Below, piece by piece: positions 1-64,000 of a DNA stretch of 64,000 bases. The first letter of the stretch is position 1, and each line of letters begins with the position of its first letter. Source of the DNA: Brevundimonas sp. AJA228-03 (GTDB lineage Bacteria > Pseudomonadota > Alphaproteobacteria > Caulobacterales > Caulobacteraceae); contig NZ_CP059297.1 of assembly GCF_017795885.1 (NCBI RefSeq), positions 2,671,001 through 2,735,000 on the forward strand, in the 5' to 3' direction. A program made the translations under genes and the position numbers. The notes beneath the pieces are model-generated. The model was not told the origin of the DNA. It ran no database searches and saw nothing but the letters and a program-made list of their open reading frames with translations.

Positions 1-2
1 AT

Positions 3-134
3 CGCTTCGAACTGATCGGTGAGGTCCGCAACGCGACCAACGAGGAGAAGATCAACTACACCGGAAACGACATCTATCGGGACGTGTCCTTCTACGGGCG
101 CCAGGTCTGGGCGGGCACCACCTTCAGGTTCTAG
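3..134 (+). CDS. TonB-dependent receptor, C-terminal end only (cut by window edge)
   Basis: The frame is open from the window edge to the TAG at 132-134 and encodes 43 residues. The sequence has the look of the last strands of an outer-membrane beta barrel: an 'EVRNATNEEK' segment like the 'xATNLTN' segment of the receptor at 2317-4953, and a terminal aromatic signature ending F-R-F, the usual C-terminal Phe of such porins. Family knowledge says these proteins import siderophores, vitamins or sugars across the outer membrane using TonB energy. The plug domain and substrate cannot be judged from this fragment. Confidence 0.75.
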   Translation, partial: RFELIGEVRNATNEEKINYTGNDIYRDVSFYGRQVWAGTTFRF

Positions 135-279
135 GGCCTGATCGGCAGAGGGGGGCCCACAACGTGGGTCCGCCGAAATCGTGCATCGCGCTCTCGCTCA
201 GTCCTGGAGCCTCATTCACGGCTTCGGCGGAATCGCGAAGCAATGCCACCTCAACCGATGAGGCTCTGATTGTGCGACC

Positions 280-492
280 TCAACAGGGTGTCCATCCGGT
301 CCGGGCCGAGGGAACTGGAGTTGAAGCCTTCAGACCGGACCTCGGAGGAGGACCGAATGGTCGGGCATAAACATGTCGGCTGACAGCGCTTGGTCGAGCC
401 GGGCTGGTGCGGCGGGTCAAGCTGCGCGTCTCCGCCACCCTCACGAAGGCGTGCAAAACGTCGATGTCCCGATCGAAGATGCGATCAGCCAT
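280..492 (-). pseudogene. remnant of a LysR-family regulator (HTH end only)
   Basis: A 70-residue minus-strand reading frame begins MADRIFDRDIDVLHAFVRVA and continues ETRSLTR...PSAVSRHV, which matches the start and recognition helix of a LysR winged-helix domain. The segment between the helices is short and out of register, and after residue 41 the sequence becomes a Pro/Ser/Arg-rich tail with no effector-binding domain, so it looks decayed. A normal member has about 300 residues. It faces away from the SbtA-like remnant at 587-757, an arrangement often seen for LysR genes and DUF897 transporters. Family call is by eye; the degeneration is inferred. Confidence 0.45.
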
Positions 493-586
493 ACATAAGT
501 ATTTGTTATGCGTTGTATCACACCAATAAACTGGAACGGCCTTGATCCCGGCGTTACAGGGGCCCCGCTCAAACGCGGATTGATCC

Positions 587-757
587 ATGCCCGACCTCGC
601 TGCCAGCCTTGAACGACTGACCTCTCCGGCGATCCTGTTCTTCTTCCCCGGCGCGGCGGCGGCTTTCGTGCGGTCAGACCTGGCCATCACCTTCCCCTTC
701 AACCTGACCTTCGGCATCGCCCTCTACGCCGCTGCAGCCCATTGGCTGTGGTCGTGA
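587..757 (+). pseudogene. internally deleted SbtA-like bicarbonate transporter remnant
   Basis: This 56-codon frame joins what looks like the first 34 residues of a sodium-dependent bicarbonate permease (SPAILFFFPGAAAAFVRSDLAI) straight onto what looks like its last 22 residues (TFPFNLTFGIALYAAAAHWLW). Full members of PF05982/DUF897 have roughly 300-370 residues and about ten membrane segments. The two ends are still in frame, so a mini two-helix product could be made, but transport is not plausible. The deletion interpretation rests on remembered family ends, not on an alignment. Confidence 0.5.
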
Positions 758-789
758 GTGGGCACCTTCTTCAACAACGGAGACCAACG

Positions 790-1239
790 ATGACGCTGTT
801 TGCCCTCGCGACCCTGCTGCTGGCCGCGCCCGTCCAGGCGGCCTGTCCCGCCGTCACGACCGCCGGTGTCGAGGCCCAGTTCCAGCGGTTCAACGCCGCC
901 TGGGCCACGCAAGACCCGGATACGGTGACCGCCCTGTTCACCGCAGAGCCGGTGTTGCTGCCGACGCTTTCGAACACGCCGCGCACGACGCCGGCGGCTG
1001 TCCGCGACTATTTCGTCGGCTTCCTGCGGAACCGCCCGGTCGGCCGGATCGACACCAGCACGGTTGAGATCGACTGCCAGACCGCATCACGCGTCGGCAC
1101 CTGGACAGTGACCCTGACCGATCCCGCCACGGGTGCCAGCCGCGACGTGCACGCCCGCTATTCCTTCATCTACCGGTTCGAGGACGGCGAGTGGAAGATC
1201 GACCATCTCCATTCATCGGTGATGCCCGAAGGGCATTGA
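790..1239 (+). CDS. secreted SnoaL/DUF4440-like (SgcJ/EcaC family) protein
   Basis: The 149-residue protein starts at the ATG preceded by GGAG (782 region), so the more upstream in-frame start is not needed. Residues 1-16 form a short signal peptide ending at A-x-A ('APVQAA'). The rest fits the NTF2-like alpha+beta cone fold: FNAAWATQDPDTVTALFTAEPVLLP, then a strand-rich half ending YSFIYRFEDGEWKIDHLHSS. Members of this family often bind small ligands or are orphan folds; no catalytic role can be assigned. It ends two bases before the convergent phospholipase gene. Confidence 0.7.
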   Translation: MTLFALATLLLAAPVQAACPAVTTAGVEAQFQRFNAAWATQDPDTVTALFTAEPVLLPTLSNTPRTTPAAVRDYFVGFLRNRPVGRIDTSTVEIDCQTASRVGTWTVTLTDPATGASRDVHARYSFIYRFEDGEWKIDHLHSSVMPEGH

Positions 1240-1240
1240 T

Positions 1241-2287
1241 CTAGCGCGGTAGACGGATCGCCCCGGCCTCCGACGCACGCGGGTTCGGCTGGGAGAAGCC
1301 GTCGGCCAGCCGGACCACGAAGTTCAGGCCCAGCGGATCGGGCGCGCCCGGATAGTAGTCGGTGCTGATGATCTGGGCCCCGGCCTGGACGGCCGCGTCC
1401 AGTCGGCCGAGGTCGCCGATGCGCGCCTCGGCGGTGTTGGCGTCGGCCCGGCTGCGGACCAGAAACCCCTGGCCGACCAGACGCCGGATGGTTTCGCCCT
1501 CGACCACCGGGTCCTGAATGTTGAACACCGCCGCCTCGGCCGCATCCTCGGGATAGAAGCCGAACATCATCCGTCCGCGCAGGGCCGGATGGCCCTCGGC
1601 ATACAGGGCGTTCAGGCGCGGGCTGGTGTCGTGGACCAGCAGCACCTTGCCGCGCGAGGCCTCGACCGTCGGCCAATGCCGGGCCAGCGCCGCCTCGCGC
1701 AGGGTGGCGTGATCGCCCCGCACGCTGTCGGGCGTGATGACCCGGTCGCCGAAGACGGTGCGAATGGTAGCATCGATCGCGTCCAGACCTGCGACGTCAT
1801 AGGGTTCGGGTGCGTCGCGATTGTTGACCAGGATGACGATCAGCTCGTGGTCCGGATGGGCCGCGGACCAGTCGGCGACGATTGCCAGGCACAGCTCCAG
1901 CGTCAGGCAGTGGGTCTGATCGTCGAACGGCGGGATGTGCAGCACCTTGGCCCCCGGTGCGGACATGATGGCCAGGGCCCGCGGGTCGCCGGCATAGGGA
2001 CCGGCGAACAGTCCGCCGTGGCGGTCCGAGACCGGATCGAATTCGAACTGGCGAATCCCCAGGGCCAGCTGGTCCTCTACCGGCGGGTGGCCGTACTCAA
2101 GGCCCGGAAGCAGGGTCGGTGCCGCCGCGCGGATGGCCTCGATCACCGGGGCATCCGGATAGGGTCGATAGGAGTTGTGGCTGCCCAGGATCTGGATCTG
2201 GTTGATCTTCAGATCCTGCGCCGACGCGGGCTGGGCCAGCGTCAGCAGGGCGAACGCCGCCATGAACGGTTTGCGGACATCGATCAT
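1241..2287 (-). CDS. secreted Ca2+-dependent phosphoinositide phospholipase C-like protein
   Basis: 348 residues with a signal peptide (cleavage near ASA-Q, residue 24). The TIM-barrel X-region is visible: GSHNSYRPYP at residues 35-44 carries the catalytic-type His37, followed by EDQLALGIRQFEFDPVSDRHGG with the acidic metal-binding pattern of PF16670 (PI-PLC-C1, Ca2+-dependent). The expected reaction is cleavage of phosphoinositides or inositol-containing phosphodiesters in the periplasm or outside the cell. Its start lies 29 bases after the stop of the TonB receptor at 2317-4953 on the same strand, so the two are probably co-transcribed. The actual substrate is not known. Confidence 0.8.
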   Translation of the reverse strand: MIDVRKPFMAAFALLTLAQPASAQDLKINQIQILGSHNSYRPYPDAPVIEAIRAAAPTLLPGLEYGHPPVEDQLALGIRQFEFDPVSDRHGGLFAGPYAGDPRALAIMSAPGAKVLHIPPFDDQTHCLTLELCLAIVADWSAAHPDHELIVILVNNRDAPEPYDVAGLDAIDATIRTVFGDRVITPDSVRGDHATLREAALARHWPTVEASRGKVLLVHDTSPRLNALYAEGHPALRGRMMFGFYPEDAAEAAVFNIQDPVVEGETIRRLVGQGFLVRSRADANTAEARIGDLGRLDAAVQAGAQIISTDYYPGAPDPLGLNFVVRLADGFSQPNPRASEAGAIRLPR

Positions 2288-2316
2288 CGCGGCGGGCCCC
2301 CGGACCTGGAGTTGGA

Positions 2317-4953
2317 TCAGAAACGGGCGCGCAGGCTCAAGGTGACCGTTCGGCCGTAGTCATTGATTTCGGCAGGGCGGTTGGTCGAGCCGGCATAGGT
2401 GTATTTGTAGGCGTTGGTCAGATTGGTCGCCTCCAGCGTCACCGCATAGGTGTCGGTCACGTCGAACGAGATCGAACCGTCCAGCGAGCCGAAATCGTCG
2501 ACGAAGGTCTGGGCCTGGGTCGTGCTGCCGGTGCCGGACAGGAACTTCGCGCGCCAGAAATAGCCGATCCGGGCCTGCAACCGGTCACGCTCGTAGAAGG
2601 CCACCAGATTGTAGCTGGTCTTGGACAGACCCACCAGTTCGTCGGTGATGATGCGCGCGCCCGAGGTGAACTCGGATTTCACGTCCACCAGCGTGAAGGA
2701 CGCTTGCAAGCCCAGACCGTCGAAAGGCGCAGGCAGGAAGTCGAACACCTGATTATAGGCGGCCTCGAAACCGGTCAGCTTGGCCTCGCCACCGTTGGCC
2801 AGGCTGGACAGCAGGATGTCGCCGCGTCCCGGCACCTGGATCGTGGTGTTGGCGGCGGTGATGTAGTCGTCCAGCTTCTTGTAGAAGACCGCGCCGGTCA
2901 GCGAGCCGGTCGGGGCGAAATACCATTCCAGCGACACGTCGGCCTGGGTCGCCAGGAAAGGCTCCAGCGCCGGGTTGCCGCCGGACGCCGTCGGGCTGTC
3001 GCGCGAGACGGTGATGCGTGGCGCGATGTCGACCAGGTTGGGCCGGGTCAGGACCCGCGAGGCGGAGGCACGGGCGATCAGGGTATCGGTGAGCTCTGCA
3101 CGCAGGTTCAGGCTGGGGAGCCAGTCGTCATAGGTCTTGGGATAGCTGACCGGTGTGGGTGTCGTGCCGTTGACCAGCGTGCCGCTGGCCGTCTGTTCGG
3201 TCTGGCTGTAGCGGACGCCGACATTGCCGGTCACCGGGATCGACCCGACATCGAACGCGAAGTCGCCCCGCACGTAGGCGGCGCTGACGGTCTCGCTCAC
3301 CACGAACGAACTGCGCAGGTCGGCCGTGGATGGGGCCTGGTTGCGCACCGCATCGGTATAGAGAAGGTTGAAGAAGGCCGTGCGCGACGGTGCCACCCAG
3401 ACGCGCGGGGTATTGCCGCCGAAATCCGACAGGAAGTTCGTGATCGGCAGCGTCGTGACGAAGTTGGACCCCAGGGTCGAGACCGGCACGCCGAGCAGGG
3501 TGTTCAGCACGATGTCGCGGCGGATGTAGTTGCGCTCACGCTCGCGATACTGGGCCCCGAAGGCGATGCGGGTCAGGAAGCCGTCGAATTCGCGATGGGC
3601 GTCCAGCTTCGCGGCCTGGTCGGTGTCGCGCGAATCCTTGCGGGTATAGTCGAAGGCGTCGCCCGAATAGTTGGCCGGATTGTTATAGTCGACCGGCCCG
3701 GACAGGAGGGCGACCTCCTTGTACCCGCGCGAAAAGTCGAACGTCAGCGGCGCGAAATAGGAAATCCGGTTGCGCGTCGTGGCCAGACCTGCGGGATGAT
3801 AGCTGCGGGCATAGGAGTAGGTCAGGTCGCCCGTGACGGTCCATTCGCCCGGCGTCCAGGTCTGTTTCAGGCCCCAGACCTGCAGGTCGTGGCGGTTCAG
3901 GCTGGTCTCGCGCGAGGCCATCCAGCGGACGTTGTCGATGGTGCCCGACACGATGGTGTCGCCGACCACGCGCTGGGTGCCCGCCCGGAACACCGGTTGG
4001 CGGAAGGTGCGATCGTCCGGATAGATGTCGAGGCCGTACTCGTCGTAGTCGACGTCCAGACGGGTGATCAGGAAGTCGAAATCGGTCTGGAAGTCGTCAT
4101 TGGGACGCCATTGCAGGGCCAGCGAGCCCGAGACGCGTTCGCGATCTTCAAGCTCGATGGTCGGGCGGGTTCTCGTCGGAGCATAGAGACCTGCGGGCAG
4201 GCCACCGGCCACCGCCGGGGTAAACCGGTCCAGCACCCAGCCGAAGTTGAAGAAGCGGTCGTTGCGGACGGTCCGCTCGTCATACAAACCGGAGACCAGC
4301 ACGCCCAGGGTGCCATCCTGGTTGTTCCAGCTGTAGAGGCCCGAGACCGAGGGATCGGTCTTTTCGGCCAGATCATTGTAGGACGCCCGCAGTGACAGGG
4401 CCGCGCGGGATCCCAGATCCAGGGGACGGAAGGTGTGGACGTCGATATTGCCGCCCAGGGCCCCGTCGTTCATGTCCGCGGTCGGGGCCTTCACCACCTC
4501 GATCGACGACACCAGTTCGGACGGCAGGACCTCGAAGCGGAAGTTGCGACCCTGCGCCCCGCCGTTCTCGATCAGCTCGTTGATGGCGACCGAACGGCCG
4601 TTCAGTTCGACGTTCTGGAACTGGGGCCCAAGGCCACGCACGCTGATGAACAGGCCCTGCCCGCGCTGGCGGTCCAGCGTCACGCCCGGAACCGTCTGCA
4701 GCGCCTCGGCGGCGTTCAGGCTGGGAAACTTGCCGATGTCCTCGGCGGTCACGGCGTCCAGGCTGTAGTCGGCCTCGCGCTTCAGGGTCGACGCGCGCTG
4801 CAGACTGCGGGCGTAGCCGGTGACGATGATTTCGTCGACGGTGTCCTCGGCCGTCTGGACCGGCGCGGCAGAGGTCTGGGCGAACGCTGCGCTCGCGCCG
4901 AGTGTCACGAAACAGACGGTTGCGGCCGTCCCGAGCAAGGTCGTCTTCAGCAT
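2317..4953 (-). CDS. TonB-dependent receptor (TIGR01782-type)
   Basis: 878 residues. A signal peptide ends at AFA-Q (about residue 26). A TonB-box-like segment, DEIIVTGYARS, is followed by the plug domain (DIGKFPSLNAAEALQTVPGV, then ISVRGLGPQFQNVELNGRSV) and a long 22-strand-type barrel ending in R-A-R-F. The phrase DIGKFPxxNxAEALQ is typical of the proteobacterial subfamily that tends to sit beside carbohydrate-active enzymes. Here a GH10 xylanase gene lies 140 bases upstream and a phospholipase 29 bases downstream on the same strand. Outer-membrane uptake of xylan fragments or another enzyme product is the likely role; this is inferred from context. Confidence 0.9.
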   Translation of the reverse strand: MLKTTLLGTAATVCFVTLGASAAFAQTSAAPVQTAEDTVDEIIVTGYARSLQRASTLKREADYSLDAVTAEDIGKFPSLNAAEALQTVPGVTLDRQRGQGLFISVRGLGPQFQNVELNGRSVAINELIENGGAQGRNFRFEVLPSELVSSIEVVKAPTADMNDGALGGNIDVHTFRPLDLGSRAALSLRASYNDLAEKTDPSVSGLYSWNNQDGTLGVLVSGLYDERTVRNDRFFNFGWVLDRFTPAVAGGLPAGLYAPTRTRPTIELEDRERVSGSLALQWRPNDDFQTDFDFLITRLDVDYDEYGLDIYPDDRTFRQPVFRAGTQRVVGDTIVSGTIDNVRWMASRETSLNRHDLQVWGLKQTWTPGEWTVTGDLTYSYARSYHPAGLATTRNRISYFAPLTFDFSRGYKEVALLSGPVDYNNPANYSGDAFDYTRKDSRDTDQAAKLDAHREFDGFLTRIAFGAQYRERERNYIRRDIVLNTLLGVPVSTLGSNFVTTLPITNFLSDFGGNTPRVWVAPSRTAFFNLLYTDAVRNQAPSTADLRSSFVVSETVSAAYVRGDFAFDVGSIPVTGNVGVRYSQTEQTASGTLVNGTTPTPVSYPKTYDDWLPSLNLRAELTDTLIARASASRVLTRPNLVDIAPRITVSRDSPTASGGNPALEPFLATQADVSLEWYFAPTGSLTGAVFYKKLDDYITAANTTIQVPGRGDILLSSLANGGEAKLTGFEAAYNQVFDFLPAPFDGLGLQASFTLVDVKSEFTSGARIITDELVGLSKTSYNLVAFYERDRLQARIGYFWRAKFLSGTGSTTQAQTFVDDFGSLDGSISFDVTDTYAVTLEATNLTNAYKYTYAGSTNRPAEINDYGRTVTLSLRARF

Positions 4954-5093
4954 GATGATGGATCCCCGCGCCGCCGTGCCCCATGCGGGCAGCGCTGCGG
5001 TGCCATAGGCCGGGATTGCGACGCAGTTATTTGATCAAGGCGACGGTTCGACAGCCTATTGTGCGTGTACGGAGCCGTATCGTCCGGGGTCGG

Positions 5094-6146
5094 CTAATCG
5101 CCCTGAAGACCCGCCATCACGGCGCGATACATCGGGTTGGGCCGCCCGGCCGTGTCGAACAGCAGGGGGCTGTCCTTGCCGTCGTCACGAGCTCCGCCCC
5201 TCAGCCAGCTGTCGGTGTCGCGCAGGCCCCAGACGGTGAAGGCGAACCTCTGGGCCGACGGAAGCGCAACGAAGGCCTCGGTCAGTTCGGCGACGCGCGC
5301 GGTCTGCTGGTCGATCTTCTGGCGCGGCGAGCGGATGTCGATGCGGCCCTCGGATCGCAGACTGGCATCCAGCTCCGACACATGGATCGGCAGGCCGAAC
5401 CGGGCGGCTTCCTTGAAAAAGGCGCGGGTTTGGCCGACGGGGATCTCGATATCCAGGTGCGACTGGGTGCCGATACCGCCGACGGGGACCCCCGCCTTCA
5501 GCAGCCGCTCGACCAGCCGCAGAAAGGTCGCGCCCTTCACCGGATTGTTCTCCAGATTGTAGTCGTTCAGGAACAGCACCGCATCCGGATCGGCCATCTT
5601 CGCCTGTTCGAAGGCGCGGGCGATATAGCCTTCCTGCCCCAGGACGTCCGACCACAGGCAGGACCGCAGTCCGTTCCCGTCCTCGGCCACCGCCTCATTG
5701 ACGACGTCCCAGCCGGTGGCGCGGCCGCGGTATCGCCCGACGACCTCGGCGATGTAGCGGTCGTACTCCCGCCGGAACCGCGCCGGGTCCAGCGACCGGA
5801 AGAAGGCGCTGTCCTGGGAATACCAGATCAGGGTGGTGCAATAGAGCCTGAGCTCATGCGCCGTGCAGAAGTCGGCGATCCGGTCGGGGGCGTCCCAGCG
5901 ATAGTCGCCGGTCTCCGACAGGATGTACTCCATCTTCATCTCCCACTCCGGCGTCAGCTGGGAGACGTGAGTCAGGGCCAGGTTCACCCAGGCCGGTTCG
6001 TCGAAATGCCCGCTCATGGCGGCCACGCCGATCGGGAAGGGCGCGATGGATTTCAAAGGTGTGGCATCGACCGCCGGCGCGGCCTCGGTGTTCCCGCAGG
6101 CGGCCAGAGCGAGGGATGACAGCAGAACAGAGCGGCGGTCGATCAT
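5094..6146 (-). CDS. GH10 endo-1,4-beta-xylanase, lipoprotein
   Basis: 350 residues from the ATG at 6146; a longer frame exists but runs into the repeat at 6151-6297. The N-terminus (MIDRRSVLLSSLALAAC) carries a lipobox with Cys17. The GH10 barrel is clear: TPEWEMKM near residues 65-72, WDVVNEA with acid/base Glu151, LNDYNLE near 193-199, and SELD with nucleophile Glu258. The protein hydrolyses internal xylan beta-1,4 bonds. It has no carbohydrate-binding module. It precedes the TonB receptor on the same strand, consistent with a hydrolysis-plus-uptake pair. Confidence 0.9.
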   Translation of the reverse strand: MIDRRSVLLSSLALAACGNTEAAPAVDATPLKSIAPFPIGVAAMSGHFDEPAWVNLALTHVSQLTPEWEMKMEYILSETGDYRWDAPDRIADFCTAHELRLYCTTLIWYSQDSAFFRSLDPARFRREYDRYIAEVVGRYRGRATGWDVVNEAVAEDGNGLRSCLWSDVLGQEGYIARAFEQAKMADPDAVLFLNDYNLENNPVKGATFLRLVERLLKAGVPVGGIGTQSHLDIEIPVGQTRAFFKEAARFGLPIHVSELDASLRSEGRIDIRSPRQKIDQQTARVAELTEAFVALPSAQRFAFTVWGLRDTDSWLRGGARDDGKDSPLLFDTAGRPNPMYRAVMAGLQGD

Positions 6147-6150
6147 CGTT

Positions 6151-6297
6151 CTCCCTCCCCCTCGGGGGAGGGTGGTCGAAGCGAAGCGAAGACCGGGTGG
6201 GGAGGGCAAGGCAATCTGGACTCCGGTCTGGGCGGCCTCGTCTTGCCGCCCCCACCCGATCGCTTCGCGATCTGCCCTCCCCCGCAGGGGGAGGGAG
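6151..6297 (+). repeat. intergenic palindromic element with CTCCCTCCCCC ends
   Basis: The element starts with CTCCCTCCCCC (6151-6161) and ends with the reverse complement GGGGGAGGGAG (6287-6297). Each end also forms its own small hairpin (about 6152-6172 and 6274-6296), and the inner parts share ACCGGGTGGGG versus CCCCACCCGAT. It fills most of the space between the xylanase start and the fliJ stop. Related CCCTCCCCC hairpins occur at 12751 and near 15149, so this is probably a dispersed intergenic repeat of this lineage. Confidence 0.6.
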
Positions 6298-6308
6298 ATG
6301 GGTGTGCG

Positions 6309-6719
6309 TTAGCCCGCACGCTTCCTCAACCCCATCTCGTCGAACGCCGCCGTCTCACGCTTGCCGGCGGCGACGATGGCGTTCAGACGGGTCATCTCGG
6401 CGACGTGTTCGAACTTCTTCAGCTCGGAATAGGCCCCGGTCAGGGCGTCACGGGCCCCTTCTTCCTCGGCGTCCAGGGTGACCAGGTCGCCCTCGGCGGC
6501 ACCCTTTCGGGCCTTCCAGCCCGTCAGATAGCCCTGCAGCATCATTGCGGCCTCCGCGTCGATCCGGGCGCGCTCGCGCTCGATCTCGGCCTCGGCATCC
6601 AGAACGGCCAGGCGCATCTCGGCCGATGCCTTCTTCGACGTGATCTCGGCGAGGCGCTTCTGCAGCGTCTCCACCTCATAGTTGGAAATGCGGATCAGGG
6701 AATGGGCCCAGGCGGTCAT
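6309..6719 (-). CDS. fliJ: flagellar export chaperone FliJ
   Basis: 136 residues, almost entirely alpha-helical and rich in Glu, Lys, Arg and Ala, with heptad-like spacing through residues 15-125 (for example YEVETLQKRLAEITSKKASAE). Length, charge pattern and position directly after fliI identify it as FliJ, the antiparallel coiled coil that sits in the FliI hexamer and escorts unloaded chaperones to the FlhA export gate. Sequence conservation in this family is low, so the call rests partly on the neighbour. A repeat-rich gap separates it from fliI. Confidence 0.8.
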   Translation of the reverse strand: MTAWAHSLIRISNYEVETLQKRLAEITSKKASAEMRLAVLDAEAEIERERARIDAEAAMMLQGYLTGWKARKGAAEGDLVTLDAEEEGARDALTGAYSELKKFEHVAEMTRLNAIVAAGKRETAAFDEMGLRKRAG

Positions 6720-6750
6720 ACGGTTACAGTACCTTTATCCAGATCAAGTC

Positions 6751-6866
6751 AGTGGCGAGAGGCGAGTGGCGGGTGGCGAGAGAGCCGGCGACCTCGTCGA
6801 TGGACTGATCGTCAGCCATCGTCCGCGATGCGCGCCCGGTCTTCGCTTCACTCGTCACTCGCCACT
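6751..6866 (+). repeat. GTGGCGAG-type inverted repeat between fliJ and fliI
   Basis: Several copies of a GTGGCGAG-like octamer lie at 6751-6782, and an inverted copy lies at 6849-6866. The outer arms agree at 16 of 18 positions. The distal arm overlaps the last three codons and the stop codon of fliI, which read Ser-Gly-Glu-stop. It looks like a dispersed intergenic repeat that has landed in the fliI 3' end. Confidence 0.55.
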
Positions 6867-8204
6867 TTGAACCAGACCTTGGTTCAGAATGCTTTCCAAC
6901 CGGTTGAAGGAATCGGCCATCCGCGTGACGTCCTCCTTGTCCTGACCCAGGAACGCCTCCAGCGCCGGGTTCAGGGCGATGGCACGGTCGGTGACCGGGT
7001 CGGCCCCCGCGCGATAGGCCCCGATCTTGATCAGCTCCTCCATCGACGCATAGGCCGACAGACACTGGCGCGCCCGCTTGTTCAGCTCGCGCTCCGGCGG
7101 GGTCTGGCACCCCGGCAGGGTCCGGCTGACGGACTTCAGCACATCGATGGCCGGAAACCGCCCGCGCTCGGCGATCTTGCGATCCATCACGATATGCCCG
7201 TCCAGGATCCCGCGCACCGCGTCGGCGATCGGCTCGTCGTGATCGCCGCCGTCCACCAGCACGGTGAACATGGCCGTGATCGGTGCCGCCGTCGTCCCGT
7301 CCGGCCGGATCGGCCCCGGTCCGGCGCGTTCCAGCAGCTTGGGCAGTTCGGAGAAGACGGTGGGGGTATAGCCCTTGGTCGTCGGCGGTTCGCCCGCCGC
7401 CAGTCCGATCTCGCGCTGGGCCATGGCGAAGCGGGTGACCGAGTCCATCAGGCACAGCACTTCCAGATCCTGGTCCCGAAGGTATTCGGCGATCGCCATG
7501 GTCATATAGGCCGCCTGACGCCGCTTCAGCGCCGGCTCGTCCGACGTCGCCACCACGACGATGGCGCGACGCAGACCCTCTTCGCCCAGGGTCTCCTCGA
7601 TGAATTCGCGCACTTCCCGGCCCCGTTCGCCGATCAGGCCGACGACGACGGCGTCGCAGGTCGCCTGACGCGCCAGCATGGACAACAGCACCGACTTGCC
7701 CACGCCCGAGCCCGCGAAGATGCCCAGACGCTGGCCCCGGCAGGTCGTGGTGAAGACGTCCATCGACCGCACGCCCAGGTCCAGCCGCTCCCCCACCCGG
7801 CCTCGCGCATGGGCGGCGGGCGGCGCGGCGCGCAGCGGATAGGGTGCGGGCCCCTGCGGCAGCGGCCCCTTGCCGTCGATCGGCTGGCCGAAGGCATCGA
7901 TGATCCGGCCCAGCCAGGCCGTGGTCGGCTGGACCGCCGCCGCCTGGCCGATGATGTGGATGTCGGCCCCCGGCGCCACGCCCTCGACCGGGCCGAACGG
8001 CATCAGCAGGGCCTTAGAGTCGCGAAACCCGACCACCTCCGCCGGCAGGGGCGTGGTCCCCCGTCGCCCGATCTCGGCCCGCGCCCCGACGGCCAGCCGC
8101 GACAGCCCGCCCTTCGCCTCGATCAGCAGGCCGGACACGCCCGCCACCTTGCCGGTGACGACCAGGGGATCGACGGCTTCGACGGCGGCAACCAGGTTGT
8201 GCAT
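6855..8204 (-). CDS. fliI: flagellum-specific ATP synthase FliI
   Basis: 449 residues, normal for the family. It shows an N-terminal beta-barrel domain, then the F1-type ATPase core: Walker A AGSGVGKS at residues 164-171, the [10 protein letters not shown] segment, and a Walker B region [33 protein letters not shown]. FliI is the cytoplasmic ATPase of the flagellar type III export machine and works with FliH and FliJ. The C-terminus ends in residues encoded by an intergenic-type repeat. A TTAACCAC sequence about 25 bases upstream could be a CtrA half-site, as expected for class II flagellar genes in this order. Confidence 0.95.
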
Positions 8205-8224
8205 CCAAAGAGGGATGCGGGATC

Positions 8225-8232
8225 GTGGTTAA
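8225..8232 (-). promoter_or_regulatory. possible CtrA half-site upstream of fliI
   Basis: On the minus strand the sequence reads TTAACCAC, one base from the CtrA half-site TTAACCAT known from Caulobacter. It lies about 21 bases upstream of the fliI start. Eight-base matches arise by chance, so this is a suggestion only. Confidence 0.3.
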
Positions 8233-8276
8233 CGAGGGGTGAAGCGTCCGCGTCGTCAGGCGATACAGATGTGGGC

Positions 8277-9242
8277 TCAGTAATCCGCGTGTTCGCTTAT
8301 CTCCAGCAGGGCCGCGCCCTTGTCCGCCTCACCATAGGCTCCGACCCAGACGGAGTAGGTCCCGGCCTCAGGTGTGGGGAAGTACAGCTCGGCATTCTGG
8401 CTGCCGCCACTGTCGTCATTACAGTACCAGTCGCCGCTGGGCGACTGAAGCAGGATCGTCGTGTCCTTGATCGATACCGTTCTGAAAATGAGGCCGGGGC
8501 TCCCGGGCCAGAACGCCAGCAGCACGTCGGGGGCCGTGCTGATCAGCCCGACGCAACCTTCGGCGACGTTCGAGGCCAGATCGTCACCCCCGGCATACAC
8601 AAGGGTCTGGTTGGGGCTGGGCCAGAAGCCGCTTTCGAGCATCAGAGTTCCATACGTGCCCATGGCCGCCGGCGCCGTTGCCGACAAGTCCATCGCGTCG
8701 GCGGCAGCATCGGCAGCATCGGCAGCGGCATCGGCAAGCGACGGATCGAGCGTCTCTCCGGGCCAGGCCGGAGCCGAGCGGCCATCCGGCAGACCGCTGA
8801 TCTCCAGCAGAGCCTGCACGCCCGTCTCGACCTGGGCACCGACGTAGATCAGCCAGGTCCCGCTGTCCGGGCTCGGGAAATACAGCTGCGCGTTCAGGCC
8901 TCCGCGACCGTTGTCGTCGCAATACCAGCTGCCGTTGGGCGCATGGACCAGCAACGTCGTATCCGCCGCCGCCGCGGTCCTCAAGAACAGGGGCTGGTCG
9001 CCAGCCCAATAGGTCAACTGCACGTTGGGAGCACTGCCGACAAGGCCAGCGCAGCCCCCGCCAATGGACGATGCCAGGATCGGCCCGCCTGCGCCGCCGC
9101 TGACGGAAACGGGGTCGGGCCTGAAGTCCGAAACGAGCTCCAGTGCGCTCCATGTGGGATAGGCGTCGAGGTCCTGGCCCGATGCAGCGGCCGGAACGCC
9201 CCACGCCACCGCGAGCGCGAGGAAGACACAACGGATCGACAT
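8277..9242 (-). CDS. secreted protein with two tandem homologous domains
   Basis: 321 residues with a signal peptide ending at ASG-Q (about residue 23). Two similar halves of about 115 residues follow, each with the order: small-residue segment, C-x-GL, a YW/FWxG strand, FRT, DTTLLV/TTILLQ, PxGxWYCxDD, NAxLYFPxP, GTYxVWVGA, ALLEIS. They are joined by an Ala/Asp-rich linker (DAAADAADAAADAMD). Paired cysteines in each half suggest a disulfide per domain. The fold looks like an all-beta secreted module, perhaps of the pre-peptidase C-terminal type. No enzyme motif is visible and the function is unknown. Confidence 0.75.
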   Translation of the reverse strand: MSIRCVFLALAVAWGVPAAASGQDLDAYPTWSALELVSDFRPDPVSVSGGAGGPILASSIGGGCAGLVGSAPNVQLTYWAGDQPLFLRTAAAADTTLLVHAPNGSWYCDDNGRGGLNAQLYFPSPDSGTWLIYVGAQVETGVQALLEISGLPDGRSAPAWPGETLDPSLADAAADAADAAADAMDLSATAPAAMGTYGTLMLESGFWPSPNQTLVYAGGDDLASNVAEGCVGLISTAPDVLLAFWPGSPGLIFRTVSIKDTTILLQSPSGDWYCNDDSGGSQNAELYFPTPEAGTYSVWVGAYGEADKGAALLEISEHADY

Positions 9243-9338
9243 GACTTTTCTTCCAACGGCGTTCCGTCAACCAAGCCCATCGCGCGGGCCTGCGTCAAGC
9301 GTGAGGAATGGCGGGCGTCTCCGTCGCGAGACCGCGTC

Positions 9339-9518
9339 CTACGCCTCGATCCTGTCGTGCACCCTGGCCGCCAGGTCGCCCATGAAGAAGGGCTTGGTCA
9401 CGACCTCCATGCAGGGGGCCAGAAGGCCGTTTCCGACCGCTGCGTTCTCGGCATAGCCGGTGATGAACAGCACCTTCAGGTCCGGCCGATCCAGACGCGC
9501 GGCCTCGGCAGAGAGCAT
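9339..9518 (-). pseudogene. C-terminal fragment of a response-regulator receiver domain
   Basis: The minus-strand frame encodes LDRPDLKVLFITGYAENA...EVVTKPFFMGDLAARVHDRI, which is the last half of a receiver domain of the kind fused to hybrid histidine kinases: conserved Thr of FITGYAE and the Lys-Pro-Phe loop. The phosphorylated Asp and the first three strands are missing. Upstream in frame there is only a Pro-rich stretch that does not resemble a receiver. It is therefore likely the leftover of a deleted kinase gene. Confidence 0.6.
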
Positions 9519-9877
9519 GGGCGGCGGATTTGTCCCCGTCTCCCTTTCTCCCCCTCCTTCATGGGCAGGGAGAGCGGATCACACCGCCGCAAACGCCCGG
9601 TGAGCGTCGATGCCGGATTTCTGTTCAGTCCTTGGTCCGCTCCCCCGGGACCGATCCGTCGCGGAGACGCATGACAGGTTTCAACGATACCCTGGCCGTT
9701 TCCCCAGGTGGATCGACGACGAAATCTTGGGGCGGGGTTCAGCAATAATGCCTTGTGCCTCCGGGTGCCGGACCTATGTCTGTCGCAGCCGCTCCGGCCG
9801 CGCCGGGGCGATCGGCGAATCTGCACAAAGTGCACAATGTGCACTCAATTCCAGAGCGACCCACCGGAGCCTCCCCC
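9519..9877. other. intergenic stretch upstream of cysK
   Basis: No gene is recognised here. A weak hairpin CTCCCT...AGGGAG lies near 9540-9573. A tandem GTGCAC palindrome array (TGCACAAAGTGCAC followed by AATGTGCAC) lies at 9822-9844, about 34 bases before cysK, and could be an operator. A related motif follows recA at 43814-43837. Confidence 0.5.
9822..9844. repeat. clustered GTGCAC palindromes upstream of cysK
   Basis: Three TGCAC-type half-sites occur within 23 bases. The same 23-bp pattern, with 18 matching positions, is found just after recA (43815-43837). This could be a regulator site or a small dispersed repeat. Confidence 0.4.
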
Positions 9878-10864
<987 letters not shown>

Positions 10865-10872
10865 GCGCGCGG

Positions 10873-10880
10873 TTAACCGT
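10873..10880 (+). promoter_or_regulatory. possible CtrA half-site upstream of the DUF2336 gene
   Basis: TTAACCGT lies 23 bases upstream of the start at 10904, close to the CtrA half-site TTAACCAT. It could also overlap an RNA polymerase site. Weak, motif-only evidence. Confidence 0.25.
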
Positions 10881-10903
10881 CTTGCCAGTAGGCTGGCACC
10901 TGT

Positions 10904-12121
10904 ATGACCGATCCGGCCCCAGCTCCTGCGCCTGACGCACCGTCACCGGGCTTTCGCGCGCGTCATGCACTGCTTAAGCGGCTGGCCGATGTGGTGTCGC
11001 TGCCCGGCAGCCGGGTCAACACCTTTGAGCGATCGGTGGTCGGGGATCTGCTGATCGAAATCCTGCGACTGGCGGCCCCGCAAGAGCGCCATCGCGTGGC
11101 CCAGCGCCTGGCACCGCTCGGAGACTTGCCCAACAGCCTGGCGCGGATGCTGATGCGCGACGAACCCGCTATCGCCGGCCTGCTGATCGAGGGCTGCGCC
11201 GCCCTCAGCGATGCCGACCTGGTCGCCTGCGCCCGCGACACCGGCATCGAACACCGCGTCCTGATGGCCAGCCGACGCGGCCTGTCGGAGGTCGTCACCG
11301 AGACCCTGATCGCCTTCGACGAGCTCCCGGTGATCGAGGGGGTCCTGAAGAACACCACCGCCCGCCTGTCCCAGAGCGGGGTCGAGGCGATCGTCAGCCT
11401 GAGCCGGGCCGCGCCCGAGCTGTGCGGCCACATGCTACGCCGGTCCGAGCTGCGACCATCCGGGGCCTATGTGATGTTCTGGTGGAGCGGGGCCGAGGAC
11501 CGGAAGACCATCCTGCAGCGTTTCGCCGTGTCGCGCGAAGTCATGCAGGAGGTCGTCGAGGACGTCTTTGCCATGGCCGCTGAGGAGCGCTGGCAGGACC
11601 CGGTGTCGCGCAAGGCCCTGCAGTTCATCGAGCGCCGCCAGCGAAACCGGGTGGCCATCGAAAAGAGCCCCTACGCCAGTCTGGAACACGCCGTCGCCGA
11701 GGCCGCCAGGACGGGCCTGAACCCCGAGGTCGCCGCCGAGATCGCCCATCTGGCGGGCATCAAACCCCTGACCGCAGCCAAGATCCTGTGCGACGTCGGT
11801 GGCGAACCCCTCGCCATCCTGTGCAAGGCCACCGGCCTGTCCCGTGTCGACCTGCAGTACCTGTGGCGTTCGATACGGCGGCCAGAAACCCGGGCCGACG
11901 GCTCTGTGCATCCCGACTGGGAGCGGGTGCAGACCACCTATGAGATGCTGGCGGTCGATCGCGCCCAGACGGTTCTGCGTTACTGGAACTGGTCGCTGTC
12001 TTCCGCCCTGTCACCTGCCTTGCTGAAGGCGATCCGCGATGGCGACGACCAGGGCCTGGACGACTATTCGGCAGCCGAACGCGCAGCGATCATGGCCCTG
12101 TCCGAAAACTTCGGCCGCTGA
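10904..12121 (+). CDS. DUF2336 domain protein
   Basis: 405 residues, soluble, almost all alpha-helical. The central region (EHRVLMASRRGLSEVVTETLIAFDELPVIEGVLKNTTARLSQSGVEAIV) has the character of PF10098/DUF2336, a helical-repeat domain restricted mainly to alphaproteobacteria and often found near cell-cycle or chemotaxis genes. The C-terminal part includes HLAGIKPLTAAKILCDVGGEPLAILCKATGLSR. No catalytic residues are apparent and its biochemical role is unknown. It is followed by mucR in the same direction after a 156-base gap. Confidence 0.75.
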   Translation: MTDPAPAPAPDAPSPGFRARHALLKRLADVVSLPGSRVNTFERSVVGDLLIEILRLAAPQERHRVAQRLAPLGDLPNSLARMLMRDEPAIAGLLIEGCAALSDADLVACARDTGIEHRVLMASRRGLSEVVTETLIAFDELPVIEGVLKNTTARLSQSGVEAIVSLSRAAPELCGHMLRRSELRPSGAYVMFWWSGAEDRKTILQRFAVSREVMQEVVEDVFAMAAEERWQDPVSRKALQFIERRQRNRVAIEKSPYASLEHAVAEAARTGLNPEVAAEIAHLAGIKPLTAAKILCDVGGEPLAILCKATGLSRVDLQYLWRSIRRPETRADGSVHPDWERVQTTYEMLAVDRAQTVLRYWNWSLSSALSPALLKAIRDGDDQGLDDYSAAERAAIMALSENFGR

Positions 12122-12277
12122 TCTCCGGAGGGGCCGGAGCGCATCTATAGTTAAAACTGCTCTTGTCCAGACGTTTCTCTGAAGAAGACCTGCCGACGCA
12201 TTGCTTTCGGTATGAAATATCAGTATTTCCCGACTCACAATCGCAACCGTGCGACAAGTCTAGACAGGGAAATGACG

Positions 12278-12724
12278 ATGGACGCGACAAGAATGGACGA
12301 CCGGTCCGAGCTTCTGGAAATGACGGCGGACATCGTGTCGGCCTATGTTGGCAACAACAGCGTGTCGGCCAACGATCTGCCGTCGCTGATTTCCAATATC
12401 CATGCGGCACTGAGCCAGGTCTCGACCGGCGTCGTCGAGGTGGAGCCCGAGGTCAAGGAACCTGCCGTGCCGATCCGCAAGTCGATCAGCCCCGATTTCC
12501 TGATCTGCCTGGAAGATGGCCGCAAGTTCAAGTCGCTGAAGCGCCACCTGCGCACGAAATACGACATGAGCCCCGAGGAATACCGCGCCAAATGGGGTCT
12601 GCCGAAAGACTATCCGATGGTCGCCCCCAACTATGCCAAGGCCCGCTCGGACCTGGCCAAGCAGATGGGCCTGGGCCAGGGCGGCCGCAAACCCGCCCGC
12701 GCCCCGCGCGCCGCCAAGAAGTAA
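12278..12724 (+). CDS. mucR: MucR/Ros family transcriptional regulator
   Basis: 148 residues from the ATG at 12278, chosen because AGGGA sits seven bases upstream; an ATG at 12272 and one at 12212 are alternatives. The C-terminal zinc-finger region [64 protein letters not shown] is a textbook MucR match, followed by a basic Arg/Lys/Ala tail. MucR proteins oligomerise through the N-terminus, bind AT-rich minor grooves and in Caulobacter control cell-cycle genes with SciP/CtrA. A strong terminator follows at 12751. Confidence 0.9.
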
Positions 12725-12750
12725 CGAACCTCCACCGCCTTCGGCGATCC

Positions 12751-12782
12751 CCCTCCCCCGTGAAGAACGGGGGAGGGTTTTT
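12751..12782 (+). terminator. Rho-independent terminator after mucR
   Basis: An 11-bp stem CCCTCCCCCGT / ACGGGGGAGGG (12751-12761 and 12767-12777) with a GAAGA loop is followed by TTTTT. It ends exactly at the sufE stop codon of the opposite strand. The stem has the same CCCTCCCCC core as the intergenic repeat at 6151, so a repeat may have been recruited as a terminator. Confidence 0.8.
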
Positions 12783-13223
12783 CTATCCCGTGCCCATCGC
12801 CTCCTGCCGGATGCGACCGACCATGGCGTTCAGGCCATTGGCCCTCTGGCGGGTCAGGGCCTGCGGCAGGCCCAGCCGGTCCAGCGCGGCCCTGGCGTCG
12901 AAGGCCAGGATCTCCGGACCCGTGCGGTCGGAATAGAGCTTCAGCAACAGGGCCACATTGCCCTTCGAGATCGCGCTGTCGCTGTCGGCGCGGAAGGTCA
13001 GGCGGTCGCCCCCCTTCCCGTCCCCCGTGCGGCCTGAGGCCAGCCAGACCTGGGCGGCACACCCGGGCACCTTGTTCGCCTCGACCCGATCCTCGTCCGG
13101 CAGCGGAGCCAGATCCTTCCCCAGGTCGATCACATAGGCGATGCGCTGTTCCCAGTCCTCCAGCACGTCGAAGTCCTCGATCAGTTCGGCCAGGGTGTCG
13201 TCAATCGTGCCAGCTTCGGTCAT
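12783..13223 (-). CDS. sufE: SufE-family cysteine desulfuration protein
   Basis: 146 residues from the ATG at 13223; the frame is open further upstream but that part is low-complexity and not SufE-like. The core is typical: DTLAELIEDFDVLEDWEQRIAYVIDLGKDLAPLPDEDR, then NKVPGCAAQVWL with the sulfur-accepting Cys55, and GLPQALTRQRANGLNAMVGRIR near the end. SufE takes persulfide sulfur from the SufS desulfurase for Fe-S cluster assembly. Here it stands away from a suf operon, convergent with mucR and divergent from the histidine kinase. Confidence 0.9.
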   Translation of the reverse strand: MTEAGTIDDTLAELIEDFDVLEDWEQRIAYVIDLGKDLAPLPDEDRVEANKVPGCAAQVWLASGRTGDGKGGDRLTFRADSDSAISKGNVALLLKLYSDRTGPEILAFDARAALDRLGLPQALTRQRANGLNAMVGRIRQEAMGTG

Positions 13224-13413
13224 GGCGCGCAGATAGCCCCGGCATGGGTCAAGAACAACGAGGCGGATCGTCCCCGGCGACAGGGTCTGCCGTCCCTTCG
13301 CGGGTTCGCCCCACGCGCGTGCGGGCTTTGGACGACTCAAGCGCAAGGCTAGTGTCCGGTCCGGTACGACTCCCCTTGCCCCGCCTTTCGCCCGAAGGCC
13401 TCCGGACCCGCGA

Positions 13414-15135
13414 TTGACCTCACCCGCCCCCACATCGCCGGACGCCAGGGACGGTCCGGCCAAAGGCGTTGCGTCCCGCGCGACGGTCGCCGAAGGCGTG
13501 CCCGCCCTGGCCGCCTGGCACGGGGCATGGACGGCGGCGATCATGCTGGCCACCCTGGCTGCGATCTGGGTCGGGGCCCTGGGCGGTCCCGCTGCATTCG
13601 GCAGCCTGGCCATGCTGGTCCCCGGCCTGGCGGGACTGGCGCTGATCCGCTGGGACGGCCCGGGCGAGCGGGCCCTGGTCCTGGTGGTCTGGACGCTCGT
13701 CGCCCTGGGTGCCTCGGTCCTGTCGGGCGGTCTCGGCGGACCTCTGGTGGGGTTCATCGCCATGCCGTTCGTCGCCGGCCTGGCGCTGGGCGGGCCGAGG
13801 CACGGTGTGCGGCTGGCGCAGGGCGGTGCCCTGGGTTCGGCCATCGCCGCAGGGGGCGGTCAGCTGTCCGCCTGGCTGATCGGAGCCCCCAATACGAACA
13901 TCGGCGTGGCCACCGGCACGGCCCTGCTGGCGGCGGTCGCGGCCGCGCTGGCCATGCGCCTGGCGTGGCGCATCCGCGAGACACGGCTGGTGGTGGCGGA
14001 GGAGACGACCCGCCGGATCGAGGCCCTGCTGACCAACCAGCCGGGGCTGACCCTGGTGCTGGAACCATCGGGACGGGTGCAGGGGGCCTATGGCTGCGCA
14101 CCGCCCGCGCTGAATGTCGATGCGCTGTTCGAGCAGGGGCTGATCGCGGCCATCCATGCCCCGGACCGGCGGCCGCTCCTGGACGCCATCGATACGGCGC
14201 TGCGCGGACACCCGACCCAGGTCAGCTTCGCCCCGCGTCAGGCGCTGGACCGGCGCGTCACCCTGATCCTGCGCCGGGCCAACGATGCGGCCGGTCGACC
14301 GCGCCTGGTCGCCCAGGCCTTCGACGGCACCCGCCAGTTCGCCACCGAGATCGGGCTGGAGGCGGCCCGCGCCGAGGCCGAGGCCCAGAACGCCGGCAAG
14401 ACCCGCTTCCTCGCCAATATGAGCCACGAACTGCGCACGCCCCTGAACGCCGTCCTGGGGTTCAGCGACGTGATGCGCCAGCGCCTGTTCGGACCCCTGT
14501 CACCGAAATACGCCGAATACGCCGACAACATCCACGAGGCCGGGTCCCACCTGCTGGACCTGATCGGCGATGTGCTGGACGTGTCCAAGATCGAGGCCGA
14601 ACGCTACGAGCTTATCCGCGAGGCGTTCGATGCACGCGAGGTCGTCTCGGCCGCCGTAGCCCTGGTGCGGGTCTCAGCCACGGACAGGGGCGTCACCCTG
14701 GCCAGCCTGCTGCCGGACGATCCGATCGACGTCGACGCCGACCGCCGGGCCCTGAAGCAGATCACGCTGAACCTGCTGTCCAACGCCATCAAGTTCACGC
14801 CGTCGGGTGGCTCTGTGACCCTGACGCTGGAGACGATCGGGCCGTACCTGGAGCTGGTCGTGGCCGACACCGGCGTCGGCATCGCCTCCAGCGACCTGAA
14901 TCGCCTGGGTCGTCCGTTCGAGCAGGCGGGCGAGGCCGATCAGCGGGCCAGGGGCACGGGCCTGGGTCTGTCGCTGGTCCGGGCCCTGGCCGAACTGCAC
15001 GGGGGGCGCATGAGCATCGATTCCACCCTGGGCGAAGGCACGGCCGTCACGGTGCGCCTGCCGGTGGTGTCCGTGGGCCGGGCCGGGCCGCCGGAAGGCG
15101 GGGCCGAGATCATTCCGCTGAACGCGGCAGATTAG
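13414..15135 (+). CDS. membrane sensor histidine kinase, DivJ-like
   Basis: 573 residues from a TTG start. About six membrane segments occupy residues 35-190, followed by a divergent PAS-like stretch (about 195-305). The kinase core has the H-box MSHELRTPLNAVLGFSD with His338, the N-box LLSNAIKFTP, and G-boxes ADTGVGI and GTGLGLSLV. The topology and the 'FGPLSPKYAEYADNIHEAGSHLLDLIGDVLDVSKIEAERYEL' dimerisation helix resemble Caulobacter DivJ, which phosphorylates DivK and PleD at the stalked pole, and the adjacency to sufE supports this. There is no receiver domain. The DivJ assignment is moderate; PleC-type kinases share the core. Confidence 0.75.
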   Translation: MTSPAPTSPDARDGPAKGVASRATVAEGVPALAAWHGAWTAAIMLATLAAIWVGALGGPAAFGSLAMLVPGLAGLALIRWDGPGERALVLVVWTLVALGASVLSGGLGGPLVGFIAMPFVAGLALGGPRHGVRLAQGGALGSAIAAGGGQLSAWLIGAPNTNIGVATGTALLAAVAAALAMRLAWRIRETRLVVAEETTRRIEALLTNQPGLTLVLEPSGRVQGAYGCAPPALNVDALFEQGLIAAIHAPDRRPLLDAIDTALRGHPTQVSFAPRQALDRRVTLILRRANDAAGRPRLVAQAFDGTRQFATEIGLEAARAEAEAQNAGKTRFLANMSHELRTPLNAVLGFSDVMRQRLFGPLSPKYAEYADNIHEAGSHLLDLIGDVLDVSKIEAERYELIREAFDAREVVSAAVALVRVSATDRGVTLASLLPDDPIDVDADRRALKQITLNLLSNAIKFTPSGGSVTLTLETIGPYLELVVADTGVGIASSDLNRLGRPFEQAGEADQRARGTGLGLSLVRALAELHGGRMSIDSTLGEGTAVTVRLPVVSVGRAGPPEGGAEIIPLNAAD

Positions 15136-15179
15136 GCGCGACGTCGTTCCCCTCCCCGAGGGAGAGGGCGAAGCGGATG

Positions 15180-16070
15180 TCAGACCGTCCCCAACCCCAC
15201 GAACGCCCGCGCCGCAGCGAAGTCTCCGGCCTCGAAGGTCGTGGTGGCGACGCTGCCGTCGCGGAACAGGAACTCCACCAGGAAGGGCTCGCGCGGATCC
15301 AGTGTGGCCAGGGCATCGGCCCCGGTCTGGGGGAAGCGCCAGATCTCGCCCTGGGTCCGGCCGGTGGCCAGCAGGGTCGGGGCCGCCGGGGCGGTGCCGG
15401 CCGACCAGATTTCCTTGCGCGCCGAGACGGGCGGCAGGACTGCGGACCCGGCGGCGGTCAGCCACGGGCGCGGAGCCAGGGCCGGGTCGCGCATCACGAT
15501 CCGCGCGGCATAGGGTCGTGGACGACCGACGAAGGACACCACGGCCGACAGGACGTTGCCGCCGAACACCGTGCCGGGTTGCGCCGGACTGGCGCTGAGG
15601 CCGAACCGGACGGGTGAGGCCCCGACCACCGAGGGCTGGACCAGTCGCCAGGCGGCATCCTCGCGCCGGACGCGGTCGGCGGTCCAGGTGGCGCGGTCGC
15701 CGATGAAGTCCATGCGCGGAATGCGCTGCCAGCCGGCGAAGGCGTCGGCGACGCGGTCGCGCACCATCGCCAGCTCGGGGTTGGCGCAATCCACCCGCGC
15801 GGCCCGGTAACGGGCGCGGGCCGCGGTCTCGTTCAGCGTCGCCTCGGCCACGCCGCCCCTCAGGGCAGCGCCGCGCGACTGAAGCGTCGCCGCCGACAGC
15901 GCCCCGGCGACCGGCGCCTGGAACAGACGACATTTCCGGTCGGCGGCCAGGACGAAGGTCCGGTCGTAATAGGTCCCGCCGCCCTCGGCCGAGGCCAGGA
16001 CGGGCGACAGGGCCAGGACGGCGCCGATGGTCACGGCGCTGGCGATACGGGAGAAACGGCCTATCCTCAT
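15180..16070 (-). CDS. conserved secreted protein of unknown function
   Basis: 296 residues with a signal peptide ending at ASA-E (about residue 29). It has two cysteines in the first part (DRKCRLFQAP and RVDCANPELAMV), a Trp/Arg-rich middle (AFAGWQRIPRMDFIGDRATWTADRVRREDAAW) and a beta-rich C-terminal half (ARIVMRDPALAPRPWL...EPFLVEFLFRDGSVATTTFEAGDFAAARAFVGLG). No known enzyme motif was seen. It is probably a lineage-specific periplasmic protein. It is convergent with the kinase gene. Confidence 0.65.
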   Translation of the reverse strand: MRIGRFSRIASAVTIGAVLALSPVLASAEGGGTYYDRTFVLAADRKCRLFQAPVAGALSAATLQSRGAALRGGVAEATLNETAARARYRAARVDCANPELAMVRDRVADAFAGWQRIPRMDFIGDRATWTADRVRREDAAWRLVQPSVVGASPVRFGLSASPAQPGTVFGGNVLSAVVSFVGRPRPYAARIVMRDPALAPRPWLTAAGSAVLPPVSARKEIWSAGTAPAAPTLLATGRTQGEIWRFPQTGADALATLDPREPFLVEFLFRDGSVATTTFEAGDFAAARAFVGLGTV

Positions 16071-16126
16071 GGGCCCGACCGTAGCGCCATGACGTTCCGG
16101 TCCCGTTTCCGAGCAGGGTTACCGAT

Positions 16127-16456
16127 TTGCTTCTGAACTCAGACCTGTGGGTCGGTGCCCTGATCCGCAGGGCCGGGATCGAAGGGGCCAATGCCACGGT
16201 GGTCCGCAAGGGCGATGCGCGCGCGGGGACCGTGATCGTGAAAGCCTACAATACGTCGGAACGCACGGCACGGCTGTTCAGCGAGGCCTTCGGACAGGAT
16301 GGCGACCGGCTGTGGATCCAGCCGGTGAAAGGCACCGAGGGCGAGCTGGATGCCTATGTCGAGCGTCAGCGCGGCTATGACCCCGACCTGTGGGTGGTGG
16401 AGATCGAGGACCGCCAGGGGCGGCACTTTCTGACGGAAAGGGTCGAGGGAGACTGA
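16127..16456 (+). CDS. DUF1491 family protein
   Basis: 109 residues from a TTG start. The family signature is plain: LNSDLWVGALIRRAGIEGANATVVRKGDARAGTVIVKAYN, then ...YDPDLWVVEIEDRQGRHFL. PF07372/DUF1491 is a small soluble alphaproteobacterial family of unknown function. The start lies 56 bases from the divergent secreted-protein gene, so the two may share a promoter region. Confidence 0.85.
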   Translation: MLLNSDLWVGALIRRAGIEGANATVVRKGDARAGTVIVKAYNTSERTARLFSEAFGQDGDRLWIQPVKGTEGELDAYVERQRGYDPDLWVVEIEDRQGRHFLTERVEGD

Positions 16457-16537
16457 TCCTCTCTCCTCGCCGCGCTCCGGGACGGATAACCCCTCGCTAA
16501 CCCCGTTCGCACACAGAACCGAAAACCAACCGGGTGC

Positions 16538-16969
16538 ATGGTCACGATTGTCGTCAGAACCGTCGGCGTCGACCGGGTGGCTTTCCCTATGCTGTTTCTC
16601 ATGAACGACGTGGTGTTCGACCTGGACGAGGCCTCTCCGGTCACGTCGGCCGATGCGCGCCGGTTCGAGAAGCTGGGCTTCGACTATCTGATGGAACTGG
16701 GCTGCGAGCTGTTCGCCGGGGATCCGCTGTTGCACCGGAACGACCCGGAGCGGGCGCGCCGCCTGGCCTGGCTGATCCACGACCGGTCGCCCGAGGTGAA
16801 CGCCGCCCTGTTCGCGGCGCCGGATATGGACTGCGATCCGGCCCTGGTCGAGCCGCTCTTCTGCGCCCTGCCCGAGGCCGTGCTGAAGCAGCTCAAGGCC
16901 AAGAGCGGCAAGGGCCGTCTGGACGCCGCCGCGGCCGACCGCGCCGTCTGGGGCCGCATGGCGGCCTGA
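16538..16969 (+). CDS. conserved hypothetical protein
   Basis: Up to 143 residues. No family is recognised. The conserved-looking part begins at the internal ATG at 16601 (MNDVVFDLDEASPVTSADARRFEKLGFDYLMELGCELFAGDPLLHRNDPERARRLAWLIHDRSPEVNAALF), and the 21 residues before it look less constrained, so the true start could be 16601. The protein is small, acidic and helical, with no membrane segment. It lies 104 bases before prfC on the same strand. Confidence 0.55.
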   Translation: MVTIVVRTVGVDRVAFPMLFLMNDVVFDLDEASPVTSADARRFEKLGFDYLMELGCELFAGDPLLHRNDPERARRLAWLIHDRSPEVNAALFAAPDMDCDPALVEPLFCALPEAVLKQLKAKSGKGRLDAAAADRAVWGRMAA

Positions 16970-17072
16970 TCGCCGGGCTCAGGCCGCGAGCGCCCATGGC
17001 GCGGTCCGATCCTGCCGGACGGATACGGGCCACGCGTGACTTTCGCGGGCGCGCGCGCTACCTCCCGCCCCC

Positions 17073-18719
17073 ATGTCGAAACTCACGCTCGAACAGGAGG
17101 CCGCCCGTCGGCGGACCTTCGCCATCATCGCGCACCCCGACGCCGGCAAGACGACGCTGACGGAGCATATCCTGCTGTCCGGCGGGGCCATCCGGGCGGC
17201 GGGGGCGGTGCGGGCGCGGGGCGAGAACCGGCGGACCCAGTCGGACTGGATGAAGATCGAGAAGGAGCGCGGCATCTCGGTCAGCGCCTCGGTCATGACG
17301 TTCGAGCACACCACGTCCGACGGCGTGGCCAAGATGTTCAACCTGCTGGACACGCCGGGGCACGAGGACTTTTCGGAGGACACCTATCGCACCCTGACGG
17401 CCGCCGACTGCGCCATCATGGTGCTGGACGCCGCCAAGGGCATCGAGCCGCAGACCCTGAAGCTGTTCGAGGTCTGCCGCCTGCGCGACATCCCGATCAT
17501 CACCTTCATCAACAAGCTGGACCGCGAGGCCCTGGACCCGCTGGAGCTGCTGGACGAGATCGCCTCGAAGCTGCAACTGGACCCCGCCCCCGTCTGGTGG
17601 CCGGCCCAGAGCGGCAACCGGCTGCGCGGCATGGTCGAGATGGGCACCGGACGGTTCCAGCCCTATGCCCGCAAGGTCCCCGGCGCGGTCGAGGATGCCG
17701 GCCATCCCCCTGCCCTGCCCCTGTCCGAAGCCGCCCGCTATTTCGAGCCGGGCGAGCAGGAAGAACTGATGGAGGCGGCCGAACTGGTCACCGGCGGCTA
17801 CCCCGCCTTCGACCGCCCGTCCTTCCTGGAGGGCCATATGACGCCGGTCCTGTGGGGCTCGGCCCTGCGCCACTTCGGCATCGACGAACTGCTGGCCGCC
17901 ATCGGCGAATGGGCGCCGCCTCCGAAGGTCATGCCGGCGCGCAAGGAGGCCCCGCCCGAGACCCGCAACGCCCCCGCCCCCGTCGAACTGACCATCCAGC
18001 CCGGCTCGGACGAGGTCACCGGCTTCGTCTTCAAGGTCCAGGCCAATATGGACCCCAACCACCGCGACCGCATCGCCATGTTCCGCATGGCCTCGGGCTC
18101 GTTCAGGCGCGGCATGAAGCTGAAGGTCCAGAACACCGGCAAGCAGCTGTCGGTGAACGCCCCCATCATGTTCTTCGCCAGCGACCGCGAACTGGCCGAG
18201 GACGCCTTCGCCGGCGACGTGATCGGCATTCCCAACCACGGCGTCCTGCGGGTCGGCGACAGCCTGTCGGAGAGCGGCCTGATCCGCTTCGCCGGCCTGC
18301 CCAACTTCGCCCCCGAGATCCTGCAGCGCGTGCGGGTCAAGGATCCGCTGAAGGCCAAGCACCTGAAGAAGGCGCTGGACGGTCTGGCCGAGGAAGGCGT
18401 GACCCAGCTGTTCCGCCCCGAGATCGGCGCGGACTTCATCGTCGGGGCCGTCGGCCAGCTGCAGTTCGAGGTCATGGCCGACCGGCTGGGCGAGGAATAC
18501 GGCCTGGAAGTCATCTTCGAACACAGCCCCTATGCCGAGGCCCGCTGGATCGACGGAGAGAAGGCCGACGTCGAGGACTTCATGGCCAAATACCGCGGCC
18601 AGATGGCCCGCGACATCGACCAGGCCCCGGTCTTCCTCGCCAAATCGTCGTGGGAGACCGGCTATGTGATGGAACGCTTCCCGAAGGTGGCTTTCACCAA
18701 GACGAAGGAGCGGGGGTAG
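17073..18719 (+). CDS. prfC: peptide chain release factor 3
   Basis: 548 residues, the usual RF3 size. The GTPase domain shows G1 HPDAGKT at 21-27, the RGISVSASV effector region, G3 DTPGHEDF and G4 NKLD. It is followed by EF-Tu-like domain II (FKVQANMDPNHRDRIAMFRMASGSFRRGMKLK) and the RF3-specific C-terminal domain with VGAVGQLQFEVMADRLGEEYGLEV. RF3 is a class II release factor that recycles RF1 and RF2 from ribosomes after termination. The stop is three bases from the convergent TPR-protein stop. Confidence 0.95.
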   Translation: MSKLTLEQEAARRRTFAIIAHPDAGKTTLTEHILLSGGAIRAAGAVRARGENRRTQSDWMKIEKERGISVSASVMTFEHTTSDGVAKMFNLLDTPGHEDFSEDTYRTLTAADCAIMVLDAAKGIEPQTLKLFEVCRLRDIPIITFINKLDREALDPLELLDEIASKLQLDPAPVWWPAQSGNRLRGMVEMGTGRFQPYARKVPGAVEDAGHPPALPLSEAARYFEPGEQEELMEAAELVTGGYPAFDRPSFLEGHMTPVLWGSALRHFGIDELLAAIGEWAPPPKVMPARKEAPPETRNAPAPVELTIQPGSDEVTGFVFKVQANMDPNHRDRIAMFRMASGSFRRGMKLKVQNTGKQLSVNAPIMFFASDRELAEDAFAGDVIGIPNHGVLRVGDSLSESGLIRFAGLPNFAPEILQRVRVKDPLKAKHLKKALDGLAEEGVTQLFRPEIGADFIVGAVGQLQFEVMADRLGEEYGLEVIFEHSPYAEARWIDGEKADVEDFMAKYRGQMARDIDQAPVFLAKSSWETGYVMERFPKVAFTKTKERG

Positions 18720-18722
18720 GGC

Positions 18723-20972
18723 TCAGGGAAGGGCGGCGCGTTTGGCTTCGAGGCGGGCGATCAAATCTTGACTGGTTCCGATGTCGTACTCGGCTCCCGC
18801 CTCTTGATAGACTGCCAAGGCATCGCGCGCTGCTACCTGTCCGCGATCCAGCCAGACTGGATCGCTGGATTTCTCAAAAAGAGCTTCGTAGGTCAGCGCG
18901 AGGTTCTCCATTGTGAGCGCCCAGTCCAGCGGCACGCGCTCGCGCGTGTATTCCTCTAGAGAAGCCCGATAGGCCGCGACCGCCTCCTCCAGACGCGCCG
19001 TCCCGCTCTCCCGCGCGCCGAGGGTCATAAGGGTAGCGCCGAGGTTCATCTGTGTCATGGCCCAGTCCAGCGGCACGCGCACGCGGGTGCGTTCCTCAAG
19101 GGCCGCTCGAAATGCCGCGACAGCCTCCTCCAGACGCGCCGTCCCGCCCTCCCGCTGGCCGAGGGTCCCAAGGGCGCTACCCAGATTGTTCTGGGTCCAC
19201 GCCCAGTCCAGCGGCACGCGCTCACGCGTGTTCTCCTCAAGGGCCGCCCGATAGGCCGCGACCGCCTCCTCCAGACGCGCCGTCCCGCTCTCCCGCGCGC
19301 CGAGGGACTGAAGGGCACCGCCGAGGTTGCTCTGGATCCGCGCCCAGTCCAGCGGCACGCGCTCACGGGTGTTTTCCTCAAGCGACAAGCGATAGGCCGC
19401 GACCGCCTCCTCCAGACGCGCCGGCGCGCTCTCACGCGAGCCGAGGCTTTGAAGGGCATTGCCGAGGCCATTCTGGGTCGCGGCCCAGTCCAGCGGCACG
19501 CGCTCGCGGGTGCGCTCCTCAAGCGACGCTCGAAATGCCGCGATCGCCTCCTCCAGACGCGCCGTCCCGCTCTCGCGCTCGCCGAGGGACTGAAGGGCAG
19601 TGCCGAGGTTGTTCTGGGTCAAGGCCCAGCCCAGCGGCACGCGCTCGCGCGTGTATTCCTCTAGCGACGCCCGATAGGCCGCGACCGCCTCCTCCAGACG
19701 CGCCGTCCCGCTCTCGCGCTCGCCGAGGGACTGAAGGGCAGTGCCGAGGTTGTTCTGGGTCGCAGCCCAGCCCAGTGGCACGCGCTCGCGGGTGCGTTCC
19801 TCAAGGGCCGCCCGATAGGCCGCGACCGCCTCCTCCAGACGCGCCGTCCCGCTCTCGCGCTCGCCGAGGGTGGTCAGGGCATTGCCGAGATTGTTCTGGG
19901 TCGCTGCCCAGCCCAGCGGCACGCGCTCACGCGTGTTTTCCTCAAGGGCCGCCCGATAGGCCACGATCGCCTCCTCCAGACGCGGCGTCCCGCTCTCCCG
20001 CGCGCCGAGGGACTGAAGGGCATTGCCCAGGTTGTTCTGGGTCAAGGCCCAGTCCAGCGGCACGCGCTCACGGGTGTTTTCCTCAAGCGACAAGCGATAG
20101 GCCGCGACCGCCTCCTCCAGACGCGCCGTCCCGCTCTCACGCGAGCCGAGGGTTTGAAGGGCATTGCCGAGGCCATTCTGGGTCGCGGCCCAGTCGTCTG
20201 GACTCTCTGCGCGGTCCACAAGAGACGCCGCTTCCGAATAATAGTCGATCGCGCGAAGGAGGGCCGCATTGTCGCCCCGCTCATTGCCGCGCTGATATGC
20301 CGTCAGGCCCAGGTCCGAGGTGAGAAGGAAATCGTCGTGTCGTGCGCGGCGTCGCGCCTCCTGACGGGCCTGTAGACCGATCTGTTCCGCGCCCTCGAAA
20401 TCCTGTCGCTGGCGGGCAAAGGCCGCGCGCGTCGTGACCGATCCGATCCACAAATCTCCCGCCTCGACCGACGCCGATTGTCGCAGGAACGCCAGCTGTT
20501 CCAGGGCCCGGTCGGCGTCCTGCAGTCGACCGTCCTCGAAGGCGGTCCGGGCCTCCTCCACGAAAAAAGCCGCCCGGTCCCGGATCTCGCCGGTCTCGAT
20601 CCGATCGACGATCTCGGTCATGTCCGCGAGCTTGTTGCGGTTATCGGCGTCCTGCTCGACCCAGCGCGCCGCGGCCTGGACGACATTTTCCGGCGAAGCG
20701 TCCGGCGGCAGGCCGAGCAGCTGCCCGACCCGACCGAGATCAGCCCGGGAGGCTTCGGCCTCGCGACGGGCGGCACCTGCGGCGCCGCGCGCATTTGTGG
20801 CGGCGGTGATCGCGACGCTAAGCTCCACCCGCAGCGCGCGAACCTGGGCCGGGCCCAGCCCTGTCCCGTCCCGTCCCTGTGCGAGGGCCGGGATCGGCGC
20901 CATCAGAGTCACACCGGCCGGGGCCAGGACCGCCAGGGCCATCAGAACGACGCTGAACCGCTTCACGGACAC
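18723..20972 (-). CDS. secreted TPR-type protein with nine near-identical 47-residue repeats
   Basis: 749 residues from a GTG start that overlaps the upstream membrane-protein stop by ten bases. A signal peptide ends at ALA-Q (residues 30-32). Residues 50-270 are helical with a coiled-coil-like ARxAAGAARREAEASRADL segment. Residues 275-697 hold nine repeats of the form LGxRESGTARLEEAVAAYRA / LEExTRERVPLxWAxTQNNLGNALxx, a TPR-related unit known from alphaproteobacteria. The C-terminus ends with one degenerate repeat. Such solenoids bind other proteins or assemble complexes in the periplasm. The partner is probably the membrane protein encoded just upstream. Confidence 0.8.
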   Translation of the reverse strand: MSVKRFSVVLMALAVLAPAGVTLMAPIPALAQGRDGTGLGPAQVRALRVELSVAITAATNARGAAGAARREAEASRADLGRVGQLLGLPPDASPENVVQAAARWVEQDADNRNKLADMTEIVDRIETGEIRDRAAFFVEEARTAFEDGRLQDADRALEQLAFLRQSASVEAGDLWIGSVTTRAAFARQRQDFEGAEQIGLQARQEARRRARHDDFLLTSDLGLTAYQRGNERGDNAALLRAIDYYSEAASLVDRAESPDDWAATQNGLGNALQTLGSRESGTARLEEAVAAYRLSLEENTRERVPLDWALTQNNLGNALQSLGARESGTPRLEEAIVAYRAALEENTRERVPLGWAATQNNLGNALTTLGERESGTARLEEAVAAYRAALEERTRERVPLGWAATQNNLGTALQSLGERESGTARLEEAVAAYRASLEEYTRERVPLGWALTQNNLGTALQSLGERESGTARLEEAIAAFRASLEERTRERVPLDWAATQNGLGNALQSLGSRESAPARLEEAVAAYRLSLEENTRERVPLDWARIQSNLGGALQSLGARESGTARLEEAVAAYRAALEENTRERVPLDWAWTQNNLGSALGTLGQREGGTARLEEAVAAFRAALEERTRVRVPLDWAMTQMNLGATLMTLGARESGTARLEEAVAAYRASLEEYTRERVPLDWALTMENLALTYEALFEKSSDPVWLDRGQVAARDALAVYQEAGAEYDIGTSQDLIARLEAKRAALP
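18882..20150 (-). repeat. nine tandem 141-bp coding repeats
   Basis: Nine consecutive 141-bp units encode the 47-residue TPR-like repeats. Many units differ at only a few amino acids and are very alike at DNA level (for example the recurring segment for RLEEAVAAYR), which points to recent expansion or ongoing homogenisation. Copy number is likely variable between strains. Confidence 0.85.
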
Positions 20973-21694
20973 CGCTCCAGCTTCGTCCCGCCGTATCCGA
21001 CGTGGGTCAGGTTGCGCCAGTTCAGGCGTTCCTCGTCGGCTGCCCTCGAATAGGTGAAGATCAGGGCCTGACCCTCGGTCTCTCCCGCGTCCGACGACCG
21101 CGCGATGCTGGCGTTGAGCTGATCGCCCTCGCCGCCCGGCACGAGCGCCGCCGTCATCGCATAGTCCGACATCCCCGGCTCCTTCCGGACCCGTTCGATC
21201 ATCAGGCCGCCGTCCTTCACCTTGAACTCATAGACCACCGCGCAGCCCGCCTCTCCCCACCGACCGGGGACAGCGCCGACGACGGCCCGCTGTGGCGGGG
21301 ACAGGGCCGCAAGGATGTCGTCGCGCGCCCGAACCACCTCGCCCCGCGTCCGGTCACCGTCCTGCGTCACGGTCTTCTCGGTCGCCACTGCAGGGTCCAT
21401 CAAGGGCAATATGAGGGACATCGCCCCGGCTCCTGTAACGCAGGCCGCAAAGATCGTCGCCAGACCTTTCCAGCTGATCCAGAACGGCCGCCGCATCGAA
21501 CCGGCAGCCTTGGGCGCCAGAGTGTATTGCGCAACGGCGGCACCGATCCCGACGGCCAGGGTCGCGGCCACCGTGAGCCAGCCGCCATCCTTGTCGTCGG
21601 CCACGCCGATCACCAGCCAGCAGAAGCCCGCCGCCGCCGCGATGATCGCGGCCAGGGTCACGACCCACAACGCCCCGGTGATCGTTTTCCGCAT
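20963..21694 (-). CDS. membrane protein with extracytoplasmic C-terminal domain, unknown
   Basis: 243 residues from the ATG at 21694. Three hydrophobic segments (about residues 7-28, 36-55 and 72-95) are followed by a soluble domain of about 140 residues with two cysteines (GEAGCAVVYEF and a C-terminal LERCP), likely outside the cytoplasm. No family is recognised. Its stop codon overlaps the GTG start of the TPR protein by ten bases, so the two are translationally coupled and probably act together. Confidence 0.65.
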   Translation of the reverse strand: MRKTITGALWVVTLAAIIAAAAGFCWLVIGVADDKDGGWLTVAATLAVGIGAAVAQYTLAPKAAGSMRRPFWISWKGLATIFAACVTGAGAMSLILPLMDPAVATEKTVTQDGDRTRGEVVRARDDILAALSPPQRAVVGAVPGRWGEAGCAVVYEFKVKDGGLMIERVRKEPGMSDYAMTAALVPGGEGDQLNASIARSSDAGETEGQALIFTYSRAADEERLNWRNLTHVGYGGTKLERCP

Positions 21695-21813
21695 GCCCTT
21701 CCCCCTGAAATCGGGGAAGCCCAACATACGGGGCGATCCATGTCTACCGCCGGGAACGGACCGTCAGGTTTCGTGCCATTGTTCTGTCGCGACCGCATGG
21801 TCCAAGGGACGGT

Positions 21814-22485
21814 ATGAACGCTCGATCGATACGCTCCGGAACGGTTCTGGCCCTCGCGGGGGGTGCCATCCTGCTCGCCGCCAGCGCCTCTGCCCAGGAT
21901 CAGGGCAGCGCCACGACCCGGTCGCTGAACACCGCCCCGCCGCAGTCCACGCTGGACCCGCGCCTGAACGCCCGGCCGCCTGTGGGCCAGACGCCTGCGG
22001 CCCGGCCGCCGGCGGGCAAGCCGAAGCCCCCCCAGGCGCCCACCCTGGACGACGTCCTGGCCGACCTGCTGGGCCCGGACGCCACGGCCTCCGCCCCCGG
22101 CGTGACCCTGGCCGAGGGCGAGACCGAGCCGGAGCCCATTCCGCTGGCGCTCGGCTACTATGCCCGGGGCGACAAGGACTGCGCCGAGGTGTGGCCGGGT
22201 GACGGCGACCTGGCCTTCGCCACCCCGACCTCCTTCACCATCGACTTCGGCGGCTGCGAGCCGGGACAGTGGCTTCAGACCGGTCCCAACAGCTGGCGCG
22301 AGGACCAGCGCTGCCAGACCGAACTGGGCGGTGACGCCGGAGCCTATACCATCAGCTATGAGGTCCTCGACGCCGGCACCCTGAAACGCACGGCCCGACT
22401 GGCCATCGACGGCAGCGTCGAGGAAGACCAGTGGACGCACTGCGCGCCCGCCGATGTTCCCGAGAACGCCCGCTTCGCGCCCTGA
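21814..22485 (+). CDS. secreted protein of unknown function
   Basis: 223 residues. The signal peptide (LALAGGAILLAASASAQ) ends near residue 28. A Pro/Ala-rich spacer (residues 35-75) leads to a compact C-terminal domain with four cysteines (DKDCAEVW, GGCEPGQW, DQRCQTEL, WTHCAP), which could form two disulfides. No motif identifies a function. It is divergent from the membrane-protein gene and convergent with cysQ. Confidence 0.6.
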   Translation: MNARSIRSGTVLALAGGAILLAASASAQDQGSATTRSLNTAPPQSTLDPRLNARPPVGQTPAARPPAGKPKPPQAPTLDDVLADLLGPDATASAPGVTLAEGETEPEPIPLALGYYARGDKDCAEVWPGDGDLAFATPTSFTIDFGGCEPGQWLQTGPNSWREDQRCQTELGGDAGAYTISYEVLDAGTLKRTARLAIDGSVEEDQWTHCAPADVPENARFAP

Positions 22486-22543
22486 CCCGGCCCCGCCCTG
22501 CCGACAGGCCCGGAAGGACGGTCACCGGACAGGGCCCGGGGGC

Positions 22544-23350
22544 CTATCCGCCCATCGCCACGAACCCGCCGTTGGCGAACCCCGGCTTGCCATAGGCCAG
22601 GGGCGATCCGTCCGCGGCCAGAACCCGGCCACCGGCGGCCTCCAGGACCGCCTGCCCTGCGGCCGTATCCCATTCCGACGTGGGGCCGGTGCGGGGATAG
22701 GCGTCGAAGCGACCCTCGGCGATCAGACAGAATTTCAGCGACGAGTCCGTCCCCTGCCACCGGGTACAGCCGTGGCGGGACGCGAGGCGGGCCGCCTCCG
22801 CATCGGTGACGCTGTGGCTCAGCAGGGCGATGCCTTCGTCGGGACGGTTGCGGACCCTGATCGCGCGCCAGGGGTCGTTGCCCGTCTCGGCATAGCGCCG
22901 CATCTCGGCCGTGCCGTCGGCCGTGGTGCGCCAGGTGGTCGAGGTGGCGGGCGCGGTGACGACGCCGGCGACCGGACGGCCGTCGTGGATCAGGGCGATG
23001 TTGACGGTGAAGCTTTCCTTGCCCGCAACGAAGCCCCGGGTGCCGTCCAGCGGGTCGATCAGCCAGAAGACGGCATCGGCGCTGGCCGGGCGACCCTCGG
23101 CCTCCGACTGTTCCTCGGCCACGGCCTGGATGTCGGGATACAGGGCCGCGAGCCGCGACAGGATCAGGGCCTCGGCCTGCTGATCGGCCAGGGTCACGGG
23201 GCTGTCGTCGGCCTTGGTGAAGACTTCTCCGCCCGCCCGCCAGTAGGGCAGGATCACACGCGCGGCATCCTCTGCGATCGCGGCGAGGTGGTCATGCAGG
23301 GCGCCGGAGTCGAGGTCGGCGGCCAGGGCGGTCGGCAGGGAAGCGATCAT
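22544..23350 (-). CDS. cysQ: 3'(2'),5'-bisphosphate nucleotidase CysQ-like (inositol monophosphatase family)
   Basis: 268 residues. The metal-dependent phosphatase signatures are present: AEEQSE (first metal glutamates near residue 78), WLIDPLDGTRGFV (Asp pair and DGT loop), ESFTVNIALIHDGRPVAGVVTAPA, and the C-terminal GPTSEWDTAAGQAVLEAAGG. The DGTRGF and SEWDTAAG forms favour CysQ, which removes 3'-phosphoadenosine-5'-phosphate made in sulfate assimilation. A histidinol-phosphatase role (HisN) is possible because the families overlap in sequence. Confidence 0.8.
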   Translation of the reverse strand: MIASLPTALAADLDSGALHDHLAAIAEDAARVILPYWRAGGEVFTKADDSPVTLADQQAEALILSRLAALYPDIQAVAEEQSEAEGRPASADAVFWLIDPLDGTRGFVAGKESFTVNIALIHDGRPVAGVVTAPATSTTWRTTADGTAEMRRYAETGNDPWRAIRVRNRPDEGIALLSHSVTDAEAARLASRHGCTRWQGTDSSLKFCLIAEGRFDAYPRTGPTSEWDTAAGQAVLEAAGGRVLAADGSPLAYGKPGFANGGFVAMGG

Positions 23351-23414
23351 TTCGCGGGGGATAGACCATGGCGGGTGGTTTCGCGAAGGGGCAAATCACC
23401 CCATCCTCGCCCCC

Positions 23415-24083
23415 ATGACCGATACCGCCTTCGACATCCCCCTCGACGCCCTGTCCATCGATGGATCTGAACTGGCCAGCCTGCTCGTGGCCAAGCTGTG
23501 CCACGACTTCATCAGCCCGTCGGGCGCGATCGTGTCGGGGCTGGACCTGCTGAACGATCCGACCGCCCAGTACATGCGCGACGACGCGATCGCCCTGTTG
23601 ACCGACAGCGCCCGAAAGATGGTGGCCCAGGTCCAGTTCTTTCGCGTGGCTTTCGGCGCGGCAACCACCGCCGAACGGTTCTCGGGGGACGAGCTGAAGG
23701 CGCTGGTCGACGGCGTGACCCGGGACGGGCGGGCCAGGCTGGACTGGCAGCTGGAGGTTACGGATTTCAGCAAACCCCAGGCGCGGGCGCTCGTGAACCT
23801 GGCCTATCTGACGGCCGCGGCCCTGCCGATGGGCGGTCAGGCCGTGGTCACGGCGCGGGCGGTGATAGACGATCTGGTTCTGACGGGTACTGCCGAGGGA
23901 GCCCGCGCCCGGCTCAAGCCGGAGGCGGCGAAGGGTCTGGCCGGACAGCGGTTGACGGAGGGCCTGACCGGTCAGTGGATACAGCCCTACTGGCTCTGGC
24001 TGACCCTCCAGCAGCAGGGCGGATGGCTGGACGTCGAGACTGTGGAGGACCGCGTCGTCCTGACGGGAACCATGCCCCCTTAA
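23415..24083 (+). CDS. chpT: histidine phosphotransferase ChpT
   Basis: 222 residues. The N-terminal helical hairpin contains AKLCHDFISPSGAIVSGLDLL with the phospho-accepting His30, and the C-terminal half is a degenerate ATPase-like fold with no nucleotide-binding boxes, as in ChpT. In Caulobacter, ChpT passes phosphate from CckA to CtrA and CpdR and so drives the cell cycle. The following CheY-like and CheR genes give the same order as the Caulobacter chpT locus, which strengthens the assignment. Confidence 0.88.
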   Translation: MTDTAFDIPLDALSIDGSELASLLVAKLCHDFISPSGAIVSGLDLLNDPTAQYMRDDAIALLTDSARKMVAQVQFFRVAFGAATTAERFSGDELKALVDGVTRDGRARLDWQLEVTDFSKPQARALVNLAYLTAAALPMGGQAVVTARAVIDDLVLTGTAEGARARLKPEAAKGLAGQRLTEGLTGQWIQPYWLWLTLQQQGGWLDVETVEDRVVLTGTMPP

Positions 24084-24103
24084 TCAACGCTACCAACGAG
24101 TCA

Positions 24104-24110
24104 TTAACCG
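24104..24110 (+). promoter_or_regulatory. possible CtrA half-site between chpT and the CheY-like gene
   Basis: TTAACCG lies 63 bases upstream of the CheY-like start, next to a GAGTC (a GANTC methylation site of CcrM) at 24099-24103. The combination is suggestive for a cell-cycle promoter, but each motif is short. Confidence 0.3.
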
Positions 24111-24173
24111 CCCTGACCCGATTATGGGGTCGAAACGGCGAAGCTGATTCCGGCCGTTGGGAGACGACACACC

Positions 24174-24545
24174 GTGGATGTCCGGACCTGCCTCATCGTG
24201 GACGACAGCCGGATCATCCGGAAGGTCGCGCGCCGCATCGTGGAGGGTCTGGGGTTCGAGGTCGACGAGGCCGCCGACGGCATCGAGGCCCTGTCCTATT
24301 GTGTCGGCCTGATGCCCGACGTCATCCTGCTGGACTGGAACATGCCGGTCATGGACGGTCTGACCTTCCTCCGGCGTCTGCGCGCCCAGGCGGGCGGCGA
24401 CCGCCCGAAGGTCCTGTTCTGCACCATCGAGACGGCACCCGAACGCATCGCCGAAGCCCTGGGCGCGGGTGCCGACGACTACATCATGAAGCCGTTCGAC
24501 GGGGAAATCCTCCACTCCAAACTGTCCGAAGTCGGAGCCGTCTGA
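24174..24545 (+). CDS. single-domain CheY-like response regulator
   Basis: 123 residues from a GTG start. It is a stand-alone receiver: acidic pocket DD at residues 10-11, phospho-acceptor Asp54 in VILLDWNMPVMDG, Thr/Ser switch in FCTIET, and Lys in YIMKPFDG. It has no output domain. The position between chpT and cheR suggests a chemotaxis or motility adaptor; in Caulobacter several such CheY-like proteins interact with the flagellar motor. Confidence 0.9.
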   Translation: MDVRTCLIVDDSRIIRKVARRIVEGLGFEVDEAADGIEALSYCVGLMPDVILLDWNMPVMDGLTFLRRLRAQAGGDRPKVLFCTIETAPERIAEALGAGADDYIMKPFDGEILHSKLSEVGAV

Positions 24546-24577
24546 AGCCGACCTATGCCCGCCCCCTTAGCTCAGCC

Positions 24578-25393
24578 ATGACCCAGGACGACTTCGATCG
24601 TCTGCAGGCGCTGCTCTCGTCGAGGGCCGGCTTCCGGCTGGGCCGCGACCGGATCCATCTGGCCGAGCATCGACTGGCGCCCGTGGCGCGGCGCGAGGGC
24701 TTCGACAGCGTCGAGGCCCTGCTGGCCACCCTCTGGGTCAAGCCGGTGGCGTCCCTGGGCTGGGCGGTCATCGAGGCGCTACTGAACTCCGAAACCTGGT
24801 TCCGGCGCGACCGGGCCGTGTTCGACACCTTTGCCAGGGAAGTCCTGCCGGCGATCGGCCGCGCCCGTCCCGAGGGACGCGTGCAGGTCTGGTCGGCCGG
24901 ATGCTCCAGCGGTCAGGAAGCCTATTCCCTGGCCATGGCCGGTCTGGACGCCGGGGCCAATATCGACATCGTCGCCACCGACCTGTCGCTGCGCGCGCTG
25001 GACAAGGCACGATCGGGGGTCTTCAGCGCCTTCGAGGTCCAGCGCGGCCTGTCGGCCAGGATGATGCTGCAATGGTTCGAACCGGCCGAGGACGCCTGGG
25101 CTGTGCGGCCCGCGCTCAGGAACGTCGTTCGCTTCGCCCGCCACAACCTGCTCGACGCGCCGACCGACGACGCCCGGTTCGACATCATCGTGTGCCGCAA
25201 CGTGCTGATCGAGATGGAGCCCGCCCGGCGCGGACAGGTCGTCGACTATCTGGAGCGCCGCCTGGTCGATGACGGCGTGCTGGTGCTGGGGGCCGAGGAG
25301 CGCATCGACGACGACACCATCGCCTTCCGCCCCGTCGGCGGGCGGAGCGGCCTGTATGTGAAGTCCCCCTCGGCGGTCAGCCGGGCGGCGTAG
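24578..25393 (+). CDS. cheR: chemotaxis protein methyltransferase CheR
   Basis: 271 residues. The N-terminal all-helical CheR domain (DDFDRLQALLSSRAGFRLGRDRIHLAEHRL) is followed by the SAM-binding domain with VWSAGCSSGQEAYSLAM, IVATDLSLRALDKARSG and FDIIVCRNVLIEME. CheR methylates glutamates of chemoreceptors using S-adenosylmethionine. There is no C-terminal NWETF-binding or TPR extension. It starts 32 bases after the CheY-like gene, probably in one transcript with it. Confidence 0.92.
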   Translation: MTQDDFDRLQALLSSRAGFRLGRDRIHLAEHRLAPVARREGFDSVEALLATLWVKPVASLGWAVIEALLNSETWFRRDRAVFDTFAREVLPAIGRARPEGRVQVWSAGCSSGQEAYSLAMAGLDAGANIDIVATDLSLRALDKARSGVFSAFEVQRGLSARMMLQWFEPAEDAWAVRPALRNVVRFARHNLLDAPTDDARFDIIVCRNVLIEMEPARRGQVVDYLERRLVDDGVLVLGAEERIDDDTIAFRPVGGRSGLYVKSPSAVSRAA

Positions 25394-25456
25394 CGCGCGC
25401 GTCTCCCGCCGGTTTGGGCATCGACACGGTCCGGTTTCGCCCCCTATCCTGACGGA

Positions 25457-27361
25457 GTGTCGGGGATGACGAACATGCGATGGGCTCTGTTTCTGGGATC
25501 CCTGGCGCTTGCGCTGGTGATCGGGGTCTGGGCGCTGCAGGTGCCCGCGCCGCGCGACGCCAGCGCCTCCCCCACCGAATTCTCGGCCCGGCGCGCCATG
25601 GCCGACGTGCGCCAGATCGGTGCCCGCCCCCACCCCGTCGGATCAGCCGACCATGCGCGCGTCCAGGGCTATCTCGTCCAGCGGATGGCGTCCCTCGGCC
25701 TGAATCCGGTCCTCCAGTCCGGAGCCCTGTCGCCCGAGGCGATCGCACGCCTGACCCGTTGGGGCGGTGATCCGGTGGCGGCGGGCAATGCCGCAGTGAA
25801 TATCGTCGGTGTCCTGCCCGGGCGCAATCCGGGCGCGGCGGCCGTCGCGCTGATGGCCCACTATGACAGCGCCTGGGGATCGCCGGGCGCGGCGGACGAT
25901 GGCGCGGGCGTGGCGGCGGTGCTGGAAGCCGTCCGGGCCATCAAGGCGCGTGGTCCGGCGGACCGGACGCTGGTCGTCCTGTTCACCGATGCGGAAGAAC
26001 TGAACCTGGACGGCGCGCGCCTCTTCTTTTCGGAAAATCCCCTGCGCGACCGGATCGGGGCGGTGGTCAATCTGGAGGCCCGCGGCGGCGGCGGCCGGGC
26101 CATGATGTTCGAGACCGGACGGGGCAATGCCGAAACGATCGCCCTGTTCACCAAGGCCGCGGGAAAGGCCGACGGCGGCGCGACGTCCAACGCCCTGTCG
26201 ATCTTCGTCTATGAGTCCATGCCCAACGGCACCGACTTCACCATCCCGAAGAACCGGGGCATCGGCGGGGTCAACTTCGCCTTCATCGGCCGCCCGTCGC
26301 AGTACCACTCCCCGAGCGCCACACCCGAAAACCTCGATCAGGGCGCGTTGCAGCACATAGGCTCCCAGGCGCTGGAAGCGACCGACGCGCACATCCGCGC
26401 CGACGCCCTGCCCGTCGCGGGGGCCAATGTCGTCTATGGCGACGTGCTGGGCCGGATCTTCATCGTCCATTCGACCGGGCTGGGGTGGACGCTGCTGGCC
26501 GTCACGGCGGCCCTGCTGGCCTTCGCCGCCTGGGGAGCCCGCCATGCGACGGGGGTCACCGCCGCCGATGTCGGACGTGGCATGCTGTCCGGCCTGTGGG
26601 TGCTGGCCATGGGGCTTGTGGTGACCCACGGCGTGCGGGCCCTGGCCGGTCCATCCGCCGCGCGGGCCGAGTCGGCCGAGGTCTATTACACCCTGCTGAG
26701 GCGTCTGCCCTGGATGGAGGCAGGGACCGGTCTGGCTGTCGTGGCGGTGGCCCTGGCCGCGCTGGCGGGACGCGCCGCCCTGGGGCCCCGTTTGCTGGCG
26801 GGGGTCGTGATCGCGGCCGCGGCGGCGGTGATGGTGATGAATGGCTTCGATGCCGTCGTGATGGGCGCGGGCGGCGTCGCCATCGCCCTGTCGACCTGGA
26901 GCCAGACGGCCCCTAAGACCCCATGGGGCGGATGGCTGGGGCTGATCGCCCTGATCCTGCTCCTGGGGTGCGTCACCCAGGCGACCGCTCCGGAGGCGGC
27001 GCTGATCTTCGTCTGGCCCGGTCTGGTCGCGGCCCTTGCGGCGGCGGCCTGCGCCCTGATCGGGGCGCGGCTTCAGAGCACCCGCTCCCTGATCCCGGCC
27101 GTGCTGGCGACCATACTGGGCGGAGCCTGGATCTTGACCCTGGCCCATCCCGTCTTCCTCGGCGTCGGTATGGACATCCCCGGCGTCCTCGCCCTGATGG
27201 CGCTGCTGGTTCTGCTGTTCGCCCGCCCCCTGGCCCCGGAGCATGCGCGGGCGACGCTGGCAGCGGGGGCGGCCGCCTGTCTGATCCTGGCCTGCGGCCT
27301 GTCCCTGACCGCCCGCTATGCCGAGCCCATGCCCGCGCCCACCGCCGGCGGGCCGACTTAG
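25457..27361 (+). CDS. M28-family membrane metallopeptidase
   Basis: 634 residues from a GTG start (ATG codons at 25466 and 25475 are alternatives). One N-terminal membrane anchor is followed by an M28 aminopeptidase domain (about 40-320): MAHYDSAWGSPGAADDGAGVAAVLE gives the His/Asp zinc ligands, FTDAEELNLDGA the catalytic Glu pair, and FIGRPSQYHSPSATPENLDQGALQH the last zinc His. The C-terminal half has about eight to nine membrane segments. This layout resembles the Fxna/ERMP1-like peptidases. It probably faces the periplasm and trims peptides; the substrate is unknown. Confidence 0.85.
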   Translation: MSGMTNMRWALFLGSLALALVIGVWALQVPAPRDASASPTEFSARRAMADVRQIGARPHPVGSADHARVQGYLVQRMASLGLNPVLQSGALSPEAIARLTRWGGDPVAAGNAAVNIVGVLPGRNPGAAAVALMAHYDSAWGSPGAADDGAGVAAVLEAVRAIKARGPADRTLVVLFTDAEELNLDGARLFFSENPLRDRIGAVVNLEARGGGGRAMMFETGRGNAETIALFTKAAGKADGGATSNALSIFVYESMPNGTDFTIPKNRGIGGVNFAFIGRPSQYHSPSATPENLDQGALQHIGSQALEATDAHIRADALPVAGANVVYGDVLGRIFIVHSTGLGWTLLAVTAALLAFAAWGARHATGVTAADVGRGMLSGLWVLAMGLVVTHGVRALAGPSAARAESAEVYYTLLRRLPWMEAGTGLAVVAVALAALAGRAALGPRLLAGVVIAAAAAVMVMNGFDAVVMGAGGVAIALSTWSQTAPKTPWGGWLGLIALILLLGCVTQATAPEAALIFVWPGLVAALAAAACALIGARLQSTRSLIPAVLATILGGAWILTLAHPVFLGVGMDIPGVLALMALLVLLFARPLAPEHARATLAAGAAACLILACGLSLTARYAEPMPAPTAGGPT

Positions 27362-27419
27362 CGTCCGGTTAAGGCTGTGGCTTAAGCCGACCGAAAACGC
27401 CCTCCGGTATCAGGGGCGC

Positions 27420-28112
27420 ATGAACCTGATCCACGCCCTGCAGGACAATACCGATCCCAACTCGCTGGTGACGCGGTTCCGCCGCGCCCGCGCGCGCCGC
27501 ATCGTCGACCTGATCCAGCGTATCCATGCCCGCAAGGGCGCGGTGTCGATCATCGATCTGGGGGGAGAGGCCAACTACTGGACGCTGTTCGACCGGGCGT
27601 TCCTGGACGCCTGCAAGGTCCGGATCACCCTGGTCAATCCCGGCGGCATCGACGAGACCGCCGACCCCGCCCTGTTCGAGATCGTCGACGGCGACGCCTG
27701 CGACCTGCCGCACTATGCGGACCACGCCTTCGACCTGGTCCATTCCAACTCGGTCATCGAACACGTCGGCGACTGGGGGCGGATGGAGGCCTTCGCCGCA
27801 TCCTGCCGCCGCCTGGCCCCGGCCTACTATGTCCAGACGCCCTATTTCTGGTTCCCGGTCGAACCGCATTTCAGCGCGCCCTTTTTCCACTGGCGCTCGG
27901 AGCAGAGCCGGGCGCGCGCCCTGCTGAAACGCGGCCATGGCTTTTCGCCCAGGGCCCGGGACATGGGTCAGGCGATGCGCGACGTCCAGCACGCCCGTCT
28001 GCTGGACAAGGGACAGTTCCGGTTCCTGTATCCGGACGCCGTCCACCACGACGAAGTGGTCGCGGGCATGACCAAGTCGCTGATCGCCGTGCGCGCGCCG
28101 ACATCGCACTGA
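27420..28112 (+). CDS. class I SAM-dependent methyltransferase
   Basis: 230 residues. The Rossmann motif I is visible as SIIDLGGEANYWTLFDRAF, with EIVDGDACDLPHYADHAFDLVHSNSVIEHVGDW giving motifs II and III (the FDLVHSNSVIEHV post-motif is typical of Methyltransf_11 proteins). A C-terminal YYVQTPYFWFPVEPHF segment is seen in small alphaproteobacterial members near cell-envelope genes. The substrate is not evident. It lies 58 bases after the peptidase stop, with a GGCTTAAGCC palindrome in the gap. Confidence 0.75.
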   Translation: MNLIHALQDNTDPNSLVTRFRRARARRIVDLIQRIHARKGAVSIIDLGGEANYWTLFDRAFLDACKVRITLVNPGGIDETADPALFEIVDGDACDLPHYADHAFDLVHSNSVIEHVGDWGRMEAFAASCRRLAPAYYVQTPYFWFPVEPHFSAPFFHWRSEQSRARALLKRGHGFSPRARDMGQAMRDVQHARLLDKGQFRFLYPDAVHHDEVVAGMTKSLIAVRAPTSH

Positions 28113-28181
28113 CATCGACCGCGCGGTAACCTCTGCGACGCTCCCGGCGAAGGCCGGGGCAGATCGTTCGAGAGACCCGCC

Positions 28182-28967
28182 ATGACGCGCCCTGTCCGCA
28201 TCGCCGCCCTGTCCAGCCACCCCGACCTGCGGCGTCGTCTGGCGCTGTTCGCCAGCATCGGCGTCGTCGCCGCCGCCCTGATCGCCGGCCGGGGCACGGC
28301 GCGGCCGGCCGACGCAGCCCCCCTGCCGTCGCCTCCACCTGCCGCGTCGGGTCTGACGGTGGTGGAACTGTTCACCAGCCAGGGGTGCAACGCCTGCCCG
28401 CCCGCCAACGCTAATCTGGTGACCCTGTCGAGCCGACCCGACATCCTCGCGCTGAGCTGGAACGTCACCTACTGGGACGGTCTGGGCTGGAGGGACACCT
28501 TCGCCCAGGAAGCCTTCACCCGCCGCCAGCGCGACTATCAACGCGGCCTGGGCACCGACAATGTCTGGACGCCCCAGGTGGTCGTGGATGGCCGGGACCA
28601 CGTCGTCGGCCAGCGCATGGCCCAGATCCAGGGCCTGATCGACCGGCACAGCCCCTTCACCGGGCCGACCGTTCAGTTCCGTAACGGCGCTGTCGGTTTC
28701 GCAGGCGGAGCCACGCCTTCCGTCCCCGCCGACGTCTGGCTGGTGCGCTACGAGCCGCGCCCGATCAATGTGCCGGTCGAGCGCGGCGAGAACGGCGGCC
28801 GCACCCTGCCCCACGCGGATGTGGTGCGCGAACTGGTCCGCCTGGGCGACTGGCGCGGCCAGACCGTCGGCTATCGCCTTCCGCCCGCGACCCGCGCCGG
28901 TCTGGCGACGGCCGTTCTCGTCCAGGCCCCGAACGGGGGTCCGATCCTGGCCGCAGCCCGGGGCTGA
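28182..28967 (+). CDS. DUF1223 secreted thioredoxin-fold protein
   Basis: 261 residues with an N-terminal membrane or signal segment (about 20-45). The DUF1223 core begins VVELFTSQGCNACPPANANL, with a CxxC pair at a thioredoxin-like position, continues LSWNVTYWDGLGWRDTFA and YTPQ/WTPQVVVDGRDHVVG, and closes with a beta-rich half. PF06764 proteins are widespread in proteobacteria; a periplasmic thiol or redox role is suspected but unproven. Confidence 0.82.
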   Translation: MTRPVRIAALSSHPDLRRRLALFASIGVVAAALIAGRGTARPADAAPLPSPPPAASGLTVVELFTSQGCNACPPANANLVTLSSRPDILALSWNVTYWDGLGWRDTFAQEAFTRRQRDYQRGLGTDNVWTPQVVVDGRDHVVGQRMAQIQGLIDRHSPFTGPTVQFRNGAVGFAGGATPSVPADVWLVRYEPRPINVPVERGENGGRTLPHADVVRELVRLGDWRGQTVGYRLPPATRAGLATAVLVQAPNGGPILAAARG

Positions 28968-29048
28968 TCTGACGTCGCCTGACAGCGGGCCGCGACCCCA
29001 TTGTGACCGGCCGCCGTATGGCTAAGGTCGCGGCAGGGGAGACTGATC

Positions 29049-29858
29049 ATGAAAAAGACCATCACGGGCCGCGTCGGCGGCATGGGCGTCGCCGCCGCAG
29101 CCGCCGCTTTCGTCATCCTGGGCGCCTGTTCCAGCGAGAGCGTGGCCGCATCCGGAGCGGACCGGGGGGATTTCGTCGTCCGCCCGGCCGAACTGACCAG
29201 CGACGACTATACCGAACTGGCGGAACAGCTGTCCGAGGAACGCTGGCTGGAAGACGTCGCCGATGTACTGAACGAGAGCCTGAGTCTCCCGGTCGATATT
29301 GGCATGCGCTTCGCCGAATGCGGCGAGAACAACGCCTACTACATCCCCGACGATCGCGAGATCCAGATCTGTATCGAGATGTTCGAGGGCGAGCGCGAGA
29401 CCTTCGCCGCCTATTACGACACCGACGAAGAGATCGAGGACGCGGTCAACGGATCGTTTCTCTTCACCGTCTTCCACGAGGTCGGCCACGCCCTGATCGA
29501 CGTACTGGAGATCCCCTTTACGGGGCGCGAGGAAGACACCGCCGACAGTCTGGCGGCGTGGTGGCTGATCGACGGCGATGATGGCGAGGAATCCGCCATC
29601 TCCGGCGCCCTCAGCTTCTATACCGACCCCGAAGAGGCCGGCGATCTGGAGGAGAGCGATTTCGCCGACGAACACTCGCTCAGCCAGCAGCGGTACTACA
29701 CCCTGACCTGCCTGGTGTACGGCTCCGACCCGGACAAATACGCCAACCTGCTCGAGGACGAGTGGCTGACGCCCGAACGCGCCGAACAGTGCCCCGCCGA
29801 GTTCGAGCGCCTCACCTCGACCTGGTACACCCTGCTGGATGCGCATCTGAAAGAGTAG
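29049..29858 (+). CDS. DUF4344 putative metallopeptidase, lipoprotein
   Basis: 269 residues. The N-terminus ends in a lipobox (VILGAC, Cys27). The zinc motif HEVGH at residues 143-147 is followed by EDTADSLAAWWLI, the downstream acidic ligand region of PF14247/DUF4344. The sequence is very acidic (Asp/Glu-rich), typical of exported Caulobacterales proteins. Probably an envelope zinc protease of unknown target. Confidence 0.8.
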   Translation: MKKTITGRVGGMGVAAAAAAFVILGACSSESVAASGADRGDFVVRPAELTSDDYTELAEQLSEERWLEDVADVLNESLSLPVDIGMRFAECGENNAYYIPDDREIQICIEMFEGERETFAAYYDTDEEIEDAVNGSFLFTVFHEVGHALIDVLEIPFTGREEDTADSLAAWWLIDGDDGEESAISGALSFYTDPEEAGDLEESDFADEHSLSQQRYYTLTCLVYGSDPDKYANLLEDEWLTPERAEQCPAEFERLTSTWYTLLDAHLKE

Positions 29859-29871
29859 CGGTCAGCCGCCT

Positions 29872-30339
29872 CTACAGCAGGCTGGCCAGGTCCCGCCGGA
29901 TCTCGTGCAGCGTCGCCAGACCGTAGCCGTCCGGATCGGCCGGTTCGATCCGCATGGGGGGCATCAGGGCCTCAATGGCCGCTGCCGCGTCCAGCAGCGG
30001 GGTCTTTGACCGGGGCCGCCGGTCCAGCACGACCAGAAAGGCCGCGAGCGCGTTCCCATAGGCATGGTAGACGTCGATACCGACGTTGTGACCGCGATCT
30101 GAGGTCCAGTAGCTGTCGGACAGTTTGCGCGTGGCGTCCTCGGACTGGCGGGCGAAAATCAGGATCAATCGCGGTCGCAGACGGCCCAGACCCTTGCCCA
30201 GCCGCTTCTCGGTAAGGGTGCGCCCGACCGCCTCGATCGCCGCGGCGAGACGGGGCGACGGCGGGTTCGTCAACAACGCGGAGACCGCTTCAAGGTCAGA
30301 AGGGCCGCGCTTTCCGAACAGTCGCCCGAACCAACCCAT
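29872..30339 (-). CDS. hypothetical protein
   Basis: 155 residues from the ATG at 30339, which has GGGGTGA upstream; a longer frame adds 25 unlikely residues. The protein begins MGWFGRLFGKRG, an amphipathic start sometimes seen in membrane-associated proteins, and is otherwise soluble and helical (NPPSPRLAAAIEAVGRTLTEKRLGKGL, HAYGNALAAFLVVLDRRPRSKTPLLDAAAAIEALMPP). No family is recognised. It is convergent with the DUF4344 gene. Confidence 0.55.
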   Translation of the reverse strand: MGWFGRLFGKRGPSDLEAVSALLTNPPSPRLAAAIEAVGRTLTEKRLGKGLGRLRPRLILIFARQSEDATRKLSDSYWTSDRGHNVGIDVYHAYGNALAAFLVVLDRRPRSKTPLLDAAAAIEALMPPMRIEPADPDGYGLATLHEIRRDLASLL

Positions 30340-30516
30340 GCCGACGTCACCCCATTGACCGCCCCACCCGGCGGCTGCCGGGCAAGAAAGCACGCCGGCC
30401 CCGACCGGGTCCACGTCATTTCCGGTCGCAGGCGGGCGGGCGGGCCTGAGCTGGCCCGGGCCCTGTCCGCCATGACCCGGGCCAGTGGAGGCCAGAGCCG
30501 ACCCTGCACCGACGGA

Positions 30517-31233
30517 TCAATCCTCCGACCGCCGCTCGACCGCCACCAGGGCGTTGTCCGGCAAGGCGCGCTGAAGCGCCCTGGCCTCGTCCCACGGCGC
30601 ACGCATCCAGACCTCGCGCTCTTCCTCCGTGGTCAGGATCACCGGCATGGCCTTGGGGTGAACCGACCGCACCGGCTCGCTCGGCTCGGTGGTCAGGAAG
30701 GCGAACAGGTCTGCCGTCTCAACGCCGGTCTTCATCTTGCGCACGCCGGTCCAGCCATGGATCTGGATCCCGGCAAAGAAGGCGAGGGGCTCGTCACCCG
30801 GCAGGGCGAACCAGACGGGCCGGTACCTGCTCTCGGCATCGCGGCCGGGCTCGCTGAACGCCGTGAAGGGTACGAGGCAACGGTTCGCCGGACCCAGCCA
30901 CGGCTTCCAGTGCGACGACGCGGTGTTGCGGACATTGGTGGTCCCGCCGTCCGGTTCCATCTTCAGCAGGGCGTCAAAATCAACCGCCTTGCCCCTGGCC
31001 CGCAGCTTGTCCGCCCGCCGGGTCGCGGCGTCCAGAATGGCCTTGCGTGAGGACGGCAGACCCCAGCGGGCCATCGCCAGAACCCGGTCGCCCGCCTCAT
31101 CGTGGCGCACGATGGGGGCCGGATAGTCGGGCCAGGTGTCGCGGGGTTCCAGGTTGCCGGCCTGGTTCACCGTCGCACGCGCGAGGTCGAGAATGGCGGC
31201 GGGGCCTTTACGCAGGCTGTAGAGGTTGCACAT
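30517..31233 (-). CDS. SOS response-associated peptidase (SRAP/YedK/HMCES family)
   Basis: 238 residues starting MCNLYS, so processing exposes Cys2, the residue that forms a thiazolidine crosslink with abasic sites. Other family positions are visible: [14 protein letters not shown] (Asn), PFTAFSEPG (Glu), and [12 protein letters not shown] (His). Members shield abasic sites in single-stranded DNA. The FTAFSEP segment replaces the more usual FYEW form, so this belongs to a divergent SRAP subgroup common in alphaproteobacteria. Confidence 0.9.
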
Positions 31234-31549
31234 GGCGCGAGACCACCATGCCCTTTGGGTAGTGTCCAGAAGCGGACACGGTCAACGGCAGTTGAGGGTG
31301 GATACCGGACTTCGGTTCGAACCCTGCTCAGAGTCGCTTACGCGCCAATCGCGGACATTGGCAGCGCGGCGGAAACGCGACATCCGGGCTGCTGATATCT
31401 GCCTTTCGGCACCATATAGAGGACCGCTCTCAACCCAGAAGTGAATGTCCCGGGCCTCGGGATTCGCGCCTTAGCGGCACTCGCTGAAACGCCAGGAAAG
31501 GTTGGAAAAGGTCCTCCCCGTAGCCTTGGTCCTCCTGGTTCTCGCAGAG
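31234..31549. other. intergenic stretch without recognised gene
   Basis: No coding sequence, tRNA or structured RNA is supported. It has lower coding character than its surroundings and contains two loosely similar GCGGACA pieces (near 31273 and 31359) that may be remnants of a dispersed intergenic sequence. Confidence 0.4.
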
Positions 31550-31580
31550 AAAAGCCCCGAAGTCCGAGGGACTTCGGGGC
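31550..31580 (-). terminator. Rho-independent terminator of the TonB receptor gene
   Basis: On the minus strand a 12-bp perfect stem GCCCCGAAGTCC / GGACTTCGGGGC with a three-base loop is followed by TTTT. It lies 23 bases past the receptor stop and should end the transcript. Confidence 0.85.
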
Positions 31581-31603
31581 CAGGCGTTCAGGAGCGAGAG
31601 ACC

Positions 31604-33964
31604 CTAGAAGTTGGCGCGGAGGGACACGCCGACGTAGCGTTCCGCGTCCTTGGCCGGGAAGTAGGCGATGTTGCCGGGGTTGGCCGCATTGGTGACGATC
31701 GACTCGCGCTGCATGCCGTTGACGAAGTCCTGATCGAACAGGTTCCGGACAAAGAGGCTGAGCGTGTAGCGATCATCGGCCGTGCTGGCACCGACCGTCA
31801 GATTGACCAGACCGTATCCGTCCTGAACCAGGCCCGGGTCCTGCTCGAGCGAGAATGTAACCTCGCTCTGCCGGGTGGCGGCCAGTTGGATAAAGCCGTT
31901 CAGATCTGTGCCGGGGATGGTGTCGTCGTACCGGATCGACAGATTACCCCGCCATTTCGGCGCATTGGGAAGCCGGCCGTCGACCACGTTCTGTGCGGTG
32001 CCGTTGCCAATCCGGAAGCAGGTGTTCACGGGTTGGGCCTGGCCGGCGGCGAGTGTGACCGCGGCGGCCTGGGCGGTCAGCGGGCATGACAGGCCGGTCG
32101 CATCGAAGGTGGCGTCCGCATAGGTGACGCCGCCGCTCAGGCTGATGCGATCCGTGAGGGCGAACTGGAACTCCACTTCAGCGCCCTTGGACACCGAGGA
32201 GCCGGCATTCGTCGGGATCGATACGTTCGGAGCGACCGTCGATTGCACCTGAAGGTTTTGATAGTCGGCGTAAAACAGTGCCGTGTTGACGCTCAGCCGT
32301 CCGTCGAGCCCCTGGGCTTTGTAGCCCAGCTCCCAGGCCTCTACAGTCTCCGGCAAGACCGCCACCTGGGTCGCGAAATTTGCAGTTAACTCAAAATCGT
32401 AGCCGCGGCCCTTATAACCGCGAGACCAGGTCAGATAGGTCTGGGCCTGCGCACTGAACTGGTACTGAAGCCCTAATTTGCCGGACAGATCAGTGTCGGC
32501 GACTTCTCCCCGACCGGAGGACGCCCCGAAGAGCAGACGATCGCCAGCGAACGGGGGCGTGGCCAAACGCAGCCCCTCGTAGCTCACTGTCTCGCGCTGC
32601 AAACGGGCACCGAAAAGGGCCGATAGCTGATCGGTCAGATGCCATTCCGCCTGACCGAACGCTGCCACATTTTCTGTCTTGGTGTTGGCGGTGTGGGCGG
32701 CAGAAGAAAAGAAAAAGGTCGGGCAGGGCTGACCGAAAGCGACCGGATTGGTCACGCAGCCGCCGACCCGGCGACGGAAGTCGCGATCCAGATCGAGGTT
32801 GAAGTAGAAGACGCCGACCGTGTACTGGACCGGCTGATTGGACGGCGAGGTCAGACGCAGTTCCTGGGTGAACTGGCCGATATCCAGCCCCCCGCCGTTG
32901 ATGCTGAAATAGCCGTTGCCGAACGGCACATAGAGCGGCGTCGCCGACTGGAAGCCGTCGACCTCGACATTGTTCTCGAGCGTCCAGGTCCGATAACCGG
33001 TCACCGAGGTCAGGGTGTAGTCACCGAGGGACAGGTTGGCTTCAAGCGACACACCCGACGACTTGGTGTCGGCGAAGGTCGTTCCGTCGGTTTCCACCGA
33101 ACGGTTCGTGGGCGAGGCCACGATCGGCGCGCGGATACCGGCGAGCACCGTGTTGGTCGTCAGATAGGGCACGAGTTGGCAGCAGGTGCTGTCGCTTTCG
33201 CGATAGTCCGCCGAGACCAGCAGGTTCAGGTCTTCACTCGGCTGCCATTCCAGCTTGCCGCGCAGACCGAAGACTTCACTGCCGTAGACCGTCTGGCCTG
33301 TTCCGGTATCCTGAACATAGCCTTCATCATCAGTATAGAAGCCGGTGAGGCGCCCACCGAGGGTGTCGGTGAGCGGGCCGGCGATCGTGCCCTTGAAACG
33401 ATATTCTCCGTGCTCGGCCGCAGTGATCTCGGCCGCTCCGGAAAGGTAGTCGGTGGGGCGCTGGGTGACGACATTCACCACCCCCGCCGTGGCATTCTTG
33501 CCGAACAGGGTGCCCTGCGGCCCGCGCAGGACCTCGACCCGCTCGATGTCGATCAGTTCCTGGAAACCCTGGCCCTGACGCGACAGGACCACGCCGTCGA
33601 CGACGAAGGAGACGGCCGATTCCAGACCGGTATTGAACAGGGCCGTACCGACGCCGCGGATCCGGACGTTGTTGTTTAGGTCGCTGGTCGACTGGGTGTA
33701 GGTCAGGGACGGGACCAGATTGGCGAGACCGCTGGTCCCCGTGATCTGGGAGTTGTCGAGCGTCTCGGCGCTGAGGGCCGTTACGGCGAGGGGCACGTCC
33801 TGCAAGCGCTGGCTGCGCTTCTGCGCGGTGACGATGATGTCCTCGACCTGCGCAGTGTCTTCGGATTGTGACGCGACGTCCTGGGCAAACGCGGGCGCAG
33901 CGGCCGCGGCGAGAACGAAGACTGCGGCACTGGCCATGAGGCGGCGGCTGACGTGAAACTGCAT
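31604..33964 (-). CDS. TonB-dependent receptor of the phenolic-glycoside gene cluster
   Basis: 786 residues with a signal peptide ending at AFA-Q (about residue 28). A TonB-box region VEDIIVTAQKRSQRLQDVPLAVTAL precedes the plug (VRIRGVGTALFNTGLESAVSFVVDGVVLSRQGQGFQELIDIERVEVLRGPQGTLFGKNATAGVVNV) and a barrel ending in R-A-N-F. This is the 'GPQGTLFGKNATAGVVN' group, common in sphingomonads and caulobacters for xenobiotic and plant-compound uptake. The upstream region carries the same regulatory block as the LysR/hydroxylase promoter at 41266-41335, so it is likely co-regulated with the catabolic operon 34120-41231. Confidence 0.92.
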   Translation of the reverse strand: MQFHVSRRLMASAAVFVLAAAAAPAFAQDVASQSEDTAQVEDIIVTAQKRSQRLQDVPLAVTALSAETLDNSQITGTSGLANLVPSLTYTQSTSDLNNNVRIRGVGTALFNTGLESAVSFVVDGVVLSRQGQGFQELIDIERVEVLRGPQGTLFGKNATAGVVNVVTQRPTDYLSGAAEITAAEHGEYRFKGTIAGPLTDTLGGRLTGFYTDDEGYVQDTGTGQTVYGSEVFGLRGKLEWQPSEDLNLLVSADYRESDSTCCQLVPYLTTNTVLAGIRAPIVASPTNRSVETDGTTFADTKSSGVSLEANLSLGDYTLTSVTGYRTWTLENNVEVDGFQSATPLYVPFGNGYFSINGGGLDIGQFTQELRLTSPSNQPVQYTVGVFYFNLDLDRDFRRRVGGCVTNPVAFGQPCPTFFFSSAAHTANTKTENVAAFGQAEWHLTDQLSALFGARLQRETVSYEGLRLATPPFAGDRLLFGASSGRGEVADTDLSGKLGLQYQFSAQAQTYLTWSRGYKGRGYDFELTANFATQVAVLPETVEAWELGYKAQGLDGRLSVNTALFYADYQNLQVQSTVAPNVSIPTNAGSSVSKGAEVEFQFALTDRISLSGGVTYADATFDATGLSCPLTAQAAAVTLAAGQAQPVNTCFRIGNGTAQNVVDGRLPNAPKWRGNLSIRYDDTIPGTDLNGFIQLAATRQSEVTFSLEQDPGLVQDGYGLVNLTVGASTADDRYTLSLFVRNLFDQDFVNGMQRESIVTNAANPGNIAYFPAKDAERYVGVSLRANF

Positions 33965-34034
33965 GGTGTCTCCCCATTTGCGTTCCCGCCATCGCCCGGA
34001 AAAATCCGAAGCGCAGCGGTTGTTGTTGCGTCAT

Positions 34035-34104
34035 CGTTGAACTGGGCGAGGTCCCATCGTCAAATGATTGAAAATGGCTACGTGCACCATTTCACTTATG
34101 ACTG
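34035..34104. promoter_or_regulatory. copy B of a duplicated regulatory block, upstream of the TonB receptor
   Basis: Positions 34058-34104 match 41289-41335 without gaps at 34 of 47 positions; the first 20 read CGTCAAATGATYGAAAWTGG in both. At equal distance outside the block both copies have an inverted GTTGA half-site (34036-34040 here), giving on the minus strand TTGACG, 17 bases, TCAACG, which may act as -35/-10 for the receptor. The receptor start is 94 bases away. It overlaps no gene. Confidence 0.65.
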
Positions 34105-34119
34105 TAGGTGCTGCGCCCT

Positions 34120-36087
34120 CTACCAGGCCTGAAGCCCGGCCCCTCGGGGATACAGAGGTTGCTGCGTGTCTGACCCGGCATCAGGAGCCTGTGCCTCTAC
34201 CTCGGCCATGGATGAGGGGAGCTCGAACGGCAGCCGCGCTCCGGGGGTCACCCGACCGGTGACGAAGTCGAAGAATGCTGCGTCCGACGCGCCGAACTCT
34301 CCGATCAGCGCGGTCGCAAGGGGCTTGATCTGGGTCAGGATGGCAGGACGATCGAGATAGATGCTGACAACAGTCGGGGTGACGGCGCCGGCCCTCTGCA
34401 CGGCGAGCAGGTCGGTGTTGTCGACCGGAAAGTCCAGCGCGCCCTCGTGGTGACGCTGGCCGAAGAAGTGGGCCGGATGGCTGGTGAACGGCGTCGCGAT
34501 CCGGACAAGGGCAAAGTCCGCCTCCGCCGGATCATCAACGACGGTGAATCCCCGCGCACGGGCCTCGTCCGTCGAGACCTTCCAGAGCCAGACCTTTTTC
34601 GCTTCCGGTCGAAGCGGCAGAACGCCGTCGCGGTTCTCCAGGAGCACGAGCGATCGTCGCTGCGCTTGGAGCGACTCCTGGCGATGTTCGGGCGAGCCGA
34701 CGATGCGTCGCGCTGCATCCGGATCGACATAGGGGTTTTCGAACAGACCCAATTCGAAGGTCTGGATCAGCAGCCGCATGACCGACTGGTCGATTCGCGC
34801 TTCCGGGATCCGTCCGGAGGCGACGACATCGATGATGACTGCGGTGTCCGCCACCCCGCCAAACTGGTCGACACCCGCCTCGATCGCCTTGGCGAACCGC
34901 TCCGATTTGGTCAGGTCTTCGACGCCCCACGGCATGCCGACACGGCGATAGTCGAGCGTCCCCGCCTCGCAGTCTGCCAAACAGTCGTCCGTGACCTTCC
35001 AGTCGGTCAGCACGATGCCGTCGAAGTCGCGGCCCTCACGCAGCAGTTCTGTGATCATCTGCCGGCTGAAGGCGGCCGCGACCCGCTCGGCCGGGCGGCC
35101 GTTGATTTCCAGGCCCTCCGGCGGGCGGGCGTAGGTGGGCATGACCGCGGCGACCCGCGCCCTGAACGCGCCGTCAAAGGCGCTCAGGTGGTCCTGGAAC
35201 CGGCCCCCGGGAAACACGATGTCCCGGCCATAGGGATTGTGAGCGTCGTAACCCTCAGGCTGGGCACCGTAGCCGACCCAGTGTTTGACGACGGCGGCAA
35301 CGCTCTGCGGACCCAGGCCGGATGTCCCGCCCTGGAAGCCTTCGATATAGGCGCCGACCATGTCCGACACTCTGTGCGGATCGTCGCCGAAGGTACCGCT
35401 GACCCGGGGCCAGCGCGGCTCGCTGGCCAGATCGGCCATCGGCGACAAGGCCATCCGGACCCCGATAGCGCGATACTCTTCCGATGCGACCTCACCGAAG
35501 CGGCGGACCAGATCGACATCGCCGATAGCGGCGAAGCCCGTGGTTTCGGGCCATTGCGAGAAGGCACCGGCGGCCACGCTCAATCCGAAGGTGGTCTGGA
35601 AATGGTTTCGGGGATCCGAGCTCAGTGTGAGAGGGATGCCCAGCCGGCTGGCCTCGGCCATGGCCTGGACCGTATTGCTGGTTTCCGCCAGCGCGCCCGC
35701 ATCACTGCTGCTCACCCGATGAATGATGAACCGGATGTCCTGATCGCGGATCATCGGTTCAACGCCGGCGAGGTCCCATTCCGCCCTGAGCACGCCCCCA
35801 ACGGTCGGGGGCGAGGCATGCACCATCAGACCGGCTTTTTCGTGCAGGGTCATGCGGTCCGTGAGATCCTCGGCCCGGGCTGCGGCGGGGAGCCGCCAGT
35901 CCTCGTAGGGGGTCAGCCGGCCGTCGCGATCAAGATCCCTGAACCGCAGACCGTCGACCGTCAGCACGGTGGCGCTTCGAACGCCCAGATCCGGCTGGCT
36001 GACGCTCCTGCCGAAGCTGTCGGGCGAAGCGGATGCGCAGCCGGACATGGCCGCGCCGAGGAGGGCCAGGACGGTCAGACCTCTCAT
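34120..36087 (-). CDS. GH3-family glycosidase, lipoprotein
   Basis: 655 residues. N-terminal lipobox LLGAAMSGC (Cys17). The GH3 N-domain is present: ...DRMTLHEKAGLMVHASPP, the substrate region PLTLSSDPRNHF and DLASEPRWPRVSGTFGDDPHRVSDMVGAYIEGFQG, VVKHWVGYG (KH motif), and the nucleophile Asp362 in DGIVLTDWKV. The C-domain (RRSLVLLENRDGVLPLRPEAKKVWLW) follows. GH3 enzymes remove beta-linked glucose or xylose from oligosaccharides or aryl glycosides. Being last in an operon of aromatic-degradation genes, it probably releases a phenolic aglycone at the cell surface or in the periplasm. It follows the MFS gene by 10 bases. Confidence 0.9.
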   Translation of the reverse strand: MRGLTVLALLGAAMSGCASASPDSFGRSVSQPDLGVRSATVLTVDGLRFRDLDRDGRLTPYEDWRLPAAARAEDLTDRMTLHEKAGLMVHASPPTVGGVLRAEWDLAGVEPMIRDQDIRFIIHRVSSSDAGALAETSNTVQAMAEASRLGIPLTLSSDPRNHFQTTFGLSVAAGAFSQWPETTGFAAIGDVDLVRRFGEVASEEYRAIGVRMALSPMADLASEPRWPRVSGTFGDDPHRVSDMVGAYIEGFQGGTSGLGPQSVAAVVKHWVGYGAQPEGYDAHNPYGRDIVFPGGRFQDHLSAFDGAFRARVAAVMPTYARPPEGLEINGRPAERVAAAFSRQMITELLREGRDFDGIVLTDWKVTDDCLADCEAGTLDYRRVGMPWGVEDLTKSERFAKAIEAGVDQFGGVADTAVIIDVVASGRIPEARIDQSVMRLLIQTFELGLFENPYVDPDAARRIVGSPEHRQESLQAQRRSLVLLENRDGVLPLRPEAKKVWLWKVSTDEARARGFTVVDDPAEADFALVRIATPFTSHPAHFFGQRHHEGALDFPVDNTDLLAVQRAGAVTPTVVSIYLDRPAILTQIKPLATALIGEFGASDAAFFDFVTGRVTPGARLPFELPSSMAEVEAQAPDAGSDTQQPLYPRGAGLQAW

Positions 36088-36097
36088 CTTCTCGCGC

Positions 36098-37444
36098 TCA
36101 CACTACGGACGGTTCAGGTGCGGGTCGCAACGATGGCGGCGACGGCCTCCGGATCCCCAATGTCACGGCCGCCAGCAACTGGGCGACAGCCAGCATCCCA
36201 AGCGTTGCCCAGAGCGCGGCGGGCAGGCCCTGGGTGAAGCCGATCAGCATGGGTCCGGCCACGCCGCCGATCCGGTTCACCGCCACGGCCACGCCGACCG
36301 CGGTGCTGCGAAGGCCGGTCTCGTAGCTCATGGCGATATGATTGTTCATCACAGCCTGGGCACCGAAGATGAAGAAGCCGGTCGCGGCGACAGCGACCAT
36401 GGCGAAGGGCGTGTTCAATGTCGCCGCCAGGCTGATCAGCGACAGGGCACCGCCGACGAACCCCCAGCAAATCACAGGCACCCGCTCGAATCGATCGGCC
36501 AGCCAGCCGCCCGCCAGACCACCGAAGATCTGCATCGTCATCAGAAGCGAGCCATATCCGAAGGCCGTGCGTACCCCTGCCCCTTCCGCTAGGACGATCG
36601 AAGGCAGCCAGCCCGTCAGGCCGTGGATGCAGAGCAGGCTCAGCGCACCCGCCACCCAGATCGAAACAGTCGTGCTCAGGTAACGCGGCGCCAGCAGGCT
36701 GACGAAGGCACCCTTCCCGCTCGACGGCTCACCGGACTGGAAGGCCGCGCCGACATAGGCGGCGGCGCGGTCGGGGCGGGCGCGGGACAGGATGCGGGCG
36801 ACCTGATCCCACCGCTCGCGGGACGCCAGAAACCGCACCGATTCCGGTAGCATGGCGTGAGCCAGCAGGGCGACCGGAATACCGAGACCGCCAATCAGGT
36901 AAAGGGCGCGCCACCCCCACTCCGGCGCGATCAGCAGTCCAGCAAGACCTGCTGCGATGCCACCGAGCGAGAACGGCAGGACGAACGCCAGGGTCGCGAA
37001 CCGATTCGCACACCGACTCGGCGCCCACTCGTTGATATAGACGAAGGCGAGAGGCGACAGCATGCCCAGCGCGACGCCGAGCGCCAGTCGGATGGCGCAA
37101 AACACTTCAAACGAATTGGCAAAGATCGCGAGGGCCAGGCTGGCCAGACCGAGAAGCCAGACCGCCCCCAGGGTGGTCGCGCGACGCCCGAACCGGTCCG
37201 CCAGCGGCCCCTGCAGCAGAGCTCCGGTCGCCAGCCCGACCAGCCCGATCGACAGCATCATGCCGATCTGCGGAGCCCCCAGCCCCCACTCCTGCCGCAC
37301 ATAGGGCGCGACATAGGCGGCATTGAACAGGTCATATCCGTCGATGAACAGTATGGCTCCGATCAGCACGGCGAACCGGATGTGGAATCCAGTCAGCGGT
37401 GCGTCCCGCATTTCGGCGGCGACGTCGATCACCGGTTCGCTCAT
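36098..37444 (-). CDS. MFS transporter, aromatic acid:H+ symporter (AAHS) type
   Basis: 448 residues with 12 predicted membrane segments. The AAHS signature FIDGYDLFNAAYVAPY in helix 1 holds the Asp typical of benzoate and hydroxybenzoate carriers, followed by GxLADRFGRR between helices 2 and 3 (QGPLADRFGRRATTLGAV) and a second copy GGWLADRFERVPVI. Import of an aromatic acid or phenol across the inner membrane fits the hydroxylase, dioxygenase and hydrolase encoded just upstream in the same operon. Gap to the FAH gene is 53 bases. Confidence 0.87.
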   Translation of the reverse strand: MSEPVIDVAAEMRDAPLTGFHIRFAVLIGAILFIDGYDLFNAAYVAPYVRQEWGLGAPQIGMMLSIGLVGLATGALLQGPLADRFGRRATTLGAVWLLGLASLALAIFANSFEVFCAIRLALGVALGMLSPLAFVYINEWAPSRCANRFATLAFVLPFSLGGIAAGLAGLLIAPEWGWRALYLIGGLGIPVALLAHAMLPESVRFLASRERWDQVARILSRARPDRAAAYVGAAFQSGEPSSGKGAFVSLLAPRYLSTTVSIWVAGALSLLCIHGLTGWLPSIVLAEGAGVRTAFGYGSLLMTMQIFGGLAGGWLADRFERVPVICWGFVGGALSLISLAATLNTPFAMVAVAATGFFIFGAQAVMNNHIAMSYETGLRSTAVGVAVAVNRIGGVAGPMLIGFTQGLPAALWATLGMLAVAQLLAAVTLGIRRPSPPSLRPAPEPSVV

Positions 37445-37497
37445 GGCTTCGTTTCCTCTTGAGGCGTCCGGTCTTGCGCCGGATCGCGGATGAATGA

Positions 37498-38334
37498 TCA
37501 GGCGGAGGCGTCTTCCGAAACTGGATTGCTCAGGACGCCGAGGCCGGTGACAGTCACTTCAACCACATCCCCGGGCTTGAGCCAGAGCGGCGGCGTCCGC
37601 TTGGCCCCGACCCCGCCCGGCGTCCCCGTCAGGATGACGTCGCCTGGACTCAGGGTCGTGAAACCCGAGCAGTAGGCGATGATGTCGGCGATCGAAAAGA
37701 TCATCTGGTCGAAACCGGCGTCCTGCACCACCTCGCCGTTGACGCGGGTCGTGATCCGGCACCGGTCCAGCGGGCCCATCTCATCCGGCGTCATCAACCA
37801 GGGGCCAAGCGCACAGGTATCGGGAAAGTTCTTGCCGGGGGTGAATTGGTGGGTGTGCCACTGCCAGTCACGCACCGAAGCGTCATTGGCGATTGTATAG
37901 CCGGCGACGTGATCCATGGCCGCTTCCCGCGAGATGCGACGCCCGCCCCTTCCGATGACCACGGCCAGTTCGCCCTCATAGTCGAGATCGGTGGACTCCT
38001 GTGGTCGCACGATGGGCTGGCCGCCGGCGACGAGCGTGTCGGCCCAGCGCGTGAAGATCGAGGGATGATCGACCTTCGCGCGGCCGGTCTCCTTGCGGTG
38101 ATCCTCGTAGTTGTGACCGACGCACAGGATCTTGCCGGGATTGGGCAGGACCGGCAGCAAGGTCACGTCCGACAGTGCGATCGACTCGCCGCTCGGGATG
38201 ACGGCGGCGACGCCTCCCGAGGCCAGGGCCGCCTTGAGGTCGGCGGGTCCGGAGGCCGGCGCCACCGCGATGCGGTCGCCTTCAAGCACGCCGTAGCCGG
38301 CGCGGCCCTGGCGTTCAAAACTGACGATCTTCAC
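37498..38334 (-). CDS. fumarylacetoacetate hydrolase family protein
   Basis: 278 residues from a GTG start at 38334 with AGGAG seven bases upstream. It has an N-terminal DUF2437-like part (VKIVSFERQGRAGYGVLEGDRI) and the FAH catalytic domain: KILCVGHNYEDHRKETGR, the metal ligands in LDYEGELAVVIGRGGRRI, HTHQFTPGKNFPDTCALGPWLMTPDEM and GDVILTGTPGGVG. These enzymes hydrolyse C-C bonds in 1,3-diketo acids or related ring-cleavage products, or act as decarboxylases or isomerases in meta-cleavage pathways. In this operon it should act after the extradiol dioxygenase. Confidence 0.88.
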   Translation of the reverse strand: MKIVSFERQGRAGYGVLEGDRIAVAPASGPADLKAALASGGVAAVIPSGESIALSDVTLLPVLPNPGKILCVGHNYEDHRKETGRAKVDHPSIFTRWADTLVAGGQPIVRPQESTDLDYEGELAVVIGRGGRRISREAAMDHVAGYTIANDASVRDWQWHTHQFTPGKNFPDTCALGPWLMTPDEMGPLDRCRITTRVNGEVVQDAGFDQMIFSIADIIAYCSGFTTLSPGDVILTGTPGGVGAKRTPPLWLKPGDVVEVTVTGLGVLSNPVSEDASA

Positions 38335-38347
38335 GGATCGGCTCCTG

Positions 38348-39241
38348 TCAGGCGGCCGGCAGCGCAGGCGCGCCGGGGAAACGGAATTTGCGTTCGGCGA
38401 CGGCCAGGGCGGCCACGTCCTTGTCTGTGACCCCCCATTGATCGATGCGGTTCTGCGGCCAGGTCCAGTCCTCGGGCGCGCCGGTCCGATAGTCCTCTCC
38501 AACCTTCTCGACCGCGGTCGAATACTCGATCACGGGCCCGAAGGGGGCGATATAGTAGGCGAAGACATTGTTGCCGGGACCATGGCGTCCGGGCCCCCAT
38601 GCGGCCGTCAAACCGTAGTCCCGCATCCGCCCGATGCCGCGCATGACCGCGTCGATATCGACCATCTCGAAGGCGATGTGATTGAGCGTGGCGACGCCGG
38701 CGCGGGCGAAGGCGATCGAATGGTGCGAGTCGTCACACCGCACGAACACCATGCCCTTCGTCCGGTCCGAAACGCGGAAACCCAGGACCCGTTCGACGAA
38801 ATCGCCGGACGCCTCGGCGTCCCGGGCGTTAAAAACGACATGGGTGAGGCGGTTCGGCATGTCGGGGCATCCCTCCAGCCGTTCATTGCTCTGAACGCCG
38901 GACAGGAAGCGGAACCGCTCGCCGTCGGGAGCGGTCACAAGGATGCCGCGGCCGGATCCGGTTTCACCCGTCGCATCGACCCGCTCGACCGGCGCTCCTT
39001 CCGCCCCGGCCGAAGCCTCGATCCGATCGATCTCGGCCTCGGACGCGATGAAGGTGACCGACTGAACCGTCGGTGCATCTGCCTCGGTCAGGGCCAGCAG
39101 ATAGGCGTCGTCCCCCGCGCCGCGGAGGTGCCAGGTGTCGGCCTCACGCGTCGCCGGAGCCATGCCCCAGTGCTCGGTCAGGAAGTGAGCGGCCGCGCCG
39201 GCGCCCGGAAGCGCAAGCTCGATGCTGCGGAGTCTGGTCAT
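38348..39241 (-). CDS. extradiol ring-cleavage dioxygenase-like VOC protein
   Basis: 297 residues with two vicinal-oxygen-chelate modules. The C-terminal module carries a full 2-His-1-carboxylate set: His134 (RLTHVVFNA), His188 (TLNHIAFEM) and Glu239 (GPVIEYST), as in catechol 2,3-dioxygenase-type enzymes. The segment GPGRHGPGNNVFAYYIAPFG matches the active-site loop of type I extradiol enzymes. Expected reaction: meta cleavage of a catechol made by the hydroxylase. The start overlaps the GlcG-like stop by four bases (ATGA), so the genes are translationally coupled. Confidence 0.87.
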   Translation of the reverse strand: MTRLRSIELALPGAGAAAHFLTEHWGMAPATREADTWHLRGAGDDAYLLALTEADAPTVQSVTFIASEAEIDRIEASAGAEGAPVERVDATGETGSGRGILVTAPDGERFRFLSGVQSNERLEGCPDMPNRLTHVVFNARDAEASGDFVERVLGFRVSDRTKGMVFVRCDDSHHSIAFARAGVATLNHIAFEMVDIDAVMRGIGRMRDYGLTAAWGPGRHGPGNNVFAYYIAPFGPVIEYSTAVEKVGEDYRTGAPEDWTWPQNRIDQWGVTDKDVAALAVAERKFRFPGAPALPAA

Positions 39242-39690
39242 GCGCGGGCCTCCGGGGCGGCGCCCGGATCGGCGACCAGGCCGGCGGCCGCGATGCCCGC
39301 CACCGCGCAGCGTTCATCGAGGTCGGAGGTGTCGCCGCTGATCCCGACCGCCCCAAGGATCGCGCCGGCCGCGTCGCGGATCAGCACCCCGCCGGGCGCG
39401 AGTGCCATCTGGCCCTCCGTCACGGCCGAAAGGGAGGCGAAGAAGACCGGCGACTGCTGGGCGCGCGCGGCGATGGCCCGACTGCCCATTCCCATGCCCA
39501 GGGCTCCGGCGGCCTTCGCCGTGGCGATCGCAGAGCGAAACAGGCTGGCCGTCTCCTGACGATGGATCGTCAGGACATGTCCGCCGCTGTCCAGCACCAC
39601 CACGCTGAGCGGCTTGGCTCCATCCTCCCGCGCCTTCGCGAAGGCGGCTTGCGTGATGGTCAGGGCGAGATCGAGCGTCAGGCCGGACAT
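39238..39690 (-). CDS. GlcG/HbpS heme-binding-like protein
   Basis: 150 residues of the PF03928 family: LTLDLALTITQAAFAKAREDGAKPLSVVVLDSGGHVLTIHRQE, then SIATAKAAGALGMGM, and a Gly-rich LAPGGVLIRDAAGAILGAVGISGDTSDLDERCA core. Family members bind heme or small ligands and often sit in catabolic operons with an unclear role. It overlaps the hydroxylase stop by 13 bases and the dioxygenase start by four, which fixes it as part of the pathway rather than a neighbour by chance. Confidence 0.87.
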   Translation of the reverse strand: MSGLTLDLALTITQAAFAKAREDGAKPLSVVVLDSGGHVLTIHRQETASLFRSAIATAKAAGALGMGMGSRAIAARAQQSPVFFASLSAVTEGQMALAPGGVLIRDAAGAILGAVGISGDTSDLDERCAVAGIAAAGLVADPGAAPEARA

Positions 39691-41231
39691 AGGGTCTCCT
39701 CGGCGGCGACGGCGTGTCTGAAGTCGCGGGCGAGACCCGACACCGCGCCCGTTCCGCTCGCCGTCCCGAAAACATAGAAGTCGGGGCGCAACAGGACCGC
39801 GTCGGCCTGGTGCTCATCCAGCCAGCGACCGAGATCTCCGGCCGCGTCTTCCAGGTCCATCCCGATGCGAAAATGACGGATGCGGAGGCGCTGCAGGAGC
39901 GTCGGCTCCACACCCCCCTGCTCGCCCCGCGACAGGATCACCAGCCCGCCGCCGGTGGCGTCATCCAGCAAGCCTTCCTGCTGCGCCAGCCGGACGGAAG
40001 GCTGGATGAAGCGCTTGCCGGCACCGGGGCTGTCGAGCGTCAGGCCCCGGATCGGCGTGATCAGGTCGGCGGCGGTCCGCACGGGGTCGCCCTGCCTCGC
40101 GCGCATTTCGGCGTCACGCTCGGCAGCACGGACCGGATCGAGCATGCAGATATAGCGCCCGGCCTCGACCGCGCTGGCGATGACCGAACGGACCTGGGGT
40201 TCGCGCTCCTGCTGATAGCCGTTCAGCAGACCGTCGGGAGCGGTGCCGGACAGGACCCTCTCCAGCTTCCACGCCAGGTTGGCGACATCCCGCATGCCAT
40301 GACACATGCCCTGGCCGAAGAACGGCGGCGTCTGGTGCGCCGCATCGCCGGCCAGAAACACCCGGCCGACCTTCCAGGTCTCGGCGATCAGGCCATGAAA
40401 GCGATAGGTGGTCGCGCGCACGATCCGGCTGGGTGCCGATCCGACCCAGGGCGCCACCAGGGCCTCTACGGCATCAGCGTCCAGCGTTGTCTCGTCTTCT
40501 CCGGGAAGCAGCATGAACTCCCAGCGGCGGTGGTTGCCCCTGCCGGGAACGATGGTCGCCGGGCGTCGCGGGTCGCATAGCATGATGGAGAGTTGCTGCA
40601 GATCTGCGCCCTCGGGCACATGGTGGAAGCCCGGAAACACCAGAGGCCCGTCGACCTCGGCGTCCACCACCAGCCAGGGCTCCTCGAAATCCAGATCATC
40701 CAGGACCACGCCCAGCGCCTTGCGCGTCGGGCTGCTGGCCCCGTCGCAGGCGATCACCCAGCGGGCTGAGACAACAGTCTCGCCCTCCGGCGCGGCCAAC
40801 CGCAAGCGGACGCCCCGGGCGTCCTGGTCGATCCCGAGGCATTCGACGCCGAGGCGCAGATCGACCTCAGCGAACCGGCCCAGCCCCTCGCGAAGCACGG
40901 CCTCGAGCTCTGGCTGGTAGAAGAAATAGTCGCCGGACCAGCCGAAGGGCCGGGGTCGGCCTGCGGTGCCCATGTAGCGGATGACGCCACCGTCGGCGCC
41001 GATATGCATATGGCCCTGGGTGTCGCGCACGAGCGACGAAACGCGGTCGACCAGGCCGGCGCTCTGGAACAGGCGCATGACCTCGTGGTCGATGTGCACG
41101 GCGCGCGGCAGGGGATGCGGTTCAGCGACGCGTTCGACGACCAGCGTCCTCACCCCGGCCTTGCCGAGCAGATTGGCCGCCAACCCACCGACCGGTCCGC
41201 AGCCGATGATGACGACATCGTAGTCCAGCAC
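39678..41231 (-). CDS. FAD-dependent aromatic hydroxylase (MhpA/PheA-type)
   Basis: 517 residues from the GTG at 41231, a start that gives the usual family length and places the FAD motif at residues 9-17 (IIGCGPVGG). Other signatures: a DG-type segment WVIACDGASSPTRKALG, and FLAGDAAHQTPPFFGQGMCHGMRDVANLAWKL, the GD motif that binds the FAD ribityl chain. A C-terminal thioredoxin-like domain is present (from about residue 400). This flavoprotein group hydroxylates phenols using NAD(P)H and O2, giving catechols for extradiol cleavage. It is the first gene of the six-gene operon and divergent from the LysR gene. Confidence 0.9.
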   Translation of the reverse strand: MLDYDVVIIGCGPVGGLAANLLGKAGVRTLVVERVAEPHPLPRAVHIDHEVMRLFQSAGLVDRVSSLVRDTQGHMHIGADGGVIRYMGTAGRPRPFGWSGDYFFYQPELEAVLREGLGRFAEVDLRLGVECLGIDQDARGVRLRLAAPEGETVVSARWVIACDGASSPTRKALGVVLDDLDFEEPWLVVDAEVDGPLVFPGFHHVPEGADLQQLSIMLCDPRRPATIVPGRGNHRRWEFMLLPGEDETTLDADAVEALVAPWVGSAPSRIVRATTYRFHGLIAETWKVGRVFLAGDAAHQTPPFFGQGMCHGMRDVANLAWKLERVLSGTAPDGLLNGYQQEREPQVRSVIASAVEAGRYICMLDPVRAAERDAEMRARQGDPVRTAADLITPIRGLTLDSPGAGKRFIQPSVRLAQQEGLLDDATGGGLVILSRGEQGGVEPTLLQRLRIRHFRIGMDLEDAAGDLGRWLDEHQADAVLLRPDFYVFGTASGTGAVSGLARDFRHAVAAEETLCPA

Positions 41232-41265
41232 GCGGTTCCATCCCTCGGTTTTCTCGTTGGTATCG

Positions 41266-41335
41266 TGTTGACAGTCGCCGACACCCTCCGTCAAATGATC
41301 GAAATTGGGGTAGTGGTTCGTTTTCCTTATGGCTG
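41266..41335. promoter_or_regulatory. copy A of a duplicated regulatory block, between hydroxylase and LysR genes
   Basis: The region holds CGTCAAATGATCGAAATTGG at 41289-41308 and continues to CTTATGGCTG at 41326-41335, which includes the LysR start codon. An inverted half-site GTTGA (41267-41271) lies 17 bases outside. On the plus strand TTGACA (41268-41273), 17 bases, TCAAAT could serve LysR; on the minus strand TTGACG, 17 bases, TCAACA could serve the hydroxylase operon. Divergent overlapping promoters with an inverted repeat are standard for LysR regulation. Confidence 0.65.
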
Positions 41336-42228
41336 TCGAAGCGTCCCAGATCGCCAACCTGCTGGCGATCGCCCGCCATGGCTCCTTCACCCGCGCCGCA
41401 GCGGAAAAGGGCATGTCCCAGCCCGCCCTGTCGAACAGCATCGCCCTGCTTGAGCAAAGGCTGGGCGTGCAGGTGCTGGAAAGAAGTCGACGCGGATCAA
41501 CCCTGACAGCCTTCGGCGAGATCCTCGTTCGTCGCGCCGAGGGCGTGCAATCGCTGCTGTCAGACGCCGAGGCCGAGGTTCGCAGTCACGCTCTGGGCAT
41601 ATCGGGCCCCCTGAGAATCGGGGCCACGCCCAGCGTGCTGGCAAGCCTTCTGCCCAATGCGCTCCGGCTTCTGGACAACGGCCAGACGCCGCTGGATCTC
41701 GAGATTGTCGATGGTCTGGACGGCCGGCTGGTGCCGATGCTGAGGTCCGGGAAGATCGACATCATCGTCGGCCCTGTCGACGAGATGCTCGGCGGCACGG
41801 ATGACGTCGTCGAAGCGGTTCTGTTCGATGACCCCTTCTGGTTGGCCGCTGGCCCGGCCAGCCCGTTTTATGACGCGAAATCCCTGTCGCTCGGCCAACT
41901 GGCGGACGCGCCCTGGGCCTTGCCGCGGGAAGGAAGCACCTATCGGCACCACGTCGAAGCTCTGTTCATGACCTCGGGCGTCGCCTGGCCCAGGGACTGC
42001 ATTCTCGTGAACGCCCTGCCCTTGCTCGAAAGTCTCGTCACGCATACGTCGCGCATCACCCTGGTGTCTCGCGCCCAGCTGACCCGACCGCCTCAGCCCT
42101 TCCGCGTGATCACCTTGCAAGGGGCCGGCGGACGCCGCATTGGATACAAGCTCCGCCGAGGCGGCCGTCCGGGCCCCCTGACGCAACAGTTCATCGAGGC
42201 GCTGAGAGCGTCAGCCTCTGAGTTGTGA
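41329..42228 (+). CDS. LysR-family transcriptional regulator of the catabolic operon
   Basis: 299 residues. The winged helix-turn-helix is clear (SQIANLLAIARHGSFTRAAAEKGMSQPALSNSIALLEQRLGVQVLERSRRG), followed by the two-lobed effector domain (GPLRIGATPSVLASLLPNALRLL ... DIIVGPVDEM). It is divergent from the hydroxylase gene with 97 bases between starts, the classic arrangement for a LysR activator responding to a pathway intermediate. The conserved block it overlaps is repeated before the TonB receptor, so it probably controls both units. Confidence 0.92.
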   Translation: MAVEASQIANLLAIARHGSFTRAAAEKGMSQPALSNSIALLEQRLGVQVLERSRRGSTLTAFGEILVRRAEGVQSLLSDAEAEVRSHALGISGPLRIGATPSVLASLLPNALRLLDNGQTPLDLEIVDGLDGRLVPMLRSGKIDIIVGPVDEMLGGTDDVVEAVLFDDPFWLAAGPASPFYDAKSLSLGQLADAPWALPREGSTYRHHVEALFMTSGVAWPRDCILVNALPLLESLVTHTSRITLVSRAQLTRPPQPFRVITLQGAGGRRIGYKLRRGGRPGPLTQQFIEALRASASEL

Positions 42229-42597
42229 CCCTGTTTCGGCGGAACTCGCCCCTGCCCCGAGCCGCCATCTATGCGCCGAGATACCGCTCCTGGCGGCGAC
42301 GGCCCCTAAGGTCAGTAAATGATCATCAGCGACGTGCCGCGACCTATGGATATCCGCGCCTTGGTGCGGACCTCCTGAACAACCGCCATGAGTCAGACTC
42401 TGCGGTTTGAGCCTTCCGACGCAAATGTCTCGAATGGGTCGAAAGCAGCCCTTGGCTTCAGGTCCGAAAGCGGTCGCTGCGGCCATGACAGCAGGAGGAC
42501 CAATCGAACCCCGGCACATGGCGAGCCAAGGGGAGTGCCCGGAGTGCGGCTCTTCAGGCCGGTGGTTCTATCCCGGCGCTCCAGAAAAAAGAACATA
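42229..42597. other. intergenic stretch upstream of recA
   Basis: No gene is supported. Both strands contain short frames, but they lack a family match, a good ribosome site and the codon bias of neighbours. It contains AT-richer patches (for example near 42315 and 42582). The recA promoter follows at 42598. Confidence 0.45.
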
Positions 42598-42627
42598 TTG
42601 GCAACGGGAACAAAACATGCACATAGT
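42598..42627 (+). promoter_or_regulatory. recA promoter with LexA-like box
   Basis: A sigma70-type pair, TTGGCA (42598-42603) and CATAGT (42622-42627), is separated by 18 bases. Between them GAACAAAACATGCAC (42608-42622) fits the alphaproteobacterial SOS box GAAC-N7-GAAC (the reverse of GTTC-N7-GTTC) with one mismatch. LexA bound there would block the promoter, as expected for an SOS-induced recA. Assigned from motif and position only. Confidence 0.55.
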
Positions 42628-42700
42628 CCGGCTCACAAGGGAGCGGGTCACGGTCATTGGATCGAAGGCGGGCCTCTCCTCCAGGGCTTAAACGGGAATC

Positions 42701-43804
42701 ATGGCAAGGGAGAGTGGCAAGGTGGCATCGCAGGCAGCATTGAAATTGGTGGGCAAGGAAGACGGCGACAAGCAGCGCGCGCTGGAGGCGGCGATCGCAC
42801 AGATCGATCGGGCCTTTGGCAAGGGCTCGGTCATGAAGCTGGGCAAGGGCGGGGTCGCCGACGTGATCCCCTCGGTGTCCACCGGCTCGCTGGGTCTGGA
42901 CATGGCGCTCGGCATCGGCGGCCTGCCGCGCGGACGGGTGATCGAGGTGTTCGGTCCCGAATCCTCGGGCAAGACGACCCTGGCCCTGCACACCGTGGCC
43001 GAGATCCAGAAGTCGGGCGGCACGGCCGCCTTCGTCGACGCCGAACACGCGCTCGACCCCGGCTATGCCCAGAAGCTGGGCGTCAACCTCGACGACCTGC
43101 TGGTCTCCCAGCCCGACACGGGCGAACAGGCGCTGGAGATCGTCGACACCCTGGTGCGGTCGGGAGCCGTGGACATCGTGGTCGTCGATTCCGTCGCCGC
43201 CCTGACGCCCCGCGCCGAGATCGAGGGCGAGATGGGCGACAGCCTGCCGGGTCTTCAGGCCCGTCTGATGTCGCAGGCCCTGCGCAAGCTGACCGCCTCC
43301 ATTTCCAAGTCCAACTGCATCGTCCTGTTCATCAACCAGATCCGGCACAAGATCGGCGTGATGTACGGCTCGCCGGAGACGACGACCGGCGGCAATGCGC
43401 TGAAGTTCTACGCCTCGGTGCGTCTCGACATCCGCCGCACCGGCGCGATCAAGGACCGCGACGAGGTCGTGGGCAACACCACCCGGGTCAAGGTCGTCAA
43501 GAACAAGGTCGCCCCGCCGTTCCGCGAGGTCATCTTCGACATCATGTACGGCGAGGGCATCTCCAAACTGGGCGAGATCATCGATCTGGGCGTCAAGGCC
43601 GGGATCATCGAGAAGTCCGGCTCCTGGTTCTCCTATGACTCGACCCGCATCGGTCAGGGCCGCGAGAACGTCCGTGCCTTCCTCAAGGCCAACCCCGACA
43701 TGGCCGACGCGATCGAGCAGAAGGTGCGCAGGTCCACCGACAAGATCGCCGACGAATTGCTGGGCACGCCCGAGCCCGACGAAGGCCAGGACCTCGAGGG
43801 CTGA
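42701..43804 (+). CDS. recA: recombinase RecA
   Basis: 367 residues. Walker A GPESSGKT at residues 85-92, Walker B region [24 protein letters not shown], the MSQALRKL/loop 1 segment, and loop 2 with [25 protein letters not shown] are all intact, followed by an acidic C-terminal tail (PDEGQDLEG). RecA pairs homologous strands and triggers LexA self-cleavage. No recX lies downstream in this window. A LexA-like site sits in the promoter. Confidence 0.97.
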
Positions 43805-43810
43805 TCCTTC

Positions 43811-43858
43811 GAAGTGCACAAAGTACAGGAAGTACACTGCGTTTCGAGGGTGCACTTC
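43811..43858. repeat. GTGCAC inverted repeat after recA
   Basis: GAAGTGCAC (43811-43819) and its exact reverse complement (43850-43858) enclose a further array GTACAGGAAGTACAC. The inner 23 bases share 18 positions with the array before cysK. There is no T-run, so it is not an obvious terminator. Confidence 0.45.
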
Positions 43859-43961
43859 CCGGTCATCCCTCCCCCTCGATGGAGGATGATCGAGACACTC
43901 CGTCCGGCTGGTCCCTGCGACCCGCCGCCGACCCCCGCCGGGATCGGGCCGGACGGAGCCA

Positions 43962-43994
43962 GGCCGTCCGGTGAAAGCCGGACGGCCTTCTTTT
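43962..43994 (+). terminator. Rho-independent terminator downstream of recA
   Basis: A perfect 10-bp stem GGCCGTCCGG / CCGGACGGCC (43962-43971, 43978-43987) with a six-base loop is followed by TTCTTTT. It is 157 bases past recA and 11 bases before the convergent DCC-family stop. Confidence 0.85.
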
Positions 43995-44004
43995 CGATCG
44001 GCGT

Positions 44005-44355
44005 TCAGGTCCCGCGCAGGGCGCGCTGCAGCCAGGGCCGGACCTTGAGAAAGGCCAGGTACAGGCGCTCCATGAGCGTCAGCACGACGCCATTCCGCGC
44101 CAGCTGCCCCAACGGAGCCAGCATCGGGATCGCACGCCACATGGCCGCGAACGCCTCGGCCCCCGACACCATCCGCCCGTCCTCGCGCGCATGGAACCGG
44201 GCCAGCAGTTCGGCGCGGTTGATCGGGCAAACGCCCTGGCCGGTCGCCACATCGGTGAAGACGATGGCCCCCCGCCGGTCCAGTCGCCGCATCAGATTGA
44301 TCTCCCGCCGACACAGCGGACAATCCCCGTCGTACCAGACTTCCAGACTTGCCAT
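44005..44355 (-). CDS. DCC-family thiol-disulfide oxidoreductase (DUF393)
   Basis: 116 residues. The family-naming motif is present near the start: VWYDGDCPLCRREINLMRRLD, with the CxxC of a thioredoxin-like active site preceded by DGDC. The remainder (RGAIVFTDVATGQGV, DGRMVSGAEAFAAMWRAIPM, LYLAFLKVRPWLQRAL) matches PF04134. Redox partners are unknown. The gene is single and convergent with recA. Confidence 0.85.
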   Translation of the reverse strand: MASLEVWYDGDCPLCRREINLMRRLDRRGAIVFTDVATGQGVCPINRAELLARFHAREDGRMVSGAEAFAAMWRAIPMLAPLGQLARNGVVLTLMERLYLAFLKVRPWLQRALRGT

Positions 44356-44486
44356 GGTCTCACCCTAGCCCGTCCGACGATGGCCGTCCCGCGCCGGGAT
44401 GCCGCGCACCGTCGATCCGCCCCGCTCACGCCCCCTTCGCGGGCGTCATGCCTTGCATCGCTCCCTCTCCCGCACGGAGTCCCGCC

Positions 44487-44675
44487 ATGGCCGAAGACGA
44501 CATCCAGACCCTGACCCGGTTCAACCAGGCCGAGACCGACGACGGCTATCTGCTCGAGATCGGCGGCAGCGACAGCGGTCTGCTCCGCGTGGCCGCCAGC
44601 CCCGGGCAGATCGAGGCCATCCTCGAAGCCCTCGACGCCCTCCTGTCCGACGAGGATGACGTCGTTGAGGGCTAA
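44487..44675 (+). CDS. small conserved acidic protein
   Basis: 62 residues starting MAEDDIQTLTRFNQAETDDGYLLEIGGSDSGLLRVAASPGQIEAILEALDALLSDEDD, with CGGAG 10 bases upstream and strong codon-position GC bias. It reads as a small alpha/beta protein of the type often annotated as hypothetical in Brevundimonas. The function is unknown. It ends 45 bases before the atypical nuclease-like gene. Confidence 0.6.
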   Translation: MAEDDIQTLTRFNQAETDDGYLLEIGGSDSGLLRVAASPGQIEAILEALDALLSDEDDVVEG

Positions 44676-44720
44676 TCAATATTCTGGCGTACTATTCAAA
44701 AGCGCTGATAGGGTTGCAAG

Positions 44721-45839
44721 ATGTACAGGATCGATCGGGCGGCCAACAGCATCCAACCCCTCCGGGCCGTTTCGTTTAAGGAACTGGGATTTCGGGAGCG
44801 CGCGCATCTTCAGGAGTGGATTGCACGCGAACCCTCCGCGCTCGGCGAAGACCTGCTAGTAATCCAAAAAGAGTTCGCCGGATTCTCCGACACGAGCGAG
44901 CGCCTCGACCTTCTTGCCCTCGACAAGCAAGGCTCTTTGGTGATCATCGAAAACAAGCTGGACGATACCGGTCGCGACGTAACGTGGCAGGCCCTGAAAT
45001 ACGCCTCCTATTGCGCCGCAATGACCAAGGAGGAAATTCGCAATATCTTCCAGGATTACCTTCAGCGCTCCGGTGAGGGTCTTTCGGCCGAAGAGGCTTT
45101 GTGCGCCTTCTACGACGAAGACTACGATGACCTGATCTTGAACAAGGGCGTAAGCCAGCGAATCATTCTGGTAGCCGCAAACTTTCGCAAAGAAGTCACC
45201 TCCACTGTCCTGTGGCTCAGCAACTTTCGTGTTCGCATTCAGTGCTTCCGAGCGAACCCTTTCACCATGGGGGACGATTTGTTCCTGACAATCGACCAAA
45301 TCATACCCACGAAAGACACTGAAGAGTTCACCATCGGACTGGCAGACAAGGCCAAGGATGAGATCGAAGGCTTGCAAAAGGAAGCTCGTCGCCACCCAAT
45401 TCGACGTAAGTTTTGGACCGAGCTTATCCCTTTAATGAATGCAAGCGGCTCTAGCCTTTTTCAGTCCATTTCTCCCGGAAGATTCAGTTGGATCAGTGCA
45501 GGGTCAGGCGTCGGGGGGGTCGGCTTCAACTTTGGAGCCACGCAAACTTATGGACGAGCTGAAATCTATATCGACCGGGGGGACAAGGATCAAAACGAGG
45601 CGCTCTTCGATCGGCTGCATAACGACCGCCAGGCAATAGAAGACGAAATCGGAGAGCCATTGGTCTGGGAACGCCTGGACACCAAGCGCGCCTGCCGAAT
45701 CAAGCTGGAGCGACAGGCCGATATCTTCGACGCCGACCAATGGCCTGTTATCATGCCCTTTATGGTCAGCGCCATGAACCGTATCGAGAAAGCATTCAGT
45801 CCAAGACTCGCGGCGGCCAAGCGCCAAACGGCAGATTAG
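44721..45839 (+). CDS. PD-(D/E)XK nuclease-like protein with DUF4268 C-terminus
   Basis: 372 residues. The N-terminal part has a nuclease-like core: RLDLLALDKQGSLVIIENKLDDTGRDVTWQALKYASY gives Asp63, then Glu77-x-Lys79 (the E-x-K of the fold) and Gln90, as in NucS-like and restriction-type PD-(D/E)XK domains. The C-terminal part (WTELIPLMNASG...RAEIYIDRGDKDQNEALFDRLHNDRQAIEDEIGEPLVWERL) matches DUF4268. Base and codon use (many AT-ending codons, TTA, AGA-like choices) differ from both neighbours, suggesting acquisition by transfer. Possibly a stand-alone DNA-targeting or defence protein; no methylase or helicase partner is adjacent. Confidence 0.75.
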   Translation: MYRIDRAANSIQPLRAVSFKELGFRERAHLQEWIAREPSALGEDLLVIQKEFAGFSDTSERLDLLALDKQGSLVIIENKLDDTGRDVTWQALKYASYCAAMTKEEIRNIFQDYLQRSGEGLSAEEALCAFYDEDYDDLILNKGVSQRIILVAANFRKEVTSTVLWLSNFRVRIQCFRANPFTMGDDLFLTIDQIIPTKDTEEFTIGLADKAKDEIEGLQKEARRHPIRRKFWTELIPLMNASGSSLFQSISPGRFSWISAGSGVGGVGFNFGATQTYGRAEIYIDRGDKDQNEALFDRLHNDRQAIEDEIGEPLVWERLDTKRACRIKLERQADIFDADQWPVIMPFMVSAMNRIEKAFSPRLAAAKRQTAD

Positions 45840-45937
45840 GAAGACGGCTACGCGCGACCGCCTGCAGGGTGCGTTCTTTGCTAAAGCCCTATATGAGGCC
45901 CCTTCCCGTTCGCCGCTCGCCTGAAGACTGAATCGCC

Positions 45938-48595
45938 ATGTCCAGCCTGAAACAGATCCGTTCGACCTTCCTCGACTTCTTCGCAGCCGACGGACACGCC
46001 CGGGTCCACTCCGCCCCGCTGGTGCCGCAGAACGATCCGACGCTGATGTTCGTCAATGCGGGCATGGTGCCGTTCAAGGACTATTTCACCGGCGCGGCGA
46101 CCCCGCCCTGGCCGCGCGCGACCTCTTCACAGAAATGCGTCCGCGCCGGCGGCAAGCACAACGACCTGGACAACGTCGGCTATACGGCGCGCCACCTGAC
46201 CTTTTTCGAGATGCTGGGGAATTTCTCCTTTGGCGACTATTTCAAGGAACACGCCATCGAACAGGCGTGGAAACTGGTCACTCAGGGATATGGCCTCGAC
46301 GCGAAACGCCTGCTGGTCACCGTCTATATCGACGACGACGAGGCCGCCGCGATCTGGAAGAAGGTCACCGGCTTTTCCGACGACCGGATCATCCGCATCG
46401 CCGGCTCCGACAACTTCTGGGCCATGGGCGATTCCGGTCCCTGCGGTCCCTGCACCGAGATCTTCTGGGACTACGGCGACCATGTCGCGGGTGGCCCTCC
46501 CGGTTCGCCGGACGAGGATGGCGACCGCTATGTCGAGATCTGGAACAACGTCTTCATGCAGTTCGAGAAGGAGAACGACGAGATCGTTCGCAGCCTTCCC
46601 AAGCCCAGCGTCGACACCGGCATGGGGCTGGAGCGGATGACCAGCGTGCTGCAGGGCAAGAACTCGGTGTTCGACACCGACCTGTTCCAGACCCTGATCG
46701 CCGCCTCCGAGGACGCCACCTCGACCAGGGCCGAGGGTGACCGCGCCGCCAGTCACCGCGTCATCGCCGACCACCTGCGGTCGTCGTCCTTCCTGATCGC
46801 CGACGGGGTCACCCCGTCGAACGAGGGGCGCGGCTATGTCCTGCGCCGCATCATGCGGCGCGCCATGCGTCACGCCCACCTGCTGGGGGCCGCCGATCCG
46901 CTGATGCACCGTCTGGTCCCGACGCTGGTCGGCGAAATGGGCGAGGCCTATCCCGAACTGGCCCGCGCCCAGGCGAGCATCGAGGACACGCTGAAACAGG
47001 AGGAAATCCGCTTCCGCACCACCCTGGGGCGCGGCATGGGCCTGCTGGAGGACGCCACGGCGGACCTGGCCGAAGGCGGCGTCATCCCCGGCCGCACCGC
47101 CTTTACCCTCTACGACACCTATGGCTTCCCGCTGGACCTGACCCAGGACGAGGCGCGCCGTCGCGGCTTCACCGTCGACACCGAGGCCTTCGACGCGGCC
47201 ATGGAAGAGCAGAAGAGCCGCGGCAAGGCCAACTGGAAGGGCTCGGGCCAGACCGCCTCGACCGGCGAATGGCTGGCGCTGAAGGACCGTCTGGGACCGA
47301 CCGTCTTCACCGGCTACGACGCCGTCGACGGCTCGGGCGAGGTGCTGGCGATCCTGAAGGACGGCACCGCCGCCGACAGCGTCGAACCCGGCGAAACCGC
47401 AGAGGTCCTGTTCGACCAGACCCCCTTCTATGGCGAAGGCGGCGGCCAGGCCGGCGATCGCGGCGAGATCGAATGGTCGGGGGGCAGCGCCCGCGTCCTC
47501 GATGTCCAGAAGCCGACCGGCGACCTCCATGCCCATACGATCGAGGTCACCGCGGGCACGCTCGCCATCGGCACCCGCGCCCAGCTGCGCGCCGCCCCCG
47601 ACGCGCGCCTGACCACCCGCGCCAACCACTCCGCCGCCCACCTGGTCCATGCGGCGCTGAAGAATGTGCTGGGCCCCCACGTCGCCCAGAAGGGCCAGCT
47701 GGTCGATGCCGAGCGCATGCGCTTCGACTTCAGCCACAACGCCCCCCTGACCGAGGACGAACTGGCCCGGATCGAGACCGAGGTGAACGCGGTCATCCGC
47801 CAGAACCTGCCCGCCGAAACCAAGCTGATGGGCCCGCAGGACGCCATCGAGGCCGGCGCCGTCGCCCTGTTCGGAGAGAAATACGGCGACGAGGTCCGCG
47901 TCCTGACCCTGGGTCGCAGCCTGACCGGCGACACGCCCTATTCCGTCGAACTGTGCGGCGGCACCCATGTGGCCCGCACCGGCGACATCGGCCTGTTCAG
48001 GATCACGTCAGAGACCGGCATCGCCGCCGGCATCCGCCGCGTCGAGGCCCTGACCGGCGAGGCCGCGCGCCAGTTCCTGCTGGCCCAGGCCGGCGTGGCC
48101 AGATCCCTGGCCCAGACCTTCAAGGTCCAGCCCCTGGACGTCCCCGCCCGCGTCGAGGCCCTGTCGACCGAACGCAAGACGCTGGAGAAACAGGTCGCCG
48201 AGCTGAAGAAGCAGCTGGCCCTGGGTGGCGGCGGTTCGGCCCCGGCCGCCCCGGAAGAGATCAACGGCATAAAACTGATCGCCCGCATCCTCGACGGCGT
48301 CGACGGCAAGGGTCTGCGCGGCGTGGCCGAGGATTTCAGGAAACAGGTCGGCTCCGGCGTCATCGCCCTGATCGGCGTCACCGACGGCAAGGCGGCCGTC
48401 ACCGTGGCCGCGACCTCGGACATCACCGCCAATGAGGGGGGCCGGATCAACGCCGCCGACCTCGCCCGCGCCGCTGTCCTCGCCATGGGCGGCCAGGGCG
48501 CCGGCGGCAAGGCCGACTTCGCCCAGGGCGGCGCCCCGGACGGCTCCATGGCCGAAGCCGGTCTGGCCGCAGTCAGGGCGGCGCTGGCGGGATAA
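45938..48595 (+). CDS. alaS: alanyl-tRNA synthetase
   Basis: 885 residues, full length. Class II aminoacylation core ([51 protein letters not shown], ...[17 protein letters not shown]), the editing domain zinc sites [12 protein letters not shown] and ELCGGTHV, and the C-terminal C-Ala domain with a coiled-coil ([23 protein letters not shown]) are all visible. It charges tRNA-Ala and clears mischarged Ser/Gly. It comes shortly after recA in many alphaproteobacteria; here the DUF4268 gene has come to lie between the two. Confidence 0.97.
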
Positions 48596-48603
48596 GGCGT
48601 CTC

Positions 48604-48770
48604 CTTCTCCCCTTGCGGGAGAAGGTGCCCCGGAGGGGCGGATGAGGGGTACGAAGAGGCAGGCGAGCTGACCGGAATGATCGCCTATGGGCCGGACCGG
48701 GTTTCACCCCTCATCCGTCCTCCCCCGGGTCGAGCCCGGGGTCGGCCACCTTCTCCCGCAAGGGGAGAAG
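48604..48770. repeat. inverted intergenic repeat after alaS
   Basis: Two perfect 24-bp inverted copies (48604-48627 and 48747-48770) each form a hairpin with an inner CTTCTCCC / GGGAGAAG stem. Adjacent GGATGAGGGGT (48640 region) is also repeated inverted near 48708. The pair could base-pair over about 160 bases of RNA or DNA and may help terminate alaS. Confidence 0.7.
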
Positions 48771-48869
48771 GACTGTTGGGCCGTGACGCTGCGGGCAAGG
48801 ACGGGGAGGCGACGGGATTGACGCCGCGTCGGTGTTCGGTCCCCATGCCGCCCTCGTTTGGGGGACACC

Positions 48870-50669
48870 ATGAAGATCATCGCCGCAGGCCTTGCCGCCC
48901 TTCTGTTGACCTCGACGGCCCTGCCCGCTGTGGCCCAGACCGCGTCCGCCGAGGTCGCGACGCCGAGCCCCGACCCAGCGCTGGCGGCCCTGCTTGCGGA
49001 CTATGAGGCCTTCCTGAAGGCCAACGACCCCATCTCCGCCGGGCAGGAGGGCGACCTTGCCGCCAAGGCCCGGCTGCCCGACCTCTCCCGCGCCGCCGAG
49101 GTCGCGCGTCAGGGGCCGCTGGAGGCCTTCCTCGCCCGGGCGAGCGCCCTTCCGACCGACGGTCTGTCGTCGGAAGACCGGCTGAACCGCGACTTCCTGA
49201 TCTGGGTCCTGAACCGCTCGATCGAGGCGATCGGGTTCGATTCCGGACGCCTGGCCTTCGATTCCGAGGGCGGCCCCGGCCAGACCGCGAACTATCTGGC
49301 CTCGGTGACGCGGATCAGCAGCGCTGAGGATGCCGAGGCCTGGTTGGCGCGGCTGGGCGGCCTGCCGACCCTCTATGACGATGCCCTGGCCAATGCGCGA
49401 CGGGGGCTGGAGACCGGCTTCACCCAGCCGACCTCGGTGGTCGAAAGCTTTCTGGTCTCGCTGAGGAACGAGGTCGCCTTCACGCCCGAAACCGACCCGT
49501 TGCTGCGGCCGTTCGCCAGCCTGCCGGCCTCGATCCCGACGCTGGAACAGGAGGATTTCCGGGCCCGCGCCATGGCCATCGTCGGCGACCGGATCGCGCC
49601 GCGCCGTCGCCTCTGGCTGGCCTTCGTCCAGGACGAATACCTGCCGGCGGCCCGGCCCGAGGTCGGCATCGGCTCGCGGCCCGGCGGACGCGCGTATTAC
49701 GCCTTCCAGGCCCGCAGCTATACGACCACCGACCTGACCCCGGACCAGATCCACCAGATCGGCCTGGACGAGGTCGCCCGCATCCGCGCCCGCATGGACG
49801 GGGAAATGCGGGCCTCCGGCTGGACCGGCGACTTCGCCGGCTTCCTGAACCACCTGCGGACCGACCCGCGCTTCTATGCGACGTCGCGCGAGGACATGCT
49901 GGAGAAGGCCTCGGAGATGGCCAAAAGGGCCGACGGTGGCCTGCCGGCCCTGTTCCGGACCCTGCCGCGCCTGACCTACAATGTCCGGCCCGTGCCGCTG
50001 GACATCGAGGACACCTATACGACCGGGCGTTACAACGGCGGCTCGCTCGCCGACGGCGTACCGGGCGGCTACATCGTCAATACCGGCAAGCTGGACCAGA
50101 GACCGCTGTACGAGCTCCCGGCCCTGACCCTGCACGAGGCGGTTCCCGGCCACCATCTGCAGATCGCCCTGCAGCAGGAGGCAGCCCAGGGCCCCTATTT
50201 CCGCCGGAACGTCGACGTCACCGCCTTCACCGAGGGCTGGGGCCTGTATTCGGAGTTCCTCGGCGAGGAGATGGGCTTCTATCGCACGCCGGAAGAACGG
50301 TTCGGACGGCTGTCCTACGAGATGTGGCGGGCCTGCCGGCTGGTGGCCGACACCGGGATGCACTGGATGGGCTGGACGACGGAACAGGCGCGGGCCTGTT
50401 TCACCGACAACTCGGCCCTGGCCCCCCACAACATCGAGACCGAGCTGCAACGCTACATCGGCTGGCCGGGTCAGGCCCTGGCCTACAAGATCGGCGAGAT
50501 CCGGCTGCGGGCCATCCGCACCCGGGCGGAACAGGCCCTGGGCGAGCGGTTCAATGTGCGCGATTTCCACGATGCGCTGCTGGTCGACGGGCCCCTGCCG
50601 CTGGACCTGCTGGATCGGCGCATGGAGGCGTGGATCGAGGCGCAGACCGCGTCATCGATCCGGCCCTGA
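48870..50669 (+). CDS. DUF885 secreted metallopeptidase-like protein
   Basis: 599 residues from the ATG at 48870 (GGGGGAC upstream; a TTG 12 bases earlier is less likely). Signal peptide to AVA-Q (about residue 22). The zinc-type motif HEAVPGHHLQ lies at residues 422-431, followed by a downstream acidic segment TAFTEGWGLYSEFLGEE, as in PF05960/DUF885. These are carboxypeptidase-like proteins of the M32-related gluzincin group. A paralog sits at 60124-61953. Confidence 0.88.
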   Translation: MKIIAAGLAALLLTSTALPAVAQTASAEVATPSPDPALAALLADYEAFLKANDPISAGQEGDLAAKARLPDLSRAAEVARQGPLEAFLARASALPTDGLSSEDRLNRDFLIWVLNRSIEAIGFDSGRLAFDSEGGPGQTANYLASVTRISSAEDAEAWLARLGGLPTLYDDALANARRGLETGFTQPTSVVESFLVSLRNEVAFTPETDPLLRPFASLPASIPTLEQEDFRARAMAIVGDRIAPRRRLWLAFVQDEYLPAARPEVGIGSRPGGRAYYAFQARSYTTTDLTPDQIHQIGLDEVARIRARMDGEMRASGWTGDFAGFLNHLRTDPRFYATSREDMLEKASEMAKRADGGLPALFRTLPRLTYNVRPVPLDIEDTYTTGRYNGGSLADGVPGGYIVNTGKLDQRPLYELPALTLHEAVPGHHLQIALQQEAAQGPYFRRNVDVTAFTEGWGLYSEFLGEEMGFYRTPEERFGRLSYEMWRACRLVADTGMHWMGWTTEQARACFTDNSALAPHNIETELQRYIGWPGQALAYKIGEIRLRAIRTRAEQALGERFNVRDFHDALLVDGPLPLDLLDRRMEAWIEAQTASSIRP

Positions 50670-50675
50670 ACGGGA

Positions 50676-51221
50676 TCAACCGGCCGGCAGGTCGATGCCC
50701 GTCAGCTTCCAGTCGAACAGGCCCTGACGCGTCAGCAGCAGCTTCAGCGTCTGGTTCGGCCGCTCCACATTCGTCAGCCGGACGGCGAGGGTGTTGATGT
50801 CCCGATAGCCATAGGTCTGGCGGATGTCGGATCCATCGTCCCCGGCCGCAGGTGCCCCGGGGTCACGATCCGTGGGATCGGGCACCCTCGCCGTTCGGAC
50901 GATGGCCGCGACCATCGGCGCATTGACCAGGGCATCCACCGCCCCGCCGACCAGCATCGGCCCCAGGATCATGCCCAGACCGCCCAGGCCGCTGTCGCGG
51001 ACACGCGGATCGGCCTGGGCCCTGGCCATCAGGTGGGCCGTCAGTTCGTCCTTCAGGCTGTCTCGGAACCGGGGGAAGTCGACCAGCCGTTCCAGCGCCG
51101 CCTCGTCACCGGCTTCGGCCGCAGCCACCAGGGCGCGGACGGTCAGGATGGGCGAACCGAAATAGGCGACCAGAAAGCCGAGGATCGCCAGGCCGATCAG
51201 CCCCTTGAACAGGCCCTTCAT
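50676..51221 (-). CDS. DUF2939 family protein (second of tandem pair)
   Basis: 181 residues from the ATG at 51221. An N-terminal membrane anchor (KGLFKGLIGLAILGFLVAYFGSPILTVRALVAAAEAGDEAALERLVDFPRFRDSLKDEL) shows the DUF2939 signature, and the tail ends WKLTGIDLPAG. It resembles the upstream gene in layout (anchor, 'L.RLVDF..R.SL', WKL.GIDLP / WKLVHIGLP) and so is a tandem paralog. The start overlaps the upstream stop by four bases (ATGA). Confidence 0.8.
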   Translation of the reverse strand: MKGLFKGLIGLAILGFLVAYFGSPILTVRALVAAAEAGDEAALERLVDFPRFRDSLKDELTAHLMARAQADPRVRDSGLGGLGMILGPMLVGGAVDALVNAPMVAAIVRTARVPDPTDRDPGAPAAGDDGSDIRQTYGYRDINTLAVRLTNVERPNQTLKLLLTRQGLFDWKLTGIDLPAG

Positions 51222-51802
51222 CGCTTCGTCTCCGGCGTCGCCGTGGGGGTGGGGGTCGTGGGCGGGGTGGAACCGTCGGGCAGGCCGATGTGGACCAGCT
51301 TCCATTCATACGGCCCCTTGCGCTCGAAGGTGAAGACGGTGTCGGACCCGCCCTCGTCCGTCACCGCCAACCGGGCGCGGTTGACGCCCCAGTAGGTAGG
51401 ATGGGGCCAGGGCGCGGCGGCGGCATCCGTGCCCGGCGCGGGCGTGCGGACGGCGGCATGGCGTCCCTCGCCCCGCGTCAGGCCGTCGAGGGCGTCAGGG
51501 GTCAGCCAGGCGTCAGGGTCGGGGCGCTGCGGCGCGACCGTCTCCTCGAACTGGCGACGGACGGCCCCGATCGGGTCGTTCATGAACGACGGCGGCGGGG
51601 TCAGGGCCTCGGGGCGGTTCGACAGCTGGGGGCGCAGCGAAGCCCGCACCGCGTCGAAATCCACCAGCCGCTGCAGCCCGGCGACATCGTCCGACTGCGC
51701 CGCCGAGCGTATGCCGAAGAACACCACGGCCGGCGCCGCGAAGAATGACGCCACCGCCAGCGCGATGGCGATCAGCACCAGCCTGCCCAGAATAGTCTTC
51801 AC
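51218..51802 (-). CDS. DUF2939 family protein (first of tandem pair)
   Basis: 194 residues. Membrane anchor at residues 8-33, then QSDDVAGLQRLVDFDAVRASLRPQLSN, a Pro-rich middle, and FERKGPYEWKLVHIGLPDG near the end, followed by a Thr/Pro tail. PF11159/DUF2939 proteins are small anchored envelope proteins of unknown role. Coupled by a four-base overlap to its paralog at 50676-51221. Confidence 0.8.
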   Translation of the reverse strand: MKTILGRLVLIAIALAVASFFAAPAVVFFGIRSAAQSDDVAGLQRLVDFDAVRASLRPQLSNRPEALTPPPSFMNDPIGAVRRQFEETVAPQRPDPDAWLTPDALDGLTRGEGRHAAVRTPAPGTDAAAAPWPHPTYWGVNRARLAVTDEGGSDTVFTFERKGPYEWKLVHIGLPDGSTPPTTPTPTATPETKR

Positions 51803-51977
51803 GCGGTGGTCTCCCCTCCTCCGGTGTCCCGGCCATCAATGCACGAGGATAACGAAGGGTCCAAGGCGGAAGCGCATGGCCGGATACAACAGGGGCCCAC
51901 TGTCACCCGCGAGCCCCGCTGCGGTCAGCCTGGCCTGCGCCCAGGCCGCGAGCCGTCGCGCGGCGAGGGATCGCGCC

Positions 51978-53198
51978 CTAACCCAGGTCGGGCAGGGCGG
52001 CCTTCAGATTCTCGGCCACCTTGTCGAGGAAGCCCTCGGTGGTCAGCCAGCCCTGCTGGTCGCCGACCAGAAGCGCCAGATCCTTGGTCATGAAACCGGC
52101 CTCGACCGTCTCGACCACGACACGTTCCAGCGTCTCGGCGAAGGTGGCCAGTTCGACATTGTCGTCCAGCTTGGCCCGGTGGGCAAAGCCCCGCGTCCAG
52201 GCATAGATCGAGGCGATGGAGTTGGTCGAGGTCGCCTCGCCCTTCTGGTGCTGGCGATAGTGACGGGTCACGGTGCCGTGGGCGGCCTCGGATTCCAGCA
52301 CCTTGCCGTCTGGCGTCAGCAGGACCGACGTCATCAGGCCCAGCGAGCCGAAGCCCTGGGCCACGATGTCGGACTGGACGTCGCCGTCGTAGTTCTTGCA
52401 GGCCCAGACGAAGCCGCCTGACCATTTGATGGCTGCGGCCACCATGTCGTCGATCAGACGGTGCTCATAGGTCAGGCCCCTGGCCTTGAACTCGGCGGCG
52501 TAGTGCTGGTCAAATACGGCCTGGAAGATATCCTTGAAGCGCCCGTCATAGGCTTTCAGGATGGTGTTCTTGGTCGACAGATAGACCGGATAGTTCCGCT
52601 GCAGGCCGAAAGCGAAGCTGGCGTGGGCGAAATCGGTGATCGAGTCGTCGAGGTTGTACATGCCCATGGCCACACCGGCCGAGGGGAAGTCGAACACCTC
52701 GTAGTTCAGCTCCTGGCCGTCGCTGCCGACCCATTTCATGGTCAGCTTGCCGGGACCGGGGACCAGGAAGTCCGTGGCCTTGTACTGGTCGCCGAAGGCA
52801 TGGCGGCCGACGACGATCGGCTGGGTCCAGCCGGGCACCAGACGCGGCACATTCGAGCAAATGATCGGCTCGCGGAAGACCACGCCGCCCAGGATGTTGC
52901 GGATCGTGCCGTTGGGCGACTTCCACATCTTCTTCAGGCCGAACTCCGCCACGCGGGCCTCGTCCGGGGTGATGGTGGCGCATTTCACGCCGACGCCGTG
53001 CTTCTGGATCGCATGGGCGGCATCGATCGTCACCTGGTCGTCGGTGGCGTCGCGGTTCTCCATCGACAGGTCATAGTAGTCCAGTTTCAGGTCGACGAAC
53101 GGGAAGACCAGCTTGTCCTTGATCCACTGCCAGATGATGCGGGTCATCTCGTCGCCGTCGATGTCGACGATGGGATTGGCGACCTGGATCTTGGCCAT
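51978..53198 (-). CDS. icd: isocitrate dehydrogenase [NADP+]
   Basis: 406 residues, the eukaryote-like homodimeric NADP type common in alphaproteobacteria. Substrate-binding [19 protein letters not shown] contains the Ser-Asn pair that contacts isocitrate; [15 protein letters not shown] and the metal-binding IDDMVAA (Asp) follow, and [36 protein letters not shown] is the NADP region. It makes 2-oxoglutarate in the TCA cycle. It stands alone with ample upstream space (53199-53279) for a promoter. Confidence 0.97.
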
Positions 53199-53279
53199 GG
53201 GGCGGTCCTTGCGTGCTGGATATTCAGGGGGTGGCGGGCGGTATAGCGACGCCGGAGCCGGGAGGCAAAGGCGAAGCGC

Positions 53280-55754
53280 CTACCTTCTGAACGTCAGGGT
53301 CAGACCCCCGGTGATCGGCCGCAGCGGCGTGCTGGCCAACGCCTCCGGCAGGCGGAACGGGTCGCCGTAGGACAGGGTATCGGCTTCGGTATCGAAGGGG
53401 TTGTCGATGAAGGCGGTGGCCGACCACTGAGGCGCCTCCACACCGATCGACGCACGTCCGGTGACGTATTCGCCCATACGATAGCGTTTCGCTGCATCGA
53501 AGGTCAGCCGCGACTCGCCGACATAGGCCACGGTTGCCTGGCCGATCAGGTTCAGGCCGCGACCGATCGGACGGCGATAATCGGCGGAGATGTTGGCCGA
53601 GCGTCCCGGCACGCCGGGAAGGCCGGCGTTGAGGCGAGAGTTGAAGCCGGGGCTCGGGCTCGTGACCTCCGGGTGGGCCAGAAGCCCGTTGGCACGGATT
53701 TGAAGGTCTTCCGTCGCCTGCCAGTTGACCTCGATTTCCAGACCGGCGTTCCGTCCGTCACCGACATTGACGGCATAGGACAGGCCGCTGGCCAGAAACT
53801 GATCGCTCTGCACATCACGCCAATCGGCGAAGAACACCGTCGCGCGCGTCTGAACCCGGCCGGCCCACAGCTGCACCTTGGCCCCCAGCTCATAGTTGGT
53901 CAGCACATCGGGCGCGTACCGGCGTGCGGGATTGCCAAGGCGTCCATTGAACGACTGCCCGGACGGACCCGCCGTGTTGAAGCCTCCGGATCGCCGGCCC
54001 TGACTGATCAGCCCGTAGAGGTTCAGCGCGTCGCTCGGCTGCCAGGACAGCGAGACCATGGGTGCCAGGCTCGTCGTCCTGTCGTCGCCGCTGAAGGGTC
54101 GGATCGCGCTGCGGTGGGCGACGCTGGACGTCACCCGCTGATCAAAGCTCGACAGGCGGGCACCGGTCGCCACGGTCCAGTCGGGCGTCAGGTCCAGGCT
54201 GACCTGGCCAAAGGCGGCGATCTCGCTGGTCCAATCGCGTCGAACCTCGCGATAGATCGTGGTCTCGACCGTCCGCAGCGCCTGCACCCGGCTGTCCGCG
54301 CGCATCGTCCCTCTGGAATAGAAGGCCCCGCCCGTCCAGCGCCACCGCCCCAGAGGTCGCGAGGCATAGCTGATGTCCACCACCGTCAGGTCCGTGTGCC
54401 GAAAATCATCCAGTGCGCCCAGGGTGGCGCTTGAGCCGAATGACCCAAGGGCGCTGGATGCATCGTACCGGCTCTTGAACCTGTGCCGGACCGAGGCGAC
54501 GGTGACGTCGATCTGACCCCATTCGCTGCTCCCGCTGAGCCCGGCGTGGACCTCGTTGAAGGTATTGTGGTGCGGTTCCCGGACCAGGTTGGCCCGGGTC
54601 AGCCCGCCCAGGGTGCGATAGATGTAATGGGTATCCTCGGTCTTGATCGTCTGGCGAACGACGCCGAGATTGGCGGACCAGTCGTCCGACAGTCGGCGGA
54701 TCAGGGACAATCGTCCACCCCGTCGCGCGCCATCGTTGACGCGGGGCGTGGCCAGGCTGATGTCGTCGATATAGCCTCCGAACCGCTCTTCATAGGCCAC
54801 GCCCCTCAGCGCCAGATCGCCGCCGAACAGAGGCAGGTTGGCAATGACGGATTCGTCGCGGTTCTCGCCGCCCTGCCGTGTCCAGGACCGGCCGAGCGAC
54901 ACGCCCAGATCGGCGCGAAAGGGTTCCGGCCCGCGCGGCACGATCCGGACAACGCCGCCGATGGGACCCGTTCCGTAGAGCGTTCCCTGAGGTCCGCGCA
55001 GAACCTCGACCCGATCGACGTCGATCAGCTTCAGGTCGGGATCGGGCGCGCTGTAGGTCAGCGGAACACGGTCCAGATACAGGCCTACGGTCGAATGGGT
55101 CAGGCCGGTGAAGGTCCCGTCCGACATGCCCCGCAGCAGGATCTTGTTGCGCCCGGAGCCCAGGTTGGTGACCGTCATGCCCGGCACCAGGGCGTCGAGG
55201 CCGATCATGTCGGTGACGCCGGCAAGACGCAGGCGATCCTCGTCCACGGCACTGAGGCTGGTGGCCGAAACCTGGGCCCGGCCAATCCGGCGTTCGGCCG
55301 TGACGATCACGTCCGACAACTCGACCGTCTCTTCGACGGGCGGGGGCGGGGCCGACGGGGGCCGCGCGGGTCGGGACGGAGGGACCGGCACGGCGACCGG
55401 ACTGGCCGTTGCGGTGCGCCGGACGAGAATGGCTCCGCTCGACGACAGGGTCCAGACGCAACCCGAACCCTGCAGGACCCGGGTCAGCGCCTGATCCAGC
55501 GTCATCGTCCCGCGCACGGTCGGGCTGGTGGAGCGGCATTGCGCAATGTCGCCACCCAGGGATCGGCGTGACTGCAGGGCCACCTGCAGCAGGGCCTCCT
55601 CGACCCTCTGACGCGGGATGTTGAAGGTCTGGGGGGCGGACGACAGGGATTGCGCCTGCGCCAGGGTCGGGCCTGCAACCGACAGGGTCAGGACAGCGGC
55701 GAAACCGAAAACCCGGGCAATCGGGCGTACTCCCCGGTGGTCAGTCCTGGCCAC
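53280..55754 (-). CDS. FecA-like TonB-dependent receptor with STN signalling domain
   Basis: 824 residues. Signal peptide to AQA-Q (about residue 36). An STN (secretin/TonB N-terminal) domain at about 40-115 reads FNIPRQRVEEALLQVALQSRRSLGGDIAQ...TLDQALTRVLQGSGCVWTLSSSGAILVRR, then a Pro-rich linker, a TonB box (DVIVTAERR), plug and barrel ending in F-R-R. The STN domain signals occupancy to FecR. The gene overlaps fecR by 14 bases, so FecI-FecR-receptor form one cell-surface signalling unit. The ligand is unknown, probably a siderophore or another organic molecule. Confidence 0.92.
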   Translation of the reverse strand: MARTDHRGVRPIARVFGFAAVLTLSVAGPTLAQAQSLSSAPQTFNIPRQRVEEALLQVALQSRRSLGGDIAQCRSTSPTVRGTMTLDQALTRVLQGSGCVWTLSSSGAILVRRTATASPVAVPVPPSRPARPPSAPPPPVEETVELSDVIVTAERRIGRAQVSATSLSAVDEDRLRLAGVTDMIGLDALVPGMTVTNLGSGRNKILLRGMSDGTFTGLTHSTVGLYLDRVPLTYSAPDPDLKLIDVDRVEVLRGPQGTLYGTGPIGGVVRIVPRGPEPFRADLGVSLGRSWTRQGGENRDESVIANLPLFGGDLALRGVAYEERFGGYIDDISLATPRVNDGARRGGRLSLIRRLSDDWSANLGVVRQTIKTEDTHYIYRTLGGLTRANLVREPHHNTFNEVHAGLSGSSEWGQIDVTVASVRHRFKSRYDASSALGSFGSSATLGALDDFRHTDLTVVDISYASRPLGRWRWTGGAFYSRGTMRADSRVQALRTVETTIYREVRRDWTSEIAAFGQVSLDLTPDWTVATGARLSSFDQRVTSSVAHRSAIRPFSGDDRTTSLAPMVSLSWQPSDALNLYGLISQGRRSGGFNTAGPSGQSFNGRLGNPARRYAPDVLTNYELGAKVQLWAGRVQTRATVFFADWRDVQSDQFLASGLSYAVNVGDGRNAGLEIEVNWQATEDLQIRANGLLAHPEVTSPSPGFNSRLNAGLPGVPGRSANISADYRRPIGRGLNLIGQATVAYVGESRLTFDAAKRYRMGEYVTGRASIGVEAPQWSATAFIDNPFDTEADTLSYGDPFRLPEALASTPLRPITGGLTLTFRR

Positions 55755-56697
55755 GCAGTGTCAGGCGGACCTCGGCCGAGGACCGGCTGATCCGGATCGG
55801 TAGAAGATCCTCCAGCTGCCTCGCCATCGTCGCCTCGTCCCCGACCTGCAGGACGCCGGTGAACATCACGCGTTTTGCAGGGTCACCGACAATAACAGGC
55901 TTGTCGAGATAACGCGACAGGTCGTCGGCGACGGTCGAAAGGGAGGCGTTTCGATAGATCAGCGTGCCCTGGGTCCAGGCGATCGCCTCGTCCGGCGACA
56001 GGCTGTAACGGACCGGTCGCGCCTGCCCCAGGCGTTCAAGGGCCTGGCCTGCCGCCAGCCGTGTACCGGCGTCGTCCGCGCCGGTGTCAACCGCGACGGC
56101 ACCCCTCTGCACCGCCACGCGATAGCGGCCCTTGTGGTTCAGGACGTCAAAGGCGGTGCCGAGGACACGAACGGAGCGCTCTCCCGACACCACCACGAAA
56201 GGGCGATCCGGGCGATGGACGACGTCGAACGCGGCCTCGCCTTCGTCCAGGGTCACGGTGCGCTGCCCGGTGGTCATTTGTACCGACATGCGGCTGTGGC
56301 GATTGAGATGGACGCTGGACCCGTCCTTCAGCATCACGATCCGGTCCGTATCGGTCGTCACGAAGGACTGCGGCCGGGCGGACAGGTTGATCCAGAGGCC
56401 TGCCGCCAGGACCAGGGATGCCGCGAGTGCCAGAACCGGAACGAGTCGCCGCCTCGCCGATACGCGGCCCGCCGGGGACCGTCGGCGCGCGGCCGACACC
56501 GGCGCGACGATCCCGGGCGCTCCCGCCGCGTCCTCCAGATCCAGCCACAACCGTTGGACGGCGTCATACTGCCGAGCATGTTCGGGATCAGCTTCCAGCC
56601 AGTCCTGGAACGCCAGCCATTCGCCTTCGTCAGCGCCATCGTCGCGCAAGGCTGCGAACCAGCGGAGAGCCTGATCGTGGACGGAGGCGTCGGTCAT
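55741..56697 (-). CDS. FecR-family anti-sigma/sigma regulator
   Basis: 318 residues. A DUF4880-like cytoplasmic N-domain (QALRWFAALRDDGADEGEWLAFQDWLEADPEHARQYDAVQRLW) leads to a single membrane helix (about 86-105), then the FecR periplasmic domain (DRIVMLKDGSSVHLNRHSRMSVQMTTGQRTVTLDEGEAAFDVVHRPDRPFVV...VRVLGTAFDV) and an STN-like C-terminal part (NASLSTVADDLSRYLDKPVIV). It relays the receptor signal to the ECF sigma factor encoded upstream. Confidence 0.92.
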   Translation of the reverse strand: MTDASVHDQALRWFAALRDDGADEGEWLAFQDWLEADPEHARQYDAVQRLWLDLEDAAGAPGIVAPVSAARRRSPAGRVSARRRLVPVLALAASLVLAAGLWINLSARPQSFVTTDTDRIVMLKDGSSVHLNRHSRMSVQMTTGQRTVTLDEGEAAFDVVHRPDRPFVVVSGERSVRVLGTAFDVLNHKGRYRVAVQRGAVAVDTGADDAGTRLAAGQALERLGQARPVRYSLSPDEAIAWTQGTLIYRNASLSTVADDLSRYLDKPVIVGDPAKRVMFTGVLQVGDEATMARQLEDLLPIRISRSSAEVRLTLRGQD

Positions 56698-56794
56698 GGC
56701 TGCCGGGGGCTGTTGAGACGACCGAATGGTGCTCGTCGATAGGACGTCGCCGATCGGTGGTGACCTCCACCAAACCTGAAAAATCCGTTCCGCT

Positions 56795-57382
56795 TCATGA
56801 TCCGCGTACCCGCGAAAGCGCCCGCAAGGCTTGCATCATGTGTTTTTCAACCGAGCTGCGCGAGATGCCAAATTTTGCCGCCACCTCGGCGTAGCTGAGC
56901 CCGTCGAACTTGTGCATGCGAAAGATGCTCCGGGTCCGCTCGGGCAGGGTATCCAGCGTGTTCAGCAAGGTACGCAGGGTCTGGCGATCCATCGCTGCGG
57001 TCTCGGCGGATGGGCTGTCGGCCACGTCGTCTGCCCCGTCGGTGTGGTGGGCGACCTGTCGCCACGCCGTATCCCTGGCCTGCGACCGGCGGACCGACCT
57101 CGCGCGATCCAGCAACAGATTGGACGCCAGCCGGTAGAGAAAGGCCCGCGGCTCAGCGACCGCATAGTCGGGGTCGAGCGACACGATCTTCAGATACAGG
57201 TCCTGCAGCAGATCCTCGATGTCGCTGTCGCTGCCGAGGCGCGCGCGCAGGAACCGAGCCAGGGCGTCACGCTGTTCCAGATAGACAGGGATCAGGAAAT
57301 GCACAGGCTCCGCGGCCAAGTCATTGGTTCCCCTGCGCACGGCCGTGGCCGGCGGATGCACCCGAAGGTGCCGACCATGCAT
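56795..57382 (-). CDS. FecI-like ECF sigma factor
   Basis: 195 residues from the ATG at 57382 with AAGG upstream; a GTG about 26 codons later is an alternative start. Region 2 is RFLRARLGSDSDIEDLLQDLYLKIVSLDP with the region 2.2 acidic/aromatic pattern and RAFLYRLASNLLLDRARS; region 4 is LDTLPERTRSIFRMHKFDGLSYAEVAAKFGISRSSVEKHMMQALRAL. Matches the FecI group that recruits RNA polymerase to iron-uptake-type promoters. It is separated from fecR by 97 bases. Confidence 0.9.
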   Translation of the reverse strand: MHGRHLRVHPPATAVRRGTNDLAAEPVHFLIPVYLEQRDALARFLRARLGSDSDIEDLLQDLYLKIVSLDPDYAVAEPRAFLYRLASNLLLDRARSVRRSQARDTAWRQVAHHTDGADDVADSPSAETAAMDRQTLRTLLNTLDTLPERTRSIFRMHKFDGLSYAEVAAKFGISRSSVEKHMMQALRALSRVRGS

Positions 57383-57521
57383 TAATGGCCCTTGCGCATG
57401 GGGCAGGCAAGCGCAGGAAAGCCGATGCATTTCCGACACTACACGACCGCTTCGCTCGCATGCACGACGACCGGTGGAGGATGTTCCATGCCATGCCTGC
57501 CCCGGGCGACCGGGGCCGCGC

Positions 57522-58505
57522 TCAGGACCGGGTTCCGTTCCGGCCGTTCCATCCCTGCCACCACGCCACGAAGCGGGGCAGGCCCTCGGCGAGGTCGATC
57601 CTGGGCGCATAGCCGGTCAGGGCGTTCAGCTTGGTGATATCGGCATAGGTGGCGGTCACGTCGCCGGGCTGCATCGGCAGCATGATCTTGACGGCCTCTC
57701 GACCGAGGGCCCGTTCCAGCGTCGAAATCATGTCCATCAGCCCGACAGGCCGGGAGTCTCCGATGTTGTAGATCTCATGTCCACCAGCCGCCGGCGGATG
57801 GCTCAGAACGCCCAGCACGCCGTCCACGATATCGTCGATATAGGTGAAGTCGCGCGCCATCTGACCCTCGCCATAGACCTCGATCGGCTCGCCCCGCATG
57901 ATCTTCTCGGTGAAGCCGAAATAGGCCATGTCGGGTCTGCCCATCGGTCCGTACACGGTAAAGAACCGCAATCCCGACTGGGGAAACCCGTAGAGCGTCG
58001 CATAGCTCTGGCTCAGCAGCTCGCACGAGCGTTTGGTGGCGGCATAGAGCGAGACCGGCGATACGGTCGGATCGTCTTCCCGAAATCCGGCTCCATCCAG
58101 CGGCCGGTCGCCATAGACGGAACTGGACGACGCATAGACCAGATGATCGACGCCGGCGTGTCGACAGGCCTCCAGGATCGAGAGATGGCCCGCCAGGTTC
58201 GATCGTTCATAGGCGAACGGATTGTCGATGGAATACCGGACACCGGCCTGGGCGGCGAGATGAACCACCTGTCTGACGCCGTGCCCGCCGATCAGATCGG
58301 CCATGGCCCGGGGTTCGGCGATGTCGGCCTCGACCATGCGGAACGCGGCACGCGATGCCAGATGGTCCGCCCGGAGCCGCTTCAGCTGCGGGTCGTAATA
58401 GGCATTGAAGTTGTCGACGCCGATCACGTCTTCGCCCAGATCCAGCAAACGCCGGGCGACGTGCATGCCGATGAAGCCTGCGGCACCCGTGACGACAACC
58501 GTCAT
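57522..58505 (-). CDS. NAD-dependent epimerase, likely UDP-glucuronate 4-epimerase
   Basis: 327 residues. An extended SDR: VTGAAGFIGMHVARRLL binds NAD, VVHLAAQAGVRYSI and SLYAATKRSCELL with the catalytic Tyr-x-x-x-Lys follow, and the sugar-nucleotide region GLRFFTVYGPMGRPDMAYFGFTEKIMRGEPIEVYGEG. The AQAGVRYSIDNPFAYxxSNLxGHL and YGPxGRPDMA phrases are those of UDP-glucuronate 4-epimerases, which make UDP-galacturonate for surface polysaccharide. It is alone, with no other polysaccharide genes in view. Confidence 0.87.
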   Translation of the reverse strand: MTVVVTGAAGFIGMHVARRLLDLGEDVIGVDNFNAYYDPQLKRLRADHLASRAAFRMVEADIAEPRAMADLIGGHGVRQVVHLAAQAGVRYSIDNPFAYERSNLAGHLSILEACRHAGVDHLVYASSSSVYGDRPLDGAGFREDDPTVSPVSLYAATKRSCELLSQSYATLYGFPQSGLRFFTVYGPMGRPDMAYFGFTEKIMRGEPIEVYGEGQMARDFTYIDDIVDGVLGVLSHPPAAGGHEIYNIGDSRPVGLMDMISTLERALGREAVKIMLPMQPGDVTATYADITKLNALTGYAPRIDLAEGLPRFVAWWQGWNGRNGTRS

Positions 58506-58757
58506 CGATCTTTCCCTGTACTGGCAGACCCGAGCGATCTGGTCGTTGGGTGCCTAATCCCAAATCGCCGCCGGCGCGAGCCTGCAGCGCCATCGCGCGC
58601 GACGGCGTCAGGTCCTGCGCGTCCATGGACGCCGGTGCGATTGAGGTCGGTGAAGGCGACCGCAGGACCAACTGGTCCGATAGCCGAAGCTTCGGGAAGA
58701 ATCCTCCGGATTGATGCGCGCCGTGCTGAAAAGCCACTCGAACGCGGGCAGCAGACC

Positions 58758-58970
58758 ATGACGGACAGGACGTTCAAGGCGGGCGAGACCGTCGCCCGGG
58801 ACCATGGCCAGGGGACGACCACAGGAAAGGGTGTGCACAAGCTGACCTCGCCCACGACGATCAGGTCGCACAAGGTTGCGGCGTCGAGGGATAAGCCCGA
58901 ATATCCCGTCGAAGGCACCAGTACCGGTGCCAGGGCGGCGCACCGGCCGTCGGAACAGCGCAAGGCCTGA
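58758..58970 (+). CDS. DUF2945 small protein (hypervirulence-associated TUDOR type)
   Basis: 70 residues: FKAGETVARDHGQGTTTGKGVHKLTSPTTIRSHKVAASRDKPEYPVEGTSTGARAAHRPSEQRKA. The KxGxxVxxxxGxGxxxGxVxxxxTxxxxxxGxxxxASxxxPxYxVexxxxGxxAAHxPxxLRK pattern is that of PF11160/DUF2945, short SH3-like beta barrels common in soil proteobacteria. The start follows a run of GC-rich intergenic DNA (58506-58757) in which nothing else is recognised. Confidence 0.75.
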   Translation: MTDRTFKAGETVARDHGQGTTTGKGVHKLTSPTTIRSHKVAASRDKPEYPVEGTSTGARAAHRPSEQRKA

Positions 58971-59000
58971 CAAGACGTCTTGGCCTTGGTGGAGGGCAAG

Positions 59001-60101
59001 ATGCGGCTTACTGCGCTGTTTTTGGCGGGAATCACCCTTGCGGCCTGCGGTGATGGCCCGGTGGCCAAAAGTGCCGAGGCAGCAAGCGGGACGATCGAGA
59101 GACCCGGCGCGATCCAGTCGGTCAACCAGCCGGGGGAACGGACCTTCCGCGACTGGTATGTCGTCTGCAACAACGCAAACGCCTGCTACGCTTTCGGCCA
59201 TGCGACCGAGGGCACGGGCTGGGTACGGGTCGCGATACCTGCCGGCCCCGACGGGAAGCCGGAAATCGTCCTCGGCTTCTGGCCGGAGACCGGCGCATTC
59301 ACCGGCGTGGTAACGGCACAGGTGACGGGCACCAGCGTCGTGGCGGCGACCGACCCGGTGGGCGATGACGCCGAATATCCGGTCGCCCGGGTTCGCGCCC
59401 CACAGGTCGAGGCCTTGATCGCCACCATGACCCAGGGTGAGGTCATGACCTTGAATGCCGGCGGCGAGACTGTTTCGATATCGCTCAGCGGTGCGGCGGC
59501 CTCGCTGCTGTGGATCGACGAGCGCCAGGGGCGTCTGGGTACCACGACAGCCCTGATCCGCAAGGGCGACCGGTCGCCGTCCACAGTGCCGCCGGCCCCG
59601 GCTCTCCCCGTCGTCAGTCCCGCCGCTGCGGTGGCCCAGGGGCGATACGGAGATCAGGAAGGCCAGGCGCTGCCGACCACGATCAGGGATCTGCCCGACG
59701 TGGTTCAGTGCCGCGCCGATACCGACTTCAATCCGGATCTGCAGGCCGCCATCGTCTCGGCCCGACTGGATGCCGATACCGTCCTGTGGGGCGTGCCCTG
59801 CGGGGCCGGGGCCTACAATTTCTCCAATGCCTATTTCACGACCCGCCCGGACGGCAGCAACCCACGCCGCCTGACCTTCCCCAGCACCGGGGAACCGCTG
59901 GATCTGCTGGTCAACGCCTCCTACGATCCGGCCACGCGCGTCATCGATGCCTTTGACAAGGGCAGGGGTCTGGGCGACTGCGGCACGGCATCCAGCTGGA
60001 CCTGGACCGACCGGGGTTTTGTCCTGAAGACAAGCAGCGGCATGTCCGACTGCAACGGCGTTCCCAGCGAATACTGGCCGACCTTCTGGGTCACCCGGTG
60101 A
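59001..60101 (+). CDS. DUF1176 lipoprotein
   Basis: 366 residues from the ATG at 59001, which has GGAGGG immediately upstream. Lipobox LAACG with Cys16. The body matches PF06674/DUF1176: RTFRDWYVVCNNANACYAFGH near the start, ATMTQGEVMTLNAGG, and the C-terminal RGLGDCGTASSWTWTDRGFVLKTSSGMSDCNGVPSEYWPTFWVTR. Several conserved cysteines suggest disulfides. The function of the family is not known. Confidence 0.85.
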   Translation: MRLTALFLAGITLAACGDGPVAKSAEAASGTIERPGAIQSVNQPGERTFRDWYVVCNNANACYAFGHATEGTGWVRVAIPAGPDGKPEIVLGFWPETGAFTGVVTAQVTGTSVVAATDPVGDDAEYPVARVRAPQVEALIATMTQGEVMTLNAGGETVSISLSGAAASLLWIDERQGRLGTTTALIRKGDRSPSTVPPAPALPVVSPAAAVAQGRYGDQEGQALPTTIRDLPDVVQCRADTDFNPDLQAAIVSARLDADTVLWGVPCGAGAYNFSNAYFTTRPDGSNPRRLTFPSTGEPLDLLVNASYDPATRVIDAFDKGRGLGDCGTASSWTWTDRGFVLKTSSGMSDCNGVPSEYWPTFWVTR

Positions 60102-60123
60102 GCCAACCCGGCCGCCGAATGGC

Positions 60124-61953
60124 CTAGCCCCTCTGGCCCGCGATCCACTCCGTCATGACCCGGTCCAGCACCGTCAGGGGCACGCCCCCGGTGTTCATCC
60201 CCGCATCATGGAAGGTCTTGATGTCGAACCGGTCGCCCAGCGTCGTCTGGGCGCGGTTGCGCAGCTCGACCCATTTGTTGTGACCCAGCTTGTAGGAACA
60301 GGCCTGACCCGGCCAGACGCAGTAGCGCTCGATTTCGGTCGTCACGGCCGTGGGTGAATCACCCAGCGCCGTGGTCATGAACTCGATCGCGCGCTCGCGG
60401 CTCCAGCGCCTGGCGTGCATGCCGCTGTCCACGACCAGACGGGTCGCGCGGAACATGGCGGACTGGATGTAGCCGATCTTGCCGATGGGATCGGTCTCGT
60501 ACATCCCCATCTCGTCGGCCAGCTGTTCCGCATACAGCGCCCAGCCTTCCGAATAGGCCGAGAAGCCCAGCACCTTCATCAGCAAGGGCGTGTTGGCCTT
60601 TTCCTGGGCCAGGCTGATCTGATGGTGATGGCCGGGCACGGCCTCGTGATAGGTCAGGGTCGGCAGCTGCCATTTGGGCCATTCCGACGTGTCGCGCAGG
60701 TTGATGTAATAGGCCCCCGGTCGCGACCCATCCAGCGACGGCGCATTATAGTAGCCACCGGGCGCCCCCGCCTCGATCGCCTTGGGCACCCGCCGGATCT
60801 CGACGCCGGAGGTCGGCAGACGGCCGAAATACTCCGGCATACGCCGCCGCACCTCGATCACCTGGGCGTTGAGGTCGGCCAGCAGGGTCTCCTTGGCCTC
60901 GTCGGTGTTGGGATAGCGATATTGCGGGTCGTCGCCGAGGGCCGCGATCCGCTCGCCGACCGTCCCCTGGGTCATGCCCTGCTCTCGCAACAGGACATCG
61001 GCGCGCGCGGTCAGCTCGGCCAGCTGGTCCAGACCGATCCGGTGGATCTCGTCGCCGCTGAGGGTCGTCGTCGTATAGCTCTTGATGCCGTAGTCGTAGA
61101 AGGCCTCGCCATCGGGCAACCGCCAGACGCCGGCATCATGGGTCGCTTCGGCCCGGCGCGCTTTCAGCCCGTCGGCCTGACGGGCCAAAGCGGGGAAGAC
61201 CGCATCGTTGACGATGGCCTCGGCCCGGCTGCCCCAGTCGCCGGCGATGCCCTTTTCGGCCGTGCGGCGGACGATGGACTGGACCAGGGTTGTGGCCGCC
61301 GCACCGGGCTGCATGGCCGCGGTCATCTGGGTCAGGGTGCGTTCGATGACGAAGTCGGGCGGCACCGCCCCGGCCGCGAAATCGCGCTGCATCCGCGCTG
61401 TTTCCTGATCCAGGGCGGTGGCAAAGGCGGACACGCGGCTGAGGTAGGCCTCGGCGTCCTCGGCCGTTTCGATGGAGTGCTGGCTGTCCAGAAAGTCGGG
61501 GATCGACTGATACGACCCCGTCAGCTGGCTGATGGTATAGGGCGACGGTCCGAACCCGCCGCCGCCATAGCCGAATCCAAAGCCCTCGATCGCCGTGTCG
61601 CCGAAGAACTCCAGCGTGTCGAAATAGACCTTCTCATCGGCGTTCAGAGCGGCGCGATCGACGGCCTTGAGGTCGACGATATGGGCGCGGAACCGGACCT
61701 GGTCCGCCTCGACCTTGGCCTGGGACCGGTCGTCCAGCTTCGCCTTCATCGCCGCGTTCGGTCCCTTGTCGAACCCGAGCTGGGTCAGCAGTTCGGGCGA
61801 CGTCATCAGGGTCTCCTGAACGATGGTGTCCATCACCGCCTTCAGCGCGGCGGAGGCCGTGGCCGCAGCCTGGGGACGGGCGATCGCCTGCCCGGTCGCC
61901 ATCAGGCTGGCCCCGGCGGCGGCGGTGAACATCAGACGGCGACGGTCGATCAT
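60124..61953 (-). CDS. DUF885 protein with Tat-type signal
   Basis: 609 residues. The N-terminus MIDRRRLMFTAAAGASLMATGQAIA has a twin-arginine-like RRR and a hydrophobic stretch to AIA-R. The gluzincin-type motif HEAVPGHHHQ begins at His436, with AYSEGWALYAEQLADEMGMY downstream; the C-terminal CVWPGQACSYKLGHNKW segment is shared with the paralog at 48870-50669 (the latter reads GWPGQALAYKIGEI). Probably an exported peptidase; substrate unknown. Confidence 0.88.
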   Translation of the reverse strand: MIDRRRLMFTAAAGASLMATGQAIARPQAAATASAALKAVMDTIVQETLMTSPELLTQLGFDKGPNAAMKAKLDDRSQAKVEADQVRFRAHIVDLKAVDRAALNADEKVYFDTLEFFGDTAIEGFGFGYGGGGFGPSPYTISQLTGSYQSIPDFLDSQHSIETAEDAEAYLSRVSAFATALDQETARMQRDFAAGAVPPDFVIERTLTQMTAAMQPGAAATTLVQSIVRRTAEKGIAGDWGSRAEAIVNDAVFPALARQADGLKARRAEATHDAGVWRLPDGEAFYDYGIKSYTTTTLSGDEIHRIGLDQLAELTARADVLLREQGMTQGTVGERIAALGDDPQYRYPNTDEAKETLLADLNAQVIEVRRRMPEYFGRLPTSGVEIRRVPKAIEAGAPGGYYNAPSLDGSRPGAYYINLRDTSEWPKWQLPTLTYHEAVPGHHHQISLAQEKANTPLLMKVLGFSAYSEGWALYAEQLADEMGMYETDPIGKIGYIQSAMFRATRLVVDSGMHARRWSRERAIEFMTTALGDSPTAVTTEIERYCVWPGQACSYKLGHNKWVELRNRAQTTLGDRFDIKTFHDAGMNTGGVPLTVLDRVMTEWIAGQRG

Positions 61954-62030
61954 GGCGGCTGCTCCAGAAAAGTCGCCGCATTGGCCACCAACCCGGGACC
62001 GCCCACAAGACGCGGCGGATTACAAAACCG

Positions 62031-62186
62031 TTAGACCGGCCGCTCGCACACGGCGCGCGGCGTCGCACCGCCGGCGCGGCGTCTGCGAACCCCGGGCGTC
62101 CGCCGGCTGAGACGGGCCAGCCCGTCCAGAATGGCCTTGAGCCAGCCGAATACAGGTTCCTTATGAGTTCGATGAGATTCTTCCAT
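62031..62186 (-). CDS. possible small ORF divergent from the LysR gene
   Basis: 51 residues beginning MEESHRTHKEPVFGWLKAILDGLARLSRRT and ending in an Arg-rich tail. The start resembles small DUF1127-type proteins that are often divergent from GcvA-like LysR genes, but the family's C-terminal motif is missing. It may be real, decayed or spurious. Nothing else is recognised between 61954 and 62284. Confidence 0.3.
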   Translation of the reverse strand: MEESHRTHKEPVFGWLKAILDGLARLSRRTPGVRRRRAGGATPRAVCERPV

Positions 62187-62284
62187 GTTCTGACCTTGCC
62201 GATTCACATTAACTCATTGGACTTTCGGCTTGACAGTGGCACCTCACAAACCAGTAGTAGGCCATCAAAGACCTAGGTGAACTT

Positions 62285-63190
62285 ATGTCTGATCCTCTGT
62301 CCGGCCTGCCGCTGTCGTCGATCCGGGTGTTCGAGGCCGCGGCGCGCCTGAACAGCTTCACCCGCGCGGCGGAGGAACTGGGCATGACCCAGGCGGCGGT
62401 CAGCTGGCAGATCAAGGCGCTGGAGACCCGACTGGGGATCAGCCTGTTCCGCCGCCTGCCCCGCGAGGTGCGCCCGACCGAGCCGGGCGAGCGGCTGTCG
62501 CGCGCGGCGACCGAGGCCATGACCCTGCTGCGCCGGGCCTTCGCGGAGGTGACCGAGCAGGATCAGGGCGTCCTGACCATCACCACCCTGACCACCCTGG
62601 CGACCCAGTGGCTGGCCCCCCGGCTCGGCGCGTTCCAGCTGGCCAACCCGGGCCTGGCCGTGCGGCTGGACACCCGTCCGCGCCTGATGGACCTGGCCCG
62701 AGAGAATGTGGACATCGCCCTGCGCGTCGGGGACGGCGACTGGCCGGGCGTCGAGTCTGCCCTCCTGATGCCCAGCGTCTTCACCCCCCTGTGCAGCCCG
62801 GCCCTGTGTGCGAACCTGAAGCTGACATCACCGTCCGACCTGCTCGGCGCCCCCCGCGTCGGCGAGGAAAAGGAATGGGCCGCCTGGTTCGCCTGCGCCG
62901 GGGTCGAGACGACGACGACACCGGCATCCCGGCTGCAGGCCGACATCCAGGGACTGGAGGTGGCGGCGGCCCTGGGCGGCCAGGGGGTGGCGCTCGGCTC
63001 CCCCATCCTGTTCGCGCGCGAGATCGCGGCAGGACTGCTGATCCGGCCGTTCGCCCAGACCGTCACCCTGTCCAAGGGCTACTGGATCGCCTGGCCAGAG
63101 GACCGGCGGCGCTCGCCCAAGATCGCGCGCTTCCGCGACTGGCTGCTGGCCGAGGCCGCCGCCGATCCGGCGATCGCAGCCGCGGCCTAG
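62285..63190 (+). CDS. LysR-family regulator, GcvA-like
   Basis: 301 residues. The N-terminal domain PLSSIRVFEAAARLNSFTRAAEELGMTQAAVSWQIKALETRLGISLFRRLPREV is GcvA-type (the 'L..L..FEAAAR..SFT.AA.EL..TQ.AVS.QI..LE..LG..LF.R' pattern), and the effector domain ends WPEDRRRSPKIARFRDWLLAEA. GcvA-like proteins control amino-acid or antibiotic-resistance genes; the target here is not clear. The stop overlaps the convergent DUF3617-like gene by four bases. Confidence 0.9.
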   Translation: MSDPLSGLPLSSIRVFEAAARLNSFTRAAEELGMTQAAVSWQIKALETRLGISLFRRLPREVRPTEPGERLSRAATEAMTLLRRAFAEVTEQDQGVLTITTLTTLATQWLAPRLGAFQLANPGLAVRLDTRPRLMDLARENVDIALRVGDGDWPGVESALLMPSVFTPLCSPALCANLKLTSPSDLLGAPRVGEEKEWAAWFACAGVETTTTPASRLQADIQGLEVAAALGGQGVALGSPILFAREIAAGLLIRPFAQTVTLSKGYWIAWPEDRRRSPKIARFRDWLLAEAAADPAIAAAA

Positions 63191-63645
63191 AAGTATTCGG
63201 CATCCGCCGGGCAGACGGCCGCCAGGCGACGCGCGGTGATGCTGGCCGGAAGATAGGGCGTGCCGCGCGCGAGCTGGGCCCCGCCCGAGAAGCGGAAGCT
63301 TTCGGCCTGATAGGGGCCACGCAGGCGGACATTCACCCGGCGTCCGCGCGGATCGGTGCAGGTCCCCTCGAAATGCGCATTGCCGTTGCCGACCTCGCGC
63401 GTCGGATACACACAGCGCCAGCGGCGCGTGGACAGGCCGCCGAAGAAGCGGTTGATCTCGCTGGGGCGCACACACTTCTGTTCGGTGCTGCGGATGCCCA
63501 CGGCGTTGGTCGTGTATTCCCAAAATCCCGGCAGGACCTCGCTGGTCGGGGCCTGGGCCGACGACGGCGCGGCCAGCAGAACGACACCGGCCACGGCGGG
63601 CGCGGCGACGGCGAGGGTACGAAGGACGAAGCGAGGCAGGGTCAT
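63187..63645 (-). CDS. secreted DUF3617-like protein
   Basis: 152 residues from the ATG at 63645 (GAGAGATC upstream). Signal peptide to SSA-Q (about residue 31). The rest has paired cysteines and the layout LPGFWEYTTNAVGIRSTEQKCVRPSEINRFF...CVYPTREVGNGNAHFEGTCTDPRGRRVNVRLRGPYQAESF, reminiscent of PF12276/DUF3617 (G-x-W-E-x-T, C, then C...GN...C). The role is unknown; members are small periplasmic beta-proteins. Confidence 0.65.
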   Translation of the reverse strand: MTLPRFVLRTLAVAAPAVAGVVLLAAPSSAQAPTSEVLPGFWEYTTNAVGIRSTEQKCVRPSEINRFFGGLSTRRWRCVYPTREVGNGNAHFEGTCTDPRGRRVNVRLRGPYQAESFRFSGGAQLARGTPYLPASITARRLAAVCPADAEYF

Positions 63646-63771
63646 CGGCGATCTCTCGTGCGGGCTGTCGCGAAGGGCGGACGCATGGACCCGCATAGCT
63701 GAAGCATTGGAATTTGGCGATTGAACGACGCATGAACGACGGCGCAGGCTCCGGTTTCATGCCTGCCAGCC

Positions 63772-63801
63772 TTGACGGCGCGCGATCGCTTCCTCTATAC
63801 G
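63772..63801 (+). promoter_or_regulatory. sigma70-type promoter of rpmB
   Basis: TTGACG (63772-63777) and TATACG (63796-63801) are separated by 18 bases. The pair lies 92 bases upstream of the rpmB start, with a hairpin in between, and is the best promoter match in the window. Confidence 0.65.
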
Positions 63802-63810
63802 GCCCCCTCT

Positions 63811-63833
63811 CGCGCGGGGAACCACCCCGCGCG
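63811..63833 (+). promoter_or_regulatory. hairpin in the rpmB leader
   Basis: CGCGCGGGG (63811-63819) pairs perfectly with CCCCGCGCG (63825-63833) around a five-base loop and is followed by ATTTGTTT after a short CGC. It starts about three bases after the likely transcription start region, so it would sit at the extreme 5' end of the transcript. It might stabilise the mRNA or act as an attenuator. Confidence 0.5.
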
Positions 63834-63892
63834 CATTTGTTTCATGCGTCCCCCATGCTTCGGAGTGGACGCCGTGCCCTAAGGATCTGACG

Positions 63893-64000
63893 ATGTCACG
63901 TCGTTGCGAACTCACCGGTATCGGCCCGATGGTCGGTAATCTGGTCAGCCACTCGAATGTGAAGACCAAGCGCCGGTTCCTGCCGTCGCTGAAGAAGGTC
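63893..64000 (+). CDS. rpmB: 50S ribosomal protein L28 (5' part, runs off window)
   Basis: The first 36 residues read [36 protein letters not shown], an exact fit to the L28 N-terminus (C-x-L-TG, GN-x-x-SHS, T-K-RRF-x-P). L28 is a small basic protein of the large subunit. In this version the second zinc-type cysteine of some L28 proteins is not yet visible because the gene is truncated by the window edge. A good promoter and leader hairpin precede it. Confidence 0.95.

Follow-up and report, generated by a model that had tools for sequence, protein, structure and literature searches.

LysR-type regulators typically occupy a two-part site of about 50–60 bp, which begins near −65 and reaches the −35 region. 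One member of the family, FdeR of the naringenin system of Herbaspirillum, is described as responsive to an aromatic compound of plants, and a degradation operon reportedly adjoins its gene. Relative to the description of that system, the gene cluster considered here has a TonB receptor and a GH3 enzyme in addition. The cluster is situated in a stretch of 64,000 nucleotides from Brevundimonas sp. AJA228-03 (hereafter the window), and no literature on the LysR regulon proposed below was found. Its relevant features are as follows.

31604–33964, − strand: TonB-dependent outer-membrane receptor (PF00593, PF07715)
34058–34104, + strand: candidate operator copy 2, between the GH3 stop codon and the start of the receptor gene on the − strand (sequence comparison)
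34120–36087, − strand: GH3 glycoside hydrolase (PF00933, PF01915; best PDB sequence match 9ul7, a beta-glucosidase)
36098–37444, − strand: MFS transporter, nearest to the aromatic acid/H+ symport family (PF07690; TIGR00895 best, below cut-off)
37498–38334, − strand: fumarylacetoacetate-hydrolase (FAH) family protein, start GTG at 38334 (PF01557)
38348–39241, − strand: extradiol-dioxygenase-like VOC protein (PF00903; TIGR02295 and TIGR03211 below cut-off; best PDB sequence match 3b59)
39238–39690, − strand: HbpS-like protein (PF03928)
39678–41231, − strand: FAD-binding aromatic hydroxylase, start GTG at 41231 (PF01494; NF004829 above cut-off)
41266–41294, − strand: putative hydroxylase promoter TTGACG-N17-TCAACA, weak and tentative (sequence)
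41268–41296, + strand: putative lysR promoter TTGACA-N17-TCAAAT, overlapping the candidate operator, not a strict sigma-70 match (sequence)
41289–41335, + strand: candidate operator copy 1, in the divergent promoter of lysR and the hydroxylase gene, including the lysR ATG (offset 40) (sequence comparison)
41329–42228, + strand: LysR-type regulator (PF00126, 6.2e-19; PF03466, 1.2e-26)

The two copies of the block, as noted in a preliminary description of this DNA, are identical at 34 of 47 bases without gaps. Elsewhere in the window, copy 1 is matched at no more than 26 bases and copy 2 at no more than 28, and the best match to copy 1 in 40 simulated first-order Markov sequences of 64 kb averages 25.1, with a maximum of 28. 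The core GTCAAATGATYGAAA has four matches in the 3.04-Mb genome at up to two mismatches, namely both blocks with none and two other sites with two each, a perfect core being found only at the blocks. Within the window, up to three mismatches still return only the two blocks, each with zero, a bare count of two at this threshold being ordinary in itself (at least two in 18 of 100 shuffles). The repeat is thus confirmed, but not the length of 70 bp previously given to it: the conserved unit comprises 47 bp, and the flanks outside it align about as well as shuffled sequence (20 against a mean of 19.3 on the right, 18 against 19.25 on the left). The distance from the receptor ATG (33964) to the block is indeed 94 positions, with 93 bases between. 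Copy 2 starts 15 bases past the GH3 stop codon.

A GTTGA element does lie 17 bases to the left of the block in both copies (34036–34040 and 41267–41271), but the role of a regulator half-site once proposed for it has to be rejected, as this spacing is kept at the lysR-side copies and missing, in other genera, from the copies at receptor, porin and hydroxylase genes. Since the element is conserved at lysR copies and not at other genera's receptor copies, it probably represents the −35 box of lysR; TTGAC[A/C] precedes TCAAAT at N17 spacing in all lysR-side copies seen. No strict sigma-70 promoter was detected in 33900–41600, and no −10 box common to the receptor copies was seen.

Conservation of the block in orthologous clusters, suggested earlier as a check, was borne out. 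The block accompanies an orthologous LysR in a second Brevundimonas, in Caulobacter radicis, in a Sphingomonas and in three genomes from a different alphaproteobacterial family; the block is present in the window and in 6/6 other fetched loci with a LysR of at least 62% identity (62–98%), where it precedes receptor, porin or catabolic genes despite differing gene order. Every lineage has a site ahead of a TonB receptor or a porin, and the receptor copy itself recurs in the second Brevundimonas, C. radicis, G323, G896 and G899. The neighbouring genes and their order vary, the orientation of the site relative to its target is constant, and the target gene starts about 56–170 bases from the site. 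In the window, the divergent pair that shares a site is lysR/hydroxylase; in C. radicis and the f56 genomes it is lysR/MFS, and in Sphingomonas it is lysR with a binding-protein-like gene.

The sites consist of two conserved boxes at fixed spacing, GTCMAATRAT and, 26 bases farther from the target gene, YTTATGRCT. On the target strand, the end of the former gives TTGAC or TTGGAC; it probably adjoins or forms part of the target −35 region; the latter is presumed to be the anchoring box. With up to two mismatches, this pattern has 16 matches in seven LysR-positive genomes, 15 of them in the cluster, and the reversed control pattern has one in the same genomes. A scan of 249 genomes at up to one mismatch (150 relatives of the window and 99 of G323, each set including the reference genome itself) returned exact matches only in the five known LysR carriers, the search for LysR having covered part of the control genomes; elsewhere there were 14 one-mismatch matches, six of them a single repeat in G849, and the reversed control gave four matches. 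A scoring matrix built from seven sites of three genomes assigned 41.2–49.4 to four held-out sites (two from G323, one each from G896 and G899, the lysR sites of G896 and G323 being identical), compared with a simulated maximum of 15.4 in 30 sequences of 64 kb. No such LysR was found on plasmids at E 1e-40, and Psychromonas L038, with a LysR match of 28% identity, lacks the block.

The signal extends in part to more diverged regulators. Three Sphingomonas-family genomes carry a LysR of 33–41% identity in a tandem rather than divergent arrangement; in two of the three, a site in front of the operon scores above the chance maximum (30.4 and 18.4), and one of these two also has a receptor site scoring 19.7. 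In the third, G1195, the operon site scores 12.9, under the chance maximum of 15.4, and the best-scoring match (13.1) has no open frame behind it; we take this genome as weak support for the regulon. Three genomes of the genus g325, with a LysR of 39–40% identity, have best sites of 8.5–13.4, and a shared motif in them was rejected because none exceeds the same maximum of 15.4.

We interpret the 47-base block as the operator of the LysR encoded at 41329–42228, used twice and controlling both an importer and genes of aromatic degradation, a reading to which we assign a probability of roughly 0.88. The original idea that one LysR operator would join uptake and catabolism is well supported by comparison across genomes. 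It is conceivable instead that the region before the receptor acquired its block as a duplicate of part of the lysR promoter and 5′ end, the similarity then reflecting recent origin and not function, and the similarity does span the lysR ATG. However, the flanks past the block are unrelated, the 54-residue ORF that opens at the receptor-side ATG is unlike LysR, and conservation across genera is confined to the identical 47 columns. Moreover, at 32–35 of 47 bases, the receptor sites of C. radicis, G323, G896 and G899 resemble the window receptor site about as closely as the lysR copy of the window itself (34), which makes the pair an old one. A segmental duplication over the lysR ATG, as formerly envisaged, is not needed when the ATG is kept at sites away from lysR, and we regard it as highly improbable.

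The tie between block and LysR comes from comparison of sequences, which would also suit an operator of another, possibly global, regulator controlling both units by chance; this is nevertheless unlikely, given that exact matches are restricted to genomes with this LysR and that 15 of the 16 pattern matches in LysR-positive genomes fall in its cluster. A function as RNA, in a leader or an antisense element, could be read from the conserved ATG and from the start of copy 2 15 bases after the GH3 stop codon, but judging from the layout, the ATG is read on the strand directed away from the target gene, and the genes on that side vary between sites, making such a role very improbable indeed.

The operator reading gains a further aspect from the start codon. 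The lysR ATG occupies an equal offset in the block in 6/6 other loci with a LysR of at least 62% identity, and an ATG stands at the same offset in 8/8 main-group sites that precede no lysR gene, which argues for the start codon as an element of the operator and against a scar of duplication. When the exact left half served as the sole probe, ATGRCT was found at exactly +39 in every cluster site not cut by a locus end, the one exception being the G896 receptor site with ATGACA. The second lysR codon is GCT in all four lineages, where GCT makes up 4.9–9.1% of Ala codons (4–8 cluster genes counted per lineage; product 2.6e-5), a result that may be partly due to a general preference for A/T-ending early codons. 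T-N11-A at the dyad register occurs in 4/11 non-redundant main-group sites, that is, in 4/5 lysR-side copies (including window copy 1, which has it with one of four arm pairs) and in 0/6 others (window copy 2 among them). The lysR-side copies of C. radicis, G323, G896 and G899 bear a perfect CATA-N9-TATG, close to the extended LysR motif CTATA-n9-TATAG given in the available part of PMC5002191. We consider it rather probable that the first two lysR codons are operator DNA (the TATG right arm), with recognition dictating Met-Ala (GCT) and the occupied operator covering the start of its own frame, and that regulator and operators move jointly from one alphaproteobacterial family to another, the two-site regulon forming a cassette. 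Among the literature matches listed, no LysR site over a start codon was recognised from titles and abstracts.

In the regulation we propose, copy 1 would control the likely operon hydroxylase–HbpS–VOC–FAH–MFS–GH3 and, as a single site, lysR itself, and copy 2 would give the TonB receptor a LysR-dependent start of its own; the position of the block relative to the transcription starts is deduced. In the presence of an inducer, which is probably an aromatic compound or intermediate, LysR over both boxes would activate operon and receptor jointly. LysR over the lysR promoter and start codon would limit its own synthesis, the anchoring box at lysR holding the start codon, with ATG GCT serving as coding sequence and operator at once. 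As to the substrate, no literature uniting glycosides, ring cleavage, FAH, TonB and LysR was found. The regulon gains a defined candidate operator, open to experiment and usable in searches, and the locus may offer a natural example of overlapping constraint, in which coding start and operator are the same bases. The GH3 enzyme and the TonB receptor would be tied to the ring-cleavage pathway, so the receptor cargo is probably a glycosylated or free aromatic degraded by it.

Compared with canonical LysR regulators and their divergent operons, as characterized in the accessible parts of PMC4834489, PMC8407307 and PMC5002191, the present system shares the LysR domains, the divergent target and the overlap of the site with the regulator's presumed promoter. 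In addition, the 47-bp block and its two boxes would correspond to their two-part site of about 50 bp, and the T-N11-A of the lysR-side copy, with one of four arm pairs in the window, may correspond to their box with dyad symmetry. It departs from them, to the extent these sources describe the matter, in that the site contains the regulator's own start codon, that a separate receptor gene is provided with a second complete site, and that the receptor copies lack T-N11-A at that register. Like PheR of Sphingobium SHPJ-2, as portrayed in the available portion of PMC13273656, the LysR studied here would be one regulator tied to both aromatic catabolism and TonB-receptor expression. PheR, however, is there a repressor discussed with the IclR family, and its link to receptors is transcriptomic, whereas the link proposed here is a shared operator.

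The repeated block occurs twice in a cluster whose minus strand carries, from the hydroxylase downward, genes for an FAD hydroxylase, an HbpS-like protein, an extradiol-type VOC protein, an FAH-family protein, an MFS transporter near aromatic acid symporters, a GH3 glycoside hydrolase and a TonB receptor, with lysR (41329-42228) divergent from all of them:

41231, minus strand, GTG start of the hydroxylase gene
41289-41335, copy 1 of the block
41329, plus strand, ATG start of lysR
34058-34104, copy 2 of the block
42701-43804, open reading frame after lysR, presumably RecA-like
45938-48595, open reading frame, presumably AlaRS-like

Copy 1 sits within the 97 bases that separate the hydroxylase and lysR starts and reaches 7 bases into lysR. 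Copy 2 is placed after the GH3 stop and before the receptor start, so that it can serve as separate promoter control for the receptor. If the RecA-like and AlaRS-like assignments are right, this rare catabolic cluster adjoins housekeeping genes.

The two blocks named in the preliminary description are indeed there and share 34 of 47 positions in an ungapped alignment; copy 1 has a runner-up of 26 elsewhere in the window and copy 2 one of 28, and the best match to copy 1 in 40 simulated 64-kb sequences is at most 28. The extent of 70 bp proposed for the repeat does not hold, as the conserved unit is 47 bp and its outer flanks are no more similar than shuffled sequence. A 15-base core matches without mismatch only at the two blocks in the 3.04 Mb genome, which holds two more matches with two mismatches each; when three mismatches are allowed in the window, the bare count is not significant (at least two matches in 18 of 100 shuffles). 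G+C content is 45% and 40% in the blocks versus 66% in the surrounding cluster. The receptor copy has a second ATGGCT (34074-34079, at +15 of the left half), found also in a Brevundimonas metagenome-assembled genome (MAG) and in no site of other genera.

A scan of genome contigs for the LysR protein gave loci in the Brevundimonas MAG (98% identity), Caulobacter radicis (69%), Sphingomonas (62%) and Psychromonas (28%); the block is present at the first three and absent from the last. Profile searches (alignment of three LysRs, E 1e-50) matched 2 genomes among 385 of the class, 3 among 390 of the family, 6 among 82 of family f56 (the close ones being G323, G896 and G899) and 4 among 397 of the Sphingomonas family, where all but one are diverged. 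In the genomes sampled, the regulon is thus rare and patchily distributed. Among 149 relatives, the hydroxylase has one near-identical copy (96%, G034), the next best reaching 43%. Protein databases contain further LysR relatives (155 at E 1e-60), seen as proteins without their loci.

The window and the six loci with at least 62% LysR identity (MAG, C. radicis, Sphingomonas and the three of f56) all have a site over the lysR start, with the ATG at offset 40. The neighbouring gene is the hydroxylase in the window and MAG, the MFS gene in C. radicis and f56, and a binding-protein-like gene (weak NMT1 match) in Sphingomonas. A further site precedes the TonB receptor in all but Sphingomonas, those of G896 and G899, cut by the fetched stretches, being seen via an exact left half and the pattern search below; Sphingomonas has sites instead before a porin-like Alginate_exp protein and before the hydroxylase. 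Site-to-target orientation is constant. The distance to the target start codons, which were chosen from open frames and are in part ambiguous, is about 56 to 170 bases (212 with an alternative porin start in Sphingomonas). Four sites from G323, G896 and G899, which were left out of matrix building, scored 41.2-49.4, with 30 simulated sequences reaching 15.4 at most.

A pattern of two boxes at fixed spacing, GTCMAATRAT toward the target and the presumed anchoring box YTTATGRCT, gave 16 matches with up to two mismatches in the seven LysR-positive genomes, 15 of them within the cluster, versus one for the pattern read backward. Across 249 genomes (150 including the window's own, G000, and 99 including G323) scanned at up to one mismatch, exact matches occur only in G000, G034, G323, G896 and G899. 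Other genomes hold 14 one-mismatch matches (two in the larger set and 12 in the smaller, six of the latter being copies of a single sequence in G849), and the backward control gave one and three, respectively. The LysR search covered part of the 244 genomes lacking an exact match, among which G886, G890 and G892 carry a 39-40% LysR.

Across 11 non-redundant sites of these seven loci, GTC, AAT, AT, T at offset 25, and ATG and CT within offsets 40-45 are invariant, and conservation drops to background on either side. A probe with the left half only finds ATGRCT at +39 in all uncut sites except the receptor site of G896 (ATGACA). Eight of 15 sites precede no lysR gene, and of these (the MAG's receptor site, identical to the window's, included) eight of eight retain the ATG and seven of eight ATGRCT; conservation of the ATG therefore belongs to the site and not to the gene alone. 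Consistent with this, GCT stands at lysR codon 2 in four lineages in which it accounts for 4.9-9.1% of Ala codons (4-8 cluster genes counted), with a product of 2.6e-5 that excludes G899 (GCT 1.6%), a preference for A/T-ending early codons being another possible cause. Among the 30 of 120 LysR relatives listed, N-termini at 62% identity or more are MA (17/18) or MS (1/18), and those at 46-57% are MT (8/12), MA (2/12) or neither (2/12); judged from protein sequence, MT also fits ATGRC.

Three diverged Sphingomonas-family genomes (G1210, G1232 and G1195) have the hydroxylase (56-62%), HbpS, VOC and FAH genes and a receptor sharing 28-30% with that of the window; their LysR (33-41%) is in tandem instead of divergent, and their fetched stretches gave no GH3 or MFS match. 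In these genomes the first gene, ahead of the hydroxylase genes, is one that we take to be amidohydrolase-like (locus L087, 10043-11332), a hint that the first step differs. Related sites before the operon score 18.4, 30.4 and 12.9, the last (G1195) not above chance, and G1232 has a second site (19.7) before the receptor, with TATA instead of TATG in the box. Three genomes of genus g325 (LysR 39-40%; the same gene set visible in two, the third locus at a contig end) have no site above chance. A TAAGAT-N6-ATCTTA dyad upstream of this LysR (L045, 1425-1471; same region in L046 and L047) may be a different operator. Perfect CATA-N9-TATG dyads occur in the lysR-side sites of C. radicis, G323, G896 and G899 and in the operon sites of G1210 and G1195; PMC5002191 gives an extended LysR motif as CTATA-n9-TATAG.

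The preliminary reading of a shared LysR operator and promoter joining uptake and catabolism is supported, as a prediction, by this comparison of sites across genomes. The GTTGA half-site placed 17 bases outside the block is probably explained by TTGAC[A/C]-N17-TCAAAT, which reads into lysR at the lysR-side copies; promoter positions are tentative, since a search for a strict sigma-70 promoter found none. The GH3 protein, whose best PDB sequence match is a beta-glucosidase, and the ring-cleavage genes point to an aryl glycoside or an aromatic as a possible inducer. Our literature search found no paper on this regulon. The system belongs to a familiar type of regulon, its noteworthy part being the start codon held inside the predicted operator. 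In the usual LysR layout, as described in PMC4834489, a box near -65 overlaps the promoter of the regulator as well, and contacts extend to the target's -35; the block would fit this layout, its end on the target strand reading TTGAC or TTGGAC and the YTTATGRCT box standing 26 bases beyond the first box.
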